A DNA stretch of 64,000 nucleotides, taken from contig NZ_JAPSHY010000012.1 in the NCBI RefSeq assembly GCF_031179285.1, positions 29,722-93,721 on the forward strand, read 5' to 3'. The notes under the pieces are model-generated. The model was given only the letters and a program-made list of their open reading frames with translations, did not search any database and had not been told where the DNA came from. This stretch comes from Microbacterium sp. (GTDB lineage Bacteria; Actinomycetota; Actinomycetes; Actinomycetales; Microbacteriaceae). Positions within the stretch are counted from its first letter, which is position 1; each line of letters starts with the position of its first letter. Shown here in pieces: positions 1-64,000 of this stretch. The position numbers and the translations under genes are program-made.

Positions 1-1060
1 CGCGGTCCACGAGAGCGACGACGTTCTCGGTTCCGCTGCGAGTGCCGGCGTTCTGGGCGGCGGATGCCATCCGGGCGATGCGATCGGGATCCAAGAGCAG
101 TGGCACCACGATCCGCCGGACCGCGTCGCCGTCGAAGGTCTCGTCGTCGAGCAGTTGCGCCGCGCCTGCCGCCACCGCTGATGCCGCGTTGAGCCGCTGC
201 TCACCGTTTCCCACCGAGTACGGCACGTAGAGGGCGGGGATGCCCAGCGCGGTGATCTCGCTGACGGTCGCGGCGCCCGAGCGGGACAGAACGACATCCG
301 CCAGGGCGAATGCGAGATCCATCCGGTCGATGTAGCGCCGCACCACATACCCCGGCACGCCGGGATCGACCAGATCGCTCCGTTCGCCGGTGACGTGGAT
401 CAGCTGCCATCCGGCGGCGAGCACGTCGCCCCAGGAGTCCGCGAGGGCGTCGTTCAGACGCTGAGCTCCGAGCGAACCCCCGAATGCCAGCAGGACGGGA
501 CGATCGGCGTCGAGCCCGAACATGTCGGCCGCCTCGGCGCGTGATTCAGCGCGGTTCAGCTCGATGACCTCTCGGCGCAGCGGCATCCCGACGACCTCAC
601 TGCCGCGCAGCGGCGTGCCCTCGAAGGCAACCCCTACGGCCGCGGCGCGACGCGCGCCGAGCACGTTCGCCAATCCGGGTTTCGCATTGGCCTCGTGCAC
701 GACGAACGGGATCCGCTGCCGACGGGCGGCGACATACGCCGGTGCCGAGGCGTATCCGCCGAATCCGACGACGACGTCGACGCGGTGCTGGCGCAGATGC
801 GCGACGACCTGGGCGACCGCGCGGCGGAAGCGCGTGGGGAAGGCCGCCGCCTGCATGTTCGGCCGACGGGGGAAGGGCACCTTGTCGACGATGAGCAGTT
901 CGTACCCTCGCTGAGGCACCAGGCGCGATTCGAGCCCTTCCGCCGTGCCGAGGACCAGCACGCTCGCCTCGAGGTCGCGGTCACGGAGGGCGTCTGCCAC
1001 CGCGAGCAGGGGGTTGACATGGCCGGCGGTGCCTCCGCCGGCGAGAAGGTACGTGGTCAC
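1..1060 (-). CDS. murG: MurG, lipid II-forming GlcNAc transferase (3' end outside window)
   Basis: Transfers GlcNAc from UDP-GlcNAc to lipid I on the inner face of the membrane, making lipid II. The frame is open from a GTG at 1060 to the window edge and is absent from the ORF track because no ATG opens it. The N-terminus reads VTTYLLAGGGTAGHVNPLLA, the glycine-rich acceptor-binding loop of MurG. Further on FGGYASAPAY, HEANAKPGLAN and LLAFGGSLGAQRLN match GT28 glycosyltransferases. The GTG overlaps the ftsW stop (GTGA), so translation is probably coupled. The C-terminus and the genes beyond (probably murC and ftsQ) lie outside the window. Confidence 0.95.
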   Translation of the reverse strand, partial: MTTYLLAGGGTAGHVNPLLAVADALRDRDLEASVLVLGTAEGLESRLVPQRGYELLIVDKVPFPRRPNMQAAAFPTRFRRAVAQVVAHLRQHRVDVVVGFGGYASAPAYVAARRQRIPFVVHEANAKPGLANVLGARRAAAVGVAFEGTPLRGSEVVGMPLRREVIELNRAESRAEAADMFGLDADRPVLLAFGGSLGAQRLNDALADSWGDVLAAGWQLIHVTGERSDLVDPGVPGYVVRRYIDRMDLAFALADVVLSRSGAATVSEITALGIPALYVPYSVGNGEQRLNAASAVAAGAAQLLDDETFDGDAVRRIVVPLLLDPDRIARMASAAQNAGTRSGTENVVALVDR

Positions 1061-2262
1061 CTGGCGACTTTACCCCGGCCGGCTGGGCTCTTCTCGGCCA
1101 GCGGGACCGTGCGCGCGAACGCGAGGAGCACGCCGCAGGCGATGAGTACGGCGAGCAGCGCCGTGCCGCCCTGCGACATGAACGGCAGCGGCACACCCAT
1201 CACCGGGAAGACGCCGATCACGACGCCGATGTTGGTGACGGCCTGCCCCACGATCCACACCGTGATGCCGCCCGCAGCGACCCGGATGAAGGGATCGTCG
1301 GTCTTGCGGATGATGTGGAACGCACCGACAGCGAAGAAGGTGAACAGCGCGAGCACCACCACGCATCCGATCAGGCCCAGCTCTTCTCCGACGATCGCGA
1401 AGATGAAGTCGTTGCCTGCCGCGGGCAGCCATCCGTACTTCTCCTGCGAATTGCCCAGGCCCAAGCCGAAGATGCCGCCGTTGGCCATGCCCCAGATGCC
1501 GTGGATCGACTGATAGCAGTCGGTGTTGTACAGGGTCATGTCATCGCAGGTCGCCAGGATGCGACGCATCCGGTCGGGGCTGGTGGTCGCGTAGGCGACC
1601 ACGGCGGCCACGCCCAGGATGAGCGGAATGATGAACAGTCGGAGCTTCACGCCCGAGAAGAACAGGCAGCCGAGCAGGATCAGCACGAGCACCATCGACG
1701 TGCCCAGATCCCTGCCAGCGAGCACGGTGCCGATCGCGAGCACTCCGACCGGGATCACCGGGATGAACACCTGGTGCCAGGTGCCGAGCATCGCGCGCTT
1801 GCGCAGCAGGACGTACGCGATCCACAGCGCGAGAGCGAGCTTGAGGAACTCGGACGGTTGCAGGGTGAACCCCGCGATCTTGATCCAGTTCCGGTTTCCG
1901 CCGTTGGCGTCGCCGAGAGGGGTGAACACGAGCAGCTGCAGCAGGACAGCGCCGAACAGCGCCGGCCACGCCAGCTTCTTGAGGAACGCGACGGGCAGCC
2001 GGCTGACGAGGAACATCAGCGGGATGCCGAGCACCGCGAAGGCGGCCTGTCGGAGCACCCCCTCCATCGGGTTCTCCCCGTTCGCCACCGCCGTGGCGCT
2101 GGTCGCGGAGAGCACCATGACCAGCCCGAAGGTCGTCAGCAGCAGCGCCGTCGAGGCGATGAGGAGGAACTCCGTCGACAGCGGCGTGAAGCGGCGACCG
2201 AGCGAGACCCTGGCCGCGAGGCCACCGGACTCAGACCGCGGGGGGCGAGCCAGCTGTGTCAT
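1057..2262 (-). CDS. ftsW: FtsW, septal peptidoglycan glycosyltransferase (SEDS)
   Basis: SEDS-family polytopic membrane protein that polymerises lipid II at the division septum together with the class B PBP FtsI encoded upstream. About ten hydrophobic segments are visible. Family motifs include LQPSEFLKLAL and the C-terminal PLPFMSQGGTALL. The track ORF begins at 2415, but its first 51 residues are a shadow of murD. I chose ATG 2262 (MTQLARPP) because GGGGGAG lies five bases upstream, giving 401 residues. This leaves a 32-bp overlap with the end of murD. A cytoplasmic N-terminal tail precedes the first membrane segment. Confidence 0.95.
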   Translation of the reverse strand: MTQLARPPRSESGGLAARVSLGRRFTPLSTEFLLIASTALLLTTFGLVMVLSATSATAVANGENPMEGVLRQAAFAVLGIPLMFLVSRLPVAFLKKLAWPALFGAVLLQLLVFTPLGDANGGNRNWIKIAGFTLQPSEFLKLALALWIAYVLLRKRAMLGTWHQVFIPVIPVGVLAIGTVLAGRDLGTSMVLVLILLGCLFFSGVKLRLFIIPLILGVAAVVAYATTSPDRMRRILATCDDMTLYNTDCYQSIHGIWGMANGGIFGLGLGNSQEKYGWLPAAGNDFIFAIVGEELGLIGCVVVLALFTFFAVGAFHIIRKTDDPFIRVAAGGITVWIVGQAVTNIGVVIGVFPVMGVPLPFMSQGGTALLAVLIACGVLLAFARTVPLAEKSPAGRGKVAR

Positions 2263-3769
2263 CAGCACTCCCCCGGTCGATCCATTCCCGCACCGCTTCG
2301 GCGAAGCGGCGGCCGCGATCCGCATAGCTTGTGAACTGGTCGAAGGATGCCGCCGCGGGGGCCAGCAGGACTGTTCCCTCGTCGTCGACGATCCCCGCCG
2401 CGATCTCGACGACACGGTTCATGACGAGTCCAGTCTCACCAGCATCCACCTCGAACAACGGCACCGCCGGCGCGTGTCGCCGGAATGCCGTCACCACGGC
2501 AGCTCGCTCGACGCCGATGACGACGGCTGCACGTGCGGTGCTGCCGACGTCGGCGACGAGATCGGCGATGTCCACGCCTTTGAGGTCGCCGCCGACCACC
2601 CAGACCGCTCCCGGATAGGCGCGCAACGAAGACGCTGCGGCGTGCGGGTTCGTCGCCTTCGAATCGTCCACCCAGGTGATGCCCGCGTGTCGCGCGATGA
2701 CCTGGATGCGATGCGCGTCGAGTCGGAACTTCTGCAGTGCCGACTGGATCGCCTCGGGTGCGACGTCCAGCGAGCGCGCGAGAGCGCTCGCGGCCAGGAT
2801 GTTCTGCACGATGTGCGGTGCAGAGAGACCGGCGGACTCGAGGTCTGCCATCGTCGTCAGTTCGAGCGCGCTGCGCGCCCGGTCGCCATGGAACGCGCGG
2901 TCGACGAGCAGCCCCTCCACGATTCCGAGATCACTGGGACCCGGCACGCCGAGGTCGAAGCCGACGGCCCGCGCCCCCTCGATCACATCGGCATCCTCGA
3001 CCATGCGACGCGTCGCCTCATCGGCCTTGTTGTAGACGCAGGCGACGCGCGTGTTGCGGTAGACGACGGCCTTCGCGTCTCGATATGCCTGCGCGCTGCC
3101 GTGCCAGACGAGGTGGTCGTCGGCCAGGTTGAGGCACACCGAGGAGTACGGGAACAGCTCCCCCGCGGCACTGGACCGCCCCAGATACCAGAGCTGATGG
3201 CTGGAGAGCTCGACGACCAGCACGTCGAATCCGCCGGGATCGCGCACCGCATCGAGCACCGGGATGCCGATGTTGCCGCAGGGTGCCGCACGGAGCCCCC
3301 CCTCCACCAGCAGTGAAGCGGTGAGCTGGGTGGTCGTCGTCTTGCCGTTCGTGCCGGTGATCAGGACCCACTCGGCAGGCGTGCCATCGGCACGCACCAC
3401 TTTGTCGCGAATCCGCCACGCGAGTTCCACATCTCCCCACAGCGCGATGTCGTGCTCCAGCGCCCACCGGATCACGGGATGCGACGGGGCGAATCCCGGC
3501 GAGGCGATGACGACCTCGGGAGCGAAGTCCACGAGCGCGGCCGGCACCGACGACAACGGAGTGAGTTCGAGCGGGACCCCGATCACGGGCAGCAGGCGCT
3601 CATACTCCTCGGCGGCGGACTCACTGAGCACGATCACATCGGCACCGAGCTCGGCGAGGGTGTCGGCCACCGAGAAACCGGTCACCGAGAGGCCGAGGAC
3701 CGCGACGCGAAGGCCGCGCCAGTCGGCGTGCCAGCTGGTGAGCCCGTCGAGCCGTCGGTCAGTTGACAC
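2231..3769 (-). CDS. murD: MurD, UDP-MurNAc-L-Ala:D-Glu ligase
   Basis: Cytoplasmic ATP-dependent ligase that adds D-glutamate to UDP-MurNAc-L-alanine. The N-terminal Rossmann-like domain shows LRVAVLGLSVTGFS. The Mur-ligase P-loop ITGTNGKTTTTQL lies near residue 140, and the C-terminal domain has VDDSKATNPHAA and WVVGGDLKG. At 512 residues it is slightly longer than the usual 450-490. The start overlaps the end of mraY by 11 bp and its 3' end runs 32 bp into ftsW, so the order is mraY, murD, ftsW as in most dcw clusters. Confidence 0.96.
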   Translation of the reverse strand: MSTDRRLDGLTSWHADWRGLRVAVLGLSVTGFSVADTLAELGADVIVLSESAAEEYERLLPVIGVPLELTPLSSVPAALVDFAPEVVIASPGFAPSHPVIRWALEHDIALWGDVELAWRIRDKVVRADGTPAEWVLITGTNGKTTTTQLTASLLVEGGLRAAPCGNIGIPVLDAVRDPGGFDVLVVELSSHQLWYLGRSSAAGELFPYSSVCLNLADDHLVWHGSAQAYRDAKAVVYRNTRVACVYNKADEATRRMVEDADVIEGARAVGFDLGVPGPSDLGIVEGLLVDRAFHGDRARSALELTTMADLESAGLSAPHIVQNILAASALARSLDVAPEAIQSALQKFRLDAHRIQVIARHAGITWVDDSKATNPHAAASSLRAYPGAVWVVGGDLKGVDIADLVADVGSTARAAVVIGVERAAVVTAFRRHAPAVPLFEVDAGETGLVMNRVVEIAAGIVDDEGTVLLAPAAASFDQFTSYADRGRRFAEAVREWIDRGSADDTAGSPPAV

Positions 3770-4865
3770 GGGTCAGCCATTCGACATAGAACAGGCCGAC
3801 GGCGGACACCGCCAGAAGGCCCGAGATGATCCAGAGCCGGACGACGATCGTGACCTCCGGCCAGCCCCGCATCTCGAGGTGGTGGTGGAAGGGGCTCATC
3901 AGGAAGAGTCGCTTCCCCCTGGTCGCCTTGAAGTATGCGCGCTGCAGGATCACCGACCCGGACGACAGCACGAACACGCCGGCGATCACCAGGAGCAGCA
4001 GCTCGGTGCGGGTGAGGATCGCCATCGCGGTGATGACACCGCCGATCGCCATCGACCCCACGTCGCCCATGAACACCTTGGCCTTGGGCGCATTCCACCA
4101 CAGGAAGCCGATGAGTCCTGCCGCGAAGGATGCGGCGATGATGGCGAGGTTGAACGGGTCGCGTACTTCGTAGCATCCGCCGATCGCCTCGGTCTCGACC
4201 ACCGTGCAGGCCTGCTTGAACTGCCAGAAGGCGATCAGGCTGTAGGCGCCGACGACGAACACGCTCGCGCCGGCGGCGAGCCCGTCGAGTCCGTCGGTGA
4301 GGTTCACGCTGTTCGACGTCGCGACACCGATGATCGCGATCCACACCAGATAGAGGACCCACCCGAGGATGGCACCGAACACGAAGAGGTTGAGCCAGGT
4401 GATGTCGCGGAAGAGCGAGATCGCGCCGCTCGCCGGTGTCTGATCGAAAGTGTTCGGGAAGTTGAGGGCGACCACACCGAAAGGCACGATGACCAGGAGC
4501 TGGCCGATGATCTTCCGCCAGCCGGAGAGGCCCAGGCTGCGCTGGCTGCGCACCTTCATGAAGTCGTCGATGAAGCCCACCGCGCCGAATCCCACCATGA
4601 GCCAGATCACCAGGAGCGCGGACAGCGCGGGCACCCCGCCACCGACGTAGACGCCGGTGAAGTAGCCGACGATCGTGCCGAGGATGAAGATGACGCCGCC
4701 CATCGTCGGCGTTCCCCGCTTGGCCTCGTGGTTCGGGTTCTCGATCGCTTCGGGGGTGCGGATGACCTGCCCCCACCCCCACTTGCGGAACAGCCGGAGG
4801 AAGACGGGGGTCAGGAAGAGTGTGAAGGCGAGCGATATCGCCGCCGCCATAAGCAGGGACCTCAC
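3759..4865 (-). CDS. mraY: MraY, phospho-MurNAc-pentapeptide translocase
   Basis: Integral membrane enzyme that transfers phospho-MurNAc-pentapeptide to undecaprenyl phosphate, giving lipid I. About ten transmembrane segments are visible over 368 residues. Signature motifs present are GTPTMGGVIF, NLTDGLDGLAAG with the catalytic aspartates, and KVFMGDVGSMAIGG, followed by the histidine-rich MSPFHHHLEM loop. The start MRSLLMAAAI overlaps the murF stop by 4 bp, which indicates coupled translation. It is the target of tunicamycin-like nucleoside antibiotics in other bacteria (family knowledge). Confidence 0.97.
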   Translation of the reverse strand: MRSLLMAAAISLAFTLFLTPVFLRLFRKWGWGQVIRTPEAIENPNHEAKRGTPTMGGVIFILGTIVGYFTGVYVGGGVPALSALLVIWLMVGFGAVGFIDDFMKVRSQRSLGLSGWRKIIGQLLVIVPFGVVALNFPNTFDQTPASGAISLFRDITWLNLFVFGAILGWVLYLVWIAIIGVATSNSVNLTDGLDGLAAGASVFVVGAYSLIAFWQFKQACTVVETEAIGGCYEVRDPFNLAIIAASFAAGLIGFLWWNAPKAKVFMGDVGSMAIGGVITAMAILTRTELLLLVIAGVFVLSSGSVILQRAYFKATRGKRLFLMSPFHHHLEMRGWPEVTIVVRLWIISGLLAVSAVGLFYVEWLTRVN

Positions 4866-6274
4866 GAGAACAATTCTCCCAGACGATCGCCGAGATGCCG
4901 GAGCCCCACGGAATTGGATGACTTGACGAGCACACGATCACCGTCGCGCAGCTCTGTACGCAGGTACTCGAAGGCGGCGTCCTGATCAGGAAGGTGCACG
5001 GCCTCGCTGTCCCAGGACCCCTCGCCGACCGCGGCGAGGTACAGCCGCCTGGCCTCGGGGCCGACGACCACGATGCGCCGGATGTTCAGTCGGACCGCGA
5101 GCAGACCGATGCGGTCGTGTTCCTCGCCGGCGCTCTCGCCGAGTTCGGTCATCGCCCCGAGGACGGCGACCGTGCGCTCCTGGGGGCCGGTTATCTGCGC
5201 GAGCGTGCGAAGGGCGGCGGCCATCGAGTCGGGGCTCGCGTTGTAGGCGTCGTTGATGATGCGGACGCGGTCGTTTCCCAGCGGCTGCATCCGCCAGCGC
5301 TCCGCGATCTCGACCGTCCGCAGACGCGCGACGGCATCGGCCGTCGGCACGCCGAGCACGCCGGCGGCCGCGATCGCCGCGAGTGCGTTGCCGACGTGGT
5401 GCGCGCCGAGGACCTGCAGATTCAGCGGGATGGTCTCGCCGGCGACGTCGACGATGCAGCGCGTGCCCGCTGCGGAGACCTCGACGTCGTGCGCGCGGAC
5501 GTCGGCGTCCTGGCTCTGTCCGAAGCCGACCACGCGCATGCCGCGAGCGACCGCCAGCTCACGCATCGCGGCGACTCTCGCGTCATCGATTCCGAGGACT
5601 GCCGTGCCGTCGGGGCGTGCAGCGGCGACCAGCTCGGCCTTGGCCTTCGCGGTCCCTTCGATGCCGCCGAACCCACCGGCATGCGCCATCCCGACCATCA
5701 GCACCACGACGACATCCGGTTCGACGAGACCCGCGAGGCGGGCGATGCTCCCGGGGCCCGCCGCGCCGAACTCGCTCACCAGGAATCTGGTGTTCTCGGT
5801 GACGCGGAGCATCGTCACAGGGGCTCCGACCTCGTTGTTGTACGAACGTACCGGCGCGACGGTTTCGCCCTCGGCCTCGAGGACGCGGGCGAGGAAGTTC
5901 TTCGTGGTCGTCTTGCCGTTGGATCCGGTGATCCCGACCACGCGCAGGTCCCCGTGGCGGCGCACGCGCGCGACAACCTCTCTCGCCAGGTCCGCGAGGG
6001 CGGCGATCGTGTCGGAGACGACGATCTGCGTGACCGGCTCGTCGACGGGATGCTCGACGATCGCCAGCACGGCACCGGCGTCGACGGCGGCGCCCACGAA
6101 CCGGTGGCCATCGGTCTCGGCTCCCGGCTTGGCGACGAAGATCGAGCCGGGCTCCATGGTGCGGGAGTCGGTGTCGACGACGCCATCGACCACGGTGTCG
6201 GCCGTGTCGTCTCCGACAGGGCGCAGTTCTCCACCGATGATGGTGGCGATCTCAGCGAGCGACAGGGCGATCAT
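4862..6274 (-). CDS. murF: MurF, UDP-MurNAc-tripeptide:D-Ala-D-Ala ligase
   Basis: Completes the cytoplasmic pentapeptide precursor by adding D-Ala-D-Ala. The P-loop GITGSNGKTTTKNFL lies near residue 115, and the central and C-terminal Mur-ligase domains show YNASPDSMAAAL and VAVLGAMTELG. Length (470) fits the family. The ATG at 6274 has GGAG five bases upstream. Only 27 bp separate it from ftsI upstream, and it overlaps mraY by 4 bp downstream. murE, usually between ftsI and murF, is not in this window; it may be elsewhere on the chromosome. Confidence 0.95.
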   Translation of the reverse strand: MIALSLAEIATIIGGELRPVGDDTADTVVDGVVDTDSRTMEPGSIFVAKPGAETDGHRFVGAAVDAGAVLAIVEHPVDEPVTQIVVSDTIAALADLAREVVARVRRHGDLRVVGITGSNGKTTTKNFLARVLEAEGETVAPVRSYNNEVGAPVTMLRVTENTRFLVSEFGAAGPGSIARLAGLVEPDVVVVLMVGMAHAGGFGGIEGTAKAKAELVAAARPDGTAVLGIDDARVAAMRELAVARGMRVVGFGQSQDADVRAHDVEVSAAGTRCIVDVAGETIPLNLQVLGAHHVGNALAAIAAAGVLGVPTADAVARLRTVEIAERWRMQPLGNDRVRIINDAYNASPDSMAAALRTLAQITGPQERTVAVLGAMTELGESAGEEHDRIGLLAVRLNIRRIVVVGPEARRLYLAAVGEGSWDSEAVHLPDQDAAFEYLRTELRDGDRVLVKSSNSVGLRHLGDRLGELFS

Positions 6275-6301
6275 GACGTCTCCAGGCGCGGCTCTCGCCG
6301 G

Positions 6302-8074
6302 CTAATCGAACTTGGGAAGCAACTCGTCCATCGGGACGGAGGACGGCATCACGCGGTAGGTCTTCAACACCTGCGTCAGCGCCTTCTGGTAGGCGGAGGC
6401 GGTCGCCGCGGACGATATAACCTTAGTCGGCCGATCCATGGTGACCACGACCACGTACTGCGGATCGTCGACGGGTGCGAACCCGGTGAGGCTGGTGTAG
6501 TACGCCCCGGAGAGATAGCGACCGTTCTCGGCGAGCTCCGCCGTACCCGTCTTGCTGGTGATGCGATAGCCGGGCACCGCGATCCGCTCCGCGGTACCGC
6601 TCTGCACCGCGACGTTCTCCAGCATCCGCGTCAGCTGCGATGCGGTCTCGGGAGCGATGATCTGCTCGCGCTCCGGCGCTTCGGGCGTCACCACCGTTCC
6701 ATCGGCCTTGGTGCACGACTCTATGAGGGAGAGCTCGATCTTCTCCCCGCCGTTGGCGATGGCCTGGTATGCGCCGGCGACCTGCGGGGCGGTCACCATG
6801 AAGTACTGCCCGAAGGTCGTGGTGTAGATGGACTGGTTGTCCCACTCGCTGACGGGGTGCAGGACGCCGCCGGATTCGTTCGGAAAGCCGACGGTGGGCT
6901 CTCCGACGCCGAAGCGCTGCAGGTAGTCGTAGCGCACCTCCGGGCTGACCATCGTGCCGAACTTCGACAGTGCGACGTTCGAGGAGTCGATCAGGGCGCC
7001 GGCGAGCGTGTAGTTGTAGGCGGGGTGCGGGAAGGCGTCGTTGATCACGGCGCCGTTGGGGAAAGTCTCGCGCGACGAGGCGGTCGTCGTGGTCAGCGGT
7101 GTGGCGCCGGCACCCTCGATGACAGCGGCGGCCGTGATCGCCTTGAAGGTCGAGCCGGGCTCGAACGCGTAGCTGAACACCTTGTTGCCCCAGGTCTCGG
7201 GCGATGTGGCGTCGAGGTCGTTCGGGTCCATGTACGGCCATTCCGCGGCGGCCCGGATCTTGCCGGTCTTCACCTCGACGACGGTGACGGTTCCGCCCTG
7301 CGCTCCCTGCTTCTGCGCCTCCTCGGCGATCATCTGTGTGAGATACCACTGCAGATCGCTGTTGATCGTGAGCTGCACCGAGCCGCCGTCGACGGCATCG
7401 ACGGTGCGCTCGCTGCCCGGGATGACGACGCCGTCCTTGCCGCGACGGTACGTCAACTCGCCGTCGACGGGCGCCAGGCACTCGGACTCGAGCTTCTCGA
7501 TGCCGGCCTGCGGCTTGCCCTCGCTGTCGATGAAGCCGACGAGATTGCCGGCGACGCCGCCGTTCGGATAGACGCGCGTCTCGCGCGGCTTCAGGTGCAG
7601 GTACGCCAGTCCGAGGTCACGCAGTTCGATGTACTGCTCCGTCGTCAGCGACTTCGCCAGCATCGCGTACTGGCTTTCCGGGTCCGCGGCGATCGCCGCG
7701 TCGACGAGCGCCCTGACCTCATCGCCCGTCTGACCGGTGACGACGGCGATCTTCTCCGATGCCTCGGCCCAGGGCAGTTCGGGCTTCTTCTCTGGGTCGC
7801 TTTCGAGCTGCATGATGAGCATCGGGTCGAGCTGCGCGTCGTACACGAGGACGCTCGAGGCGAGCACGGTGCCGTTGGCATCGACGATCGAACCGCGCTG
7901 CCCGGCGATGGGCTTGCCCGCGCCCAGCTGGCCGAGCGACTGCTCCACGTGCGCGTCCGCGTTCACCACCTGGATGTCCACCAATCGCACGACGAACGCC
8001 GCCAGCACCGAGAGCACGACGGCGAGAGCGACCACGGTGCGTCGCCGCGGGCTGCGGGTGGCTCGTGTCGTCAT
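6302..8074 (-). CDS. ftsI: FtsI / PbpB, class B penicillin-binding protein
   Basis: Septal D,D-transpeptidase that crosslinks new peptidoglycan; partner of FtsW. A single membrane anchor (residues about 12-34, VVALAVVLSVLAAFVVRLVD) follows a basic N-terminus. The PBP dimerisation domain and then the transpeptidase domain come next. The serine nucleophile motif is STFK (in EPGSTFKAIT), followed by SSN (DSSNVALSK) and KTGT (TSKTGTAEL). The track ORF starts at 8299, but ATG 8074 (MTTRATRSPR) has a GGAGAC-type RBS and starts after ftsL ends, giving 590 residues. No PASTA domain is visible. Confidence 0.95.
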   Translation of the reverse strand: MTTRATRSPRRRTVVALAVVLSVLAAFVVRLVDIQVVNADAHVEQSLGQLGAGKPIAGQRGSIVDANGTVLASSVLVYDAQLDPMLIMQLESDPEKKPELPWAEASEKIAVVTGQTGDEVRALVDAAIAADPESQYAMLAKSLTTEQYIELRDLGLAYLHLKPRETRVYPNGGVAGNLVGFIDSEGKPQAGIEKLESECLAPVDGELTYRRGKDGVVIPGSERTVDAVDGGSVQLTINSDLQWYLTQMIAEEAQKQGAQGGTVTVVEVKTGKIRAAAEWPYMDPNDLDATSPETWGNKVFSYAFEPGSTFKAITAAAVIEGAGATPLTTTTASSRETFPNGAVINDAFPHPAYNYTLAGALIDSSNVALSKFGTMVSPEVRYDYLQRFGVGEPTVGFPNESGGVLHPVSEWDNQSIYTTTFGQYFMVTAPQVAGAYQAIANGGEKIELSLIESCTKADGTVVTPEAPEREQIIAPETASQLTRMLENVAVQSGTAERIAVPGYRITSKTGTAELAENGRYLSGAYYTSLTGFAPVDDPQYVVVVTMDRPTKVISSAATASAYQKALTQVLKTYRVMPSSVPMDELLPKFD

Positions 8075-8099
8075 GGGAGTGTCTCCGTCTCCGGGTGAT

Positions 8100-8672
8100 T
8101 CAGCGGGTCGTCGGGCTCGGGAGTCCGTCTGTGATCGATGGCGGGAGGTCGGTCGCCGCCGTCTGGGTATCGGCTCCTCCATCCGGCGGCGGCGTCTCGA
8201 CCGCGGCGCTCTGCAGGAGCGCATTGCTGATCGCTCCCGCGCCCTTCGGATCGACCGTTGACTGCCAGCCGGCGCCGGTGCCCGCGCCGAACACGGCACC
8301 GTCGCTCAGGCGCAGATATGAGGCCGAGCCTGCGACCACCATGCCGAGATCGGCGGCATTGGCGGCGAGCAGTTGCGGAGAACTGAGACCGGTGAGCTCC
8401 TCCTGGAGCGCGTGGCTCTGCAGATTGAGCTCACCCTGCTGCGAGGTGAGCCTGGCGAGAGTGAAGGAGTCCTGGGTGATCGCCAGCGATAGCGCGATCT
8501 GGGCGGCACCGATCGCCATCGCCCCGGCGAGGGCGATCAGGGCATAGGCGAGCTTCGGCTTGCGACGCGTCGGCGACACCGTGACCGGGCGCAGTCTCCG
8601 CTCGGGTGCCCCCGCAGGTGAGGGTCGCGTCGCGGGCCGAGGAAGGGCGCGTGCCGTTGCCGTGACGCTCAT
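8100..8672 (-). CDS. ftsL: FtsL-like bitopic division protein
   Basis: 190-residue protein with a basic, proline-rich cytoplasmic N-terminus, one membrane segment (about residues 41-63) and an extracytoplasmic part beginning with a short heptad-like stretch ([22 protein letters not shown]). Sequence conservation in FtsL is poor. The call rests on topology and on its position between rsmH and ftsI, where ftsL lies in most dcw clusters. It would join FtsB and FtsQ to activate FtsWI. The start overlaps the rsmH stop by 4 bp. The long low-complexity tail is unusual. Confidence 0.8.
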
Positions 8673-9607
8673 GCCGAGTCCCGCAGCTTCTCGGCGGCAC
8701 GCAGACGCACCGGAATCGCTCGGGGGTTGCGTGCCCGTTCAGCGTCGTCTGCGAGTTCGGCGCCCTTCGTGACGATCCGGAACCGAGGAGCGTGTTCGGG
8801 AAGCTCGACCGGGAGGCCTGCCGGAGCCGTGGAGGCGGCACCCGCCGCGAACGCCTGCTTGACCAGGCGGTCCTCCAGCGACTGGTAGGACATCACGACG
8901 ATCCTGCCGCCGACTCTCAGCGCGTTCATCGCGGCCGGGATCGCATCAGCGAGAACGTTGAGTTCGGTGTTGACCTCGATACGCAGTGCCTGGAAGACCC
9001 GCTTGGCCGGGTGGCCCGCGCGCTGCGCGGCCGCCGGGGTCGCCGCGATGAGGATCTCGACCAGTTCGCCGGAGCGTGTGATGGGCCGCTTCTGGCGAGC
9101 CTCGATGATGAATCGGGCATAGCGGCCCGCGAGCTTCTCCTCGCCGTAGCGCTCGAAGATGCGGCGAAGGTTTCCTTCGCTGTAGGTGGCGATGACCTCG
9201 GCGGCTGTGACGCCCGAGGTCTGGTCCATCCGCATGTCCAGCGGCGCATCCTTCGAGTACGCGAAGCCGCGCTCGGCCTCATCCAATTGCAGAGAGGAAA
9301 CTCCGAGGTCGAAGAGGATGCCGGAGGCCCCCTGGGCGTGCAGCCCGATCTCGTCGTACACGGTGTGCACGAGGGTGATCCGGTCGGCGAAGCGGGCCAG
9401 GCGCTCCCGCGCGATCCGCAGCGCGTCGGTGTCGCGGTCGAGCCCGACGAGGCGGATGTTCGGGAACCTCTCGAGGAACGCCTCGGCATGGCCGCCCATA
9501 CCGAGTGTGGCGTCGACCAGCACCGCCCCGTCGGCCTGAAGGGCGGGGGCGAGCAGCTCGACGCAGCGGTCAAGCAGGACGGGGGTGTGGATGTCTCGGA
9601 GGTTCAT
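8669..9607 (-). CDS. rsmH: RsmH (MraW), 16S rRNA m4C1402 methyltransferase
   Basis: SAM-dependent methyltransferase that N4-methylates C1402 of 16S rRNA in the P site. [15 protein letters not shown] opens the protein, followed by the SAM loop [35 protein letters not shown] and the C-terminal [15 protein letters not shown] are RsmH hallmarks. Length (312) is normal. It sits 117 bp after mraZ and overlaps ftsL by 4 bp, the standard head of the dcw operon. Confidence 0.97.
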
Positions 9608-9724
9608 GATCTCTCTCGGGCGACCTCTGCTTCTCGAGGACCAGGGCTCTGATCCCCCTCCGCATCTCGACCCGGCACCGGGGAAGTGTGTCGGGGCGGG
9701 AGCGGCGGGGCATCACAGCCGTGG

Positions 9725-10156
9725 TCAGAACAGTCCCGGGATCACCTCCTGCTCCAGGTCTGCGTAGGTCTCCTCGCCGGCGGCGAGGTAGGTGTTCCAG
9801 CTCTCGGCATCCCAGATCTCGGCGTGTGCGCCCACGCCCGTGACGATGAGTTCCTTCTGAAGGCCCGCGTACTGGCGAAGGGGCTGCGGGATGGTGATGC
9901 GGTTCTGGCTGTCGGGCATCTCCGCGCTCGCGCCGGAGAGGAACAGGCGCATGAAGTCACGTGCCTGCTTGTTCGCGAGCGGCGCCTGACGGATCCGCTC
10001 GTGCATCGCCTCGAACTCGCTGGTGCTGAAGACGTAGAGGCAGCGCTCCTGACCGCGGGTGATCACGATGCCGCCGCCCAGATCCTCGCGGAACTTCGCA
10101 GGAAGGATGACCCGTCCCTTGTCGTCCAGCTTGGGTGAGTGAGTTCCCAGCAACAT
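9725..10156 (-). CDS. mraZ: MraZ, dcw cluster transcriptional regulator
   Basis: 143-residue DNA-binding protein with two SpoVT/AbrB-like halves, each carrying the DxxxR signature: DDKGRVILP near the N-terminus and DSQNRITIP in the second half. MraZ forms a ring-shaped oligomer that binds phased direct repeats upstream of its own gene and regulates the dcw operon (family knowledge). An AGGGGGTGA ribosome-binding stretch precedes the ATG. A matching three-unit repeat array lies 40-70 bp upstream, which supports autoregulation. Confidence 0.97.
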
Positions 10157-10196
10157 CGGCCATCACCCCCTCTCCGTCCGGCCAACTCGAGGTGCG

Positions 10197-10226
10197 CCCC
10201 ACTTTACTCCACTTTCCTCCACAAAC
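10197..10226 (-). promoter_or_regulatory. Predicted MraZ operator: three TGGRG units at 10-bp spacing
   Basis: Read on the minus strand, TTTGTGGAGG-AAAGTGGAGT-AAAGTGGGGC gives three TGGRG units separated by exactly 5 bp, one per helical turn. This matches the E. coli MraZ operator layout (TGGGN repeats with 5-bp spacers). It lies about 40-70 bp upstream of the mraZ start, where it would overlap the promoter. The repeats are seen directly; MraZ binding is inferred. Confidence 0.8.
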
Positions 10227-10304
10227 CTACGATGAATCCCACGACGGACGCGACGGCGAGTCGCGCAAGGCGCTGCGATCCTTGAAATTCCGCGGGCGAG
10301 CATG

Positions 10305-10343
10305 GTGGAGCGCCGGTGGAGGAGGGGTGGAGGGGCGGCGGAG
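10305..10343 (+). repeat. Four GYGGAG units at exact 11-bp spacing, opposite strand to the MraZ box
   Basis: GTGGAG occurs at 10305, 10316 and 10327, and GCGGAG at 10338, all on the plus strand with an 11-bp period. The core resembles the MraZ box units 80-140 bp away but is inverted and has a different spacing. It lies in the mraZ upstream region. It could be an upstream operator, or only G-rich low complexity. Confidence 0.45.
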
Positions 10344-10404
10344 GGAGGATCGAGCGCCGTGAGCCGAGTCAGGCCGGCACCGGGCACGACGGCAGGAACG
10401 TGAA

Positions 10405-10435
10405 AAGGCCCGGATGCTCAGCGCATCCGGGCCTT
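10405..10435 (-). terminator. Intrinsic terminator after the DUF3040 gene
   Basis: A perfect 13-bp stem (AAGGCCCGGATGC / GCATCCGGGCCTT) with a 5-nt loop, followed on the minus strand by TTTT. It lies 18 bp after the stop of the minus-strand DUF3040 gene and upstream of the mraZ regulatory region, so it should insulate the dcw operon. Confidence 0.85.
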
Positions 10436-10452
10436 CTGGAGGAGGAGGAGGG

Positions 10453-10839
10453 TCAGCGACCGTCCTGGCGGCGATCCCATCGATCGTTCATGCGATCCAT
10501 GAAGGATGCCGAGCTCTGTTGTTTGGTCGATTGTTTGGTCGATCTGCTGTCACGCGTCGGCGCCGGCGCGGTCCGCCGAACGGGGGTGACCGCCAGCATG
10601 ACGCCCGCCAGCATGGCAGCGAAGCCGACGACACCGATGACGATGCCGAGCACGTCGCCGACGGCGACACCGGCGATGAGCGCGCCGACACCGGCGAGCA
10701 GCAGAAGCGCCCCGTACACGAGATTGCGATAGCTCAGAGTGCGATCGCCCGAGGGCGCGCTCACGACGTCGGCGTCGTTATGAAGGAGATGGCGCTCCAT
10801 CTCATCGAGCAGACGCTGCTCCTGTTCGGACAGTGGCAT
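10453..10839 (-). CDS. DUF3040 small membrane protein
   Basis: About 128 residues starting MPLSEQEQRLLDEMERHL, the signature N-terminus of the actinobacterial DUF3040 family. Two adjacent hydrophobic segments follow (about residues 40-60 and 65-85), then a polar tail rich in Ser, Thr, Lys and Gln. The track start at 10869 adds ten residues; I prefer ATG 10839 because GAGGGGGA precedes it and because the family begins MPLSEQEQ. The function is unknown. Genes of this family are often found beside mraZ in actinobacteria (from memory). Confidence 0.85.
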   Translation of the reverse strand: MPLSEQEQRLLDEMERHLLHNDADVVSAPSGDRTLSYRNLVYGALLLLAGVGALIAGVAVGDVLGIVIGVVGFAAMLAGVMLAVTPVRRTAPAPTRDSRSTKQSTKQQSSASFMDRMNDRWDRRQDGR

Positions 10840-10924
10840 CTCGTCCCCCTCGGGTATCGTGCCCTTCATTCTACGCGCGCTCGCGGGTCTCGGCTAGCCG
10901 TCGGGCGCCGCATTCCTTGTACGT

Positions 10925-12025
10925 ATGCTGAGAGTCGTGCCCTCCCCCAGCCTCGTCTCCGAATCCGTCAGCAGGCACCTGGAGCGGTTCCTGCAGAGAA
11001 TCCGGTCGGAGGCCACCGGCTACGGAGCCGACGCCGCCGTCTTCATCGACGAGGCCGCGAGGACCCTCATCGGCGGGAAACGACTCCGTGCGCGCTTCTG
11101 CCATTCCGGCTGGCGTGCGGTCGCACGGTATGCCGAGCGCGACGCCACCGAGACCGGGACTCTCTGGGACCTCTGTGCCGCCCTCGAGATCTTCCAGTCG
11201 GCCGCCCTCGTCCACGACGACCTGATCGACAACTCCGACACGCGACGAGGACGCCCCGCGGCACACCGATCGCTCGAGACGGAGCACCGCGAAGCGGGCT
11301 GGACGGGCGACGCCGCGGCGTTCGGGCGAGCATCCGCCATCCTGCTCGGTGATCTCCTCGTGGCGTGGAGCGACGACCTCCTGGAGTCAGGGCTCGCCGG
11401 TCACCCGCAGGCCGCCTCCGTTCGCGCCGAGTATGCGCGGATGCGCCGCGATGTGACCACCGGCCAGTTCCTCGACATCGCCGAGGAGTCCGCGTGGAGC
11501 GTGAACCCCATAGCGACTCATGCGGAACGGGCACTGCGGGTCACGTCACTGAAGTCGGCGAAGTACAGTGTCGAGCAGCCGCTGGTGCTCGGGGCCGCCC
11601 TCGCCGGGGCCGATGCGGATCAGGTGACCGCACTGCGTCGATTCGGGCACCCGTTGGGGATGGCCTTCCAGCTGCGCGACGATGTCCTCGGCGTGTTCGG
11701 AGACGCGTCCGTCACCGGCAAGCCCACCGGCGACGATCTCCGAGAGGGAAAGCGCACGGTCCTCGTCGCCCTCACGCGTGATGCCATCGGCGCCTCCGCG
11801 AGGAATCTCGTCGACGAGATGCTCGGTGACCGCTCTCTCACCGAGCAGCAGGTGTCATTCCTGCAGGCGACGATGGTGGAGTCCGGAGCGCTCGACCGGG
11901 TCGAGGCGATGATCGCCGAGTTCGCCCGAGAAGCCGACCGGGCGCTGTCGGGTGCGCACCTCGACAACAGTGCCGTCGGAGAGCTGCGCGATCTCGCCAG
12001 GGCGGCCACCGAACGCTCGGCCTGA
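10925..12025 (+). CDS. Polyprenyl (geranylgeranyl-type) diphosphate synthase
   Basis: Trans-isoprenyl diphosphate synthase that condenses IPP with allylic diphosphates. The first aspartate-rich motif is DDLIDNSDTRRG and the second DDVLGVFGD; GGKRLRARF near the N-terminus binds IPP. Length 366. The order synthase, Rv2175c-like, kinase matches the mycobacterial idsA2-Rv2175c-pknL locus. Product chain length cannot be read safely; C20 for carotenoids or quinones is plausible. ATG 10925 was kept, but an in-frame GTG at 10937 is possible. The 3' end overlaps the convergent Rv2175c-like ORF. Confidence 0.9.
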   Translation: MLRVVPSPSLVSESVSRHLERFLQRIRSEATGYGADAAVFIDEAARTLIGGKRLRARFCHSGWRAVARYAERDATETGTLWDLCAALEIFQSAALVHDDLIDNSDTRRGRPAAHRSLETEHREAGWTGDAAAFGRASAILLGDLLVAWSDDLLESGLAGHPQAASVRAEYARMRRDVTTGQFLDIAEESAWSVNPIATHAERALRVTSLKSAKYSVEQPLVLGAALAGADADQVTALRRFGHPLGMAFQLRDDVLGVFGDASVTGKPTGDDLREGKRTVLVALTRDAIGASARNLVDEMLGDRSLTEQQVSFLQATMVESGALDRVEAMIAEFAREADRALSGAHLDNSAVGELRDLARAATERSA

Positions 12026-12398
12026 AGCGATCTGGACGAACCCCTTCTCGGGCGAGGGTGCGCGCGATCCTTCGGACCTCGCTCTTGTGACCGGCGAGCA
12101 ACGCCTCGATGGGCGAGCGACCCATCGTCTCCTCCTCGCTCAGCAGCCAGTCGATGACCTCGTCGTCGGCGAAACCGGCATCCTTGAGCACGATGATCGT
12201 GCCCCGCAGGGAGGGCAGCGGGTGTCCGTCGACGATGAAGACCGCCGGGACGACGAACACGCCGTCCCTGCGCATGCCGATCAGGTGGTGATCGTCGATG
12301 AGCCGCCGCACCCGTCCCAGCGGTTCGTCGAGCGCCTCGACGAGATCGGGCAGAGTCAGCCACGCGGTGGCGGAGGTTTCGGGGGCATTCGCAGACAC
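11838..12398 (-). CDS. Rv2175c-family DNA-binding protein with long C-terminal extension
   Basis: Residues 1-120 match the Rv2175c family, a winged-helix DNA-binding protein that in M. tuberculosis is phosphorylated by the neighbouring kinase PknL. Visible pieces are WLTLPDLVEALDEPLGRVRRL, FVVPAVFIVDG and LLAGHKSEVRRIARTLA, where the family normally ends. Here no stop follows. The frame continues about 65 residues, arginine-rich and antisense to the end of the polyprenyl synthase gene. The tail looks like read-through into non-coding frame rather than a domain. It starts 130 bp from the divergent LysM gene. Confidence 0.8.
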   Translation of the reverse strand: MSANAPETSATAWLTLPDLVEALDEPLGRVRRLIDDHHLIGMRRDGVFVVPAVFIVDGHPLPSLRGTIIVLKDAGFADDEVIDWLLSEEETMGRSPIEALLAGHKSEVRRIARTLAREGVRPDRFRPSVRWPPWRDRAALRRHCCRGAHPTAPGRLLGRTRRSSPRPGRALRTPPSSPAGMTPAAR

Positions 12399-12436
12399 GT
12401 TGCCACTATCTCACCTCCGGTCTGGCGATGCATCTC

Positions 12437-12468
12437 GTCACTCCAGTCACAACCTTCACTTACGTCAC
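12437..12468 (+). promoter_or_regulatory. Array of GTCAC repeats at 9-bp spacing (MtrA-like operator)
   Basis: GTCAC at 12437, GTCAC at 12446, TTCAC at 12455 and GTCAC at 12464 form an exact 9-bp series, with a weaker GTTGA at 12473. Mycobacterial MtrA binds direct repeats of a GTCACAgcg-like 9-mer and controls peptidoglycan hydrolase genes. The array lies between the divergent Rv2175c-like and LysM genes. The repeats are seen; the regulator is inferred. Confidence 0.6.
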
Positions 12469-12528
12469 TTCTGTTGACTTCCATTTACTTCCGTGTCAGC
12501 GTGTCAGGAGTTGGAGGAGGGGGAAGCC

Positions 12529-13692
12529 ATGACGATCAACGCTTCGCGCAGCGCGCGATACCTGAGTCTGGGGGTGCCGGCTGCAGTGCTGGGGACGCTC
12601 GCAAGCACCCTCGTCTCCGCCCCCGCGTCTGCAGAAACCGCGCCCCCGCTTCGTGTCGTCACCCGAGGCGAGAGCGTCGCCCGCGTCCTGCCGACGCAGG
12701 CTGTGCCTGGCTCGTACACCGTGCAGCCGGGCGACACCGTCTCGGCCATCGCCGATCGTTTCGGGCTGCGCACGGTCGACGTGCTGAGCTGGAACGGCCT
12801 CACCTGGCGCTCCGTCATCCACCCGGGCCAGAGCATCGCTCTCACCGGCGCTTCGACCCCCGCTGCGGCGTCTCCTGTCTCGCCCGCCGCGGGCGCGGTG
12901 CACACCGTGGTCGCCGGAGACACCGTGTACGGCATCGCCCAGCACCACGGTACGACCGTCGATGCGATACTCGCCGCCAATTCGCTCACACGAGCGTCGA
13001 TCATCTACCCGGGGCAGACCCTCGTCATCGGGTCCGCCGGCGCACCCGCCGCGACGCCGGCACCGGTCGCGGCGCCGGCACCCGCAACGCCCTCCGTCGG
13101 ACAGACGCACACGGTCGTCGCCGGAGACACCCTGTTCGGCATCGCTCAGAGGTATGGCACGACCACGCAGGCGCTGTTCGCAGCGAACGGCCTCGATGGC
13201 TCGTCGATCATTTACCCCGGGCAGAAGATCGCCGTCAATGCCGCGCCGGTGGCCGCACCGGCGGTCACCCCGTCGCTCACCGCGGCTCTCGATGAGGAGC
13301 AGTCGGCCAACGCCGCGCACATCATCAGCATCGGCCGCGAGCTCGGCGTCTCGGATCGCGGCATCGCGATCGCGCTTGCCACCAGCATGGTCGAGTCATG
13401 GATGCGCAACCTCGACTGGGGCGATCGGGACTCGCTCGGGCTGTTCCAGCAGCGTCCGAGCACGGGTTGGGGAACGCCGGAGCAGGTCAGAGATGCCGAT
13501 CGCAGCATCCGGGTCTTCTACGGCGGACCGAACGACCCGAACGGCACCGCCACCCGTGGCCTGCTCGACATCCCTGGATGGGAGAGCATGGGGTTCAGCA
13601 GTGCTGCACAGGCGGTGCAGATCTCCGCCTACCCGGACCGCTACGGCCAGTGGGAGGCGCAGGCCTACCAGTGGCTCGCGCTCCACGGATGA
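12529..13692 (+). CDS. Secreted triple-LysM protein with lysozyme-like C-terminal domain
   Basis: A signal peptide is predicted for about the first 36 residues (ending SAPASAETA). Three LysM domains follow, each opening with YTVQPGDTV or HTVVAGDT(V/L), separated by Ala/Pro/Val linkers. The C-terminal 130 residues contain LATSMVESWMRNLDWGDRDS and GLFQQRPSTGWGT, a lytic-transglycosylase-like fold common in actinobacterial wall proteins. It probably binds and cleaves peptidoglycan. ATG 12529 is preceded by GGAGGAGGGGGA and is preferred over the track start. It is transcribed toward the PASTA kinase, 76 bp away, and lies behind the GTCAC array. Confidence 0.88.
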   Translation: MTINASRSARYLSLGVPAAVLGTLASTLVSAPASAETAPPLRVVTRGESVARVLPTQAVPGSYTVQPGDTVSAIADRFGLRTVDVLSWNGLTWRSVIHPGQSIALTGASTPAAASPVSPAAGAVHTVVAGDTVYGIAQHHGTTVDAILAANSLTRASIIYPGQTLVIGSAGAPAATPAPVAAPAPATPSVGQTHTVVAGDTLFGIAQRYGTTTQALFAANGLDGSSIIYPGQKIAVNAAPVAAPAVTPSLTAALDEEQSANAAHIISIGRELGVSDRGIAIALATSMVESWMRNLDWGDRDSLGLFQQRPSTGWGTPEQVRDADRSIRVFYGGPNDPNGTATRGLLDIPGWESMGFSSAAQAVQISAYPDRYGQWEAQAYQWLALHG

Positions 13693-13768
13693 GCCTCGGG
13701 GGAAACCCGCGGGGTCCAGAGGTGAGCCGCTCCCCGGGCTTTCAGGCAGTTCTCCATAGAATTTCCTC

Positions 13769-15712
13769 GTGACGACCAATCAGCAGGCCGACCCCCTCAT
13801 CGGGCGGCTTGTCGACGGCCGGTACCGGGTGCGCGCGCGGATCGCGCGAGGCGGAATGGCGACCGTCTACGTCGCCACCGACCTGCGGCTCGAACGACGG
13901 ATCGCGCTGAAGGTGATGCACGCCCACCTCAGTGACGATTCCGCTTTCCAGAGCCGGTTCATCCAGGAAGCCCGGGCCGCGGCGAGACTGGCCGACCCCC
14001 ACGTCGTCAACGTCTTCGATCAGGGGCAGGACGGCGAACTGGCCTACCTCGTCATGGAGTACCTGCCTGGCATCACGCTGCGGGAGCTGATGCGCGAGCA
14101 GCGCCGGCTGACGATCGCGCAGACGATCACGATCATGGATGCGATCCTCGCGGGGCTCGCCGCCGCGCACCGGGCGGGAATCGTGCACCGCGACGTCAAG
14201 CCCGAGAACGTGCTGCTGGCCGAGGACGGACGCATCAAGATCGGCGACTTCGGTCTGGCGAGGGCGACGACGGCCAACACCGCCACCGGCCAGCAACTCC
14301 TCGGCACCATCGCCTACCTCGCGCCCGAGCTCGTCACGCGAGGCACCGCCGATGCGCGAAGCGACATCTACGCCCTCGGGATCATGCTCTACGAGATGCT
14401 GGTCGGCGAGCAGCCGTACAAGGGCGAGCAGCCGATGCAGATCGCGTTCCAGCACGCCACCGAATCCGTGCCCCGGCCGAGCGTGCGCAATCCCGGGGTT
14501 CCGGAGGCGTTCGATGAGCTGGTGCTCTGGGCGACGGAGAAGTCGCCGGACGAGCGTCCGAACAATGCCCAGGAGATGCTCGACAAGCTCCGCGAGATCG
14601 AACGCGATCTCGGGATCGCGCCGGCCGTGGCCGCGACGACGACGATGAGGCGCTCTCAGTCGGACTCCGGCGATCTGACCAAGGTGATGCCCGGAACGAT
14701 GGTCGCCGCCGCGGACCCGACGGATCCCGTGCCGCAGACCGTCGACAACGCGACGGTGCTGCGTCGCCGCGCCTCCAAACGTCGCGCGCGCGGCGCGTTC
14801 CTGCTCACGCTCGTGCTGCTTCTCGCCACCATGGCTGGCGGGGTCGGCTGGTGGTTCGGCTCGGGCCCTGGTTCACTCATCGCGGTGCCCGCGGTCGCGG
14901 GGGGCTCCTACGAGGATGCTGCCGCCGCGCTGACCGCGGAAGGGTTCGTGCCCGAGAGAGTCGACGCGAACTCCACCGAGGTGGAGACCGGCGTCGTCAT
15001 GAGCACCGACCCCGGAGCGGGCGAACGACTGGAACAGGGCTCGACGGTCGAGGTGACGGTGTCGTCGGGACCCGCGCAACACACCATCGAGGCGGTTGCG
15101 GGCGTCGACGCCGAGACGGTGAGGGGGATGCTGCGGGCAGCCAATCTCGACCTGACCGAGGACGAGCAGTACTTCTCCGATGTCGAGGACGGCATCGTGC
15201 TGAACGTGCGCATCACCCCGCGCGCCGGCGGAGACGCGTTCGGCTGCGACCAGGGCTGCACGGTGTTCGAGAAGGACACGGCGACCATGCAGGTCTCGGT
15301 CGGTCCCGTCCCTGATGTGACCGGCAAAAGCGTGGGCGAGGCGACGCAGATCCTCAGCGACAAGGGTCTGGGCGTCAACGCGGAGACCCAGACGCAGCAC
15401 CACGACGAGATCGAAGAGGGCCGGGTCATCGGCATCGCCGACCGGGCCGAAGAGGGCAGCTGGCGCCCCGGTGAGTCGGTGACGCTCATCGTCTCCCAGG
15501 GACCGCAGCTGTTCGAGGTGCCCGACGTCGCCGGCCAGAACCGGGACCAGGCTGCCAAGACCCTGAGGGATGCCGGGTTCGAGGTCGACTACGCGGTCTT
15601 CTGGAACGGCGTTCCCAACGGTCTCACCGAGGTCACCGGCACGGATCCCGCCGCCGGCTCCATGCGCCGCGCGGGCACGAAGATCTACATGATCATCAAC
15701 GTCAGCGGCTGA
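13769..15712 (+). CDS. Stk1-family transmembrane Ser/Thr kinase with PASTA domains
   Basis: Residues about 15-280 form a Hanks-type kinase: glycine loop IARGGMATVYVATD, catalytic loop HRDVKPENVLL, DFG in KIGDFGLAR, and APE-equivalent YLAPELVTRG. A basic stretch (RRRASKRRARG) precedes one membrane segment near residue 350. About four extracytoplasmic PASTA repeats follow (for example VPDVTGKSVGEATQILSDKG). PASTA kinases sense muropeptides or lipid II and control growth and division. The neighbourhood is that of mycobacterial pknL, although PknL itself lacks PASTA repeats. The start is GTG. GarA, encoded at 31.9 kb, is a typical substrate of such kinases. Confidence 0.95.
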   Translation: MTTNQQADPLIGRLVDGRYRVRARIARGGMATVYVATDLRLERRIALKVMHAHLSDDSAFQSRFIQEARAAARLADPHVVNVFDQGQDGELAYLVMEYLPGITLRELMREQRRLTIAQTITIMDAILAGLAAAHRAGIVHRDVKPENVLLAEDGRIKIGDFGLARATTANTATGQQLLGTIAYLAPELVTRGTADARSDIYALGIMLYEMLVGEQPYKGEQPMQIAFQHATESVPRPSVRNPGVPEAFDELVLWATEKSPDERPNNAQEMLDKLREIERDLGIAPAVAATTTMRRSQSDSGDLTKVMPGTMVAAADPTDPVPQTVDNATVLRRRASKRRARGAFLLTLVLLLATMAGGVGWWFGSGPGSLIAVPAVAGGSYEDAAAALTAEGFVPERVDANSTEVETGVVMSTDPGAGERLEQGSTVEVTVSSGPAQHTIEAVAGVDAETVRGMLRAANLDLTEDEQYFSDVEDGIVLNVRITPRAGGDAFGCDQGCTVFEKDTATMQVSVGPVPDVTGKSVGEATQILSDKGLGVNAETQTQHHDEIEEGRVIGIADRAEEGSWRPGESVTLIVSQGPQLFEVPDVAGQNRDQAAKTLRDAGFEVDYAVFWNGVPNGLTEVTGTDPAAGSMRRAGTKIYMIINVSG

Positions 15713-15850
15713 CAGGCGCACTGCTCGCGAGCGAGCCGCCGGCGGCCACCTGCCGTTCATCGTCGCGACACCGACGGGCAACGCGCCCGGCACCTTCCCG
15801 TCGCCTGGCGCCAACACTCTGGCGGAATCCCGCAACCGCCTACCCGGAGT

Positions 15851-18622
15851 GTGCCCATGCCCTCTCGTTCCCTCCCCGCCGCTGCCCTGACGGCGTGCCT
15901 CGCCGTCGGCGTCGTCGGCGTGGCATCCTTGCCTGCGTCGGCCGCACCGGCCGGTGCGGCCTTCTCACGCAGCGCGACCTATCCGGTCTACCTCAACCTC
16001 CCCGCAGACGTGGATCCCGCTTCCGAGACGGTCGCCGAGATCTCCACGATCACCGCCGACGGCACCGTGGTGTACACCGATGCGCCGGGCCAGCGGATCG
16101 GCTTCGTCGATGTGAACGATCCCGCCGATCCGACAGGGACCGGCTCGGTGTCGCTCACCGACATCGGGCATGCCGACGATCAGCCCACCTCGGTCGCCGC
16201 GTACGGCGACTACATCCTCGTGGTGATCGACGAGACCGGGGGCGACTTCACGGCGCCGCGCGGTCGCGTCGACGTGCTGCGCGCCTCGGACCGCGTCGTC
16301 GTGCGTTCGATCGATCTGGGCGGTCAGCCGGACTCCATCGACATCTCCCCCGACGGCGCATACGCCGCCATTGCCATCGAGAACCAGCGCGACGAAGAGT
16401 TCACTCCCGAGGGCGCGGACGAGGGTGATCTTCCGCAACTCCCCGCGGGATTCGTCCAGGTGCTCGAGCTCGGCAGCGACCCCGCCACCTGGACCGCCAC
16501 GGCTGTGCCGTTCGTGGCGGAGGACGGCACGCCGCTGCCGGTCGTCGCCGCCGCCGAACTCGACACGCCGCAGGACCCCGAACCGGAGTACGTCACGATC
16601 AACGGGGACAACCAGGCCGCCGTCACTCTTCAGGAGAACAACGGCATCGCCGTGATCGATCTGCCCAGCCGCGAGATCGTGTCGGTGTTCTCGGCCGGAA
16701 CGGTCGCACTGACCGGAGTCGACACCGCCAAGGACGGGCGCATCGACCTCAGCGGGACGCTGCCGGCAGCACCCCGTGAACCGGATGCGATCGCCTGGGT
16801 GGGCGACGGCATGGTCGCCACGGCGAACGAGGGCGACTGGAAGGGCGGAACGCGGGGCTGGAGCGTCTTCGACACCGCCGCCGGCGCCGTGGTGTGGGAT
16901 GCCGGCAGGTCGTTCGCCGACCTCGCGGTCCAGCACGGCCTGCACAACGAGGATCGTGCGGCGAAGAAGGGCGCGGAGCCGGAGGGACTCGCATTCGCCG
17001 AGTTCGACGGCACACCGTACGCCTTCATCGCCAGCGAGCGCTCGAACTTCGTCGCCGTCTACGACATGACCGACGCGGCATCCCCGGTGTTCGAGCAGGT
17101 GCTGTTCACCACCAACGGCCCCGAGGGGATCCTCCCGGTCCCGGAGCGCGACCTGTTGATCGTGTCGAGCGAGACCGACGATGCGGGCGCAGGCGTCCGC
17201 GCGTCGCTCAACGTCTATTCCTTCGGCCAGGATGCCGGCTCGCAGCCCAGCATCGTGTCCGACGTCTCCGCCGCCGGCCCGATCGGGTGGTCGGCGCTCG
17301 GAGCACTCTCCGGGCACCCGACCGACGCTTCGCTCGTGTACGCGGCGAGCGACGCCGTGCTCGCCCCCGCGACGATCTTCACGGTCGACGTCGACGCGGC
17401 ACCGGCTCGGATCACGAGCGCGATGCAGATCACCGAGGGAGGCGCGCCCGCGGCCCTCGACGTCGAAGGCCTTTCCGCGGCTGCCGACGGCACGTTCTGG
17501 CTCGCAGCGGAGGGCGCAACCGGCGCCGGGAACGAGATCGTCCGTGTGGACGCCGACGGCGAAGTGCTCACCCGCCATCCTCTCCCCGCGGAGGTCGCGG
17601 CGCACGTCGGCAAGTGGGGCTTCGAGGGTGTGACGATCACCGGCAGCGGCGACAGCCTGCGGGTGTGGACAGTCATCCAGCGCCCGTTGTGGACGGACCC
17701 CTCCGACCTCGCTGCCGGTACCGTCGACGGCGAGGCGGTGACCCGTATCGGTCGGCTCAACCCGGCGACAGGTGAGTGGAGTTGGTTCGGATACCGCCTC
17801 GATGCGGCAACGGTCGCCGGCGACTGGATGGGCCTGTCGGAGATCACGGCGATCGACGATGACACCTTCGCGATCGTCGAACGCGACAAGCTCAACGGTC
17901 CTGCCGCGGCGGTGAAGCGCGTGACCCGCGTGGACGTCCCCGAAGACTCCGAGCCGGTACCCTTCGGCCAGCCGCTCACGGTTCTCGAGAAGACGACCGC
18001 CATCGACATGCTGCCGCATCTTCGTGACACCGCCGGCTGGACCCAGGAGAAGCTCGAGGGCTTCGCCTTGGCCGCCGACGGCCGCCTCTACGGCGTCACC
18101 GACAACGACGGGCTGAAGGACGCCACCGGAGAGACCGTCTTCCTGCGGCTCGGCACCGCCTCGGAGGTCTTCCCGGATTCGGGCGGCGAGGAGCCGGCAG
18201 AACCTTCCCTCTCGGTGAGCCCCGCGACGGTGCAGGCGGGTTCGTCCGTGACGATCAGCGGTCGCGGCTTCCCGGCCTCGGCAGAGGTGCGCTTCGAACT
18301 GCACAGCGCCGCCGTGGTGCTGGGCAGCGCGATGGCGGATGCCGCCGGAAACGTCCGCTTCGTCGCCACGATCCCGGCCGACACCGCCGCGGGTGCGCAC
18401 GAGATCGTGGCCTTCGCGGGTGACCTGACGGTGCGCGCCGCCCTCGCCGTCACGGCGTCGGGTAGCGATGCCGCGCCGGGAACGGGTTCGGGTGCCGGTT
18501 CACAGGACGGCGACCTCGCATCCACCGGTGGGGAGACGGCATGGCTGCTGCCGGTGGCCGCCGCTGCCGGCCTCCTGCTCGCCGCCGGCGCGCTGCTGGC
18601 GCTCCGCCGCCGCAACGGCTGA
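15851..18622 (+). CDS. Secreted, wall-anchored phytase-like esterase
   Basis: 923 residues with a signal peptide (about residues 1-31, ending ASAAPAG). The body is beta-propeller-like, with motifs such as SIDISPDGAYAAIA and GLAFAEFDGTPYAFIASERS. The second half resembles the esterase-like / phytase-like family (GLSAAADGTFWLAAEGA, EKLEGFALAADGRLYGVTDN). An Ig-like segment (about 780-875, VSPATVQAGSSVTISGRGFP) precedes the sorting tail LASTGG, hydrophobic stretch, RRRNG. This suggests anchoring by a class E-type sortase. The substrate, possibly a phosphoester, is unknown. The initiator is GTG at 15851; ATG 15857 is an alternative. Confidence 0.82.
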   Translation: MPMPSRSLPAAALTACLAVGVVGVASLPASAAPAGAAFSRSATYPVYLNLPADVDPASETVAEISTITADGTVVYTDAPGQRIGFVDVNDPADPTGTGSVSLTDIGHADDQPTSVAAYGDYILVVIDETGGDFTAPRGRVDVLRASDRVVVRSIDLGGQPDSIDISPDGAYAAIAIENQRDEEFTPEGADEGDLPQLPAGFVQVLELGSDPATWTATAVPFVAEDGTPLPVVAAAELDTPQDPEPEYVTINGDNQAAVTLQENNGIAVIDLPSREIVSVFSAGTVALTGVDTAKDGRIDLSGTLPAAPREPDAIAWVGDGMVATANEGDWKGGTRGWSVFDTAAGAVVWDAGRSFADLAVQHGLHNEDRAAKKGAEPEGLAFAEFDGTPYAFIASERSNFVAVYDMTDAASPVFEQVLFTTNGPEGILPVPERDLLIVSSETDDAGAGVRASLNVYSFGQDAGSQPSIVSDVSAAGPIGWSALGALSGHPTDASLVYAASDAVLAPATIFTVDVDAAPARITSAMQITEGGAPAALDVEGLSAAADGTFWLAAEGATGAGNEIVRVDADGEVLTRHPLPAEVAAHVGKWGFEGVTITGSGDSLRVWTVIQRPLWTDPSDLAAGTVDGEAVTRIGRLNPATGEWSWFGYRLDAATVAGDWMGLSEITAIDDDTFAIVERDKLNGPAAAVKRVTRVDVPEDSEPVPFGQPLTVLEKTTAIDMLPHLRDTAGWTQEKLEGFALAADGRLYGVTDNDGLKDATGETVFLRLGTASEVFPDSGGEEPAEPSLSVSPATVQAGSSVTISGRGFPASAEVRFELHSAAVVLGSAMADAAGNVRFVATIPADTAAGAHEIVAFAGDLTVRAALAVTASGSDAAPGTGSGAGSQDGDLASTGGETAWLLPVAAAAGLLLAAGALLALRRRNG

Positions 18623-18680
18623 GACACCGAGAACGCGCGAACCGCCCTTCCCGAGGCACGGGAAGGGCGGTTTGTGCGTT
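18623..18680. terminator. Bidirectional terminator, copy 1 of a 58-bp repeat
   Basis: Stem AACCGCCCTTCCCG (18640-18653) pairs with CGGGAAGGGCGGTT (18659-18672) around a 5-nt loop, with an outer AACGC/GCGTT extension. It lies between the convergent esterase and DUF559 genes. An almost identical copy lies exactly 1030 bp downstream at 19653 (53 of 58 positions the same, by eye). Confidence 0.85.
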
Positions 18681-18685
18681 GTCGA

Positions 18686-19576
18686 TCAGTCGGCGACCCG
18701 AAGATGGCGACGAATGCGAGCGATCAGTGCGCTGGCACCGTCGCGGAGATCGTCGGCCCCGATGAGGATCACTCGGTACCCGGCATCCTCCAGTAGCTGG
18801 ATCCTGGTGAGATCCTGCAGCCAACGCTTTCGTGATCGGCGATGCTCGTCGCCCTGGTACTCGAGCAGCAGACGCGCTGCGCGGTAGCCGAGGTCGCCGT
18901 GCAGAGTGCCGCCTGCCGTCGCGACCGCCAGCTGGACTTCCGGTTCGGGTAGTCCGCCGGCGACGAGCGCCAGGCGCAGAAGCGACTCGCGGGGCGAGTC
19001 GACCGGACACCGCAGACGCTCGAGGGCCCATCGCAGTGCTGCCGCGCCTCGGCGGGCCCCATGCCGGTGCACGGCCTCATCCAGGTTTTCCGTCGTGCAC
19101 AGGGGCAACTCCCGTCCGCGATCCGAGCGCTCGCCGCTCAGAAGGAAGTCGCCGACCGCGACCAGCCATTCGCGGGTCAGCACGACCGATAGGCCGCACC
19201 ATGTGTCGGCGGGGCCGAGCACGGGCAGATCTGCCACGTGGTACCGCTCCAGGTCGGCATCCTGTCGCTCCCATCCGACGACGCCGGCTCGCCGGATCCG
19301 CCCTCGCGCGCCGAGCGCGGTGACATGCAGCTCTTCCTTGTCGACGGACGTGGGCAGCGGCATCCGCCAGAGCTGCGCGGCCGTCGTGCGACTGAAGACG
19401 TGATGCTCCGCCATCACCGCCGTGAGGCTGATGCAGCGATTGCGCAGCGAGCGGACCGGGCCGTCGGCTCGAACGCCGTGGAACGGACGGTCGAGATCCC
19501 GTCCACGCAGCCGCTTCTCGGTCGTCCCGTTGCCGATGGCAGTGCGCACGCGGAAGATGCGCCCCTGCAGCGGCAC
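18686..19576 (-). CDS. DUF559-type endonuclease-like protein
   Basis: 296 residues. The C-terminal part has LLLEYQGDEHRRSRKRWLQD followed by RIQLLEDAGYRVILIGADDL, resembling the Vsr/DUF559 restriction-endonuclease-like fold, with the acidic residues of LEYQGDEH as likely catalytic groups. The N-terminal part resembles the AbiEi-like or uncharacterised modules found with DUF559 in actinobacteria. Such proteins are often multicopy in Microbacteriaceae; none has a firmly established role that I know. The gene is monocistronic and lies between two copies of a terminator repeat, suggesting a cassette gained or lost by recombination. Confidence 0.75.
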   Translation of the reverse strand: MPLQGRIFRVRTAIGNGTTEKRLRGRDLDRPFHGVRADGPVRSLRNRCISLTAVMAEHHVFSRTTAAQLWRMPLPTSVDKEELHVTALGARGRIRRAGVVGWERQDADLERYHVADLPVLGPADTWCGLSVVLTREWLVAVGDFLLSGERSDRGRELPLCTTENLDEAVHRHGARRGAAALRWALERLRCPVDSPRESLLRLALVAGGLPEPEVQLAVATAGGTLHGDLGYRAARLLLEYQGDEHRRSRKRWLQDLTRIQLLEDAGYRVILIGADDLRDGASALIARIRRHLRVAD

Positions 19577-19652
19577 GGGCAGTGGGGTTTGCGGTCGCTT
19601 CCGCCGATTCTGCCTGCGTCACCGCGTCCGTGTTCCGCTTCTCCACAGCTCG

Positions 19653-19710
19653 GACACCGAGAACGCGCGAACCGCCCTTCCCGGCGTCCGGGAAGGGCGG
19701 TTTGCGCGTT
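19653..19710. terminator. Bidirectional terminator, copy 2 of the 58-bp repeat
   Basis: Here the hairpin is more complete. GAGAACGCGC pairs with GCGCGTTCTC outside the AACCGCCCTTCCCGG/CCGGGAAGGGCGGTT core, leaving a CGT loop. It lies 26 bp after the aroG stop and 76 bp upstream of the DUF559 start, so it most likely terminates aroG. Compared with copy 1, four of the five differences are in the loop. Confidence 0.88.
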
Positions 19711-19736
19711 CTCGAGCCTCAGAGAGGCAAGCGGGC

Positions 19737-21077
19737 TCAGCGCTTTTCGAGCTCCTGCGCGACGAGGAAGGCGAGCTCGAGGCTCTGCATATGGTTCAGG
19801 CGTGGATCGCACAGGCTCTCGTAGCGGGTGGCGAGGCCCTCCTCGTCGATCTGCTCCGAGCCGCCGAGGCACTCGGTGACATCGTCGCCGGTGAGCTCGA
19901 CGTGGATGCCGCCGGGGAACGTGCCGACCGCCCGGTGCGCCTCGAAGAACCCGCGCACCTCGTCGACCACGTCGTCGAAGCGACGCGTCTTGTACCCGGT
20001 GGGCGTGGTGATGCCGTTGCCGTGCATCGGGTCGGTGACCCACAGCGGCTGCGCGCCCGAGTCGCGAACGGCCTCCAGCAGCGGCGGGAGGGCGTCACGG
20101 ATCTTGCCCGCCCCCATGCGGGTGATGAACGTGAGGCGGCCGGGCTCGCGGTCAGGGTCGAGCTTGTCGATCAGGGCGAGCGCCGTCTCGGGCGTGGTCG
20201 TCGGGCCGAGCTTGACGCCGATCGGATTGCGGATCTTGGAGAAGTAGTCGACGTGCGCGCCGTCGAGGTCTCTCGTGCGCTCGCCGATCCAGAGGAAGTG
20301 CGCCGAGGTGTTGTACGGGGTGTCGGTGCGCGAGTCGATGCGGGTCATCGGCCGCTCGTAGTCCATGAGCAGGCCCTCGTGGCCGGTGAAGAACTCGACG
20401 CGCTTGAGCTCGTCGAAGTCGGCGCCGGCGGCCTCCATGAACTTGATGGCGCGGTCGATCTCGGCGGCCATCCGCTCGTAACGCTGATTCGCCGGGTTCT
20501 GCGCGAAGCCCTTGTTCCACGAATGCACCTCGCGAAGGTCCGCGAAACCACCCTGGGTGAACGCGCGGATCAGGTTCAGCGTGGAGACGGCCGTGTGGTA
20601 GCCCTGGAGGAGCCGCCCTGGGTCGGCCCTGCGGGAGACTTCGGTGAAGTCGTAGCCGTTGACGATGTCACCGCGGTAGGCGGGCAGCGTCACATCGCCG
20701 CGAGTCTCGTCGTCGCTCGAGCGGGGCTTGGCGAACTGGCCGGCCATCCGGCCCATCTTCACGACCGGCATCGACGCACCGTAGGTGAGCACCACGGCCA
20801 TCTGGAGCACCGTCTTGATCCGGTTGCGGATCTGCTCGGCCGTCGCACCGGCGAAGGTCTCGGCGCAATCGCCGCCCTGGAGCAGGAACGCCTGGCCGGA
20901 TGCGGCACGCGCGAGACGCTCGCGGAGGTTGTCGACCTCACCGGCGAAGACCAGCGGCGGCAGGCCGGCGATCTGCTGCGAGACGGCAGCGACGCGGTCG
21001 GCATCGGGCCACTGCGGCTGCTGCTTGATGGGAAGGGAGCGCCACGCGTCAAGGGCGTCGATGTGGTGCTGAAGCAT
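19737..21077 (-). CDS. aroG: Class II DAHP synthase (3-deoxy-7-phosphoheptulonate synthase)
   Basis: First step of the shikimate pathway, joining phosphoenolpyruvate and erythrose 4-phosphate. It is the plant-like class II type: QPQWPDADRV at the N-terminus, the metal-binding FLLQGGDCAETF loop, KMGRMAGQFAKPRS, and the C-terminal LGGSEQIDEEGLATRYESLC. Length (446) is typical. In actinobacteria this enzyme is feedback-inhibited by aromatic amino acids and can activate a chorismate mutase partner (family knowledge). The gene is followed by a strong hairpin terminator; the acyltransferase upstream is 27 bp away on the same strand. Confidence 0.96.
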   Translation of the reverse strand: MLQHHIDALDAWRSLPIKQQPQWPDADRVAAVSQQIAGLPPLVFAGEVDNLRERLARAASGQAFLLQGGDCAETFAGATAEQIRNRIKTVLQMAVVLTYGASMPVVKMGRMAGQFAKPRSSDDETRGDVTLPAYRGDIVNGYDFTEVSRRADPGRLLQGYHTAVSTLNLIRAFTQGGFADLREVHSWNKGFAQNPANQRYERMAAEIDRAIKFMEAAGADFDELKRVEFFTGHEGLLMDYERPMTRIDSRTDTPYNTSAHFLWIGERTRDLDGAHVDYFSKIRNPIGVKLGPTTTPETALALIDKLDPDREPGRLTFITRMGAGKIRDALPPLLEAVRDSGAQPLWVTDPMHGNGITTPTGYKTRRFDDVVDEVRGFFEAHRAVGTFPGGIHVELTGDDVTECLGGSEQIDEEGLATRYESLCDPRLNHMQSLELAFLVAQELEKR

Positions 21078-21104
21078 CCCCTCAGCCTACCGGGAGCGGA
21101 TACG

Positions 21105-21803
21105 TCAGGAGCCGCGTGTGACGCGCACCGGCAGCCGGTCCTTGACCGTGGATGCGTAGACGTCTTCGTACTTCTGGGCGCCCAGTCGCTGCAGCGCGAC
21201 CATGATCTCGTCGGTCACCGAGCGCAGGATGTAGCGGTCGTTCTCCATGCCCTCGAAACGGGAGAAATCCAGAGGCTCGCCGATGACGATCCCGACGCGC
21301 ACGAGGCGCGGCACGCGACGCCCGATCGGCATCGCAGTGTCGGTGTCGACCATGACCACCGGGATCACCGGCACCTTGGCCTCCAGCGCCATCCGGGCGA
21401 TGCCGGTGCGCCCGCGATAGAGCTTGCCGTCCGGGCTGCGGGTGCCCTCGGGGTAGATCCCGAGAAGGTCGCCCCGCCCGAGCACCTGCAGGCCGGTGTT
21501 GAGCGAGGCCTCGGATGCCTTGCCGCCGGAGCGATCGATGGGGATCTGTCCTGTCGCCTTCATGAAGAACTTCGTCGCCCAGCCCTTGAGACCTCGACCG
21601 GTGAAGTAGTCGCTCTTCGCCAGGAACGACATCGGACGATCGATCACCAGCGGTAGGAAGATCGAATCCGCGAAGGAGAGATGGTTGCTGGCGAGGATGG
21701 CGGCGCCGCTCGTGGGCACGTTGCGCCGGCCCACGATCCAGGGACGGAAGATCGCCTTGACCAAGGGGCCGATCGCGACGTACTTCATCAGCCAGTAGAA
21801 CAT
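21105..21803 (-). CDS. 1-acylglycerol-3-phosphate acyltransferase family protein
   Basis: PlsC-like lysophospholipid acyltransferase. The catalytic NHLSFAD (NHxxxxD) motif and YPEGTRS acceptor motif are both present, and GYPEGTRS-like spacing fits the family. It probably acylates lysophosphatidate in phospholipid synthesis at the membrane. The track ORF begins at 21905, but the conserved protein probably begins MFYWLMKYVAIG at 21803; ATG 21827 is another option. No clear ribosome-binding site settles it. It is divergent from the acyl-CoA ligase gene, which may supply activated fatty acids. Confidence 0.88.
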   Translation of the reverse strand: MFYWLMKYVAIGPLVKAIFRPWIVGRRNVPTSGAAILASNHLSFADSIFLPLVIDRPMSFLAKSDYFTGRGLKGWATKFFMKATGQIPIDRSGGKASEASLNTGLQVLGRGDLLGIYPEGTRSPDGKLYRGRTGIARMALEAKVPVIPVVMVDTDTAMPIGRRVPRLVRVGIVIGEPLDFSRFEGMENDRYILRSVTDEIMVALQRLGAQKYEDVYASTVKDRLPVRVTRGS

Positions 21804-21954
21804 CGTGGTGAAGTCTATGGCACGCATGCGGCGCGCGCGGAGGCGTGCGTGCAAGGGTCGACCTGCGCGCGACCCGGTTTCACCCGATGTGCGACTCGAT
21901 CCCATGCCCTAGACTCGGTGCAACACGTGCCCGACCGGTACCGAAGGAGCTGCC

Positions 21955-23784
<1,830 letters not shown>

Positions 23785-23817
23785 GCGATCGCCCCAAAAT
23801 CCGACCGGGGCGGCGAG

Positions 23818-23850
23818 AAAAGACCCCCGCAGATCCTGCGGGGGTCTTTT
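23818..23850. terminator. Bidirectional intrinsic terminator
   Basis: A perfect 15-bp stem (AAAAGACCCCCGCAG / CTGCGGGGGTCTTTT) with a 3-nt loop, T-rich in both directions. It lies between the convergent fadD and def genes and serves both. Confidence 0.95.
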
Positions 23851-23856
23851 CGTGGA

Positions 23857-24348
23857 TCAGAACCAGGCGCTCTCGCGCACCTCTCGCATCGCGACCTTGC
23901 GAGCCTCCGGCTCGAGTCTGCTGAGGTAGAGCGTGCCGTCGAGATGGTCGGTCTCATGCTGCAGCGCCTGGGCGAGCAGGCCCTCGCCCTCCAGCACCAT
24001 CGGGTTCCCGTCGAGATCGATCCCCTCGACCCGCGCCCACGGATGCCGCATCGCGTCGTGCCAGAGACCGGGCACCGATAGGCATCCCTCGCCCGTCGGC
24101 ACGGGTTCGCCTCGGACCTCGGTGAGGACCGGGTTGATCACGTAGCCGATCTCGCCGTCGACATTGTAGCTGAAGGCGCGGAGCGCGACCCCGATCTGAG
24201 GCGCGGCCACTCCCGCTCGGCCGGGCAGCTCCACGGTCTCGACGAGGTCGGTGATGAGGGACCGGATCCCCTCGTCGATCTGCTCGATGGGTGCGCAGAC
24301 GGCGCGCAGGACGGGGTCACCGAAGAGACGGATCTCGCGAACTGTCAT
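23857..24348 (-). CDS. def: Peptide deformylase
   Basis: Iron/zinc hydrolase that removes the N-formyl group from nascent proteins. All three motifs are present: [11 protein letters not shown] (motif 1), GEGCLSVPG (motif 2, metal-binding Cys) and QHETDHLDG (motif 3, two metal-binding His plus catalytic Glu). The 163-residue protein starts at ATG 24348, whose A is the last base of the upstream ATPase stop (TGATG), so translation is coupled. The longer track ORF is an upstream extension into that gene. Confidence 0.95.
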
Positions 24349-26168
24349 CAGGTCGCCTTCGCCCGCAGTCCCTCGACCAGGAGCGCCGCGAGCTCCCGGG
24401 CCGCCTTGCGCGTCTCCGGCTGGAGGTTCGCGAAGACGATCGCGCCGCCGCCGGCGATCTGCACGTCGTACGGCACCCGGACGACGCCCTTCGCACGCGT
24501 GGCGAAGTGCGCTTCGAGCTCGTTGAGGCGCACCAGCGGGGCACCCGGCGTCGACTGGTTCAGGACGATGATCGCCTCGCGCGCCTGCTCGGTGTAGCCG
24601 TTCGTCTCGAGCCACGTCAGCGTCTCGGATGCGAGGCGCGCCTCGTCGACGCTGAGACCCGAGACGATCACGATCTGGTCGGCGAGGTCGAGGGTCGCCG
24701 ACATGACCGAGTGCACGATGCCGGTGCCGGTGTCGGTGAGAACCAGGGAGTAGTAGTGCGCCGCGACACCGGCGACGTCGCGGTAGTCGCTGTCGCTGAA
24801 CGCTTCGGCCACGCGTGGATCGGAATCCGAGGCGAGGACGTCCAGCCGCGTTGCGTCGCGGGCGACGATGGCGGAGAGGTCATGATATCCGCGCACGTCG
24901 TCATGGATGCGGACCAGGTCACGCACCGACTTGTTGTGGCTGGGCTTGACGATGCGGTCGGCCAGTGTGCCACGGTCGGGATTGGCATCGACCGCGATGA
25001 CCCTGTCCTCCCTGGCATCCGCCAGCGCCATGCCGAGAAGCGCCGTGATCGTGGTCTTGCCGACACCGCCCTTGCGAGAGAGCACCGGGACGAACCGTGC
25101 ACCTCCCGCGAGGGGCGCTGCGATCTTCGCCGTCAGCGCTTTGCGTTCGCGCGCACGCCGGCCGTCGCCGATGTTGATCCGCCGTCCCGAGATCGTGTAC
25201 AGGAAGTGGCTCCACGCTCCCTCGGGCTCGGGCTTGGTGAGCTGGTGCGGATCGAGCAGGCGGTCGGCGGTGAGCAGATCGGCACTCTCCCGCGATGAAT
25301 CGCCGACCTGATCGAGTCGCTTCGACGTCAGCGGCATCTCCGCCCGTGCTGCGGCTCGTGCCGGCTGCGTCGAGAGCGCTTTGTCATCAGATCTGTCCAC
25401 GGGGCGGACCTCCTTCTGATTCGGCAGTGGTGCCACTGTCGTCGCAGGTGTGGCGATGTCGGCCTTCGCTCGCGCGAGGAAGCGTGCCGCCGCGGCGGCG
25501 TCCTCATCCTCGACGGCGCCGTCGGCGGCGATGGTCGCCGAAGCGGATGCCCGCGACCGGTCGGCAGCGGGCGGACGCGAGGATGCCGGAGCGTCGACGG
25601 CGGGCTCGTCGGTCGCCCCGGGAGCCGGCGGTTCCGCATCCGCGGTTCTCCGCGGGGTCGCCGTCTTCGACGACTTCTTCGGTTTCGTCGGCGCGGCTGG
25701 CGCGGCTGGCGCGGTCTGTGCAGCATCGGCGACCGCCTCGGCGGCGGGGCTCGGCTGCTCGCTCGGAGCGGCCTCGGCATCGCTGTCCGTGGGCCGCCCA
25801 CCCGCCGATCCGCGCGGCGCGTCTCGTTCCGGTGCCGTGACGGATGCGCCGACCTCTGCTGGCGCGGTCACCTCGGGGCGCACGGCGGGAAGCGGCTCTA
25901 CCGGGATCTCGATGATGATGTCGGCGGCGTTGATGCGGCCGATCGCCCTGGCCTCGTCGACCGGCGTCTCGTCGATGAGCGCGGTGACGATCTCGCCGTC
26001 GACGATGCCGTCGTCAGCGAGGTCGTCGTCCTCGTCCTGCGGCAGGGCGACGCTCACCTGGGCCGTTCCACCGAGGATGCCGATACCCGTCGTGTCGAGG
26101 GATGCGGCGTCGTCGAGCACCCCCAGCGAATCGTCCTCGGACGGGTCGTCGATGTTCTTCGGGCTCAC
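24348..26168 (-). CDS. EspI-like MinD/ParA-family ATPase with disordered N-terminus
   Basis: 606 residues. The first 280 or so are Ala/Pro/acidic and look disordered. The C-terminal half carries a deviant Walker A ([18 protein letters not shown]), an [15 protein letters not shown] segment and the preceding [20 protein letters not shown] stretch. That combination is characteristic of EspI/MinD-like ATPases linked to type VII secretion. No ESX genes are in this window. It overlaps def by one base, so it may have a general role. The start MSPKNIDDP is the first in-frame ATG; the real partner is unknown. Confidence 0.8.
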
Positions 26169-26234
26169 GATGTCGCTCCAAGCTTGTGAGGGCCTCGGGT
26201 ACGCAGCAGGTGCGCGGTCCTCGCCCGCACAAGA

Positions 26235-29642
<3,408 letters not shown>

Positions 29643-29726
29643 GCACACCTCTGAGAGCTCGATGCGCGACGATTTCGGCGCACATGGGGCGGGGCTGAGT
29701 GTTCCCTCAGCCTAGGGGAAGGTAAC

Positions 29727-30548
29727 GTGGAGTCCGTGCACGTACTCAGCGTCAGCTCCCTCAAGGGCGGCGTCGGCAAGACGACCGTGACTCTCGGCCT
29801 GGCCTCAGCGGCCTTCGCCCGGGGCGTCCGGACACTCGTCGTCGACCTCGACCCGCAGTCCGATGTGTCCACCGGCATGGATATCCAGGTCGCCGGACGC
29901 CTCAACATCGCCGATGTCCTGGCGAACCCGAAGGAGAAGGTGGTCCGGCAGGCGATCACCTCCAGCGGCTGGGCAAAGGTGCACCCCGGAACCATCGACG
30001 TGCTGATCGGCAGCCCGTCAGCCATCAACTTCGACGGCCCGCATCCGAGCGTCCGCGATGTGTGGAAGCTCGAAGAGGCCCTCGCCGCCGTCGAGGCCGA
30101 CTACGACCTCGTCCTCATCGACTGCGCCCCCTCGCTCAACGCCCTCACGCGCACCGCGTGGGCGGCGAGCGACCGCGTGATCGTCGTCACCGAACCCGGC
30201 CTGTTCTCGGTCGCCGCAGCCGACCGCGCGCTGCGGGCGATCGAAGAGATCCGACGCGGGCTGTCCCCTCGCCTCCAGCCGCTGGGCATCGTCGTCAATC
30301 GCGTCCGCCCCCAGTCGATCGAGCACCAGTTCCGCATCAAGGAGCTGCGCGACATGTTCGGCCCGCTGGTGCTGTCGCCGCAGCTGCCCGAACGCACCTC
30401 TCTGCAGCAGGCGCAAGGCGCCGCGAAGCCGCTGCACATCTGGCCGGGAGACTCCGCGCAGGAACTCGCCGCCGACTTCGATCAGCTGCTGGACCGGATC
30501 GTGCGCACCGGTCGCATCATGGTGCCCGAGGCCGGCGCTCAGGCCTGA
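29727..30548 (+). CDS. ParA-family ATPase
   Basis: 273-residue ATPase with deviant Walker [16 protein letters not shown] near the N-terminus and LVVDLDPQSDVSTGMD as Walker A'. YDLVLIDCAPSLNALTR is Walker B. ParA-type proteins move DNA or protein cargo. No parB or parS is adjacent, so this is an orphan ParA rather than the chromosomal oriC-proximal parAB. The GTG at 29727 has GGGGAAGG upstream; GTG 29736 (VHVLSVSS) is a second candidate. A terminator follows 16 bp after the stop. Confidence 0.9.
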   Translation: MESVHVLSVSSLKGGVGKTTVTLGLASAAFARGVRTLVVDLDPQSDVSTGMDIQVAGRLNIADVLANPKEKVVRQAITSSGWAKVHPGTIDVLIGSPSAINFDGPHPSVRDVWKLEEALAAVEADYDLVLIDCAPSLNALTRTAWAASDRVIVVTEPGLFSVAAADRALRAIEEIRRGLSPRLQPLGIVVNRVRPQSIEHQFRIKELRDMFGPLVLSPQLPERTSLQQAQGAAKPLHIWPGDSAQELAADFDQLLDRIVRTGRIMVPEAGAQA

Positions 30549-30564
30549 CCAGCGCGCACAGAAA

Positions 30565-30593
30565 AACGGCCATCCTCGTCGAGGGTGGCCGTT
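30565..30593. terminator. Intrinsic terminator after parA
   Basis: AACGGCCA (30565-30572) pairs with TGGCCGTT (30586-30593), continued inside by CCTC/GAGG around a 3-nt GTC loop with one T:G pair between. It lies between parA and the convergent MerR gene, with an A-run on the left arm side. Confidence 0.8.
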
Positions 30594-30620
30594 CTCGTGA
30601 GCGGAGCTCGAGACGGAGCG

Positions 30621-31166
30621 TCAGGCGGAGCGCTTCGCCCGGCGCGCGGAGAGTTCGTCGACGGGGTCCGGTGCCGTCGGGTCGAACTCGACGAGGCTGG
30701 ATTCCACCTCGCGAAGGACCTTGCCGACGGCGATGCCGAACACGCCCTGGCCGCGGCTGACGAGATCGATCACCTCGTCGTTGGAGGTGCAGAGGTAGAC
30801 CGAGGCACCGTCGCTCATCAGGGTCGTACCGGCGAGATCACGGATGCCGGCGGCGCGCAGCTGATCCACTGCCGTGCGGATCTGCTGCAGCGAGATGCCG
30901 GTGTCGAGCAGACGCTTCACGAGCTTGAGCACGAGGATGTCGCGGAACCCGTAGAGACGCTGGGATCCCGAGCCGCTGGCACCGCGGACGGTGGGAACGA
31001 CGAGTTCGGTGCGGGCCCAGTAGTCCAGCTGACGATAGGTGATCCCGGCCGCGCGAGCGGCGACAGCGCCACGGTAGCCGACCTCGTCGTCCATGGCGGG
31101 AAGCCCGTCCGTGAAGAGGAGTTCGCTCACGAACCGCGGGTCGCCGGAAAGCTCATCCGCATTCAT
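30621..31166 (-). CDS. MerR-family regulator (Rv1830-like)
   Basis: 181 residues with a MerR helix-turn-helix: GYRGAVAARAAGITYRQLDYW followed by RLYGFRDILVLKLVKRLLD. The C-terminal part (VYLCTSNDEVIDLVSRGQGVFG) is characteristic of Rv1830-like regulators, not of metal-sensing MerR proteins, and no cysteine cluster is seen. In mycobacteria Rv1830 lies after garA, Rv1828 and the bifunctional nuclease gene Rv1829; here the nuclease gene is missing and parA follows. The gene is separated by about 100 bp from ftsR upstream. Confidence 0.85.
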   Translation of the reverse strand: MNADELSGDPRFVSELLFTDGLPAMDDEVGYRGAVAARAAGITYRQLDYWARTELVVPTVRGASGSGSQRLYGFRDILVLKLVKRLLDTGISLQQIRTAVDQLRAAGIRDLAGTTLMSDGASVYLCTSNDEVIDLVSRGQGVFGIAVGKVLREVESSLVEFDPTAPDPVDELSARRAKRSA

Positions 31167-31265
31167 CTGGTTTCCTCCCTGGAACGGTTACCTCCACGCT
31201 AGAGCAGTGCCCCGGCAGCGGCAATGACATCCGTGCGCGAGTGAAGGTGTGTCGCAATCAGTTCG

Positions 31266-31952
31266 TTACGAAAGCACCCGGGAGAGCGCGTCCTTGACGA
31301 ACAGGCCCCGCACTTCGTCGAGTTTGGCGGCCAGCTCCGGCGCCATCTCGCTCGCCTTGGCGCGGGAAGCGGCATCCGTTCGCCGCAGCAGCGCCGACAT
31401 GGCCGATTCGATGAGTGCGACCTCGCGCTCGGCCCCCTGCCGGACGGCCCGCAGGTGCCGAGGTTCGATGCCGTGACGGTCGAGCGCGACGAGTCCGCGC
31501 AGCAGCGCGACGGTCGCCTCGGAATAGGTGTCGCTTGCGGTGATGATCCCGGTGCTGATCGCGTCGTTGAGCAGCTGCGGCCCGGCTCCCGCGGCCGTCA
31601 GCAGCTCATCGCGGCGGTAGCGCCGGGGCGCGGGGGCGATCGACGGCGGGGGCGCGAGCGACGTCGCGGCCGTGCCGTTCGCGTCGATCTCGTCGAGCTG
31701 CTCGCGGATGATGCTGAGAGGGAGATAGTGGTCGCGCTGCAGCACGAGTCCCAGGCGCAGCCGCTCGATGTCCGCGGCGGAGAACTTGCGATAACCGGAC
31801 TCGGTGCGAGAGGGCTTCACGATGCCCTGAACCTCGAGGAAGCGCAGCTTGCTGGAGGTGAGTTCCGGGAACTCCGGAGTGAGCCGTGCGAGCACCTGAC
31901 CGATGCTCAGCAGGCCCGCGGATCCAGAGCGATCGCGAGCGGGTGACGCCAT
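31266..31952 (-). CDS. ftsR: FtsR, MerR-family cell division regulator (Rv1828-like)
   Basis: 228 residues with the helix-turn-helix LLSIGQVLARLTPEFPELTS and SGYRKFSAADIERLRLGLVL, followed by the conserved RDHYLPLSIIREQLDEID. This matches the family of C. glutamicum FtsR, an activator of ftsZ, and M. tuberculosis Rv1828. A second conserved region (AGPQLLNDAISTGIITA) occurs in the C-terminal half. The ATG shares one base with the garA stop (TGATG). Binding targets cannot be seen here. Confidence 0.85.
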   Translation of the reverse strand: MASPARDRSGSAGLLSIGQVLARLTPEFPELTSSKLRFLEVQGIVKPSRTESGYRKFSAADIERLRLGLVLQRDHYLPLSIIREQLDEIDANGTAATSLAPPPSIAPAPRRYRRDELLTAAGAGPQLLNDAISTGIITASDTYSEATVALLRGLVALDRHGIEPRHLRAVRQGAEREVALIESAMSALLRRTDAASRAKASEMAPELAAKLDEVRGLFVKDALSRVLS

Positions 31953-32434
31953 CAGCCGTTCGCCGCCGAGCGATCGGCGGGAGAGGCGAAGAAGTTCAGC
32001 CGGAACTTCCCGACGCGCAGTTCTGAGCCGTCGACAAGAGCGCTGCGGTCGACGCGCTCGCCGTTGACATACGTGCCGTTGAGAGAGCGCTGGTCGATGA
32101 TCTCGAACGAGGACCCGCTGCGGGTGATCTCCGCGTGCCGACGTGACACGGTGACGTCATCGAAGAAGATGTCCGCCTCCGGGTGACGGCCGACCGTCGT
32201 TACATCGGTGTCGAGAAGGTAGCGTGCACCCGCCAGCGCACCGGAGCGCACCAGCAGCAGGGCGGATCCGGCAGGCAGCGCCGCGATCGCGGACTGCTCG
32301 ACATCGGTGAGTTCCACGCCGAAGGGGACGAAGGACAGATCGGAATCATGCCCGAACGTCTGCGTCACATCGTGCTTCTGCTCGCCGGTGCGGTGAATGG
32401 GTTCTCCGCCCGATCGGCTCTCGCTGTCTGTCAC
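31952..32434 (-). CDS. garA: GarA/OdhI-like FHA regulatory protein
   Basis: 160 residues. The FHA domain lies at about 70-150, with VGRHPEADIFFDDVTVSRRH (the phosphothreonine-binding Arg and Ser) and SLNGTYVNGERV. The N-terminal tail carries DVTQTFGHD, which corresponds to the ETTS motif phosphorylated by PknB or PknG in GarA/OdhI. Phosphorylation makes the FHA domain bind its own tail and releases 2-oxoglutarate dehydrogenase (family knowledge). It is the first gene of a garA-ftsR(-merR) operon and divergent from the CopC-like gene. The threonine motif is shifted relative to ETTS but keeps two threonines. Confidence 0.88.
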   Translation of the reverse strand: MTDSESRSGGEPIHRTGEQKHDVTQTFGHDSDLSFVPFGVELTDVEQSAIAALPAGSALLLVRSGALAGARYLLDTDVTTVGRHPEADIFFDDVTVSRRHAEITRSGSSFEIIDQRSLNGTYVNGERVDRSALVDGSELRVGKFRLNFFASPADRSAANG

Positions 32435-32535
32435 AGTGGCCCTCCTTCAGCGTCCAGACTATCCGATGCCGAGCCGCTCGCGGGAGGGTCGTGCGCACTC
32501 AGCCCGCACATACCGGCGATTCATAGGCTGGTGAG

Positions 32536-33198
32536 GTGCTCACGATCGCCCGCCGCCGTTCCAACGCCGCCTTCGCCCTCGCCGTGACGCTGCTCGCGGC
32601 GTTCCTCGTGCTGTTCTCACCGCAACCCGCATCGGCTCACGACAGCCTGGTCGCGTCGGATCCTGCGGCCGACACCACCGTCGAGACGCTGCCCGCCGCA
32701 CTCACCCTCACCTTCAGCGCGAAGCTCATCGACGGCGAGGGGGCGACGGAAGTGGTGGTCACCGACCCCGACGGCGCATCCGTCACCGACGGTCCCGCCA
32801 CCCTGGACGGCGCGATGGTCACTCAGCCGCTGGCCGCAACGGCGGATGCCGGCACCTATCACGTCATCTGGAAGGTGGTCTCCAGCGACGGCCACCCCAC
32901 CTCGGGTGAGTTCTCCTTCACCGTCGCGACGAGCACTGCCGGTGACGCGCCGACCGGGGATCCGACGCCGACGGCAACGCCGAGCGACGAAGCCACCACC
33001 CCGGCATCCTCGAGTGAACCGACGCCTTCGTCCTCGGACGGGACTCCGGCGGATGGCGACTCCTTCATGCGCGTGCTGCCCTGGATCATCGTCCTCATCG
33101 TCGGCGTCGCCGGCGTCGGCGCCCTCGTCGCCGTGCTCGTCGCGCGCGCCCGCAGAAAGGGCCCAGGCGCCGATTCCGACGCACCCGCAGAGGGATAG
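32536..33198 (+). CDS. CopC-domain secreted, membrane-tethered protein
   Basis: 220 residues. A signal peptide of about 34 residues (ending QPASA) is cleaved so that the mature protein would begin HDSLVASDPAAD, placing the N-terminal His used for Cu(II) binding in CopC proteins. The CopC beta-sandwich covers about 35-130 (YHVIWKVVSSDGHPTSGEFSF is diagnostic, with its own His). A Thr/Ser/Pro-rich linker leads to a membrane segment near the C-terminus. No copD is adjacent. The initiator is GTG. A copper or periplasmic redox role is inferred from the fold. Confidence 0.85.
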   Translation: MLTIARRRSNAAFALAVTLLAAFLVLFSPQPASAHDSLVASDPAADTTVETLPAALTLTFSAKLIDGEGATEVVVTDPDGASVTDGPATLDGAMVTQPLAATADAGTYHVIWKVVSSDGHPTSGEFSFTVATSTAGDAPTGDPTPTATPSDEATTPASSSEPTPSSSDGTPADGDSFMRVLPWIIVLIVGVAGVGALVAVLVARARRKGPGADSDAPAEG

Positions 33199-33207
33199 GC
33201 TTGAGGC

Positions 33208-34605
33208 ATGCCACATTACGATGTCGTCATCCTCGGTGCCGGTCCTGGTGGATACGTCGCCGCCGTTCGCAGCGCACAGCTCGGTCTGTCCACCGCCATC
33301 ATCGAGGAGAAGTACTGGGGCGGTGTATGCCTCAACGTCGGCTGCATCCCCTCCAAGGCGCTCCTGAAGAACGCGGAACTCGCGCACACCCTCAAGCACA
33401 AGGCCGATCTCTTCGGCATCTCGGGTGAGTTCACCCTCGACTACGGCAAGGCGTTCGATCGCAGCCGCGTCGTCGCGGACGGCCGCGTCAAGGGCATCCA
33501 CTTCCTCATGAAGAAGAACAAGGTGACCGAGTACGACGGCCGCGGCACCTTCACCGGCCCCAAGGCGATCTCCGTCGCCAAATCCGACGGATCGACCGAA
33601 GAGGTCACCTTCGACAACGTCATCATCGCCACCGGGTCGACCGTCCGACTGCTCCCCGGCGTCACCCTCAGCGAGAACGTCGTCACCTACGAGGAGCAGA
33701 TCCTCAGCCGCGAGCTTCCCGAGTCGATCGTCATCGTCGGGGCCGGACCCATCGGCATGGAGTTCGCCTATGTGATGACGAACTACGGCGTGAAGGTCAC
33801 GATCATCGAATTCCTCGACCGCGCCCTGCCCAACGAGGACGCGGACGTGTCGAAGGAGATCGCCAAGCAGTACAAGAACTACGGCGTCGAGATCCTCACC
33901 TCCACGAAGGTCGAGACCGTCGTCGACAACGGCTCGTCCGTCACCGTCACCTTCACGGGCAAGGACGGTCAGCAGAGTTCGATCGAGACCGGCAAGGTGC
34001 TCATGTCGATCGGCTTCGCACCCCGCGTCGAGGGATTCGGCCTCGACAAGACCGGTGTCGAGCTCACCGAGCGGGGCGCCATCGCCATCGACGATCACAT
34101 GCGCACCAACGTCGAGGGCATCTACGCGATCGGAGACGTCACCGCCAAGCTGCAGCTCGCGCACGTCGCCGAGGCCCAGGGCGTGGTGGCCGCCGAGACC
34201 ATCGGCAAGGCCGAGACCATGACGCTCGGCGACTACCGGATGATGCCGCGCGCGACGTTCTGCTCGCCGCAGGTGGCATCGTTCGGCCTCACCGAGCAGC
34301 AGGCGAAGGACGAGGGGCGCGAGATCAAGGTCTCCACCTTCCCGTTCATGGCCAACGGCAAGGCGCACGGGCTCGGCGAGCCGGTCGGCTTCGTCAAGCT
34401 CATCGCGGATGCCGAGCACCTCGAGCTCATCGGCGCGCACATGATCGGCCCCGACGTCTCCGAGCTCCTTCCCGAGCTGACGCTCGCGCAGAAGTGGGAC
34501 CTCACCGCCCTCGAACTCGCCCGGAACGTCCACACCCACCCGACGCTGTCCGAGGCTCTCCAGGAGGGCTTCCACGGTCTCGCCGGGCACATGATCAACT
34601 TCTGA
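33208..34605 (+). CDS. lpdA: Dihydrolipoyl dehydrogenase (E3)
   Basis: FAD/NAD flavoenzyme that reoxidises the lipoyl groups of 2-oxoacid dehydrogenases. [19 protein letters not shown] binds FAD, the redox disulfide is in [15 protein letters not shown], and the second dinucleotide fold is [15 protein letters not shown]. The C-terminal [12 protein letters not shown] holds the His-Glu catalytic dyad. Length 465. The start lies 9 bp after the CopC-like gene. Its functional link to GarA-regulated oxoglutarate dehydrogenase, encoded nearby, may be meaningful. Confidence 0.96.
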
Positions 34606-34620
34606 TCGACAACCTCGCAC

Positions 34621-34650
34621 GAAGGCCCGGCACACATGTGCCGGGCCTTC
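34621..34650. terminator. Bidirectional intrinsic terminator
   Basis: A perfect 14-bp stem GAAGGCCCGGCACA / TGTGCCGGGCCTTC with a 2-nt loop. It lies between lpdA and the convergent flavin monooxygenase gene, 5 bp before the latter's stop. Confidence 0.9.
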
Positions 34651-34655
34651 GTGCG

Positions 34656-35780
34656 TCAGATGCCCCGCATGGTGATGAGGCCGGCGGTCGCCGCTCGCAG
34701 CGGCCGAGTGCCCAGCAGACCGATGAGACCCTCGCGGCCTCGCAGCGGGACGCCGCCGGCCGGCATCCCCATCGCCATGTAGAACGCCGAACGGCGCTGC
34801 GCGGTGCGGGCGGAGCGGGCAGCACGTCGGTGGAACGCGCGAAGGTCGGGTTGGCGCCGCCCGATCTCTCGCCCGAGGGTTTCGGCGAGACGGGAGGCAT
34901 CGAGCCAGCCCAGGTTCATGCCCTGCCCGCCGATCGGGCTCACCTCGTGGGCGGCATCCCCCAACAGGACCACCCGCCCCCGCACTGACGCACGAGCGAG
35001 GTGCTGTGCGGCACGGAAGGCGGAGGGGATGACATCGCCCGCGATGACGGGGCTCGTCCCGATGCGCTCCTCGATCAGCAACCGGAATGCGGTGGCATCG
35101 ACCGGCGACGGATCCGACGCGCCGGTGCGCACCACCCACCGCCGCATCCCGCCCGGCAGCGGGAACGACTCCACCAGTCCGCCCGGTTCGCAGTACAGCT
35201 GGGCCCTGACGCCCGCGTCGGGGTCTGCAGCGTCCAGCATCGCGTACGACGACCATCCCGGCCTCCGCCGCCAGGGGATGCCCAGACTCTGGCGGATCGC
35301 GCTGTGCACGCCGTCGGCGGCGACGACGAGCGAGGCGGTGAGGTCGACCGAGCCGTCGGCCCGATCGACCGACACCCGCACGACATCACCCTCATCGCGC
35401 ACCGCCCGCACCTCGTGCCGGGAACGCAGGATCCCGACGTCCAGCTGTGCGAGCCGCTGCCGCAGCAGTGCATCGGTGCGCCGCTGGGGCAGCACCAGCA
35501 CGGGACGATCGTCGGTGAAGGTCAGCGACGCGAGGACCCGGCCTCGCGAACGCACCTCCCCGCCCTCGAGCCGGAGGGCCTCTCCCCTGACCGCCTCTCC
35601 GACCCCCGCTTCATCGAGCGCGTCCAACCCAGGGCGATGGATGCCGATCGCCCTGGTGCGGCCGTCTGCACCGTCTCGCCGCTCGCAGATCACGACGTCG
35701 AGGCCTCTCTCGGCGAGCAGACACCCCAGCAGCAGCCCGACAGGACCCGCACCGACGATGACGACGTCATGGTCGGGCAT
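34656..35780 (-). CDS. FAD-dependent monooxygenase of the type III PKS operon
   Basis: 374-residue class A flavoprotein hydroxylase. The N-terminal Rossmann motif is VVIVGAGPVGLLLGCLLAERG, the second FAD motif is VVLLGDAAHEVSPIGGQGMN, and LVVAADGVHSAIR is the DG motif. By analogy with SrsC of Streptomyces griseus it may hydroxylate an alkylresorcinol ring to a quinol or quinone. It is the third gene of an overlapping run, PKS, methyltransferase, monooxygenase, overlapping the methyltransferase by 14 bp. The fit to the pathway is inferred from position. Confidence 0.88.
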   Translation of the reverse strand: MPDHDVVIVGAGPVGLLLGCLLAERGLDVVICERRDGADGRTRAIGIHRPGLDALDEAGVGEAVRGEALRLEGGEVRSRGRVLASLTFTDDRPVLVLPQRRTDALLRQRLAQLDVGILRSRHEVRAVRDEGDVVRVSVDRADGSVDLTASLVVAADGVHSAIRQSLGIPWRRRPGWSSYAMLDAADPDAGVRAQLYCEPGGLVESFPLPGGMRRWVVRTGASDPSPVDATAFRLLIEERIGTSPVIAGDVIPSAFRAAQHLARASVRGRVVLLGDAAHEVSPIGGQGMNLGWLDASRLAETLGREIGRRQPDLRAFHRRAARSARTAQRRSAFYMAMGMPAGGVPLRGREGLIGLLGTRPLRAATAGLITMRGI

Positions 35781-36489
35781 CGGCGTCGTCCCATCGCAGC
35801 TCGAGGCGGGAGGGGACTCCGCGACGCACCGTCCACCCCGGCGGCGCCGCGGCTGCCAGCTCGGCCGCGGTGTACGAACGGCGGATGCTGGTGAGACCGT
35901 CGTCCCGGATGAAGGATCCGGCGAGCAGGTTGCGCGCGAACGGCCATGTCGCCGCGGCGAACAGCAGGTAGGCGGCCCTGCTGCGTTCGATGTCCTGATG
36001 GAGCACGAGTCCGTCCTCGTCGACGAGCCGACGCGAGTCCGCCAGCAGCGCCTGGAGCTCGGTGCCGTTCAGATGATGAAGGAGGTGGTTCGAGACGATG
36101 ACGTCGTACTTCTCCCCTTCCCGCACGAGATCGGTTGTCAGGGCACTGCGATACCTCACCCCGGCGCCGCCGTCATGGGCCGCCGCCCACCGCGTCGCCC
36201 GATCGTCCGCATCAAGAGCGGTGATGTCGGCGACCAGCCCGTCGCGCGACAGGGAGGCAGCCAGCAGACGGCACAGATCGCCACCGCCGGAGCCCACGTC
36301 GAGCACGCGGATCCGCCCGGTTCTGGCGCGGGGGCGGATGTCGCGCCGGTAGATCAGCCCGGGGCGAGAGACCGCAGCATTGACCAGCCGGAACCGCCGA
36401 TAGGTCTTCTCCAGCATCGCCCGATCCGCACCGGGGTCATCCATCAGCTCACTGGCCCCGGCGGCGCGGGTGGAGAGGTCAGGCGACAT
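35767..36489 (-). CDS. Class I SAM-dependent methyltransferase (PKS tailoring)
   Basis: 240 residues. Motif I is IRVLDVGSGGGDLCRLLA and the acidic motif II is ITALDADDR; YDVIVSNHLLHHL is the motif IV region. N-terminal residues MLEKTYRRFRLVNAAVSRPG resemble small-molecule methyltransferases found with type III PKS genes in actinobacteria. It probably methylates the PKS product (O- or C-methylation cannot be told). It is unrelated to the isoprenylcysteine-type methyltransferase SrsB/BpsB found in some of these operons. It overlaps the PKS stop by 11 bp. Confidence 0.85.
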   Translation of the reverse strand: MSPDLSTRAAGASELMDDPGADRAMLEKTYRRFRLVNAAVSRPGLIYRRDIRPRARTGRIRVLDVGSGGGDLCRLLAASLSRDGLVADITALDADDRATRWAAAHDGGAGVRYRSALTTDLVREGEKYDVIVSNHLLHHLNGTELQALLADSRRLVDEDGLVLHQDIERSRAAYLLFAAATWPFARNLLAGSFIRDDGLTSIRRSYTAAELAAAAPPGWTVRRGVPSRLELRWDDADARP

Positions 36490-37639
36490 GGCTCCCCGGC
36501 GCGACGACGGTCAGCAGCGCGCTCTCGGCGGTGAGACCCGGTCCGAACGCCATGGCGGCCACCCGGTCGCCGTCCTCGGCGCCGTCGTCGAGGATCCTCT
36601 TCATCACGAAGAGGATTGTCGCGCTGGACATGTTGCCGTTCTCGCGCAGCGTCTCCCTCGCCGGATGCAGTTGCCCGTCCGTCAGATCGAACTTCTCCTG
36701 CACTCGGTCGAGGATGCTGCGACCGCCCGGATGGATCGCCCAGTGCTCTACGGCCTGTCCGATCGCGCCCTCCTCGAACGCCGCGGCGAGCTCCGGCTCC
36801 CGGTAGAGCGGACGCAGCGCATCGTGGATGTTCTCCCCGATGATCTGCGGCACGGCCGTGGACAGGATCATCTCGAACCCGCTGTCGCCGATCGTCCACG
36901 CCATGTCCTTCTTGCCGTCGGGGACGATCGCGGTGTGGAAGCGATCGAGCCGGAGCCCCGGCACATCCGAGTCGAACGTGCGCGCGGTGACGATGCCCGC
37001 CGCTGCGCCGTCGGCGAAGAGCGAGGAGGCGACGATCGTGTCCGGGTCCTCCGAGGAGCGCAGGTGCAGGGTGCACAGCTCGACGCTCACCACCAGCACG
37101 ACAGCGTCGGGGTCGGCCGCGCAGAACTGGCCCGCGGCACGCAGCGCCGGCATCGAGGCGTAGCAGCCCATGAATCCGAGGTGGTACCGCTGCACGCTGT
37201 CGGCGAGACCGAGGGCACGGACGATCTCGTAATCCGGGCCCGGGGCGTGGAACCCGGTGCACGACACCGTGACCACATGCGTGACGTCGGCGGCATCGAC
37301 GTCCGGGTCGGCATCGAGCGCACGGCGGGCGGCCTCGACGAAGAGCTTCATCGCCTCGCGCGCGTAGACCTCGTTCCTCGTCTTCGTCCCCGGGGCGAGC
37401 AGCTCACCCGATGCGCGATCGAAGAACACCGGAGAGGACGAGTCGGCCGTCAGCGACAGTTCGTCCAGGACGGTGTGCCGGGTGTCGATGCCCGAGACGT
37501 TGAACGAGGTCGCCACGATCCGCTTCGCCAGTCGCCCGAGATCCGGCTGAGCGGCGAAGACGTCGCGTACCTCCTCCTGGACGAGAAGAGTGTCTGGGAC
37601 GAGGGTCTGCAGGGACCGGAGCACGGCGGGCGGCGTCAT
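36479..37639 (-). CDS. Type III polyketide synthase (chalcone/stilbene synthase family)
   Basis: About 386 residues. The catalytic cysteine is in VTVSCTGFHAPGPDYEIVRA, the catalytic His in HWAIHPGGRSILD, and the Asn in RENGNMSSATILFV, so the Cys-His-Asn triad is complete. HLGFMGCYASMPALR is a family signature. It extends an acyl-CoA starter with malonyl-CoA, probably to alkylresorcinols or alkylpyrones. I chose ATG 37639 (MTPPAVLRS); the track start is a TTG at 37651. It opens an operon with a methyltransferase and a flavin monooxygenase. The product cannot be predicted from sequence alone. Confidence 0.93.
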   Translation of the reverse strand: MTPPAVLRSLQTLVPDTLLVQEEVRDVFAAQPDLGRLAKRIVATSFNVSGIDTRHTVLDELSLTADSSSPVFFDRASGELLAPGTKTRNEVYAREAMKLFVEAARRALDADPDVDAADVTHVVTVSCTGFHAPGPDYEIVRALGLADSVQRYHLGFMGCYASMPALRAAGQFCAADPDAVVLVVSVELCTLHLRSSEDPDTIVASSLFADGAAAGIVTARTFDSDVPGLRLDRFHTAIVPDGKKDMAWTIGDSGFEMILSTAVPQIIGENIHDALRPLYREPELAAAFEEGAIGQAVEHWAIHPGGRSILDRVQEKFDLTDGQLHPARETLRENGNMSSATILFVMKRILDDGAEDGDRVAAMAFGPGLTAESALLTVVAPGSHVA

Positions 37640-37711
37640 GCTGTCACTCAAGCATCGGGTCGCACCTCGCGGAAGGGGGTTGCGCGTTGATCCCGATCTC
37701 TGAGAACGCGG

Positions 37712-38326
37712 TCAGACGCCCAGAGCGCGGGCGAGCTTCGAACCCGATGCCGAATCGCGACCGCCCGCCGCACGGATCGCACGCTCGGCAGCGGAGAAGA
37801 ACGCCTCGCGGCCCTCGGCATCCGCCGGAGCGGCCGGTCCCAGCTCCAGCTCCCATTCGCGCCATTCGCGCTGGCGCCCCGTGCGCAGATCCGTGGCGCG
37901 AACGTGATCGTCGACGAACTCCGCGACGACGCCGTCCGGGCCGGGGAGCAGGTACGCGGTCCGGTCGTTCTCGATGCGCGCGAGCGGAACGAGCGGCAGA
38001 GCGGTCCAGCGCGAGATCGCCGCGACGACCGCCTCCGGCACGCCGTCGTCATCGCCGAGGGGCCAGCCGAGCTCGAGGCGTCCGTCGCCCTCCTTGGGTC
38101 CCTTGACATGCCAGCCGGCGTCCGGTCCTCCGGTGCGGCGCCGCAGAGCCACGCCCGAACGCGAGAGGGCGCCGTCGACGGTGTCCAGGTACCGGGCATC
38201 GAGAGCGCGCGGCTCTCCTGCCGTCACGGCCTCGACGCCGGGGATCGCGTCCCAGTCCGGCAGCGGGGTGGCCGCATCGACGTCGTACTTGCGCTCGACC
38301 TCGACCGATCTGGTCGGTTCAGTCAT
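37712..38326 (-). CDS. CYTH-domain triphosphatase-like protein
   Basis: 204 residues. VEVERKYDVD at the N-terminus is the ExExK signature of the CYTH superfamily (adenylyl cyclase class IV, thiamine triphosphatase, inorganic triphosphatase). RYLDTVDGALSRSGVALRRR and the Glu-rich strand REWELELG provide further metal and phosphate ligands. It is likely to hydrolyse tripolyphosphate or a nucleoside triphosphate analogue; the substrate is not visible. ATG 38326 starts 8 bp inside the preceding small gene. The longer track ORF starts in a non-homologous region. Confidence 0.85.
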   Translation of the reverse strand: MTEPTRSVEVERKYDVDAATPLPDWDAIPGVEAVTAGEPRALDARYLDTVDGALSRSGVALRRRTGGPDAGWHVKGPKEGDGRLELGWPLGDDDGVPEAVVAAISRWTALPLVPLARIENDRTAYLLPGPDGVVAEFVDDHVRATDLRTGRQREWREWELELGPAAPADAEGREAFFSAAERAIRAAGGRDSASGSKLARALGV

Positions 38327-38531
38327 CGCTGGGGTTGATGTCCTCGAGAGACTCGTCGAACCAGTAGTCGACCTCGGTGGGTCCGTCCTGCGTGCCGGTG
38401 TTCTGCGGCTCACCGCGGCGGTGATACACCACCTGCGTCTCGCTGTAGGGGACGATCAGCTTGTCGTCCGCGTCGCCGAGGGGGATGATCTGCCCGTCGA
38501 GGGGGCCGCCGTGAAGTCGTGCGAGTGCCAT
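38319..38531 (-). CDS. Conserved small protein of unknown function
   Basis: 70 residues, MALARLHGGPLDGQIIPLGD at the start and an acidic tail (ESLEDINPSDD). No transmembrane segment, signal peptide or cysteine. It overlaps the CYTH gene by 8 bp, so it is probably co-translated with it. The opening HGGPLDGQ occurs in short actinobacterial proteins of unknown function as far as I recall. I do not recognise a function. Confidence 0.7.
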   Translation of the reverse strand: MALARLHGGPLDGQIIPLGDADDKLIVPYSETQVVYHRRGEPQNTGTQDGPTEVDYWFDESLEDINPSDD

Positions 38532-38577
38532 GTGCTCACCCTAGCGCCGCATCATGGGCGGCGGGACGAGCGAGCAC

Positions 38578-39048
38578 TCAGGCGGCCGCGACGCCCAGCA
38601 CGGCTCCGACGATCATCCACGGCCCGAAGGCGATGCGCGTCGACCGGTCGGCGCGCCGGAGCGCCATCAGGATCAGCGCGTAGAGGGCGCCGAGGACGAA
38701 GGCGGATGCCGCGCCGACGGCCAGCGCCTGCCAGCCGTGCCGGCCCAGCACGAGTCCGATGACCGCGGCGAGCTTCACGTCACCGCCGCCCATCCCGTCG
38801 CGGCTCACCAGTCGCAGTGCGGCGTAGAACCCGCCGAGGATCAGCATGCCGAGCAGAGCGCCGATCAGCGGGCCGGTGCGAGCCGTCAACAGCGCCTCCA
38901 GTATCACGAGAGCGAGCAGGGCCGCCAGCGTGGGCAGCACGATCCGGTTCGGCAGACGGTGGGTGCGCGCATCGATGACGATGAGCCAGGTGCCGATGCC
39001 GAGCAGCGCGATCTGCACGATCACGATGATCACGGCGTGGACGGTCAT
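38578..39048 (-). CDS. A24-family prepilin peptidase-like protein
   Basis: 156 residues, with about five or six membrane segments. WLIVIDARTHRLPNRIV holds the first catalytic Asp and DGMGGGDVKLAA the second (GxGD), as in type IV prepilin and flagellin signal peptidases. It lacks the N-terminal methylase cysteine domain, so it is the short TadV/CpaA-like form. No pilin or Tad genes are in the window; it may serve a tad locus elsewhere. Confidence 0.85.
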   Translation of the reverse strand: MTVHAVIIVIVQIALLGIGTWLIVIDARTHRLPNRIVLPTLAALLALVILEALLTARTGPLIGALLGMLILGGFYAALRLVSRDGMGGGDVKLAAVIGLVLGRHGWQALAVGAASAFVLGALYALILMALRRADRSTRIAFGPWMIVGAVLGVAAA

Positions 39049-39112
39049 GGGGCAAGGCTAGGAGATGGCGTTCCGAGGCGTGATGGGCCTGTGGAGAACT
39101 CCTCCGCAGCGG

Positions 39113-39403
39113 TCAGAGATCGATGATGTCGAGATCGACCGTGACGACGTCACCCTCTGCGATCGACTGCTCCTGACGTATCGCCTTCTTCAGCGGCAGC
39201 ACGAAGGCGCCGTCGCTGAAGAAGATCGAGGTGGGCCAGATCGAGGAGCCGATCCGCGCGCGGACCCGGAGCGAGCCGAATCCCCGCGGTGGTGACGGAA
39301 GCTCTCGCAGTTCGAGGGAGAGCTCTTCGGGCATCGTCGCGAAGAACCACGATTCGACGCGTTTGTCCCAGCGCGTCACGACGCTGTCGAACTCGATCTG
39401 CAT
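39113..39403 (-). CDS. DUF1905 domain protein
   Basis: 96 residues with RVESWFFATMPEELSLEL and FGSLRVRARIGSSIWPTSIF, the features of DUF1905 proteins, small beta-barrel-like domains of unknown function that often carry YdeI/OmpD-associated partners. It has no signal peptide. It lies next to the mutasome promoter on the opposite strand, about 100 bp from the LexA box. Confidence 0.8.
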   Translation of the reverse strand: MQIEFDSVVTRWDKRVESWFFATMPEELSLELRELPSPPRGFGSLRVRARIGSSIWPTSIFFSDGAFVLPLKKAIRQEQSIAEGDVVTVDLDIIDL

Positions 39404-39494
39404 GTCGACAGCGTATCGATCGGGGTGGACACCACGATCCGCGCGTCGTCGGTCGAGCGATGTCCGATGTACGAATTAGCGTCAGCAGCGCAGC

Positions 39495-39523
39495 TTGCTT
39501 TATTCGAATATATCTTCGAGAAT
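39495..39523 (+). promoter_or_regulatory. LexA-controlled promoter of imuA'-imuB-dnaE2
   Basis: TCGAATATATCTTCGA (39504-39519) matches the actinobacterial SOS box TCGAAC-N4-GTTCGA in all five outer bases of both arms. It lies between a possible -35 TTGCTT (39495) and a possible -10 GAGAAT (39518) spaced 17 bp. Such a promoter would start transcription at about 39530, at or next to the ATG of imuA'. LexA binding is inferred from the box and the mutasome context. Confidence 0.82.
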
Positions 39524-39529
39524 GGATGC

Positions 39530-40309
39530 ATGGGGATCGGGCTCGATGCAGTGACCGCGCTCTCTCCGGCTGGCGACTCCCGCGCCGGAGAGGTGCTCCG
39601 GCTGCGCCGGGAGATCAGCAGGATGCAGCGACGCCGCAGCGACCTTCCCCTCCTCCCCCTCGATCCTGCACTGACCGCCATCCTCCCCGACGAGGGGCTG
39701 CAGGCCGGCACCGCCTACACGGTGTCCTCCTCACCGAGCCTCGTGCTGGCCTTGCTGAGCGCCGCGTCGCAGAAGGGGCTCTGGTGCGCCGTCATCGGCA
39801 TGCCGACGCTGGGCGTCGAGGCCGCCGCCGCGTTCGGCATCGACCTCTCGCGACTGATCCTCGTCCCCGAACCCGGCGAGCGCTGGATGGCGGTGACGTC
39901 CGCGCTCTCCGAGGTGGTGCCGCTCATCGCCGTGCATCCGGGCGGCCGGATGCGCGATGCCGACGTCTCCCGGCTGAATGCCCGACTGCGCGACCGCGGA
40001 TGCACGCTGCTGGTCACCGCCGCCTGGCCGCAGAGCGAGGGGACGATCCGCGTCCACGACCCCCATTGGCATGGCCTCGGCGCCGGGTGGGGGCTGCTCT
40101 CGGACTGCACGGTGACGGTGACGGCGCAGACCAGGCATATGCCGGTGCCGTCGAGCGTTCGGGTGAGGCTTCCCGGCAGCCAGGGCGCGATCGAGCCGGT
40201 GGCCGCGGAGCTCACCGCCCTCCCCTCGCTCACCGACACCCCCTCCTCCCTTCCTGCTGAGACCGCGGCACGTCCGGTGGAGATCTCCCGATGGGCGGCG
40301 GCAGGATGA
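39530..40309 (+). CDS. imuA': ImuA', RecA-like mutasome accessory protein
   Basis: First gene of the SOS mutagenesis cassette. About 259 residues with weak similarity to RecA and SulA: RAGEVLRLRREISRMQRRRS at the N-terminus and a Walker-less core. ImuA' with ImuB recruits DnaE2 to lesions through the beta clamp (mycobacterial work). The start is uncertain: in-frame ATG 39530 lies only 11 bp after the LexA box, GTG 39551 is possible, and the track start 39425 would put the LexA box inside the gene. Stop and imuB start overlap (ATGA). Confidence 0.85.
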   Translation: MGIGLDAVTALSPAGDSRAGEVLRLRREISRMQRRRSDLPLLPLDPALTAILPDEGLQAGTAYTVSSSPSLVLALLSAASQKGLWCAVIGMPTLGVEAAAAFGIDLSRLILVPEPGERWMAVTSALSEVVPLIAVHPGGRMRDADVSRLNARLRDRGCTLLVTAAWPQSEGTIRVHDPHWHGLGAGWGLLSDCTVTVTAQTRHMPVPSSVRVRLPGSQGAIEPVAAELTALPSLTDTPSSLPAETAARPVEISRWAAAG

Positions 40310-41844
40310 GCGCCCCGCTCCGCGTCCTCGTGCTGTGGTTCCCCGACTGGCCGTTGCGGGCAGCCCTCGGCGGGGCGCCCCCGCATCCGCCGACGGCTCT
40401 GATCCATGCGAACACCGTGGTGGCCTGCACCGCTTCGGCTCGCGCGCACGGAGTCCGCGTCGGCCAGCGCCGCAGAGTCGCACAGGGGCACCTCTCATCC
40501 CTGCAGGTGCTCCCCCACGATCCGGCCAGAGACGAGCGCGCCTTCCTCCCGGTGCTCCAGCTCATCGAGAAGCATGCCCCGGGAGTGGGCCTTCTTCGCC
40601 CAGGACTCGCCGCTCTCCGCGCCAGGGGCGTCTCCCGCTATCACGGCGGTGAGGCCGAGGCGGCAGAAGCCCTCGTCGGCATCCTCGCCGACGCCGGGTT
40701 CCCCGAGGCGCGCATCGGCATCGCCGACGGTCCGTTCACGGCAGAGGCCGCCGCTCGTGCAGGCCATCCCTTCACCATCGTGCCGACGGGCACCGCGAGG
40801 CAGTACCTCAGCGCGTTCCCGGTGCAGGCGCTCAGAGACGAGCAGCTCACCGGCCTCCTCGTCCGGCTCGGGGTGCGCACCCTCGGGGATTTCGCTGCTC
40901 TGAATTCCCTCGAGGTGCGCGATCGCTTCGGCGAACGAGGAGCGCGTCTGCACGCGCTCGCCGCGGGTGCCGACTCCCGTCCCCTCGTTCCCCGCCCGCC
41001 CGATCCTGAACTCGCTCGCGCCGTGGAGTTCGAGCCGGCGCTGAGCGGAGCCGATCAGGTGGCCTTCGCCGTGCGGCAGACGGTGGATGCGGTGATGCTC
41101 GCCCTCGGGGATGCCTCGGTGGTGTGCACGGAGGTGCGCATCGACCTGACCGACGACAACGGCCTGGTCTTCTCCCGGTCATGGCTGCACCCGACCTGCT
41201 TCGACGCCGCCGATCTCGTCGATCGGGTGCGCTGGCAGCTCGAGGCACTGGCCGCCGAGAACGCGAAGGAGCCGGTCGACGAGGCCAGGACGTTCGGAGG
41301 CATCGTGTCGGTGCGCATCGTGCCGGTCGCCGTCGATGACGCCGCTCACCACCAGCCGGGGCTCTTCGGCTCGGGCTCCGACGAGCGTCTGCATCACGCC
41401 GTCTCGCGAGTGCAGACGATGCTCGGCCATCAGGGTGTCGTCACCGCCGCGGTCTCCGGTGGCCGCTGGCTCGCCGACCGGCAGGTGCTCACGCCCTGGG
41501 GTGAGCGTTCGGTCGCCCCACGCGACCCGGAGCGTCCATGGCCGGGGAGTCTGCCCGATCCGGTGCCGTCCGAGGTGTTCCTGCCCCCTCGGCCCATCAC
41601 CGTGTCGGCAGCGGACGGCACGGTGATCGGCATCGACGAGAGAGGAGCGCTCTCAGCCGATCCCGCTCTCGTCGACGGAGCGGGCGTTCAGGCGTGGGCG
41701 GGACCCTGGCCGATCGAGGAACGTCGCTGGGACGACGCCGCGAGGCGGCATGGTCACCGCCTGCAGATCGTCGACGACCGGGATCGGGCGTGGCTGGTCT
41801 TCCGCGCTCGTGACCGCTGGTGGGCCGAGGGGCGGTACCGCTGA
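40306..41844 (+). CDS. imuB: ImuB, Y-family polymerase-like clamp-binding hub
   Basis: 512 residues. LWFPDWPLRAAL opens the protein, and ARAHGVRVGQRRRVAQ plus IGIADGPFTAEAAARAG are Y-family-like. ImuB has lost the catalytic carboxylates in known cases and acts as a bridge between beta clamp, ImuA' and DnaE2. A beta-binding motif is not certain, but HHQPGLFGSGSDERLHHAV (QPGLF) fits the QxxLF-type clamp-binding peptide. ATG 40306 overlaps the imuA' stop by 4 bp, and its own stop shares one base with dnaE2 (TGATG). Confidence 0.93.
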   Translation: MSAPLRVLVLWFPDWPLRAALGGAPPHPPTALIHANTVVACTASARAHGVRVGQRRRVAQGHLSSLQVLPHDPARDERAFLPVLQLIEKHAPGVGLLRPGLAALRARGVSRYHGGEAEAAEALVGILADAGFPEARIGIADGPFTAEAAARAGHPFTIVPTGTARQYLSAFPVQALRDEQLTGLLVRLGVRTLGDFAALNSLEVRDRFGERGARLHALAAGADSRPLVPRPPDPELARAVEFEPALSGADQVAFAVRQTVDAVMLALGDASVVCTEVRIDLTDDNGLVFSRSWLHPTCFDAADLVDRVRWQLEALAAENAKEPVDEARTFGGIVSVRIVPVAVDDAAHHQPGLFGSGSDERLHHAVSRVQTMLGHQGVVTAAVSGGRWLADRQVLTPWGERSVAPRDPERPWPGSLPDPVPSEVFLPPRPITVSAADGTVIGIDERGALSADPALVDGAGVQAWAGPWPIEERRWDDAARRHGHRLQIVDDRDRAWLVFRARDRWWAEGRYR

Positions 41845-44800
41845 TGGGATGGCACAATCCCCCGCAGACCTGGGCCGAGCTGGAGCGCCTCCTCAGCGGG
41901 GAGGATCCTCCGAAGCACCCCGCCGATGAACCGCGATCTCCTCGGGAGGATCCTGGGCCGGTGAGCCGGCGCCGGCAGCGGACGCCACCCGCGGCGCTTG
42001 CCCGTGCCGACGACGCGGTGCCCTACGCCGAGCTGCACGCGCACTCCTCGTACTCGTTCCTCGACGGCGCCTCCTCTCCGGAGGAGCTTCTCGCCGAGGC
42101 CGAACGGCTCGGTCTCACCGCACTCGCTCTCACCGATCACGACGGCTTCTACGGCGCAGCCCGCTTCGCCGAACTGGCCGAGGTCATGAATGTCGGGGTG
42201 CAGACCGTCTTCGGGGCCGAGCTCTCACTGGATCTGCCGGCCCCGCAGCGAGGCAGCCCCGATCCTGCCGGTGAACATCTGCTCGTCCTCGCCGGCGGCC
42301 TCGAGGGCTACCATCGCCTGTCCGGAGCGATCTCCGCCGCGCATCTGCGCGGCGGCGAGAAGGGACGCCCCGTCTACGATCTCGACGAACTCGCGGCGAG
42401 GGCGGGGGGCCAGTGGACGATCCTCACCGGATGCCGCAAGGGAAGCGTGCGCCGGGCGCTGGAGCGCGGTGACGCCGCGACCGAACTCCGGCGCCTCGTC
42501 GGCCTGTTCGGCCGCGACCACGTCGCGGTCGAGCTGTTCGATCATGGCGACCCGCTGGACACCCGTCGCAATGATGCCCTCGCCGAGCTCGCTCGTCGCA
42601 TGCGGCTGCCGGTGGTGGCCACGAACAACGTGCACTACGCAGCTCCCCAGCAGGCCAGGCTCGCCGAGGCGATGGCCGCCGTGCGCGCTGTTCGCAGCAT
42701 GAACGAGCTGGACGGATGGCTGCCGGCGCACGGCAGCGCGCACCTGCGAAGCGGCGCCGAGATGACCGCACGATTCCAGCGCTACCGGGGCGCGATCTCC
42801 CATGGTCTGGAACTGGCGGCGGCATCCGCCTTTCCGCTGCGACGCGCGCGTCCGGCGCTGCCGCAGCAGAAGGTGCCGGAGGGGCACACCCCCATGAGCT
42901 GGCTGCGTTCGCTCGTCTGGCGAGCCGTCCCCGAGAAATACCCGCACCTCGATGCCGACGGGCGCAGCAGGATCGAGCGGGAGCTGAACGTCATCGAGGA
43001 GAAGGACTTCCCCGGGTACTTCCTCATCGTGCACGACATCGTCGCCGAGGCGAGGCGGCGGCGGATCCTCTGCCAGGGACGAGGATCCGCTGCGGCGAGC
43101 GCGGTCTGCTATCTGCTGGGCATCACCGCCGTCGATCCGATCCTCTTCAACCTCCCCTTCGAGCGCTTCCTGGCCACCACTCGCTCCGAGGAGCCGGACA
43201 TCGACGTGGACTTCGACTCCGACCGCAGGGAGGAGATCATCCAGTGGGTGTATCAGAGGTACGGCAGAGAACGCGCAGCGCAAGTGGCCAACGTGATCCA
43301 GTACCGCCCGAAGAACGCCGTCCGCGATATGGCGCGAGCGCTCGGTCACTCCCCCGGGCAGCAGGACGCCTGGTCCCGGCAGGTCGACGGCTGGAGCGCC
43401 GGCGTGGAGCCGGTGGAGGGGCACGACATCCCCGAGAACGTGCTCGCCTACGCCGGCGAGCTGCTCAAGGCTCCCCGCCACCTCGGCATCCACTCCGGCG
43501 GCATGGTGCTCACCGCTCGCCCCGTCGGCGAGGTCGTACCGGTCGAGCATGCCCGCATGGAGAATCGCACCGTCATCCAGTGGGACAAGGATGATGCGGC
43601 CTGGATGGGGCTGGTGAAGTTCGATCTGCTGGGACTCGGGATGCTGGCCGCTCTCCAGCACTCCTTCGATCTCATCGAGGCGGCGACGGGCGAGAGATGG
43701 ACGCTGGAGAGCATTCCCAAAGAGGAGCCGGGGGTCTACGACATGCTCTGCCGGGCCGATTCCATCGGGGTCTTCCAGGTGGAATCGCGCGCTCAGATCG
43801 GTCTGCTCCCCCGCCTTCAGCCGCGGAGCTTCTACGACCTCGCCATTCAGATCGCCCTCATCCGCCCCGGCCCGATCCAGGGCGGTGCGGTGCATCCGTT
43901 CGTCCGTCGCAAGATGGCGAAGGACAAGCTCGACGAGGAGAACAGGGAACGGGCCGAGCGCGGCGAGGAGCCGCTCACCCTGGAGGTGCCGTACCCGCAT
44001 GACGATCTGAAGCCGATCCTGAAGCGCACCCTCGGCATCCCGATCTTCCAGGAGCAGCTCATCCAGATGGCGACCGCTGTCGGCGACTGCACGGCCGACG
44101 AGGCGGATCTGCTGCGGCGGGCGATGGGCTCGAAACGAGGGCTGGAGAAAATCGAGAAGGTCCGCGAGAAGCTCTACGCGGGAATGGAGCGGCGCGGGCT
44201 CGTCGGTGACGCGGCCGACCGCATCTATGCGCAGATCCAGGCGTTCTCGAACTTCGGCTTCGCCGAGTCGCATTCGCTGTCGTTCGCTCTTCTCGTGTAC
44301 GCCAGCTCCTGGCTGAAGCTGCATTATCCTGCGGCCTTTCTCGCCGGGCTCCTGCGCTCGCAACCGATGGGCTTCTACTCGGCGGCGACGCTGACCGCCG
44401 ATGCCCGGCGTCACGGTGTGGAGGTACGGCGCCCGGACCTGCATGCCTCCGCCGTCACCGAGACGCTTGAGCCCCTCACGACCGAGACTCCCCCCACTGA
44501 GGCTTCCACCGCCCCGTTCTTCCGCGACCACGGGCGCCCGCCGACGGGTAGCGACGCCTGCCTCGTGAACCCGCAGCCGAAGCCGCTGCGGTTCGACAGG
44601 GATGCTCCCGACGAGTCCGCCGCACACCGCCGCGACGGCGCGTACGCGGTGCGCCTCGGTCTCAGCGGCGTCCGCGGGATCGGTCTGCCGATGGCGGAGC
44701 GGATCGTGGCAGAGCGAGAGGCGAACGGCCTCTACCGCGACCTGAACGACCTGGTGAGACGCACCGATGCCACGGCCGCTCAGCTGGAGGCCCTCGGCAC

Positions 44801-45347
44801 GGCCGGTGCTTTCGCCTGCCTCGGCTTGAAGCGCCGCGAGGCGATCTGGCTCGCTGGGGCCGCGGCCGATGATCGCGCACGGTTCCTGCCGGGGACGACG
44901 GTGGCGGTGCAGCCGCCGTTGTTCGCCGACCAGTCCAGTTACGAGCAGCTGGCTTCCGATCTCTGGGCGACCGGGGTCTCCACCGACGATCATCCGATGG
45001 CGCATTTCCGCGCAGCCCTCGGCGAGCGGGGGGTGCTTCCGGCCTCCGAACTGCAGACGCACGAGTCGGGCAGGCGCATCGAGGTCGCCGGCCTCGTCAC
45101 TCACCGTCAGCGACCGGCCACCGCGGCGGGGGTCACCTTCATGAATCTGGAGGACGAGCACGGACTCGTGAACGTCATCTGCTCGACAGGTGTGTGGAAC
45201 CGCTACAGTCGCGTCGCGCGCGAGTCTCCCGCGCTGATCGTCCGGGGCATCCTGGAGCGCTCAACCGAGGGTGTCGTCAATGTGCTCGCCGATGCGTTCG
45301 AAGACCTGCGCACCGGGCTCACGCACCGGTCGCGCGACTTCCGGTGA
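41844..45347 (+). CDS. dnaE2: DnaE2, error-prone DNA polymerase III alpha subunit
   Basis: 1167 residues, C-family polymerase. The PHP domain opens with YAELHAHSSYSFLDGAS and TDHDGFYGA. Polymerase motifs include CQGRGSAAASAVCYLLGI and PDIDVDFDSDRREEI with the catalytic aspartates. ARRHGVEVRRPDLHAS is characteristic of the DnaE2 branch. It performs translesion synthesis and damage-induced mutagenesis with ImuA'/ImuB. ATG 41844 shares its A with the imuB stop, so all three genes are translationally coupled. C-terminal OB-fold strands are visible (RRIEVAGLVTHRQRP). Confidence 0.96.
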   Translation: MGWHNPPQTWAELERLLSGEDPPKHPADEPRSPREDPGPVSRRRQRTPPAALARADDAVPYAELHAHSSYSFLDGASSPEELLAEAERLGLTALALTDHDGFYGAARFAELAEVMNVGVQTVFGAELSLDLPAPQRGSPDPAGEHLLVLAGGLEGYHRLSGAISAAHLRGGEKGRPVYDLDELAARAGGQWTILTGCRKGSVRRALERGDAATELRRLVGLFGRDHVAVELFDHGDPLDTRRNDALAELARRMRLPVVATNNVHYAAPQQARLAEAMAAVRAVRSMNELDGWLPAHGSAHLRSGAEMTARFQRYRGAISHGLELAAASAFPLRRARPALPQQKVPEGHTPMSWLRSLVWRAVPEKYPHLDADGRSRIERELNVIEEKDFPGYFLIVHDIVAEARRRRILCQGRGSAAASAVCYLLGITAVDPILFNLPFERFLATTRSEEPDIDVDFDSDRREEIIQWVYQRYGRERAAQVANVIQYRPKNAVRDMARALGHSPGQQDAWSRQVDGWSAGVEPVEGHDIPENVLAYAGELLKAPRHLGIHSGGMVLTARPVGEVVPVEHARMENRTVIQWDKDDAAWMGLVKFDLLGLGMLAALQHSFDLIEAATGERWTLESIPKEEPGVYDMLCRADSIGVFQVESRAQIGLLPRLQPRSFYDLAIQIALIRPGPIQGGAVHPFVRRKMAKDKLDEENRERAERGEEPLTLEVPYPHDDLKPILKRTLGIPIFQEQLIQMATAVGDCTADEADLLRRAMGSKRGLEKIEKVREKLYAGMERRGLVGDAADRIYAQIQAFSNFGFAESHSLSFALLVYASSWLKLHYPAAFLAGLLRSQPMGFYSAATLTADARRHGVEVRRPDLHASAVTETLEPLTTETPPTEASTAPFFRDHGRPPTGSDACLVNPQPKPLRFDRDAPDESAAHRRDGAYAVRLGLSGVRGIGLPMAERIVAEREANGLYRDLNDLVRRTDATAAQLEALGTAGAFACLGLKRREAIWLAGAAADDRARFLPGTTVAVQPPLFADQSSYEQLASDLWATGVSTDDHPMAHFRAALGERGVLPASELQTHESGRRIEVAGLVTHRQRPATAAGVTFMNLEDEHGLVNVICSTGVWNRYSRVARESPALIVRGILERSTEGVVNVLADAFEDLRTGLTHRSRDFR

Positions 45348-45371
45348 CATCGACGCCCGCCCGGCAGTGCG

Positions 45372-45755
45372 TCACCAGAAGCGCTCGGCCTCCGCAGGCG
45401 GCGGGCGATCGGCTCCACCCCAGCGATCGGCCTCGGCCTTCGCCGCATCCGCCGCCTCGTCCGCGCCGCGAAGCGCGACCTTCGCCTCGGACGCCCCTGG
45501 TCCGATCGGGTCGACGATGAGCTCGGTACGAGCGCCGGCCCCATGCAAGGTGATGGTGCACTCGAGCACCCGCCCGATCCAGCGCGAGATCTCTCCGCGC
45601 TGCGGCTCGGAATACTGATAACGGATGCCCGTGTCGAGGTCGACGATGCCCACGAGCCTCGGCTCACCAGCCTCGACGTCGAACCGTTCGGTCACTTCGA
45701 GCCGATGGCCCTGCGCGATCGCGACCTGAGCTGTCAGCACGAGTGTCCTGTCCAT
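45372..45755 (-). CDS. Hypothetical protein
   Basis: 127 residues. No membrane segment or signal peptide. The first half (LVLTAQVAIAQGHRLEVTERFDVEAGEPRLVG) suggests beta strands, and the C-terminal third is Ala/Asp/Glu-rich and probably disordered. Not recognised. It ends 24 bp from the convergent dnaE2 stop. There is no clear RBS; the ATG is the first in frame. Confidence 0.6.
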   Translation of the reverse strand: MDRTLVLTAQVAIAQGHRLEVTERFDVEAGEPRLVGIVDLDTGIRYQYSEPQRGEISRWIGRVLECTITLHGAGARTELIVDPIGPGASEAKVALRGADEAADAAKAEADRWGGADRPPPAEAERFW

Positions 45756-45814
45756 GTCTCCACCCTACGAATCGCGCGCGACGAGCGAAAGACAGGCTCA
45801 GCGTGGCAGCGAGC

Positions 45815-46042
45815 TCAGTCCTGCATCGGGTCCTCTCGGATGCCATCCCGCCCGTCATCGTCGAGCGGAACCTCCTCCTGCTGCTCGGCGACATCGGCCG
45901 GGTTCGCGTCGGGGTGAGCGAAGTCGGGTGTTCCGAGCGCCGGAGCTTCGGGGTCGTCGGGCTCTTCGAGGTCGGGCCGTTCCTGTTCCTGCAGGTCGGC
46001 CACCGGCTTCTGATCGTCGAGCGGGTTCTCTTCGATGCGCAT
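45815..46042 (-). CDS. Small acidic hypothetical protein
   Basis: 75 residues, strongly acidic (DEPDDPEAPALGTPDFAHPD and similar), with no hydrophobic segment, so probably disordered. I chose ATG 46042 (MRIEENPLDD) because GAGGAG lies six bases upstream; the track ORF adds 21 residues. No function is recognised. It has codon usage like its neighbours but could be a spurious ORF. Confidence 0.5.
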   Translation of the reverse strand: MRIEENPLDDQKPVADLQEQERPDLEEPDDPEAPALGTPDFAHPDANPADVAEQQEEVPLDDDGRDGIREDPMQD

Positions 46043-46256
46043 GCGATGCTCCTCGCGGTCGGGGACGTGAGGCTTCAGTCTCGGAAGACGGCCGACGGCA
46101 CTCAAGGGCCTTGACGCGGCCCGTCCGCGCTCGCTCGCACAGATCGCCGCGGTCGCAAGGAACCCCGACGGGTCATAGCGGGTCGGGCGGAACCCGTCAA
46201 TCCGGTGTGAATCGCGACTACGGTCGCTTACCGTCGGACCACGGAGGAGCTGCGAG

Positions 46257-47198
46257 ATGACACCTGACGATCACGGAACGCGCGGGGCGGTCCGACCCGT
46301 CGATCACCGGATGTCGGATGCCGATCGGGCCCGCGTGCGGGTCGGAGTCTCGGGCTGGCGCTATGCGAGCTGGCGCGGCGACTTCTATCCCGCCGGGATG
46401 CCGCAACGGCAAGAGCTTGAGTACATCGGCCGCCAGTTCTCCAGCGTCGAGCTGAACGGATCGTTCTACTCGCTGCAGCGCCCGTCGAGCTACATCCGCT
46501 GGCGCGACAGCGTTCCGAATGATTTCCTGTTCGCCGTCAAGGGGTCGCGCTATGTGACCCACATGCTGCGCCTGCGCGACACCGGCACGGCCCTCGCGAA
46601 CTTCTTCGCGTCCGGACTTCTCGCCCTCGGTCCTCAACTGGGTCCGATCCTCTGGCAGCTCCCGGAACGCCAGCGTTTCGATCCGGATGTCCTCGACGGT
46701 TTCCTCAGGGCCCTGCCCCGTACCACCGGGGAGGCGCTGGCGCTGGCACGACGGCACGATGATCGCCTCGAGGGCAGAGCCTGGCTGGAACTCGAATCGG
46801 ACGTGCCCCTGCGATATGCGATCGAACCGCGCTCCACGAGCTTCGACGATCCGCGCTTCGCCGAACTGCTCCAGGCGCACGGGGTCGCGGTCACCGTCGC
46901 AGACACCGCCGGCACGTGGCCGCGTTTCGATGCGCTCACCGCTGACTTCGTCTATGTGCGGCTGCATGGCGCGCAGATGCTGTATCACAGTGGCTACACC
47001 ACGGCCGAGCTGCGGGAATGGGCCGACCTGCTGCTGTCATGGGCGGATGGGAGCGGCGCGGCAGACGGCCGCCCTCGCGAGGTGTACGTCTACTTCGACA
47101 ATGATGCGCGCGGGCATGCTCCGCACGACGCGCGGGCGCTCGCGGCACTCGTGGGCGACGAGGTGACGGTCCGCCCCGGAGTCGATGAGGCGATGTGA
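46257..47198 (+). CDS. DUF72 protein (TIM-barrel, UPF0759-like)
   Basis: 313 residues. VRVGVSGWRYASWRGDFYP and the later FSSVELNGSFYSLQRPSSY are the hallmark N-terminal features of the DUF72 family, TIM-barrel proteins of unknown function. FVYVRLHGAQMLYHSGYT also fits. GGAGGAGCTGCGAG precedes the ATG. It overlaps the next gene by one base (TGATG), so the two are coupled. Confidence 0.88.
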   Translation: MTPDDHGTRGAVRPVDHRMSDADRARVRVGVSGWRYASWRGDFYPAGMPQRQELEYIGRQFSSVELNGSFYSLQRPSSYIRWRDSVPNDFLFAVKGSRYVTHMLRLRDTGTALANFFASGLLALGPQLGPILWQLPERQRFDPDVLDGFLRALPRTTGEALALARRHDDRLEGRAWLELESDVPLRYAIEPRSTSFDDPRFAELLQAHGVAVTVADTAGTWPRFDALTADFVYVRLHGAQMLYHSGYTTAELREWADLLLSWADGSGAADGRPREVYVYFDNDARGHAPHDARALAALVGDEVTVRPGVDEAM

Positions 47199-47410
47199 TG
47201 AGGCGAGAGCCTGTCGAGTCGTCGGCCATCGCCTCCATCGGGTACGCCCCCGAGATGGCGGTGCTGGAGATCGAATTCGTCGGCGGCGGACAGTATCGCT
47301 ACTTCGCCGTTCCTCCCTCGATCCACCGCGCGCTGATGGACGCTGACAGCGTCGGCCAGGCGTTCATCACGTTGATCCGCGACAGGTACCCGACCGAGCG
47401 GATCGAATGA
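47198..47410 (+). CDS. KTSC-domain small protein
   Basis: 70 residues with VESSAIASIGYAPEMAVLEIEF and YRYFAVPPSIHRALMDADS, the conserved core of KTSC domains (named for a C-terminal motif in lysyl-tRNA synthetase neighbours; function unknown). ATG 47198 follows directly on the DUF72 stop. The track starts with GTG 47195, one codon earlier. Confidence 0.82.
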   Translation: MRREPVESSAIASIGYAPEMAVLEIEFVGGGQYRYFAVPPSIHRALMDADSVGQAFITLIRDRYPTERIE

Positions 47411-47486
47411 CGTCGTTCCGGCTGCGAGCTAACGCAACCCTGTTCGGCTGTAAACCCCCTCTACACCGTTCGTCGACGCCAATACG

Positions 47487-48302
47487 GTGACGACCATGCC
47501 GGACATCTCGTTCTCCCCCACCACCGCCATCGTGACCGCGTCCGACTCCGGGATCGGTGCGGCCACCGCCATCGCCCTCGCCGAGGCCGGTATGGACGTC
47601 GGCGTCACCTGGCACTCCGACGAGGAAGGCGCGCAGCAGACCGCCGACGCCGTGCGCGAACGCGGCCGCCGCGCGGTGGTCGCTCGCTTCGACGCGACCG
47701 AACTCGACCGGGTGGCCGGCGTGATCGATCACCTCACCGACGAACTCGGCGGCCTCGACGTCTTCGTCAACAACGCCGGTGGCGGATCGAACGGACCGTT
47801 CCTCGAGACGACGATCGAGCAATGGCGAGACACGGTGGCACTGAACCTCGACGGTGCCTTCGCGGGACTCCAGGCCGCAGCCAGGCACATGGTGGCGGCG
47901 GGTCGGGGTGGCCGCCTGATCGCGGTCACGAGCGTGCATGCGCACCAGCCGCGCGTCGGCTCCTCGGCGTACGTCGCCGCCAAACACGGGCTCTCCGGTC
48001 TCATCGAGACCATGGCGCAGGAACTGGGCGAGCACGGCATCACCGCCAACGCCGTCGCGCCCGGCGAGATCGCCACCCCGATGAACGACATGGAGTCCGA
48101 GGATGCCGAGGGGACGCATCGCCCCGGCATCCCGCTCGCCCGGCCCGGCAAGCCCGAGGAGATCGCTGCGGTCATCGCGTTCCTGGCGTCACCGGCTGCC
48201 GCCTACGTCACGGGGGCGAACTGGGCGGTCGACGGCGGGATGCTGCAGATGGGGCCCCAGGCGGGCTCTCACCTCACCGACGACGCGTGGCGCCGCGGCT
48301 GA
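47487..48302 (+). CDS. SDR-family oxidoreductase
   Basis: Short-chain dehydrogenase of about 270 residues. Nucleotide-binding loop is TASDSGIGAATAIALAEAG instead of the usual TGxxxGIG, i.e. Ala replaces the first Gly. NNAGGGSNG, a catalytic Tyr in SSAYVAAKHGLSG (YxxxK), and AVAPGEIATPM complete the set. The substrate is unknown. The track start is GTG 47487; ATG 47496 is an alternative. It is monocistronic. Confidence 0.87.
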   Translation: MTTMPDISFSPTTAIVTASDSGIGAATAIALAEAGMDVGVTWHSDEEGAQQTADAVRERGRRAVVARFDATELDRVAGVIDHLTDELGGLDVFVNNAGGGSNGPFLETTIEQWRDTVALNLDGAFAGLQAAARHMVAAGRGGRLIAVTSVHAHQPRVGSSAYVAAKHGLSGLIETMAQELGEHGITANAVAPGEIATPMNDMESEDAEGTHRPGIPLARPGKPEEIAAVIAFLASPAAAYVTGANWAVDGGMLQMGPQAGSHLTDDAWRRG

Positions 48303-48352
48303 GTTCGAGCTCCCCGCGTAGCCCGCGAACCGATTGCTGCGCACCCGGCCGC

Positions 48353-48580
48353 TCAGTCGTCGCCTTCGCCATCTGCAGGTTCCTGTCCGTTACCGGAGCG
48401 GAAGCCGACCAGTTTGTGCGTGCCGTCGCAGAACGGCTTGATCGCCGACACGCCGCATCGGCACAGAGCGACGGTGCGGCGGGTGCGCTCGACGGCATCT
48501 CCGGAGGGCGACACGATCTCGAAATCTCCGCGGACGAGAAGGGGTCCGTCGGTGCAGGCGACGACCTGGGCGCTTCCCAT
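48353..48580 (-). CDS. CDGSH-type iron-sulfur domain protein
   Basis: 75 residues. CRCGVSAIKPFCDGTHKLVGF carries the three cysteines and one histidine of the CDGSH [2Fe-2S] motif (CxC-x9-CDGxH). A short N-terminal strand region precedes it. ATG 48580 shares a base with the stop of the upstream haem-oxygenase-like gene (TGATG), so the two are co-translated. Possible role: electron carrier or redox sensor for that enzyme; this is inference from coupling. Confidence 0.85.
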   Translation of the reverse strand: MGSAQVVACTDGPLLVRGDFEIVSPSGDAVERTRRTVALCRCGVSAIKPFCDGTHKLVGFRSGNGQEPADGEGDD

Positions 48581-49710
48581 CAGGCACCGTCCCCTGCGAG
48601 CAGCCCGGCGTCCACTGGCTGCCGAAGCGCCGACCGCCCGGCCGTCCATGCGGCCAGCGTGCGCTCCGCACCCCAGCCGTCGACGAGCATCGATGCCCGG
48701 GCGCCGAAGATGATGTCGGCCACCAGGAGCGGTTCCTGCTCCGCCAGCCCACCGGCGAGGTCGCGCCCTGCGATCTGTTCGTGCACGGCATCCGCCTCGA
48801 CATGCTCGTCGAAGTAGTCGGTGACCGACTCGCCGTAGCCGAGGCGCCGGAACCCATCGCCGAGCAGCCGGTTCGGAATGGACGAGGTCATCTCGTATGC
48901 CGCATAGTGGCCGGCGCTGGCTCCGCGCAGCCGGCGGTTGAGTCCGAACATCGTCATCATCGTGAACGAGGCGATGGTCAGCGCCGGAACCGCATCGAGG
49001 TACGCCCCGTAGGTGTCGTCGAGACCGAGCTCGCGCATGGTCCGCGCGAAGATGGCGGAGTGCATCCGCTCGGGTCGGCCGCCACCGTACTCGTCCGCCT
49101 GGATCTCGACCATCGCGGCCTTCGCCCGGCCGTCGAGCCGCGGGATGCTCCAGGTCTGGGCGTCGGCCTCCTTCAGCGTGTAGACCGAGCGCAGCACCAC
49201 GTATTCGCGGACCTGCTCATCGGTCGCCTTCTTCGCGACGAAACGCGACACGCTGGGGCCCGCGGTCGGTTTGGTCAGCTCGAAGAGTGCAGCGGCGATC
49301 GCCTCCGCGTCGGCGGGTGGCAGCGGTGACTCCCACTCGCCGACCTGCTCACGCAGGTGCCGCTCGAACGCCCGCTCGATCTGGACCCTTGCTGCGACCG
49401 TGATCGGATGCCACTCCCAGTCCTCGTCCGCATCGACGACCGAACCGTAATGCAGGCCGTGCAGCACGAGGAGGGTCAGTTGCAGATCATCGTCACGCAC
49501 GATGTCGCCCGAGGCGCCGACCGCCGCAGCGACCCGCTCCCCGAAACCCGCCAGCGTGTCATCGGCTTCCGAGACCGGACGCCGGAGCGCTGCCAGCAGC
49601 TGTTCGCTCACCGGGCCGCGGGCACGGAACGGCGGTGCCGGATAGCCGGGCTCAGCGTCGCGGTCGTCCCCGCTCGCGTCGATCGTGTCGGTCGTCGTGG
49701 TCAGTGTCAT
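48580..49710 (-). CDS. Iron-containing redox enzyme family protein (haem-oxygenase-like fold)
   Basis: 376 residues, mostly helical. EIQADEYGGGRPERMHSAIFA and DYFDEHVEADAVHEQIAG carry His/Glu ligands (E..DE..H and DEHVEADAVHE) typical of the haem-oxygenase-like diiron enzymes (HDO family). It likely uses a di-metal centre for oxidation, but the substrate is unknown. Co-translation with a CDGSH protein suggests an electron donor. The start MTLTTTTDTI lies about 90 bp from the XRE gene stop. Confidence 0.85.
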   Translation of the reverse strand: MTLTTTTDTIDASGDDRDAEPGYPAPPFRARGPVSEQLLAALRRPVSEADDTLAGFGERVAAAVGASGDIVRDDDLQLTLLVLHGLHYGSVVDADEDWEWHPITVAARVQIERAFERHLREQVGEWESPLPPADAEAIAAALFELTKPTAGPSVSRFVAKKATDEQVREYVVLRSVYTLKEADAQTWSIPRLDGRAKAAMVEIQADEYGGGRPERMHSAIFARTMRELGLDDTYGAYLDAVPALTIASFTMMTMFGLNRRLRGASAGHYAAYEMTSSIPNRLLGDGFRRLGYGESVTDYFDEHVEADAVHEQIAGRDLAGGLAEQEPLLVADIIFGARASMLVDGWGAERTLAAWTAGRSALRQPVDAGLLAGDGA

Positions 49711-49800
49711 GCCGCATTCCCGTCATCAGCATCAGGGCAGTTGCTCGAAGCGTAGGCACCGCGACGGTCGCGGGGAACGGGGTTGACGCGCAGCCTCCGA

Positions 49801-50676
49801 CTAGGGCACGGCCTGGGCGGCGGCGAGCAGGCTGAGCGCAGCGTGAGAAGGGCTTCCGGGGCGGGCGGTGTGGGTGAGGATGCGCTGACCGTTGCCCTCC
49901 GGCAGGTGGAGCACCTCGTAGTCCAGCTCCAGTTCACCCACGGCGGGATGCCGGAAGCGCTTGGTTCCGCTCGTGCAGAGGCGCACCGAGTGGCCGGCCC
50001 AGAGGAATGCGAACTCGGGGCTCTTCAGGCTGAGCTCGCCGACCAGTTCGGCGAGGTGGCGATCGTCGGCGTATGTGGCGGCGGCGTACCGCATCGAGGC
50101 GACGGCGACCTCGGCCTCGGTTTCCCAATCGACGTAGAGATCGCGGGTGTGCGGATCGAGGAAGAGCATCATGATGTGATTGGGGCGGTCTGCGAGCCGG
50201 GCAGGTGCATCCGGATCGAGATGCCCGGCCAGCAGCAGATGCCCGGCCCGGTTCCACGCGAGGATGTCGTTGAAGCGGCCGAGGAGGACAGCGGGAACCT
50301 CTCCCATCGCGTGCAGGAGCTGCTCGGCGCCGCTCTTGGCGATCTCCGGCTCCGCCTCGGGCGGCCGCGCCGCGGGCGTGCGATGGGCGAGAACGAACAG
50401 GTGCGACCTCTCATCGGCGTCGAGCTGCAGCGCTCGGGCGAGCGCGTCGATGACGGCATCCGACGCGTTCTGGGATTGGCCCTGCTCGAGCCGCGTGAGG
50501 TAGGTCGCCGAGACTCCGGCGAGCTGCGCGAGCTCCTCGCGTCGAAGCCCGGGAACGCGTCGCCGGCCGTATGACCGGATCCCCGCGATCTCAGGTGTCA
50601 GGCGGTCGCGGCGGGAACGCAGGAACTCTCCGAGCTCGGTCACCGGGCGGTCTGCCTCGGGGGCGCGCGTGTCCAT
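49801..50676 (-). CDS. XRE-family regulator with MmyB-like ligand-binding domain
   Basis: 291 residues. Helix-turn-helix GLRREELAQLAGVSATYLTRLEQGQS near residue 50 and a C-terminal MmyB-like domain (VPAVLLGRFNDILAWNRAGHLLL, LVGELSLKSPEFAFLWAGHSV). Such proteins often repress an adjacent transporter or short-chain dehydrogenase gene. The divergent MFS gene starts 117 bp away, so it is the probable target. The initial ligand is unknown; the domain usually binds fatty-acid-like molecules. Confidence 0.88.
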   Translation of the reverse strand: MDTRAPEADRPVTELGEFLRSRRDRLTPEIAGIRSYGRRRVPGLRREELAQLAGVSATYLTRLEQGQSQNASDAVIDALARALQLDADERSHLFVLAHRTPAARPPEAEPEIAKSGAEQLLHAMGEVPAVLLGRFNDILAWNRAGHLLLAGHLDPDAPARLADRPNHIMMLFLDPHTRDLYVDWETEAEVAVASMRYAAATYADDRHLAELVGELSLKSPEFAFLWAGHSVRLCTSGTKRFRHPAVGELELDYEVLHLPEGNGQRILTHTARPGSPSHAALSLLAAAQAVP

Positions 50677-50792
50677 GCCCCCATTCTCTGCCCTCTCACA
50701 CCCTCGAGCCTGACCCTACGAGTACCAGGCACCGTCAGAGCAGTCTCCGCAGGGATCTGGCTGCTCCTCGCCCGCGGGACCAGCCTCGACTC

Positions 50793-52250
50793 ATGACCGA
50801 AACCGATGCATTGACCCGCCCATCCGCCGCCGCGCCGGCGCGCCGGTCGACGCGTGACCGTATCGCCGTCGCGATCCTCCTCACGGCGAACTTCACCCTC
50901 GCCGTCGACTTCTCGATCCTCAATGTGGCGCTGCCGCACATCGGCCGGGATCTGAGCCTTCCGACCTCTGCGCTGCAGTGGATCGTGACGGCGTTCGCGG
51001 TGTGTGCCGCGGGTTTCACCCTGTTCTTCGGCCGCGTCAGCGACCTGGTCGGGCGACGCCGTCTGTTCACGATCGGGATCGTGCTGCTCGGAGTCTCCTC
51101 GATGGCGGGCGGGCTCGCAACGGAACCGGTGCTGCTGCTCGCGGCTCGCGTCGGACAGGGGTTGGCCACCGCCATGGTCACTCCGGCAGCTCTCGCGCTG
51201 CTGACGACGATGTTCCCCGACGGTCCGGCCCGTGCACGGGTGCTGGGCCTGAACGGCGCGCTCATGGCGGCCGGATTCACCGCCGGCGCCGTCCTCGGCG
51301 GGCTTCTCACCGGCACGGTCAGCTGGCGGTGGGCGTTCTTCATCAACGTCATCGTCGCGGTGATCGTCGTCGCGCTCGCGCCGTTCGCACTCCGCGAGCC
51401 TCCGGCCGGGCTTCGCCCGCGGCTCGACGTCCCCGGCGCGGTCACCGTCACCGTCGGCCTGGTCGCCCTGGTGCTCGGGATCGACACCGCGGGTCACTCG
51501 GGCTGGGGGCACCCCGCGGCCTGGGCGCCGATCGCGGCCGCTGGAATGCTGTTCGCCGGGTTCGTCGTGATCGAGTCCAGGACAACCGACCCGCTCATCT
51601 CTCCGTCGCTGCTCCGACGCAGCAATGTGGCGTGGGGGAACATCGCGGGCCTCCTCGCCTTCGCGACCGAGACGTCGCTGGTCTTCCTCCTCACTCTCTA
51701 CCTGCAGGAGACGCTCGGCTTCAGCGCTGTGACAGCCGGCCTGATCCTCGCCGTGCTCGGTCTCGGCACGGTCGTCGGCGGACTCATCGCTCCCCGCATC
51801 ATCGGCCGCAGCGGCGCCAAGGCAGCGATCATCATCGGGTTCGTCGTACAGGCTCTGGCGACCGCGCCGCTCGCGTTCATCGCTGACGATCATGCCTGGG
51901 TGACGCCGCTGCTGCTCGTGACGTTCATCGGAGGGGTTGCGAACCTCGTCGCGATCGTCGGATACGCCGTGACGGCCACCGCAGGGATCCCCTCCGAGCA
52001 ACAGGGTCTCGCCACCGGGCTCGTGACGATGAGTCAGCAGGTCGGAATCACCGTCGGCACCCCCGTCATGTCGGCGATCGCGACGAGTGTGGCCGCCGCG
52101 ACGCTGCTGCCGGGCCTTCAGGCAGCGATCGGTGTCAACGCGGCGCTCGCGCTGACCACCGCCGTGCTGGTCGCGCTCTTCCTCCGTCGGCCATCACCGG
52201 TCACCGCTGCCGCTGAGCTCTCTCACCCCGCTCCCAGAGTGCCGCGGTGA
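50793..52250 (+). CDS. MFS drug-efflux transporter (DHA2, 14-TM type)
   Basis: 485 residues with about 14 hydrophobic segments. Motif A is GRVSDLVGRRRLFTIG and motif C-like GFTAGAVLGGLLTGTVSWRW. This fits EmrB/QacA-type proton-drug antiporters. ATG 50793 (MTETDAL) was chosen over the 74-residue track extension, which is charged and proline-rich and antisense to the XRE gene. Regulation by the divergent XRE gene is likely. Its stop overlaps the next, convergent gene by 50 bp. Confidence 0.9.
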   Translation: MTETDALTRPSAAAPARRSTRDRIAVAILLTANFTLAVDFSILNVALPHIGRDLSLPTSALQWIVTAFAVCAAGFTLFFGRVSDLVGRRRLFTIGIVLLGVSSMAGGLATEPVLLLAARVGQGLATAMVTPAALALLTTMFPDGPARARVLGLNGALMAAGFTAGAVLGGLLTGTVSWRWAFFINVIVAVIVVALAPFALREPPAGLRPRLDVPGAVTVTVGLVALVLGIDTAGHSGWGHPAAWAPIAAAGMLFAGFVVIESRTTDPLISPSLLRRSNVAWGNIAGLLAFATETSLVFLLTLYLQETLGFSAVTAGLILAVLGLGTVVGGLIAPRIIGRSGAKAAIIIGFVVQALATAPLAFIADDHAWVTPLLLVTFIGGVANLVAIVGYAVTATAGIPSEQQGLATGLVTMSQQVGITVGTPVMSAIATSVAAATLLPGLQAAIGVNAALALTTAVLVALFLRRPSPVTAAAELSHPAPRVPR

Positions 52251-52674
52251 GCGTCGACACATCGTCCGCCCGGATCCGCTGCCAGTTCCGCCCGCCACGC
52301 GCGAACGCCACGCGAACCGCGGGCGGGAGCGCGGCCGGGCTCACCGGAGCCTCGAGCCAGTCGCAACTGCGGACGTGCACGAGATCGACGTCGAGCGCGT
52401 CCGGCGCCGGGTCGTATCGCCAGGGACCCGCGAGCCGCCCGAGCCACACCTGATCGTCGATGTCGCGCGTCCAGACGAACGCGCCGTCAGCGGCGGCGGC
52501 GAACCGCTCGATCCGCCGCGCGACCCGGTCGCCGAGTTGCGCGTGCGCTGCCGCGAGCGCGTCTTCCAGCGAAGGGGGTGGTGGCATCAATCGGCCACCC
52601 ATCCCGCAGACGCCGAGCGTCAGGGCCCGCTCCACGGCGGGTCCGTCCGGCACATCATCACGACGAGACCGCAT
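52201..52674 (-). CDS. Conserved hypothetical protein
   Basis: 157 residues from ATG 52674. GVCGMGGRL near the N-terminus, FVWTRDIDDQVWLGRLAGPWRYD and ALPPAVRVAFARGGRNWQRI are familiar from many actinobacterial proteins of unknown function. No signal or membrane segment. The longer track ORF (from 52863) adds residues that look non-homologous. It may be co-transcribed with the downstream-oriented YfcE gene 44 bp upstream. Function unknown. Confidence 0.65.
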   Translation of the reverse strand: MRSRRDDVPDGPAVERALTLGVCGMGGRLMPPPPSLEDALAAAHAQLGDRVARRIERFAAAADGAFVWTRDIDDQVWLGRLAGPWRYDPAPDALDVDLVHVRSCDWLEAPVSPAALPPAVRVAFARGGRNWQRIRADDVSTLTAALWERGERAQRQR

Positions 52675-52718
52675 CGGCGCTCGGAAGACGGAGATCGCGT
52701 GCGCAGTCCTGGTGCCGC

Positions 52719-53219
52719 TCACCGCGGCACCGGAATCAGGGTCGCCTGGACCTGTCGGTCGTCGACCGTGACGGACATCATGGTGCACACCGGTTGGCGC
52801 CGCCGGTCTGTCGGCGAGCCCGGGTTGAGCAGCCGCATACCCCGCGGAGACACTGTGTCCCACGGAATGTGCGAGTGCCCGAAGATCAGCAGATCGACGC
52901 CGGGGAACGCCGCATCCATGCGTTCCTCGCGCGCCTTCGCGAGGCCCGTCTCGTGGATGACGGCCACCGTCAGCCCTTCGACGGTGAAGCGAGCGATCTC
53001 GGGCAGACGCCGCCTCAGCTCAGGGCCGTCGTTGTTGCCGTACACACCCTGGAACGTGCGAGCCCGCGATTCGAGCAGCTCGAGCGTCTCCAGGTCCACC
53101 CAGTCTCCGGCGTGGACGACGAGGTCGGCCTGCTCGACGGCGCGCAGGACGGCATCCGGAAGGCGTTTCGCTCTCGCGGGCACGTGGGTGTCGGCGAGCA
53201 GCAGCAGTCTCGTCGCCAC
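52719..53219 (-). CDS. YfcE-family metallophosphoesterase
   Basis: 166 residues. LLLLADTHVP, VVHAGDWVD, GVYGNNDG and LLIFGHSHIPWD form the standard GDxH, GDxx, GNxD and GHxH metal-binding blocks of calcineurin-like phosphodiesterases. YfcE acts on phosphodiesters in vitro; the physiological substrate is unclear. It starts 4 bp from the Rieske gene stop and precedes the conserved hypothetical gene. Confidence 0.9.
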   Translation of the reverse strand: MATRLLLLADTHVPARAKRLPDAVLRAVEQADLVVHAGDWVDLETLELLESRARTFQGVYGNNDGPELRRRLPEIARFTVEGLTVAVIHETGLAKAREERMDAAFPGVDLLIFGHSHIPWDTVSPRGMRLLNPGSPTDRRRQPVCTMMSVTVDDRQVQATLIPVPR

Positions 53220-53223
53220 GCGA

Positions 53224-54090
53224 TCAGGCCGAGCGCACGAGGACCCGACCGCCGTCGACCAGCACGTCCCAGCGGGGTTGCGGCACGCTGGCCGGCCCCC
53301 GTTCGACGCTGCCGTCGTCGAGCACGAACTGGCTGCCGTGCCACGGGCAGGTCACGCAGCCGCGCGCGTCGAGCGTGCCCTCGTCGAGCGGGCCCCCGGC
53401 GTGGGAGCAGACCGCCGAGATCGCGCGCAATCGCCCGTTCTGGCGAACGAGCAGCACCGGCACGTCATCGACCTCGACGCGATTCAGGCGGCCCTCGACG
53501 ATGTCGGTGTCGGCGGCGACATCGCGCCAGTCTCGCACCGTGCGCTGGAAGGCGGTGCGGTTGACGCCGATCCCTTTGACGTACGACAGGTACCCACCGA
53601 GGGCGGCAGAGCCCATCGTCAGTCCGAGAGCGACGAGGCTGAGCGCGATGCCCACGCCCCGGTGACCGCGTCGCCGCACGATCCACGAGGCGGTCTGCAT
53701 CACGGTGGCTGCCGCGTTCGCCAGCCCGTGCACGAGGCCGACCCGCTTGTCGGCCCCGCTCGTCTCCGACCAGTCCGACGCCCCGGCCATCGCCGTCGGC
53801 GCCGAAGCGAGGATGCCGAGGCCGACCAGACGCCGCGCGGCGGCCGATGCCTCCGTCCCGCCGGTCAGATCGAGAGCGGTCGCCGCGCTGAAGGCGCCGA
53901 TCGGCAGGTCGGTCAGCACGGGGTGCAGCTGATGCCCGAGCCACGACCCGGAGAGCGCGTTCTTGATCACCGTCGGGCGTGTGAAGGCCTTCACCTTCGC
54001 GGTCAAGGACTTCGCGACGGCATCCAGCCCTCTGGCCTGGCCGATCCGCTCGATCGCCGTATTCAACATCACCTGCGCGTCTTCCACCAC
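53224..54090 (-). CDS. DUF2231 membrane domain fused to Rieske [2Fe-2S] domain
   Basis: 288 residues. The N-terminal half has GHQLHPVLTDLPIGAFSAAT, the core of DUF2231 membrane proteins, with about four hydrophobic segments. The C-terminal half has the Rieske ligands CSHAGG and CPWHGSQF, so the cluster is CxH-x~15-CxxH. It is probably a membrane-associated electron carrier or oxygenase partner. GTG 54090 has AAGGAG five to six bases upstream and was preferred over the track start at 54216. The neighbouring YfcE gene starts 4 bp downstream. Confidence 0.88.
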   Translation of the reverse strand: MVEDAQVMLNTAIERIGQARGLDAVAKSLTAKVKAFTRPTVIKNALSGSWLGHQLHPVLTDLPIGAFSAATALDLTGGTEASAAARRLVGLGILASAPTAMAGASDWSETSGADKRVGLVHGLANAAATVMQTASWIVRRRGHRGVGIALSLVALGLTMGSAALGGYLSYVKGIGVNRTAFQRTVRDWRDVAADTDIVEGRLNRVEVDDVPVLLVRQNGRLRAISAVCSHAGGPLDEGTLDARGCVTCPWHGSQFVLDDGSVERGPASVPQPRWDVLVDGGRVLVRSA

Positions 54091-54224
54091 GATCACTCCT
54101 TCTGGCCGCTCTGTTGCTCTCCTGGGATGCATGTCTAGCGGGTGTATCGGTCGGGCATCAGGGGGTTGACCACTGCGGATCCGACGCCCCGGTGAGCGGG
54201 CGGTGCGGGCGAGCACCGAGCGGA

Positions 54225-54437
54225 TCAGTGACGCCGGGCCAAGTGAGCTGCGGCTTCGTTGCGTGTGAACCCGAGCAGCTCGATCGCCTCGTTCACACGC
54301 TCCCGCGTCGCAGGCAGCACGCGGTCGGAACCATTGAGCACCCGCGAGACGGTCTGGTACGAGACTCCCGCCTGGGCGGCGACGTCACGGATGGTCGGCG
54401 GCCGACCCTGTTCGTGGCTCCTCGTCGGCCCGGTCAT
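54225..54437 (-). CDS. HTH-only LacI-type DNA-binding protein
   Basis: 70 residues. After a short tail it contains only a LacI helix-turn-helix (TIRDVAAQAGVSYQTVSRVLNGSD) and hinge-like RERVNEAIELLGFTRNEAA. No sugar-binding domain follows; about 130 bp to the next gene contain no continuation in any frame that I can see. ATG 54437 overlaps the DeoR stop (ATGA), so it is co-translated with DeoR. It may be a truncated regulator retained as a co-repressor or a degraded gene. Confidence 0.75.
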   Translation of the reverse strand: MTGPTRSHEQGRPPTIRDVAAQAGVSYQTVSRVLNGSDRVLPATRERVNEAIELLGFTRNEAAAHLARRH

Positions 54438-55192
54438 GCCGTCACCAACTCGATCCCGGCGTCGTCGAGACGGGCGCGTTCGACGTCGGTCACGGCGTGA
54501 TCCGTCACGAGGACGTCGAATGCGCTCAACTCGGCGATCGCCGCGAATGCCGTCCGACCCCATTTCGCCTGATCGCAGAGCAGGATTCTCCGCTCGGCGG
54601 ATCGCATGGCGGCCTGTTTCACCGCAGCATCCTCGACGTCGTGCGCGGTGGGTCCGGTATCGACGTTCAGCGCGCAGGGTGCGATGAGCGCCGTGTCGAA
54701 GCGGAGATCGGCCAGCCCTCGCTGCGTCACCGGGCCTGCGAAGGATTGTTCGCCGGGCCGCAGGTCTCCGCCCGGGAGCGTCACCTGAATCCGCTCGCCC
54801 GTCGCGACGGCGGTCAGCGCGGGAAGCGAGAGCGGCACGACACGCAGCGTCTTGCCGGTGATCGCCTTGGCGACTTCGAGGCCCGTCGTGCCGCTGTCGA
54901 TCACGACCGCCTCCCCCGGAGCGAGCAGCCGGGCGACCGCCTGAGCGATCCTCTGTTTTCCGGGCAGGTTGCTCGAGAGTCTCGCAGCGAACGGCTCGAC
55001 CCGCCCGCGGAGCTCGGCCCGCCGTGCCCCTCCGTGGTAACGGCGCACCAATCCGCGGGCGTCGAGATCGGCGAGGTCGCGGCGCACGGTCGCCTCGGAT
55101 GCGCCGAGGCGGAAGGCCAGTTCCGACACGGCGACATCACCGCCGTCTTCCACAAGCGCGACGATGCCCTGATGTCGATCGATCGTATTCAT
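54434..55192 (-). CDS. DeoR/GlpR-family transcriptional regulator
   Basis: 252 residues. Helix-turn-helix HQGIVALVEDGGDVAVSELAFRLGASEATVRRDLADLDARGLVRR, then the DeoR sugar-phosphate sensor domain (VIDSGTTGLEVAKAI, DTALIAPCALN, LLCDQAKWGRTAF). Usually represses carbohydrate or phosphorylated sugar utilisation genes; none is adjacent, so the target is elsewhere or the gene autoregulates. It overlaps the HTH-only LacI ORF by 4 bp. Confidence 0.92.
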   Translation of the reverse strand: MNTIDRHQGIVALVEDGGDVAVSELAFRLGASEATVRRDLADLDARGLVRRYHGGARRAELRGRVEPFAARLSSNLPGKQRIAQAVARLLAPGEAVVIDSGTTGLEVAKAITGKTLRVVPLSLPALTAVATGERIQVTLPGGDLRPGEQSFAGPVTQRGLADLRFDTALIAPCALNVDTGPTAHDVEDAAVKQAAMRSAERRILLCDQAKWGRTAFAAIAELSAFDVLVTDHAVTDVERARLDDAGIELVTA

Positions 55193-55200
55193 TGCTCATA

Positions 55201-55239
55201 CGATAATCGAGCCTGCGCGAACGTTCAACAGTCTGATCA
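55201..55239. promoter_or_regulatory. Palindrome cluster upstream of the DeoR gene
   Basis: CGATAATCG (55201-55209), GAACGTTC (55219-55226) and TGATCA (55234-55239) are short palindromes immediately upstream of the deoR start, with A/T-rich flanks. They could form an autoregulatory operator. No known operator pattern is matched with certainty. Confidence 0.4.
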
Positions 55240-55393
55240 TTTTGCCGAGTCGAGCAGGAGCCTTCGCTCGAGAATCCGATCCTGTGTCGCTTCGACGCTA
55301 CCCATGAGTCGCTCTGAGGAGGGCGCCCTGGCGGTCGAGCCAGACCTACCGTCTGGAGGTGAGCTCATCCCGGAGCTCCGGAGAGGACGCGAC

Positions 55394-55849
55394 ATGAATG
55401 AGCAATCGGACCGAGACCCGAGGGAAGACCCCTTCCGTCAGCACGAGGCGCAGAACTGGTGGCCGCAGCCGCCATCCTCCGACGCACCCGCCGTCGGCAC
55501 CCCGCCTCAGCACGGGGTGCCGCTCAGCCCGCACTCGGATCAGCCGTCGACTGTTCCAGTCCCGCCGGTCGCACCACCCGCACCGCCGCTCGCGCCACCC
55601 GCACCGTCCGCTCCCGCGCCGCGAAGCGCATTGCGCGACGTCGGCGTCGGAGCGCTCGGGCTCGTCGCCGGACTCGTGATCGGCCTCATCATCCAGGACG
55701 CGATCGGCATCGCGTTCCTGGCCAGCGGAGCCTCTCTCATGTCAACGGCGGGCGTCCTTCTCGGGTGGCTCCTGCCGACCTGCGCCGTCGCCGGCGTGGT
55801 CGCGGCGGTCTTGATCGACCGGAGCGTCGTCCGCAAGCGCGGTCACTGA
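55394..55849 (+). CDS. Proline-rich membrane protein of unknown function
   Basis: 151 residues. The first 80 are Pro/Ala/His-rich (PVPPVAPPAPPLAPPAPSAP) and probably disordered; two or three hydrophobic segments follow (VGALGLVAGLVIGLIIQDA, LLGWLLPTCAVAGVVAAVL) before RSVVRKRGH. ATG 55394 has GGAGAGGACG upstream and is preferred over the track start at 54497, which runs through deoR. Function unknown. Confidence 0.7.
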   Translation: MNEQSDRDPREDPFRQHEAQNWWPQPPSSDAPAVGTPPQHGVPLSPHSDQPSTVPVPPVAPPAPPLAPPAPSAPAPRSALRDVGVGALGLVAGLVIGLIIQDAIGIAFLASGASLMSTAGVLLGWLLPTCAVAGVVAAVLIDRSVVRKRGH

Positions 55850-55938
55850 ACTCTCGGCGCCGCCGGCACGGTCTTCACGGAGAAGAACAGTGTGTGAATT
55901 TCGTGCGTGGGGTGACGCGCGCGGCGTAGCATGACCAC

Positions 55939-56133
55939 GTGGCAACCAACATCGATCCCGACGAAATCGTGCAGCAGGTCACCAATCGCGTCGCCGAGAG
56001 CTACCCCGACACCAGCCGCGACCACATCTCGTCGCTCGCTGCGGAAGAACTCCAGAAGATCTCGCACAGCAGGGTGAAGGACTATTTCACCGTGCTCACC
56101 GAGCGCGCAGTCCGCACACGGCTCACCGCCTGA
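55939..56133 (+). CDS. Small three-helix-bundle-type protein
   Basis: 64 residues beginning VATNIDPDEIVQQVTNRVAES with VKDYFTVLTERAVRTRL near the end, resembling the three-helix-bundle dimerisation domain proteins of Actinobacteria. GTG start. It lies 90 bp after the membrane protein gene. No catalytic residues; role unknown. Confidence 0.7.
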   Translation: MATNIDPDEIVQQVTNRVAESYPDTSRDHISSLAAEELQKISHSRVKDYFTVLTERAVRTRLTA

Positions 56134-56160
56134 GTCGGAAGCCCGCCCCGAAGCGCACCG

Positions 56161-56487
56161 CTATTCGAGCCACTCGGTGATGAACCGCTCGCTCGCGTGG
56201 ATGTGGATCGCTTCGTAGACCTCGGAGCCGACCACCGCGAAACGGTGCGGCACGAGGGCCGGAACGACGAGGATCTGACCGCCCGTGGCGACGACCTGCT
56301 CGTCGCCGACGGTGAAGCGCGCGGCCCCGGAGCGGATCACGAAGGTCTCGCCGTACGGATGCCGGTGCAGTCGTGGACCGGCGCCCTCGCGTTCGATGCG
56401 TTCGAGGAAGAACGAGACATCGGAGCCGTGGGCGAAGCCTTCGAAGTCGCCGCCGACGGCGGACTGCTCGATGATGGGGATGACCAT
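56161..56487 (-). CDS. Cupin-domain protein
   Basis: 108 residues. LHRHPYGETFVIRSGAARFTVGDE is cupin motif 1 (HxH, E), with VPALVPHRF as motif 2. It is a small single-domain cupin, likely metal-binding. I preferred ATG 56487 (MVIPIIEQS) over the track start. The substrate is unknown. It is followed by the GNAT remnant 70 bp downstream on the same strand. Confidence 0.85.
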   Translation of the reverse strand: MVIPIIEQSAVGGDFEGFAHGSDVSFFLERIEREGAGPRLHRHPYGETFVIRSGAARFTVGDEQVVATGGQILVVPALVPHRFAVVGSEVYEAIHIHASERFITEWLE

Positions 56488-56557
56488 GCGGCCACTCTGC
56501 CCGCCCGAGGCGCCCCGGTCCATACCCTCGCGGGGATCCGGATGCGCTGCGCCCTGA

Positions 56558-57076
56558 TCACGTCGCGGGTCCTGGCGGCGCCAGGTTCAGCACCCACGCG
56601 TTGACGGTCAGTTCGGTGCCCCGGAAGGGGAACTGCATCCGCTCGTGCCGCACGAAGCCCGCCGCTGCGCAGAGCGCGTTGGATCGGTCGTTGTCGACAC
56701 TCGGAAACGCCGTCAAGAGGTCGTGTGTGCGGTGCTGCTGCGCATCGCGGATGAGCAGGTCGAGTGCGCGCGAGGCGGCTCCCTTGCCCTGAGCAGCGGG
56801 CAGTACGAACCAGCCGGTCTCGTGCACGTCCTGGCCATTCCAGCTCGTCGACCACCAGCCGATTCCGCCGACGCCGGCTCCGTCGGCCCATGTCGAACCG
56901 GATTGAATCGGGAGCAGAACCGGGCGGAAGCGCTCGTTCCGCGTAACCGAGGATGGCCGCGATCGTGCAGCGACACGTCGACGCCGACGTCTCCGGAGCG
57001 ATGTTTCACGCGGACCGAACCGGGCGGGTCCGCCCTGGGCGTGCTCGGTCAGTCGGTGAGTGAGCGTTCGACCCAT
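56558..57076 (-). pseudogene. GNAT acetyltransferase, 5' end lost
   Basis: The C-terminal two-thirds of a GNAT is intact: GWWSTSWNGQDVHETGWFVL, AAQGKGAASRALDLLIRDAQ (the Q/RxxGxG acetyl-CoA loop is QGKGAA) and DNDRSNALCAAAGFVRHERM. Upstream the frame turns into arginine-rich residues and overlaps trx; the N-terminal strand and helices usual in this family are absent in all frames I checked. The only in-frame starts are ATG 57076, inside trx with no RBS, and a GTG inside the domain. The 5' part may have been cut away by insertion of the stress operon. Confidence 0.6.
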
Positions 57077-57477
57077 GCGCGTAGCTGCCCGGCGGGTACG
57101 GCGCCCGTCACGCGGTCGACTTCTTTCCCGCTGCGGTAGAACAGGAGCGTGGGGATTGAGGCCACCCCGTGACGCCGGGACACACCCGGAGCGGTATCCG
57201 CGTTGACCTTCACGACCTTGAGGCGTCCGGCCAGGTCGCGCGAGAGCTGGTCCACGGCCGGTGCGATCTGCCTGCATGGCCCGCACCAAGGTGCCCACAC
57301 GTCGACCAAAACGGGAAGAGTAGCCTCACGGACGACGGCGTCGAACGAGTCGTCGTCCGCCTCCACGAGCCAGGGCAGGTCGGTGCGGCACTTCGCGCAA
57401 CGCACGCGCCCGGCGCGCCCCGAGGGCACGCGGTTCTTCGCCGCGCACCTCGGGCATGCCACAACGTTCACAGCCAT
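57049..57477 (-). CDS. trxC: Thioredoxin 2 (zinc-ribbon thioredoxin)
   Basis: 142 residues. A zinc ribbon (CPRCAAKNRVPSG... CAKC) precedes the thioredoxin domain with active site WAPWCGPCRQIAP. The C-terminal part RRHGVASIPTLLFYRSGKEV keeps the cis-proline. TrxC-type thioredoxins are stress-inducible disulfide reductases. ATG 57477 (MAVNVVACPRC) was chosen over the longer track ORF; it lies 10 bp inside the glutaredoxin gene end. It is the last gene of the stress operon. Confidence 0.93.
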   Translation of the reverse strand: MAVNVVACPRCAAKNRVPSGRAGRVRCAKCRTDLPWLVEADDDSFDAVVREATLPVLVDVWAPWCGPCRQIAPAVDQLSRDLAGRLKVVKVNADTAPGVSRRHGVASIPTLLFYRSGKEVDRVTGAVPAGQLRAWVERSLTD

Positions 57478-57773
57478 ACCCCGCGCCGCGCGAGCACGGC
57501 CTGCACCTGGCGGAGACTGGGCTCCATGAGCCACTCCCCGTCGATGTGCACGACCGGGGTCCGTAGCCGTCCGCCCGTCAACGCGTCAAGACGAGCGCGC
57601 ACGACGGGGTGGTCGTCGAGATCGACGTAGTCATACGCGATGCCCGCCCTTTCCAACGCACGGCGGATGAGCTGCGAGATGCCGCACCAGCGGTTGCCGT
57701 AGATCGCCACCGGTACGGTGCGCGTGCGCGGCATGGCTCGGGTGCGGGGCGGGCTGATCTCCCGAATGGTCAT
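57468..57773 (-). CDS. Glutaredoxin-like protein (CGIS active site)
   Basis: 101 residues in a glutaredoxin fold: VPVAIYGNRWCGISQLIRRAL, then IAYDYVDLDDHPVVRARL and RLRTPVVHIDGEWL. The active site is CGIS, lacking the second cysteine, so it would be monothiol-like; actinobacterial mycoredoxins usually have CxxC. It overlaps both neighbours: ATGA with the peroxiredoxin stop and 10 bp with trxC. Its likely partner is the peroxiredoxin. Confidence 0.8.
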   Translation of the reverse strand: MTIREISPPRTRAMPRTRTVPVAIYGNRWCGISQLIRRALERAGIAYDYVDLDDHPVVRARLDALTGGRLRTPVVHIDGEWLMEPSLRQVQAVLARRGVWL

Positions 57774-58396
57774 CGGTGCGCCTCCTTCTCGTCGTGTCGC
57801 CCGGCGGTGACGAGGTCGAGAGCTGCCACGAGTTCGTCGAAGTCCGGGAGCTCTTTCAGCCGTTCAGACACGTGGGACCAGCGGATGATGCCGTCGGCAT
57901 CGATCAGGTAGAGGGCGCGTTCGCTGTGTCCGTCCGCATTGCGCCATACGTTGTACGCGCGTGCGGTCTCGCCCCGCGGCTGGAAGTCGCTCAGCAACGG
58001 AAAGCGGATGCCGCGCACCGCCGCCCATGCCCCGTGGCTGTAGATGGAGTCAATGGAGATCCCGAGCAGGCGGATACCTCGGGAGGCGAACTCCTCGTGC
58101 TCCTGCTCGTAGAGCTCCAGCTGCACGCTGCATCCAGGGCTCCAGTCGAGCGGATAGAACACCACCGCCACCGGTGACCCACGCAGCTCGGAGAGCCGCA
58201 CGATGGTGCCGTCTGCCGCGGGGAGCGCGAAATCCGGTGCCGGCGTTCCCGGCTCCAACCCGGTCGTCACCCGCGGCCCGTCCATCGGCGGCGCGCTCTT
58301 GAAGAGGTCGCGGACCCGACCCATGTCATCGGAGGTTCGCGGCGCCTCGATGGCTTCGATGGCGGTCGTGGACTCGAGCACATCGAGAGGATCCAT
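57770..58396 (-). CDS. Peroxiredoxin (AhpC/TSA family)
   Basis: 208 residues. GTPAPDFALPAADGTIVRLS, VAVVFYPLDWSPGCSVQLELY with the peroxidatic cysteine, and GISIDSIYSHGAWAAVRGIRFPLLSD fit AhpC/TSA enzymes; the SPGC sequence is nearer AhpE/PrxQ types than AhpC. It reduces hydroperoxides, probably with electrons from the neighbouring thioredoxin or glutaredoxin. I chose ATG 58396; the upstream track extension is Arg/Pro-rich. The N-terminal ~55 residues before the domain are unusual. Confidence 0.88.
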   Translation of the reverse strand: MDPLDVLESTTAIEAIEAPRTSDDMGRVRDLFKSAPPMDGPRVTTGLEPGTPAPDFALPAADGTIVRLSELRGSPVAVVFYPLDWSPGCSVQLELYEQEHEEFASRGIRLLGISIDSIYSHGAWAAVRGIRFPLLSDFQPRGETARAYNVWRNADGHSERALYLIDADGIIRWSHVSERLKELPDFDELVAALDLVTAGRHDEKEAHR

Positions 58397-58496
58397 CACG
58401 CCACCCCCACCTTCTGCTGCGGGCGGATCACACGGACGGGGACATTCCCGCGCATCCGGCGCCCGGGGCCCTTCCGGGTCCCGGGCAGCAACCGGG

Positions 58497-58994
58497 TCAG
58501 GAAGCGACCGAATGCGCGGGTTCGGCTTTTGGGTCCGAGGACTCCTGCTCCGCCTCTGTGGACTCGATCGCCCGGGCCTCCGGGGCCGACGATCCGACAG
58601 CGACTGCGACCTTACGCGGGAGCGCATCGGCCTTCACCGGCAGCGTGACCTTCAGCACGCCGTCTCGATAGTTGGCTGCGATCGCGTCCAGATCCACCTC
58701 GTCACCCAGCGAAAGCTGTCGCACCACGCGAGCAGAACTCCGCTCACGGACCACCCAGCGCTCACCATGGTCCTCACGGGACATATCGCGGTCCGCACGG
58801 ATGGTCAATACCCCCGCTTCCGCGGACACGTCGATCGACGACGGGTCGAATCCTGGAAGGTCGGCCTCGACCACGTAGCCGTCGTCATCCCGGTAGAGGT
58901 TCACTGGTGTAGAACTCAACGCCGGCTCCGGGATGCCGGAGAAGAACGCAGAGCTGATCCGGTCCAGCTCCTTGAAGGTTTCGAACAGCATCAT
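58497..58994 (-). CDS. Hsp20/alpha-crystallin small heat shock protein
   Basis: 165 residues. The alpha-crystallin domain (about 45-140) shows YVVEADLPGFDPSSIDVSAE, VLTIRADRDM and the conserved YRDGVLKVTLP (A-x-x-x-GVL motif). It is an ATP-independent holdase. ATG 58994 follows GAGAGGAGAGTG; ATG 58991 directly after is equally possible. The C-terminal tail is acidic. It heads the operon hsp20-prx-grx-trxC and lies behind an HspR-type operator. Confidence 0.9.
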   Translation of the reverse strand: MMLFETFKELDRISSAFFSGIPEPALSSTPVNLYRDDDGYVVEADLPGFDPSSIDVSAEAGVLTIRADRDMSREDHGERWVVRERSSARVVRQLSLGDEVDLDAIAANYRDGVLKVTLPVKADALPRKVAVAVGSSAPEARAIESTEAEQESSDPKAEPAHSVAS

Positions 58995-59010
58995 CACTCT
59001 CCTCTCTTGC

Positions 59011-59031
59011 ATTGAGTCACCTCGACTCAAG
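59011..59031 (-). promoter_or_regulatory. HAIR element (predicted HspR operator)
   Basis: On the minus strand CTTGAGT-CGAGGTG-ACTCAAT matches the HspR-associated inverted repeat CTTGAGT-N7-ACTCAAG in 13 of 14 arm bases. It lies 17 bp upstream of the hsp20 start. HspR with DnaK as co-repressor silences heat-shock genes in actinobacteria. Confidence 0.92.
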
Positions 59032-59043
59032 TTCACCATGGCT

Positions 59044-59069
59044 GACACATGAGCGGGCGTATTTATTCC
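59044..59069 (-). promoter_or_regulatory. Candidate sigmaR/SigH-type promoter
   Basis: On the minus strand GGAAT (59069-59065), 18 bases, then GTC (59046-59044). This is one mismatch from the SigR consensus GGAAT-N18-GTT. It lies just upstream of the HAIR element, so transcripts would start close to the operator. Spacing and sequence fit but the element is short; the call is tentative. Confidence 0.45.
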
Positions 59070-59420
59070 CACTCCCGAGAGAGAATTTCCGAACCGTGTC
59101 GTGCAGCATGGCTAGGCCACAGGACGGGAATGTGTCGTGCTCGCCGAAGCCCCGCAAGGGCGCGGCGGCCTCGGGTGCGACACTCTTCGCCCACCTTGAT
59201 CGAACGGCACGTCTAGGACGTCGGTGTACGGGTCTGTGCGCGACGCAGATGGCTCCGTATCGTCAAACCACAGTCCGGGTACACGCCAAGGATGCCGCCT
59301 CACCGCAACGATGATCCGCCGGCGAGGTCCCGGCGCTAGGTCGCGCTCCTCAGCGTTGACGCTGCCGCGCGACGGGACTCAGCCCGTGATGCTCCGCGCA
59401 AACCTCGAACACGAACGACG
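59070..59420. other. Non-coding interval between hsp20 promoter and tRNA terminator
   Basis: About 350 bp without a convincing gene. Short ORFs (59112-59303 minus and 59012-59314 plus) have no recognisable domain or RBS. No repeat, att-like core, or integrase remnant was found. The interval may mark one edge of the inserted stress operon next to tRNA-Pro. Confidence 0.5.
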
Positions 59421-59455
59421 AAGCCCCGACAAGAATACGCTTCTCATCGGGGCTT
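59421..59455 (-). terminator. Terminator after tRNA-Pro
   Basis: AAGCCCCGA (59421-59429) pairs with TCGGGGCTT (59447-59455) around a 17-nt loop, just 4 bp beyond the 3' end of the minus-strand tRNA. The T-run is short. Confidence 0.65.
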
Positions 59456-59459
59456 TCGG

Positions 59460-59533
<74 letters not shown>

Positions 59534-59640
59534 TTGTTCCGCGCTTCCGCGCGGGCAACTCCCCTATCTTAGCCTGACCGCACGGCACGTCGCGAACCGG
59601 TGCGTTGCGGGTGTCGGACGCCCGGCGTACCGTCTCTGGC

Positions 59641-60225
59641 ATGGTGACGATCACGACCGAGGTGGCGACGACCGACCGGTGGGACGACCTTCAGCACGCG
59701 CTCACAGGTGGCGGCGACGGCGCGAGCTGCCAGTGCATCTGGCCGGTGCTGCGTAATAAGGACTGGAACGAGACCACGCTCCCCCAGCGCACAGAGATGC
59801 TCCGCGCCGAGATCGACGAGGGCCCGCCTCCGGGGATCATCGCGTATGTCGACGGCGATGCGGCGGGGTGGATTCGCATCGGGCCGCGCGCGCGACAGGC
59901 GAGAATCGCGAACACGCGCATGATCGCGGCAGCCACCGCCGAACCCCTCGACGACGAATCGGTGTGGGCGGTCACCTGCTTCGTGGTGCGCCGCGAGTAC
60001 CGAGGAAAGGGACTGAACGGCGAACTGCTTCGCGCCGCCGTCGACTACGCGAGAAGCTCCGGCGCTCGTCTCATCGAGGGCTACCCCGTCGACACCGACG
60101 GCGCGAAGATGCCCTCCAACGACCTCTACCACGGCACCGCCCGCACCTTCCTCTCCGCAGGATTCGAGCGGAGCGCCGAACTCAAGCCGGGCCGCACCCT
60201 GGTCACGATGCACCTCTCCGTGTGA
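59641..60225 (+). CDS. GNAT-family N-acetyltransferase
   Basis: 194 residues. VTCFVVRREYRGKGLNGELLRAAV carries the acetyl-CoA-binding R/QxxGxG/A loop (RGKGLN), and GARLIEGYPVDTDGAKMPS fits GNATs annotated as acyl-CoA acetyltransferases in actinobacteria. CQCIWPVLRNKDWNE near the N-terminus has two cysteines. ATG 59641 (MVTITTEVAT) was chosen over the track start. The substrate is unknown. Confidence 0.87.
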   Translation: MVTITTEVATTDRWDDLQHALTGGGDGASCQCIWPVLRNKDWNETTLPQRTEMLRAEIDEGPPPGIIAYVDGDAAGWIRIGPRARQARIANTRMIAAATAEPLDDESVWAVTCFVVRREYRGKGLNGELLRAAVDYARSSGARLIEGYPVDTDGAKMPSNDLYHGTARTFLSAGFERSAELKPGRTLVTMHLSV

Positions 60226-60349
60226 GCGCCGATTCCGAACTCCCCCCAGTACTCGCCCACCTCACCGCCGGATCCTGAGCACTCCGATCCGCGGGCCGCG
60301 CACCCTCGAGCAGCCCGGCACCCGCACTCCGCGCGCATACGATGAGAGG

Positions 60350-61021
60350 ATGCAGCGCCGCGCCCTGCCCACGACGATCATGTGGGCGTTCCTCCCGTAC
60401 ATCGCGGTCGCGGCGGCGCACGTGATCCTGCTCGCGCTCGACAGCCCGGCCGCTGGCCCCACCAAGCTGCTGCTGATGCCACTGCTCGCCGTGCCTGCCA
60501 TCGTTGCCGCCCGACGTGTCACCCCTCGGACGGCGATCGCCCTGCTCGCCGTCGCTCTCCTGTTCCCCTGGCTCGGCGACGGTGCGGGAGCGTTCTTCCC
60601 CTCCGCACCGGAACTGCCGCTGATGCTCGCGTTCTTCGGCATCGCGCATCTGGCATACATCGCACTCTTCCTCCGGCACCTCGCACACCGACGAATGCCC
60701 TGGTGGACGCTCATCTACGCTGTCTGGTGGGTCGCAATGATCGCCGTACTCGGCCCGCACACCGGCGGGCTGCTCATCGGCGTGGCGATCTACGGTGTCG
60801 TGCTCGGCGGCACGGCGGCGCTCTCGGCGCGCTGCCATCCGCTCATCGCGACCGGCGGCGCGTTCTTCCTGGCCAGCGACACCATCCTCGCCTTCCGTCT
60901 CTTCCTGCCGGATGGGCTGCCTGCATGGAGCAGCCCGGCGGTCATGCTCACCTACACGCTCGGGCAGGGGCTCATCGTCGCCGGTGCCCTCATCATGCTG
61001 CAGAGACGGAGTGAACGCTGA
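60350..61021 (+). CDS. YhhN-family lysoplasmalogenase-like membrane protein
   Basis: 223 residues with about eight hydrophobic segments. LLFPWLGDGAGAFFP (the conserved SxxGD-like site), and FFLASDTILAFRLF (SD motif) are characteristic of YhhN/TMEM86. Homologues hydrolyse the vinyl ether of lysoplasmalogens; in bacteria the role is unclear. Its stop overlaps the start of the S4 gene (TGATG), so the two are co-translated. Confidence 0.88.
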   Translation: MQRRALPTTIMWAFLPYIAVAAAHVILLALDSPAAGPTKLLLMPLLAVPAIVAARRVTPRTAIALLAVALLFPWLGDGAGAFFPSAPELPLMLAFFGIAHLAYIALFLRHLAHRRMPWWTLIYAVWWVAMIAVLGPHTGGLLIGVAIYGVVLGGTAALSARCHPLIATGGAFFLASDTILAFRLFLPDGLPAWSSPAVMLTYTLGQGLIVAGALIMLQRRSER

Positions 61022-61392
61022 TGGATTCTGCACGCGTCGACAGCTGGCTGTGGGCCATCCGCGTCTACAAGACGAGATCTGCGGCGACGACCGCATGCCG
61101 CGCGGGGCACGTTCGCGTGAACGGCGAGAAGGTGAAGGCGGCGCACACGATCAAGATCGGTGACGAGCTGCGGATCAGGATCGCCGGCTTCGACCGCATC
61201 CTGTTCGTCCGGCAACTGCTCGTGAAGCGCGTCGGTGCACCCGTCGCCGCTCTCGCCTACGAAGACCGCACGCCCGAGCGCGAGCCGCAAGCAGCCCTCG
61301 GCCTCCGCGACCGAGGAGCCGGCCGCCCGACCAAACGCGAGCGGCGTGACATCGACAAGCTCCGCGGCAGGGACGAGTACTTCCCGGAGTGA
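61021..61392 (+). CDS. S4-domain RNA-binding protein (Hsp15-like)
   Basis: 123 residues. ARVDSWLWAIRVYKTRSAATTACRAGHVRVNGEKVKA is a typical S4 RNA-binding fold as in Hsp15. The basic C-terminal tail (RGAGRPTKRERRDIDKLRGRDE) is shared by the family. Hsp15 recycles free 50S subunits carrying nascent chains after heat shock. ATG 61021 shares its A with the YhhN stop. The next gene, on the minus strand, stops 8 bp away. Confidence 0.9.
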   Translation: MDSARVDSWLWAIRVYKTRSAATTACRAGHVRVNGEKVKAAHTIKIGDELRIRIAGFDRILFVRQLLVKRVGAPVAALAYEDRTPEREPQAALGLRDRGAGRPTKRERRDIDKLRGRDEYFPE

Positions 61393-61399
61393 GGCGGCG

Positions 61400-62353
61400 T
61401 CAGGAATCGTGGCGCTGGCGACCCCGCAGCGCGAGCAGTTCCACGAGCCAGCCCGCCGAGCGCACCTGGCTCGCCCCGGCAGCTTCGACCCTCTCGCGGA
61501 GTCTCCGATCGCTCGTGACCACCGTCACTGTCTCGCCCGCCGCCGTACGCCGCGTCACTTCGGCGACGATCGTGTCGTCGCCACCGGCATCCGCGCGAAC
61601 GACATCGACAGCGTTGATTCCGCTGCGCGCCCTGCCCCGAACGCCCGAGGCGGATTCGACCCCGCGCGCCTGCCCCTCGACCACCATCGAGACCGCGGGA
61701 AACCAGACGTCACCCTCCAGCGCCAGGTCGGCAGCCGGCACGGCAAGCCCGAGCAGGCGATCACGCAGCCGGGTCGCTGCGCCCACGCGATCCTTCCACC
61801 AGCCGTCGGGCACCGAGCCCACCACGTTCGCCGCGTCGACGACGATCGCGGGGCGTACGTCCAGCCGGGCTCGCAGGCCCGGCCAGGCATCGCCGAAACC
61901 CGGATGCAGGGGCAGCTCGTCCACCTCGTGAAGAGGCACCCAGGCGAGCGCCACGCTCTCGGGATCGCTGATCACCGGATCGAACGGCACGACCACATCG
62001 GAGACGACCGTCGCATACGACCAGATCCCGAGGTCGAGCACGCTCGTGAACCGCGGGCGCACCGCGCCATCGGGAATGCCCGCTTCCTCCTGCGCCTCCC
62101 GCAGCGCGCCGGCGATCGCGTCCTCGCCCTCGTGCAGCGCGCCGCCGGGCAGACCCCATGTGCCACCGAAGTGACTCCACGACACCCGATGCTGCAGCAG
62201 GATGCCGCGCTCGGCGTCCACGGCGAGGAGCCCGGCAGCACCGAAACGCCCCCAGTACTTCTCGCCCGACGGCGAGACCACCCACGCGTCGCCGGCGTCG
62301 CGCGGGCCATCGGGCCGACGCGGCTCGCCGGGTGAAGGAGGAACGATCGTCAC
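61400..62353 (-). CDS. Fusion of Nudix hydrolase and NYN/PIN-like nuclease domains
   Basis: 317 residues. N-terminal Nudix box: GALHEGEDAIAGALREAQEEAG (GX5EX7REUXEEXGU pattern) at about 72-94. From residue 168 a PIN-like/NYN domain begins with IVVDAANVVGSVPDGWWKDR and continues to DDTIVAEVTRRT and VTVVTSDRRLRERV, carrying the acidic residues that bind metal. The two halves suggest hydrolysis of a nucleoside diphosphate derivative coupled to RNA cleavage, but this is inference. It lies 8 bp from the convergent S4 gene. Confidence 0.82.
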   Translation of the reverse strand: MTIVPPSPGEPRRPDGPRDAGDAWVVSPSGEKYWGRFGAAGLLAVDAERGILLQHRVSWSHFGGTWGLPGGALHEGEDAIAGALREAQEEAGIPDGAVRPRFTSVLDLGIWSYATVVSDVVVPFDPVISDPESVALAWVPLHEVDELPLHPGFGDAWPGLRARLDVRPAIVVDAANVVGSVPDGWWKDRVGAATRLRDRLLGLAVPAADLALEGDVWFPAVSMVVEGQARGVESASGVRGRARSGINAVDVVRADAGGDDTIVAEVTRRTAAGETVTVVTSDRRLRERVEAAGASQVRSAGWLVELLALRGRQRHDS

Positions 62354-62370
62354 CCCTTCACCCTTTCACA

Positions 62371-62404
62371 GCATCCGTGCCACGGCATCCGTGCCACGGC
62401 ATCC
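62371..62404. repeat. 14-bp tandem repeat, 2.4 copies
   Basis: CATCCGTGCCACGG occurs at 62371-62384 and 62385-62398, followed by CATCCG. It lies in the 73-bp gap between der and the Nudix-NYN gene. No promoter or terminator pattern is seen in it. It embeds the hexamer GCATCC, which is frequent across the window. Confidence 0.8.
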
Positions 62405-62426
62405 GCTCGGGCACCGTGACCGACGG

Positions 62427-63947
62427 TCAGCGCTGGCGCTTCTCGCGCACGCGCATGTTGATGACGATCGGCGTGCCCTCGAACGCGTACAGCTCGCGAA
62501 GACGGCGCTGGATGAAGCGGCGGTAGCCGGGATCGAGGAACCCGGTCGTGAACAGCACGAACGTCGGCGGACGCGTCGACGCCTGCGTGCCGAACAGGAT
62601 CCGCGGCTGCTTGCCGCCCCGCAGCGGGTGCGGGTGCTCGGCCACGAGCTCGGCGAGGAAGGCGTTGAACTTACCTGTCGGGATGCGGCGATCCCAGTTC
62701 TCGAGGGCGGTCTCGAGCGCCGGCACCAGCTTGTCGAGATGGCGACCGGTCTTCGCCGAGATGTTCACGCGGGGCGCCCAGGCCACGTGCGCGAGGTCCT
62801 GCTCGATCTCGCGCTCCAGGTACCGGCGACGATCCTGGTTCTCGAGGTCGTCGTCGTTCAGGCGATCCCACTTGTTGAACGCCAGCACGAGAGCACGGCC
62901 GGACTCCAGCACGAGGTCGATGATGCGGACGTCCTGCTCGCTGATGGTCTCCGAGACGTCGAGGACCACGACTGCGACCTCCGCCTTCTCCAGGGCGGTC
63001 GAGGTGCGCAGCGACGCGTAGAAGTCCGCGCCCTGAGAGAGGTGCACCCGGCGTCGGATGCCGGCGGTGTCGACCAGGCGCCACAGCTTGCCGCCGAGCT
63101 CGACGACCTCGTCCACGGGGTCGCGGGTGGTGCCGGCGAGCTCGTTGACGACGACGCGCTCCTCCCCCGCCGCCTTGTTCAGCAGCGAGGACTTGCCGAC
63201 ATTCGGTCGGCCGAGGATCGCGACGCGCCGCGGACCGCCGATCTCGTGTTTGGCGACCGCCGAGACCTCGGGAAGCTTCTTCAGAACCGCATCGAGAAGA
63301 TCCGCGACACCGCGTCCGTGGATCGCGGACACCGGGTACGGCTCGCCGAGCCCGAGGTTCCACAGGGCCGCGGCCTCGGGTTCCTGGCGGGCATCGTCGA
63401 TCTTGTTGGCGACGAGGAAGACCGGCTTACCGCTCTTGCGCAACAGCTTCACGACGTGCTCGTCGGTGGAGGTCGCGCCCACCATCGCGTCGACGACGAA
63501 CATCACGACGTCGCAGAGGTCGATCGCGACCTCTGCCTGCGCGGCGACCGACCGGTCGATGCCCCGTGCGTCGGGCTCCCATCCGCCGGTGTCGACGAGC
63601 GAGAAGCGGCGATCGGCCCACTCCGCCTTGTACGTCACCCGGTCGCGGGTCACGCCGGGGGTGTCTTCGACGACGGCCTCGCGGCGACCGAGGATCCGGT
63701 TCACGAGCGCGGACTTGCCGACGTTCGGCCGCCCCACGATAGCCACGACCGGCAACGCCGGCAGGAACTGGATGCCGTCCTCCCCCAGGGTGACCCCGGC
63801 GAGAAGCTCGGCATCCTCATCGTCGAGCTCGTAGTCGGCGAGGCTCGCGCGCAGCGTTTCGGCGCGGGACTCGGCCAGCTCCTCGTCGAGTGCTTCCATC
63901 TTCTCGGCGAGCTGGTCGGGACCGCCCTCGTATTCGTCATCAGCCAT
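62427..63947 (-). CDS. der: Der (EngA), tandem GTPase for ribosome assembly
   Basis: 506 residues with two complete GTPase domains: first [16 protein letters not shown] (G1), [12 protein letters not shown] (G2/G3), NKIDD (G4), and second [31 protein letters not shown]. The C-terminal KH-like domain follows. It acts in 50S subunit biogenesis. An acidic N-terminal extension of about 65 residues is typical for actinobacteria. The start overlaps the end of the cmk reading frame, the standard cmk-der order. Confidence 0.97.
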
Positions 63948-64000
63948 TGTGAACTCCTCGGCGTCGTTGGATCACCGTCAGCACGGCATCGATGGTCTGG
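63940..64000 (-). CDS. cmk: Cytidylate kinase, 3' end only
   Basis: The minus strand reads an open frame ending [19 protein letters not shown] and a TGA that overlaps the der start by 8 bp. Position immediately before der, and the C-terminal IDAV..VI stretch, fit the end of cytidylate kinase, which usually precedes der in actinobacteria. Only 19 codons are visible, so the call rests on context. Confidence 0.6.

Follow-up and report, generated by a model that had tools for sequence, protein, structure and literature searches.

The window analysed here, a 64,000-nucleotide stretch of a Microbacterium sp. contig, carries a nuclease gene enclosed by two closely similar hairpins, which raises the question of whether these are ordinary terminators that resemble each other or whether gene and hairpins belong together. 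The gene (18686–19576, minus strand; 296 aa), which was assigned to the DUF559/MTES_1575 (Vsr-fold) kind from the ORF list, a profile match and the predicted fold, is bordered by two unstranded palindromes of 57 bp. The left copy (18628–18684) separates its stop codon from that of the convergent gene for a phytase-like esterase/choice-of-anchor protein (15851–18622, plus strand), a neighbour that is often missing here in relatives. The right copy (19658–19714) lies between the start of the nuclease gene and the stop codon of its upstream neighbour aroG (19737–21077, minus strand; class II DAHP synthase), which marks the orthologous site in relatives. No transposase gene was found inside the repeat-bounded unit, where the nuclease gene is the only recognisable one.

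The palindrome pair and its nuclease

An earlier note on this DNA had described one terminator hairpin present twice, with 53 matches between copies spaced exactly 1030 bp apart, and enclosing the gene. Direct comparison of 18623–18680 with 19653–19710 reproduces both the offset and the matches (53/58), and the minus-strand ORF indeed lies between the two repeats; the pair is real, but the true unit is shifted by about 5 bp to the palindromes given above. The full repeated block comprises 18615–18685 and 19645–19715 (71 nt, 87%). Both palindromes have the ends CGAGA...TCTCG; the left one is slightly decayed, and the right one is nearly perfect with pairing at 26/27 arm positions. Folding as ssDNA yields −31.1 and −38.2 kcal/mol, respectively (z = −8.2 and −10.7 against shuffles). 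Neither copy is expected by chance, and the hairpin pattern had no match in the shuffled window. Only the left-hand hairpin is located between convergent genes; the right-hand one is flanked by tandem genes because the nuclease gene is co-oriented with aroG.

The designation of the repeats as terminators was not borne out. Neither copy is followed by a T-run, and no terminator-like site (a GC-rich stem and then a T-run) was detected in 18400–19900. Elsewhere in the window, two further strong hairpins at 34616–34655 (40 bp) and 23817–23851 (35 bp) are probably ordinary terminators. A search against Rfam returned sub-threshold chance matches only, and an RNA family was dropped on these grounds. 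Ordinary terminators that are alike by chance were ruled out by the shuffles, the absent T-run and the rarity of the repeat in the genus; among the matches listed, only about 5 of 198 Microbacterium genomes (G000, G078, G099, G048 and G013) have its arm sequence as a true palindromic pair. With seven copies in its own genome, the hairpin is also not the widespread general terminator that the earlier note had allowed for. A different form of the terminator explanation holds that ordinary transcription terminators have become alike through gene conversion or local duplication. The position of the palindromes just downstream of stop codons favours it, whereas the missing T-run and an exact 57-bp unit with fixed ends that is rare in genomes of the genus do not.

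The nuclease scores 16.2 bits against DUF559 (PF04480) and 16.3 bits against MTES_1575 (PF18741), which are below the curated Pfam cut-offs of 20.6 and 38.2, respectively. Its C-terminal domain contains the pattern E...D...ExQGDxH...D..R, and residues E197, D228, E239 and H245 do not vary across 13 aligned relatives. An AlphaFold2 model (pLDDT 82.8) was searched with Foldseek. The best nuclease matches were to Vsr (1cw0/1vsr; probability 0.99–1.0, with a weak E of ~0.03), and the catalytic domain of the homing endonuclease I-Bth0305I was matched with a probability of 0.94. The model suggests that the C-terminal domain adopts a Vsr-like nuclease fold, which agrees with the DUF559-type assignment made earlier, although the Pfam match itself is below the cut-off. 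A weak match to Rv2827c of Mycobacterium tuberculosis, which we take to be a DNA-binding protein, was also obtained, and the N-terminal part is perhaps a winged helix. A search of NCBIfam with the nuclease gave no family, and a search of solved structures by its sequence gave nothing meaningful.

The aroG site in relatives

In a set of 61 aroG loci, which were picked partly for having the nuclease gene, the gene is located directly downstream of aroG in 15 and is missing in 46; no transposase was seen. The gene-less loci mostly carry one shorter hairpin, followed by a kinase or esterase gene. The empty site with a single hairpin that the earlier note envisaged does exist, but its hairpin is an ordinary shorter terminator and not the 57-bp repeat. 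Palindromes of at least 50 bp on at least one side were observed at 8/15 loci with the nuclease gene compared with 4/46 without it (Fisher P = 6e-4), a difference that speaks against terminators homogenised by conversion or duplication. The palindrome sequence at this site varies by species (CGAGAACGCGC, CGAGACTTCACG, CGAGAGCGCACA and CGACCTGTCACA).

The nucleases linked to aroG group essentially as a single clade, with a few members located elsewhere. This suggests that the gene probably occupied the aroG site early in the history of the genus and was often lost, and that a recent gain is less probable. No convincing decayed remnant of the nuclease was found in the 435-bp aroG gap of G078. 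The esterase-like gene adjoins aroG only in the window genome, G165, G142 and G021 among the 61 loci (L045, L066 and L073), and is itself variable at this site, since a kinase takes its place as the aroG neighbour elsewhere.

At the gene-less aroG loci of G125, G134, G126, G186, G001 and G128, the usual single terminator has an inner stem, GAACCGCCC...GGGCGGTTC, which is common to this terminator and the 57-bp palindrome of the window; the latter adds an outer CGAGAACGCGC arm. Perhaps one of the two structures served as the basis for the other. The resemblance of the inner stem to the terminator commonly found at aroG in the genus is a further point for terminators made alike by conversion or duplication.

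The patchy presence of the gene, the predicted Vsr-like nuclease and the naming of the MTES_1575 domain after a multidomain conflict protein (PMC3710099) would be consistent with a defence or toxin module, in which the palindromes serve a DUF559-type nuclease as self-marks or as recombination points for movement between genomes. We consider such a module quite unlikely. PADLOC gave no match to a defence system, and relatives of the nuclease were not found in viral contigs and are few on plasmids. No partner gene was seen at the aroG loci, and at most of them there is no room between aroG, the nuclease gene and the next gene for a partner toxin gene (AbiE-type toxin-antitoxin). Moreover, the aroG locus is fixed with a mostly vertical pattern, and a defence role leaves dozens of solo palindromes unexplained.

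Palindromes around the nuclease family and across genomes

Palindromes of ~57 bp bracket ~300-aa relatives of the nuclease in Microbacterium, Cryobacterium, Plantibacter, Promicromonospora and other genera. At 59 loci from public genomes, 64 palindromes were detected in 35.1 kb of nuclease flank compared with 10 in 398 kb of 'far' control regions, which are the rest of the same loci. A flanking palindrome is present on at least one side at 42 of these loci and on both sides at 19; the detection misses decayed copies, and ~30% of loci have no detectable flanking palindrome. The order-level search identified a nuclease relative in 100/149 genomes. With a slightly laxer threshold, 29 further loci from this set gave a flanking palindrome at 20 and on both sides at 17, with 37 palindromes in 19.1 kb of flank compared with 3 in 67.9 kb. 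The best hits of a PF18741 search across the order were mostly large multidomain proteins, unlike the stand-alone form, and were therefore left out of the flank statistics. The order-wide concentration around the nuclease family, together with the far-flank control, contradicts the explanation by homogenised terminators. It is equally at odds with the earlier proposal that the gene is a passenger of its flanking repeats, as the family has palindromes of its own kind throughout the order.

The lengths of the flanking palindromes peak at 56–59 bp, and most types that were read are 57 bp long, start with [CT]GAG and have no asymmetric tag. The upstream and downstream copies at one locus match with a mean identity of 0.84, compared with 0.43 between loci. 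Palindrome identity is 0.93 at nuclease identities of at least 80% and falls to the background level below 50%. The palindrome thus follows the nuclease only among close relatives, which indicates fast turnover of the palindrome while the pair at a locus stays alike. The nuclease recurs as the palindrome partner in at least six genera, where the palindrome sequences are unrelated. Distant Microbacterium paralogs, including two in the genome of the window, each have palindromes of their own kind, and two plasmid relatives (Arthrobacter, 29–32% identity) have one palindrome each. Upstream of one paralog (L169, G086), three near-identical 57-bp palindromes (TCCCCCGTCACG...) occur in series, 99 bp apart. 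No papers that join DUF559/MTES_1575 with palindromes were found in the open-access literature.

The palindromes are also dispersed. The earlier note had raised the prospect of further copies in the genome, and five solo copies of the 57-bp unit accompany the flanking pair. Promicromonospora iranensis has ~50 copies in G311 and ~64 in G312, and a reversed-pattern control in this species gave none; Plantibacter genomes carry roughly a dozen to 18 copies and Microbacterium G171 carries ~18. Six of 198 Microbacterium genomes have the CGAGACTTCACGWATGTC palindrome as a pair; five of the six encode a close nuclease, which is present in just 20/198 (co-occurrence P = 3.6e-5). Among 23 copies of 57 bp in G311, the outer 10 positions do not vary. 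Changes at the inner positions affect both sides in a way that preserves pairing, an effect that weakens towards the loop; what is maintained is therefore the paired structure itself. A second palindrome family in Promicromonospora (~62–64 bp, GGTCGGCA type) was observed near the nuclease locus and elsewhere (L231 2568–2631; L143 2804–2867; L225 171–232).

The solo copies are intergenic and located near gene ends, with 21 between tandem, 17 between convergent and 2 between divergent genes; three were scored inside ORFs, possibly owing to gene-prediction errors. The preponderance of tandem or convergent sites (38 compared with 2) would suit terminators that conversion or duplication has made alike, an explanation that we nevertheless regard as unlikely given the evidence above. 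The hairpins occupy terminator-type positions and may act as terminators as a by-product. Dispersed and conserved sites, together with the weak match to Rv2827c, could alternatively indicate a DNA-binding regulator or nucleoid factor whose regulon of binding sites is formed by the palindromes, with no mobility involved. However, the sites lie at gene 3´ ends and not at promoters, the putative nuclease residues are invariant, and near-perfect 57-bp palindromes with compensatory changes exceed the usual operator, which makes a regulator improbable.

Movement of the palindromes is slow or old. The sites of P. iranensis are mostly common to both genomes, with ~94% identity, which therefore indicates slow movement. 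No target-site duplication was apparent in the flanks of 11 Promicromonospora copies, which are old sites and were read by eye, and the data contain few single-palindrome insertions with clean edges. G000 and G078 have at least one solo site in common. A candidate clean empty site (L218 versus L296, from the two P. iranensis genomes) was rejected because another hairpin occupies the same place. At this orthologous gene end (L296 ~1637–1678; L218 1459–1523), one genome carries a 57-bp palindrome, and a hairpin of 42 bp that is unrelated to it stands in the other. Another candidate, a difference of 1.5 kb at L237, was likewise rejected as a palindrome event; it consists of a glutamate dehydrogenase-like gene next to a shared palindrome.

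In Plantibacter, genes were gained exactly between two palindromes. At two places, the sister species G313 and G315 have one palindrome and G314 has two with genes between them: an alpha/beta hydrolase and a regulator in L366 (palindromes at 674–744 and 2874–2944) and, in L146, an SDR gene together with one of TetR type immediately behind the nuclease, with all names taken from reading the translations. The earlier proposal of transposase-free gene gain between doubled hairpins is thereby seen twice, although at loci other than aroG. G314 also carries a 65-bp palindrome of a different type that G315 lacks (L258 2480–2544). In L246, L260 and L262 of Plantibacter, a 61-bp palindrome of yet another type (CGAGGGCCGGATGGAATC) was found, at the edge of which a ~590-bp indel begins in one species. 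Gene conversion alone could account for the alike copies, and homologous recombination alone could account for the cargo between palindromes.

Short dispersed palindromes with cargo between them also resemble miniature inverted-repeat elements that are moved by another transposase, with the nuclease gene as a frequent hitchhiker. This explanation is highly improbable: a Y1/RAYT transposase (Y1_Tnp, PF01797) was detected in 0/8 palindrome-bearing genomes by a search that was positive in the E. coli control, no target duplication was apparent in the flanks read, and a hitchhiker would hardly be the recurrent partner of unrelated palindromes in so many genera.

A proposed palindrome system and its relation to known systems

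Taken together, the pattern suggests a small, spreading DNA repeat of a kind not described before, which does not depend on the known REP transposase. We favour, as rather likely, a REPtron-like system that extends across the order, in which a Vsr-fold nuclease gene lies between two ~57-bp palindromes of its own, solo copies occupy intergenic sites and a cut-and-repair mechanism is inferred. The nuclease would recognise its own palindrome as a DNA hairpin, a cruciform or paired inverted sites, and would nick or cut it. Subsequent repair would copy the palindrome to new sites and keep the copies within a genome alike, and palindromes would become points of DNA gain or loss. We give about an even chance to the fuller proposal for this order of Actinomycetota, namely a REP-like system in which a Vsr-fold nuclease, by cutting and repair, spreads and homogenises its own 57-bp palindromes, and in which the palindromes are docking points where genes are gained.

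Widespread as they are, DUF559-type nucleases have no settled role; one large branch is now tied to a concrete DNA partner. If the proposed system is real, the REP way of life, in which the gene is stable and its palindromes spread, has come about with an unrelated enzyme. One class of dispersed hairpins, readily mistaken for terminators, would then have an explanation, and genes could be gained at palindromes by a transposase-free route. No reports of REPs in these bacteria were found in the open-access literature, and 'Actinobacteria' are not mentioned in the REP papers PMC3733652 and PMC6006769.

Compared with the DUF559 and REase_MTES_1575 families (PF04480, PF18741), the protein has the same C-terminal active-site pattern together with the predicted Vsr fold, but it is a stand-alone protein of ~300 aa with a long N-terminal part and scores below the curated cut-offs. 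The predicted nuclease fold resembles that of Vsr and I-Bth0305I, and breakage and repair would be a possible way of spreading. Homing would require an allele that lacks the element, and aroG loci without the nuclease gene (empty sites) do occur among relatives. In contrast to these enzymes, the present gene resides outside an intron or intein, has no known target, and has paired palindromes and a stable locus. TIRtrons, which are Y1 transposases with unrelated long terminal inverted repeats (PMC3733652), similarly have long inverted repeats around the gene, some of which are dispersed. The enzyme is different, and each flank of the present system is a complete palindrome.

The closest resemblance is to the REP/RAYT system (TnpA_REP), or REPtron, the anatomy and definitions of which follow PMC3733652 and PMC6006769. 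In both systems, each palindrome type has one gene, which palindromes of that type flank; solo copies occur intergenically by gene 3´ ends at tens per genome; several gene/palindrome pairs may coexist in one genome; and the gene seems to stay stable as its palindromes spread. The enzyme is a predicted Vsr-fold nuclease here and an HUH tyrosine transposase there. The palindromes are ~57 bp long without a GTAG/CGTC foot, whereas REPs comprise 20–40 bp with GTAG (or CGTC) at one end, and the present system occurs in Actinomycetota. The anatomy matches that of a REPtron, but a Y1 HUH transposase was not found in the eight genomes searched and the repeats lack the GTAG/CGTC tag; we therefore propose that the system described here works like a REPtron without being one.

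Follow-up and report, generated by a model that had tools for sequence, protein, structure and literature searches.

Results

A mutasome operon in Microbacterium

The window analyzed here is the whole 64,000-nucleotide stretch of Microbacterium DNA, and it carries a complete mutasome set, in which profile matches place the genes for ImuA', the Y-family protein ImuB and DnaE2 next to one another (Table 1). Among named species, those closest to the source genome belong to Microbacterium, with M. aurantiacum ranking first. Because the three genes run consecutively, with ATGA and TGATG overlaps, they very probably constitute a single operon. The regions upstream of imuA' were compared across 130 Microbacterium loci, 83 loci from other genera of the Microbacteriaceae and 54 loci from other families or orders. 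For counts of promoter elements, the Microbacterium loci were divided into clade I (n = 50) and clade II (n = 80; L051 to L130); for counts of start codons, L087 and L098, in which the box finder failed, were left out and L050 was moved to clade II, giving 49 and 79 loci, respectively. Start geometry could be scored in 128 Microbacterium loci, 83 other Microbacteriaceae loci and 26 loci from other actinobacterial orders. A literature search returned no paper that joined Microbacterium, LexA and imuB.

Table 1. Genes and regulatory features at the imuA' locus, in window coordinates
Feature	Position	Strand	Remarks
P1 PafBC/RecA-NDp motif, TGTCCG-N10-TAGCGT	39461-39482	+	TGTCCG at 39461-39466; -10 TAGCGT at 39477-39482
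Predicted P1 transcription start (about 39489)	39488-39490	+	Inferred; about 7 nt past the P1 -10
P2 -35, TTGCTT	39495-39500	+	TTG in 50/50 clade I and 70/80 clade II loci
LexA operator (SOS box), TCGAATATATCTTCGA	39504-39519		Lies in P2 spacer; last two bases shared with P2 -10
P2 -10, GAGAAT	39518-39523	+	NANNNT in 43/50 clade I, 79/80 clade II and 78/83 other-genus loci
imuA' (259 aa)	39530-40309	+	NF058630 ImuA' match, E = 6.7e-51; predicted leaderless ATG 39530
imuB	40306-41844	+	Y-family polymerase domain IMS (PF00817); ATGA overlap with imuA'; ORF open from 40291
dnaE2	41844-45347	+	NF004225 error-prone DNA polymerase, 1377 bits; TGATG overlap with imuB; ORF open from 41820

The LexA operator and the probable promoter that overlaps it

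The LexA operator in front of imuA', TCGAATATATCTTCGA, is the single occurrence of TCGAA-N6-TTCGA in the 64-kb window, against 0.04 expected from shuffles, and when up to three mismatches to the 16-mer were allowed, the imuA' site was still the sole match in the window. The site (TCGAAT-ATAT-CTTCGA) agrees with the actinobacterial consensus, TCGAAC-N4-GTTCGA, at 10 of 12 positions and is identical at 14 of 16 positions to the first lexA operator of its own genome, CCGAAGATATCTTCGA.

The initial annotation had placed this operator within a core promoter, between TTGCTT and GAGAAT with a 17-bp spacer (39501 to 39517), and the placement was borne out by the geometry conserved in relatives. Throughout the family, the layout of this promoter, termed P2, consists of a -35 element, a box that begins 9 nt after the first T of TTG, a -10 element whose first two bases are also the final two of the box and, 6 nt further on, the start codon; the placement of the box relative to both hexamers is the same across the Microbacteriaceae loci. 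A sigma-70-like scan with a threshold of 9/12 found no site, and the P2 hexamers match the consensus at 7 of 12 positions together (TTGCTT, 3/6; GAGAAT, 4/6); the generic scan is too strict for this promoter. Because the hexamers of the window are weak when taken alone, the assignment of P2 as a promoter rests on comparison. TTGAC occupies the -35 position in 60 of the 83 loci from other Microbacteriaceae genera, usually as TTGACA or TTGACT, so that the window's weak hexamers resemble what the decay of a good promoter would leave. Since the box and the -10 element have bases in common, they covary between the clades: clade I combines a box ending with TTCGA and a GANNNT -10, whereas clade II has TANNNT as its -10 and, in most loci, TAGAAC-N4-GTTCTA as its box. 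The sequence comparison thus makes a convincing case for a leaderless P2 promoter that would be occluded by LexA.

Operators elsewhere in these genomes were also recorded. In clade I, lexA (L187, L188, L197, L206, L207 and L209 to L211) is preceded by a pair of operator-like sites, CCGAAGATATCTTCGA and TCGAACAGATCTTCCA, spaced by about 72 nt. The form prevailing among clade II imuA' boxes is unlike the recA and lexA boxes of that clade (TCGAA or CCGAA...TTCGA), and the exact TAGAAC-N4-GTTCTA palindrome occurs once or twice per genome in four of the five clade II genomes searched and not at all in the fifth. At L139 (G000:C55), TCGAAAGGATGTTCGA (positions 1501 to 1516) precedes a gene for a DUF222-HNH endonuclease by 31 nt, and the ATG of that gene follows TAGACT by 6 nt; HNH endonuclease genes of M. 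tuberculosis are RecA dependent too (PMC8151990).

A predicted leaderless start at ATG 39530

The ATG at 39530 to 39532 is in frame with a 294-amino-acid open reading frame that runs from GTG 39425, and it lies 6 nt after GAGAAT; two further ATGs, 39522 and 39526, fall outside the imuA' frame. From the first base of the P2 -10 element to ATG 39530 is exactly 12 bp, and in leaderless bacterial genes, the first base of a TANNNT-type -10 element is found about 12 bp before the start (PMC3160421). The full P2 geometry, including the in-frame start, was present in 116 of the 128 scorable Microbacterium loci (38/49 in clade I and 78/79 in clade II) and in 72 of the 83 loci of other Microbacteriaceae genera, and a start codon was found at the corresponding place in 13 of the 26 scorable loci from other actinobacterial orders. 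When 211 Microbacteriaceae loci were scored, the distance from the -10 to the start was 6 nt in 188 of the 199 with an intact -10; such fixed spacing amid much sequence change is as expected if the transcription start must equal the start codon. The -10 was broken in the other 12 loci, and in all 12 the start codon was gone from its usual place. On the tree, this co-loss amounts to four supported independent pairs, in which the start follows 3.8 times on average (p = 0.125), and with so few independent events the linked loss is suggestive as the mark of a leaderless start.

A Shine-Dalgarno-like 4-mer beginning 7 to 12 nt before the start was found in none of the 83 other-genus loci, which led to the rejection, at the family level, of a Shine-Dalgarno sequence as the only cause of the constant distance, and no such 4-mer lies just upstream of ATG 39530 in the window. 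The same explanation is partly open in clade I, where 39 of 49 loci carry GAGG or AGGA about 8 nt ahead of the ATG, within the -10 element GAGGAT. The conserved spacing, the lack of a Shine-Dalgarno 4-mer and the co-loss with the -10 all speak for the start at 39530 that the initial annotation had predicted to be leaderless.

Two departures from this pattern were observed. In a subclade of seven genomes (L004, L006, L007 and L010 to L013), GAGAAA takes the place of GAGGAT or GAGAAT, the P2 -10 is lost, and imuA' seems to begin with a GTG, or with an ATG close by, preceded by AAAGGA where a Shine-Dalgarno sequence would lie; from this subclade, P2 appears to be dispensable in some species. In clade II, 71 of 79 loci have a second in-frame GTG or ATG four codons past the predicted leaderless start; it often has GAGG before it at Shine-Dalgarno distance and may serve as the start for a leadered mRNA.

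A candidate PafBC-type promoter upstream of P2

PafBC has been studied mainly in mycobacteria. About 40 bases upstream of the LexA-box promoter, and directed at imuA', the window carries a second candidate promoter, P1. Its upstream element is TGTCCG, as in many relatives, TGTCGG being the commonest form, and its spacing matches exactly that of the published PafBC motif, TGTCGG-N10-TANNNT, for which the variants TGTCAG and TGTCAC are also reported (PMC8151990); a motif of this type has been named RecA-NDp (PMC8223512). PafBC acts through sigma adaptation, and the element involved lies about 26 bp ahead of the transcription start (PMC10936776), a distance that fits the start predicted for P1.

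About 126 of the 130 Microbacterium loci (126 by strict count) have TGTCNG-N10-TANNNT 40 to 45 nt ahead of the box, a distance that varies, in contrast to the fixed spacing of P2. The motif is kept in these loci while the bases in between its fixed ones change, and at this distance it was found in 0 of the 83 loci of other Microbacteriaceae genera. The window holds two matches to TGTCSG-N10-TANNNT, with 0.23 expected. As a control, the regions upstream of recA were searched, and 29 of 29 Microbacterium genomes carry both a PafBC motif and a LexA box there. The genome also has adjacent pafB and pafC genes (L218 ORFs), upstream of a tatC-like ORF, each of which matches one half of PafBC in structure 6sj9, with E values of 1e-32 and 8e-31.

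The initial annotation had described the operon as tightly repressed by LexA; the LexA box in the promoter stands, but the description is incomplete because the conserved P1 motif was overlooked. It had also held that a transcription start well upstream of 39504 would count against its proposal. Since the predicted P1 start precedes 39504, such a start would probably be seen by way of P1, without disproving a leaderless P2.

The second TGTCSG-N10-TANNNT match in the window, TGTCGGACGCCCGGCGTACCGT (59612 to 59633, + strand), has a -10 that ends 7 nt before ATG 59641, where a gene for a GNAT acetyltransferase (PF00583) begins. It has the geometry of a leaderless PafBC-type promoter, to be read against the 0.23 matches expected by chance.

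Elsewhere the elements are laid out in other ways. Of the 83 other-genus loci, 35 have TGTC at 21 or 22 nt ahead of the box, and in nearly all of these the N10 that follows it ends at a CANNNT that shares bases with both the P2 -35 and the box's first T. In certain other families of the order, a PafBC element at -21, beside the box, is followed by a proper -10 and a gene with a leader. Among the loci compared, the separated tandem layout of PafBC and LexA elements was found only in Microbacterium; the ImuA' tree, on which parsimony counts eight changes, is too weakly resolved to support a single origin of the tandem layout.

Discussion

We consider it likely, on the evidence of conserved sequence, that the 130 bp upstream of imuA' hold two DNA damage promoters in tandem, a PafBC-type P1 and a leaderless, LexA-repressed P2, and that imuA'-imuB-dnaE2 is probably under the dual control of LexA and PafBC. 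P2 (39495 to 39523) would be a sigma-A promoter in which the LexA operator takes up the spacer and the first two bases of the -10, so that in undamaged cells LexA would cover the spacer and the -10 and P2 would be occluded. Upon damage, RecA-stimulated cleavage of LexA would allow P2 to fire, giving a leaderless mRNA from ATG 39530, within a base or two. Damage that activates PafBC would cause P1 to fire at about 39489, with a leader of about 41 nt running through the LexA box. Because the predicted P1 start lies upstream of the box, LexA, at about +16 to +31 of P1, would hinder transcription from P1 by blocking its path, and the effects of PafBC activation and of LexA release would then be additive. 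Binding by LexA and PafBC, the transcription starts, the roadblock and induction are what we infer.

Two simpler arrangements were weighed against this tandem model. The first keeps only the LexA-repressed promoter with its leaderless start and treats TGTCCG-N10-TAGCGT as irrelevant. The geometry of P2 and its start are well supported, and with 0.23 matches expected, one chance match per 64-kb window is possible, but retention of the motif at a near-constant distance from the box throughout almost all Microbacterium loci, the presence of pafBC in the genome and the same PafBC motif at recA make this reading improbable. The second takes P1 as the only promoter, the box as a downstream roadblock, TTG and GAGAAT as non-promoter sequence and the GAGG of GAGGAT as the Shine-Dalgarno sequence of a leadered mRNA. 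It draws on the GAGG or AGGA of clade I and on those families of the order in which a PafBC-type promoter by the box precedes leadered starts. We regard it as unlikely, because GAGAAT in the window comes with no Shine-Dalgarno-like 4-mer, the other genera combine GANNNT, again free of such a 4-mer, with a frequent TTGAC -35, the 3' arm of the clade II box is altered in a way that makes the -10 TANNNT, and a leadered gene needs no start exactly 6 nt from a hexamer.

A start at GTG 39425 or ATG 39467, which would put the LexA box in coding sequence, is very improbable even though in the window the reading frame stays open from 39425 on, since relatives have an in-frame stop no more than 105 nt upstream of the start in 16 of 49 clade I and 71 of 79 clade II loci (in 59 of the latter as TAG within the -10 itself), single-base shifts in the distance from the PafBC motif to the box (-42 or -43 in clade I) break the frame, and 39425 precedes both predicted promoters. 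Both candidates were rejected; judged from the stops and indels in relatives, the stretch upstream of ATG 39530 is noncoding, and the initial annotation was right to doubt the 39425 start.

Returning to the tandem model, we offer a fuller reading only tentatively, in which two promoters with two modes of translation are joined to a dual-use LexA box and a shifted PafBC element in Microbacterium. PafBC would yield a leadered, Shine-Dalgarno-led mRNA, which in clade II would probably be read from the second GTG or ATG four codons downstream (71/79 loci), and release of LexA would yield a leaderless one. One LexA box would serve as both promoter occluder and roadblock, and the Microbacterium PafBC element would lie about 21 to 22 bp, or two helical turns, upstream of the -21 position seen in 35 of 83 other-genus loci.

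Since the operon makes the DNA damage mutasome, its switching decides when the bacteria mutate. Two separable promoters, with predicted leadered and leaderless mRNAs, would allow the LexA and PafBC inputs to be distinguished singly. In addition, the annotated start of imuA' is corrected, and the rule that the start codon lies at box +11 can be used to reannotate imuA' across many actinobacteria.

Joint control of mycobacterial imuA'-imuB/dnaE2 by LexA and PafBC has been reported (Adefisayo 2021, cited in PMC10421592), which makes dual control a conservative reading here. The genes are the same, as are the two probable regulators. In overall layout, the mycobacterial cassette is split, whereas Microbacterium has one operon with a separate candidate PafBC-type promoter upstream of a predicted leaderless LexA promoter. 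M. tuberculosis lexA (PMC2897130) is likewise controlled by LexA and has a transcription start that equals the start codon; it is a different gene, and its leaderless start was proven experimentally, whereas that of imuA' is predicted. Actinobacterial recA (PMC8223512), including that of Microbacterium, likewise has two damage elements, an SOS box and a RecA-NDp/PafBC promoter, but in Microbacterium recA the LexA box comes first, about 87 nt ahead of the PafBC motif, whereas at imuA' the box follows the motif and lies within the second promoter. The parts are of known kinds; what is new is their tandem arrangement, with two predicted types of mRNA.
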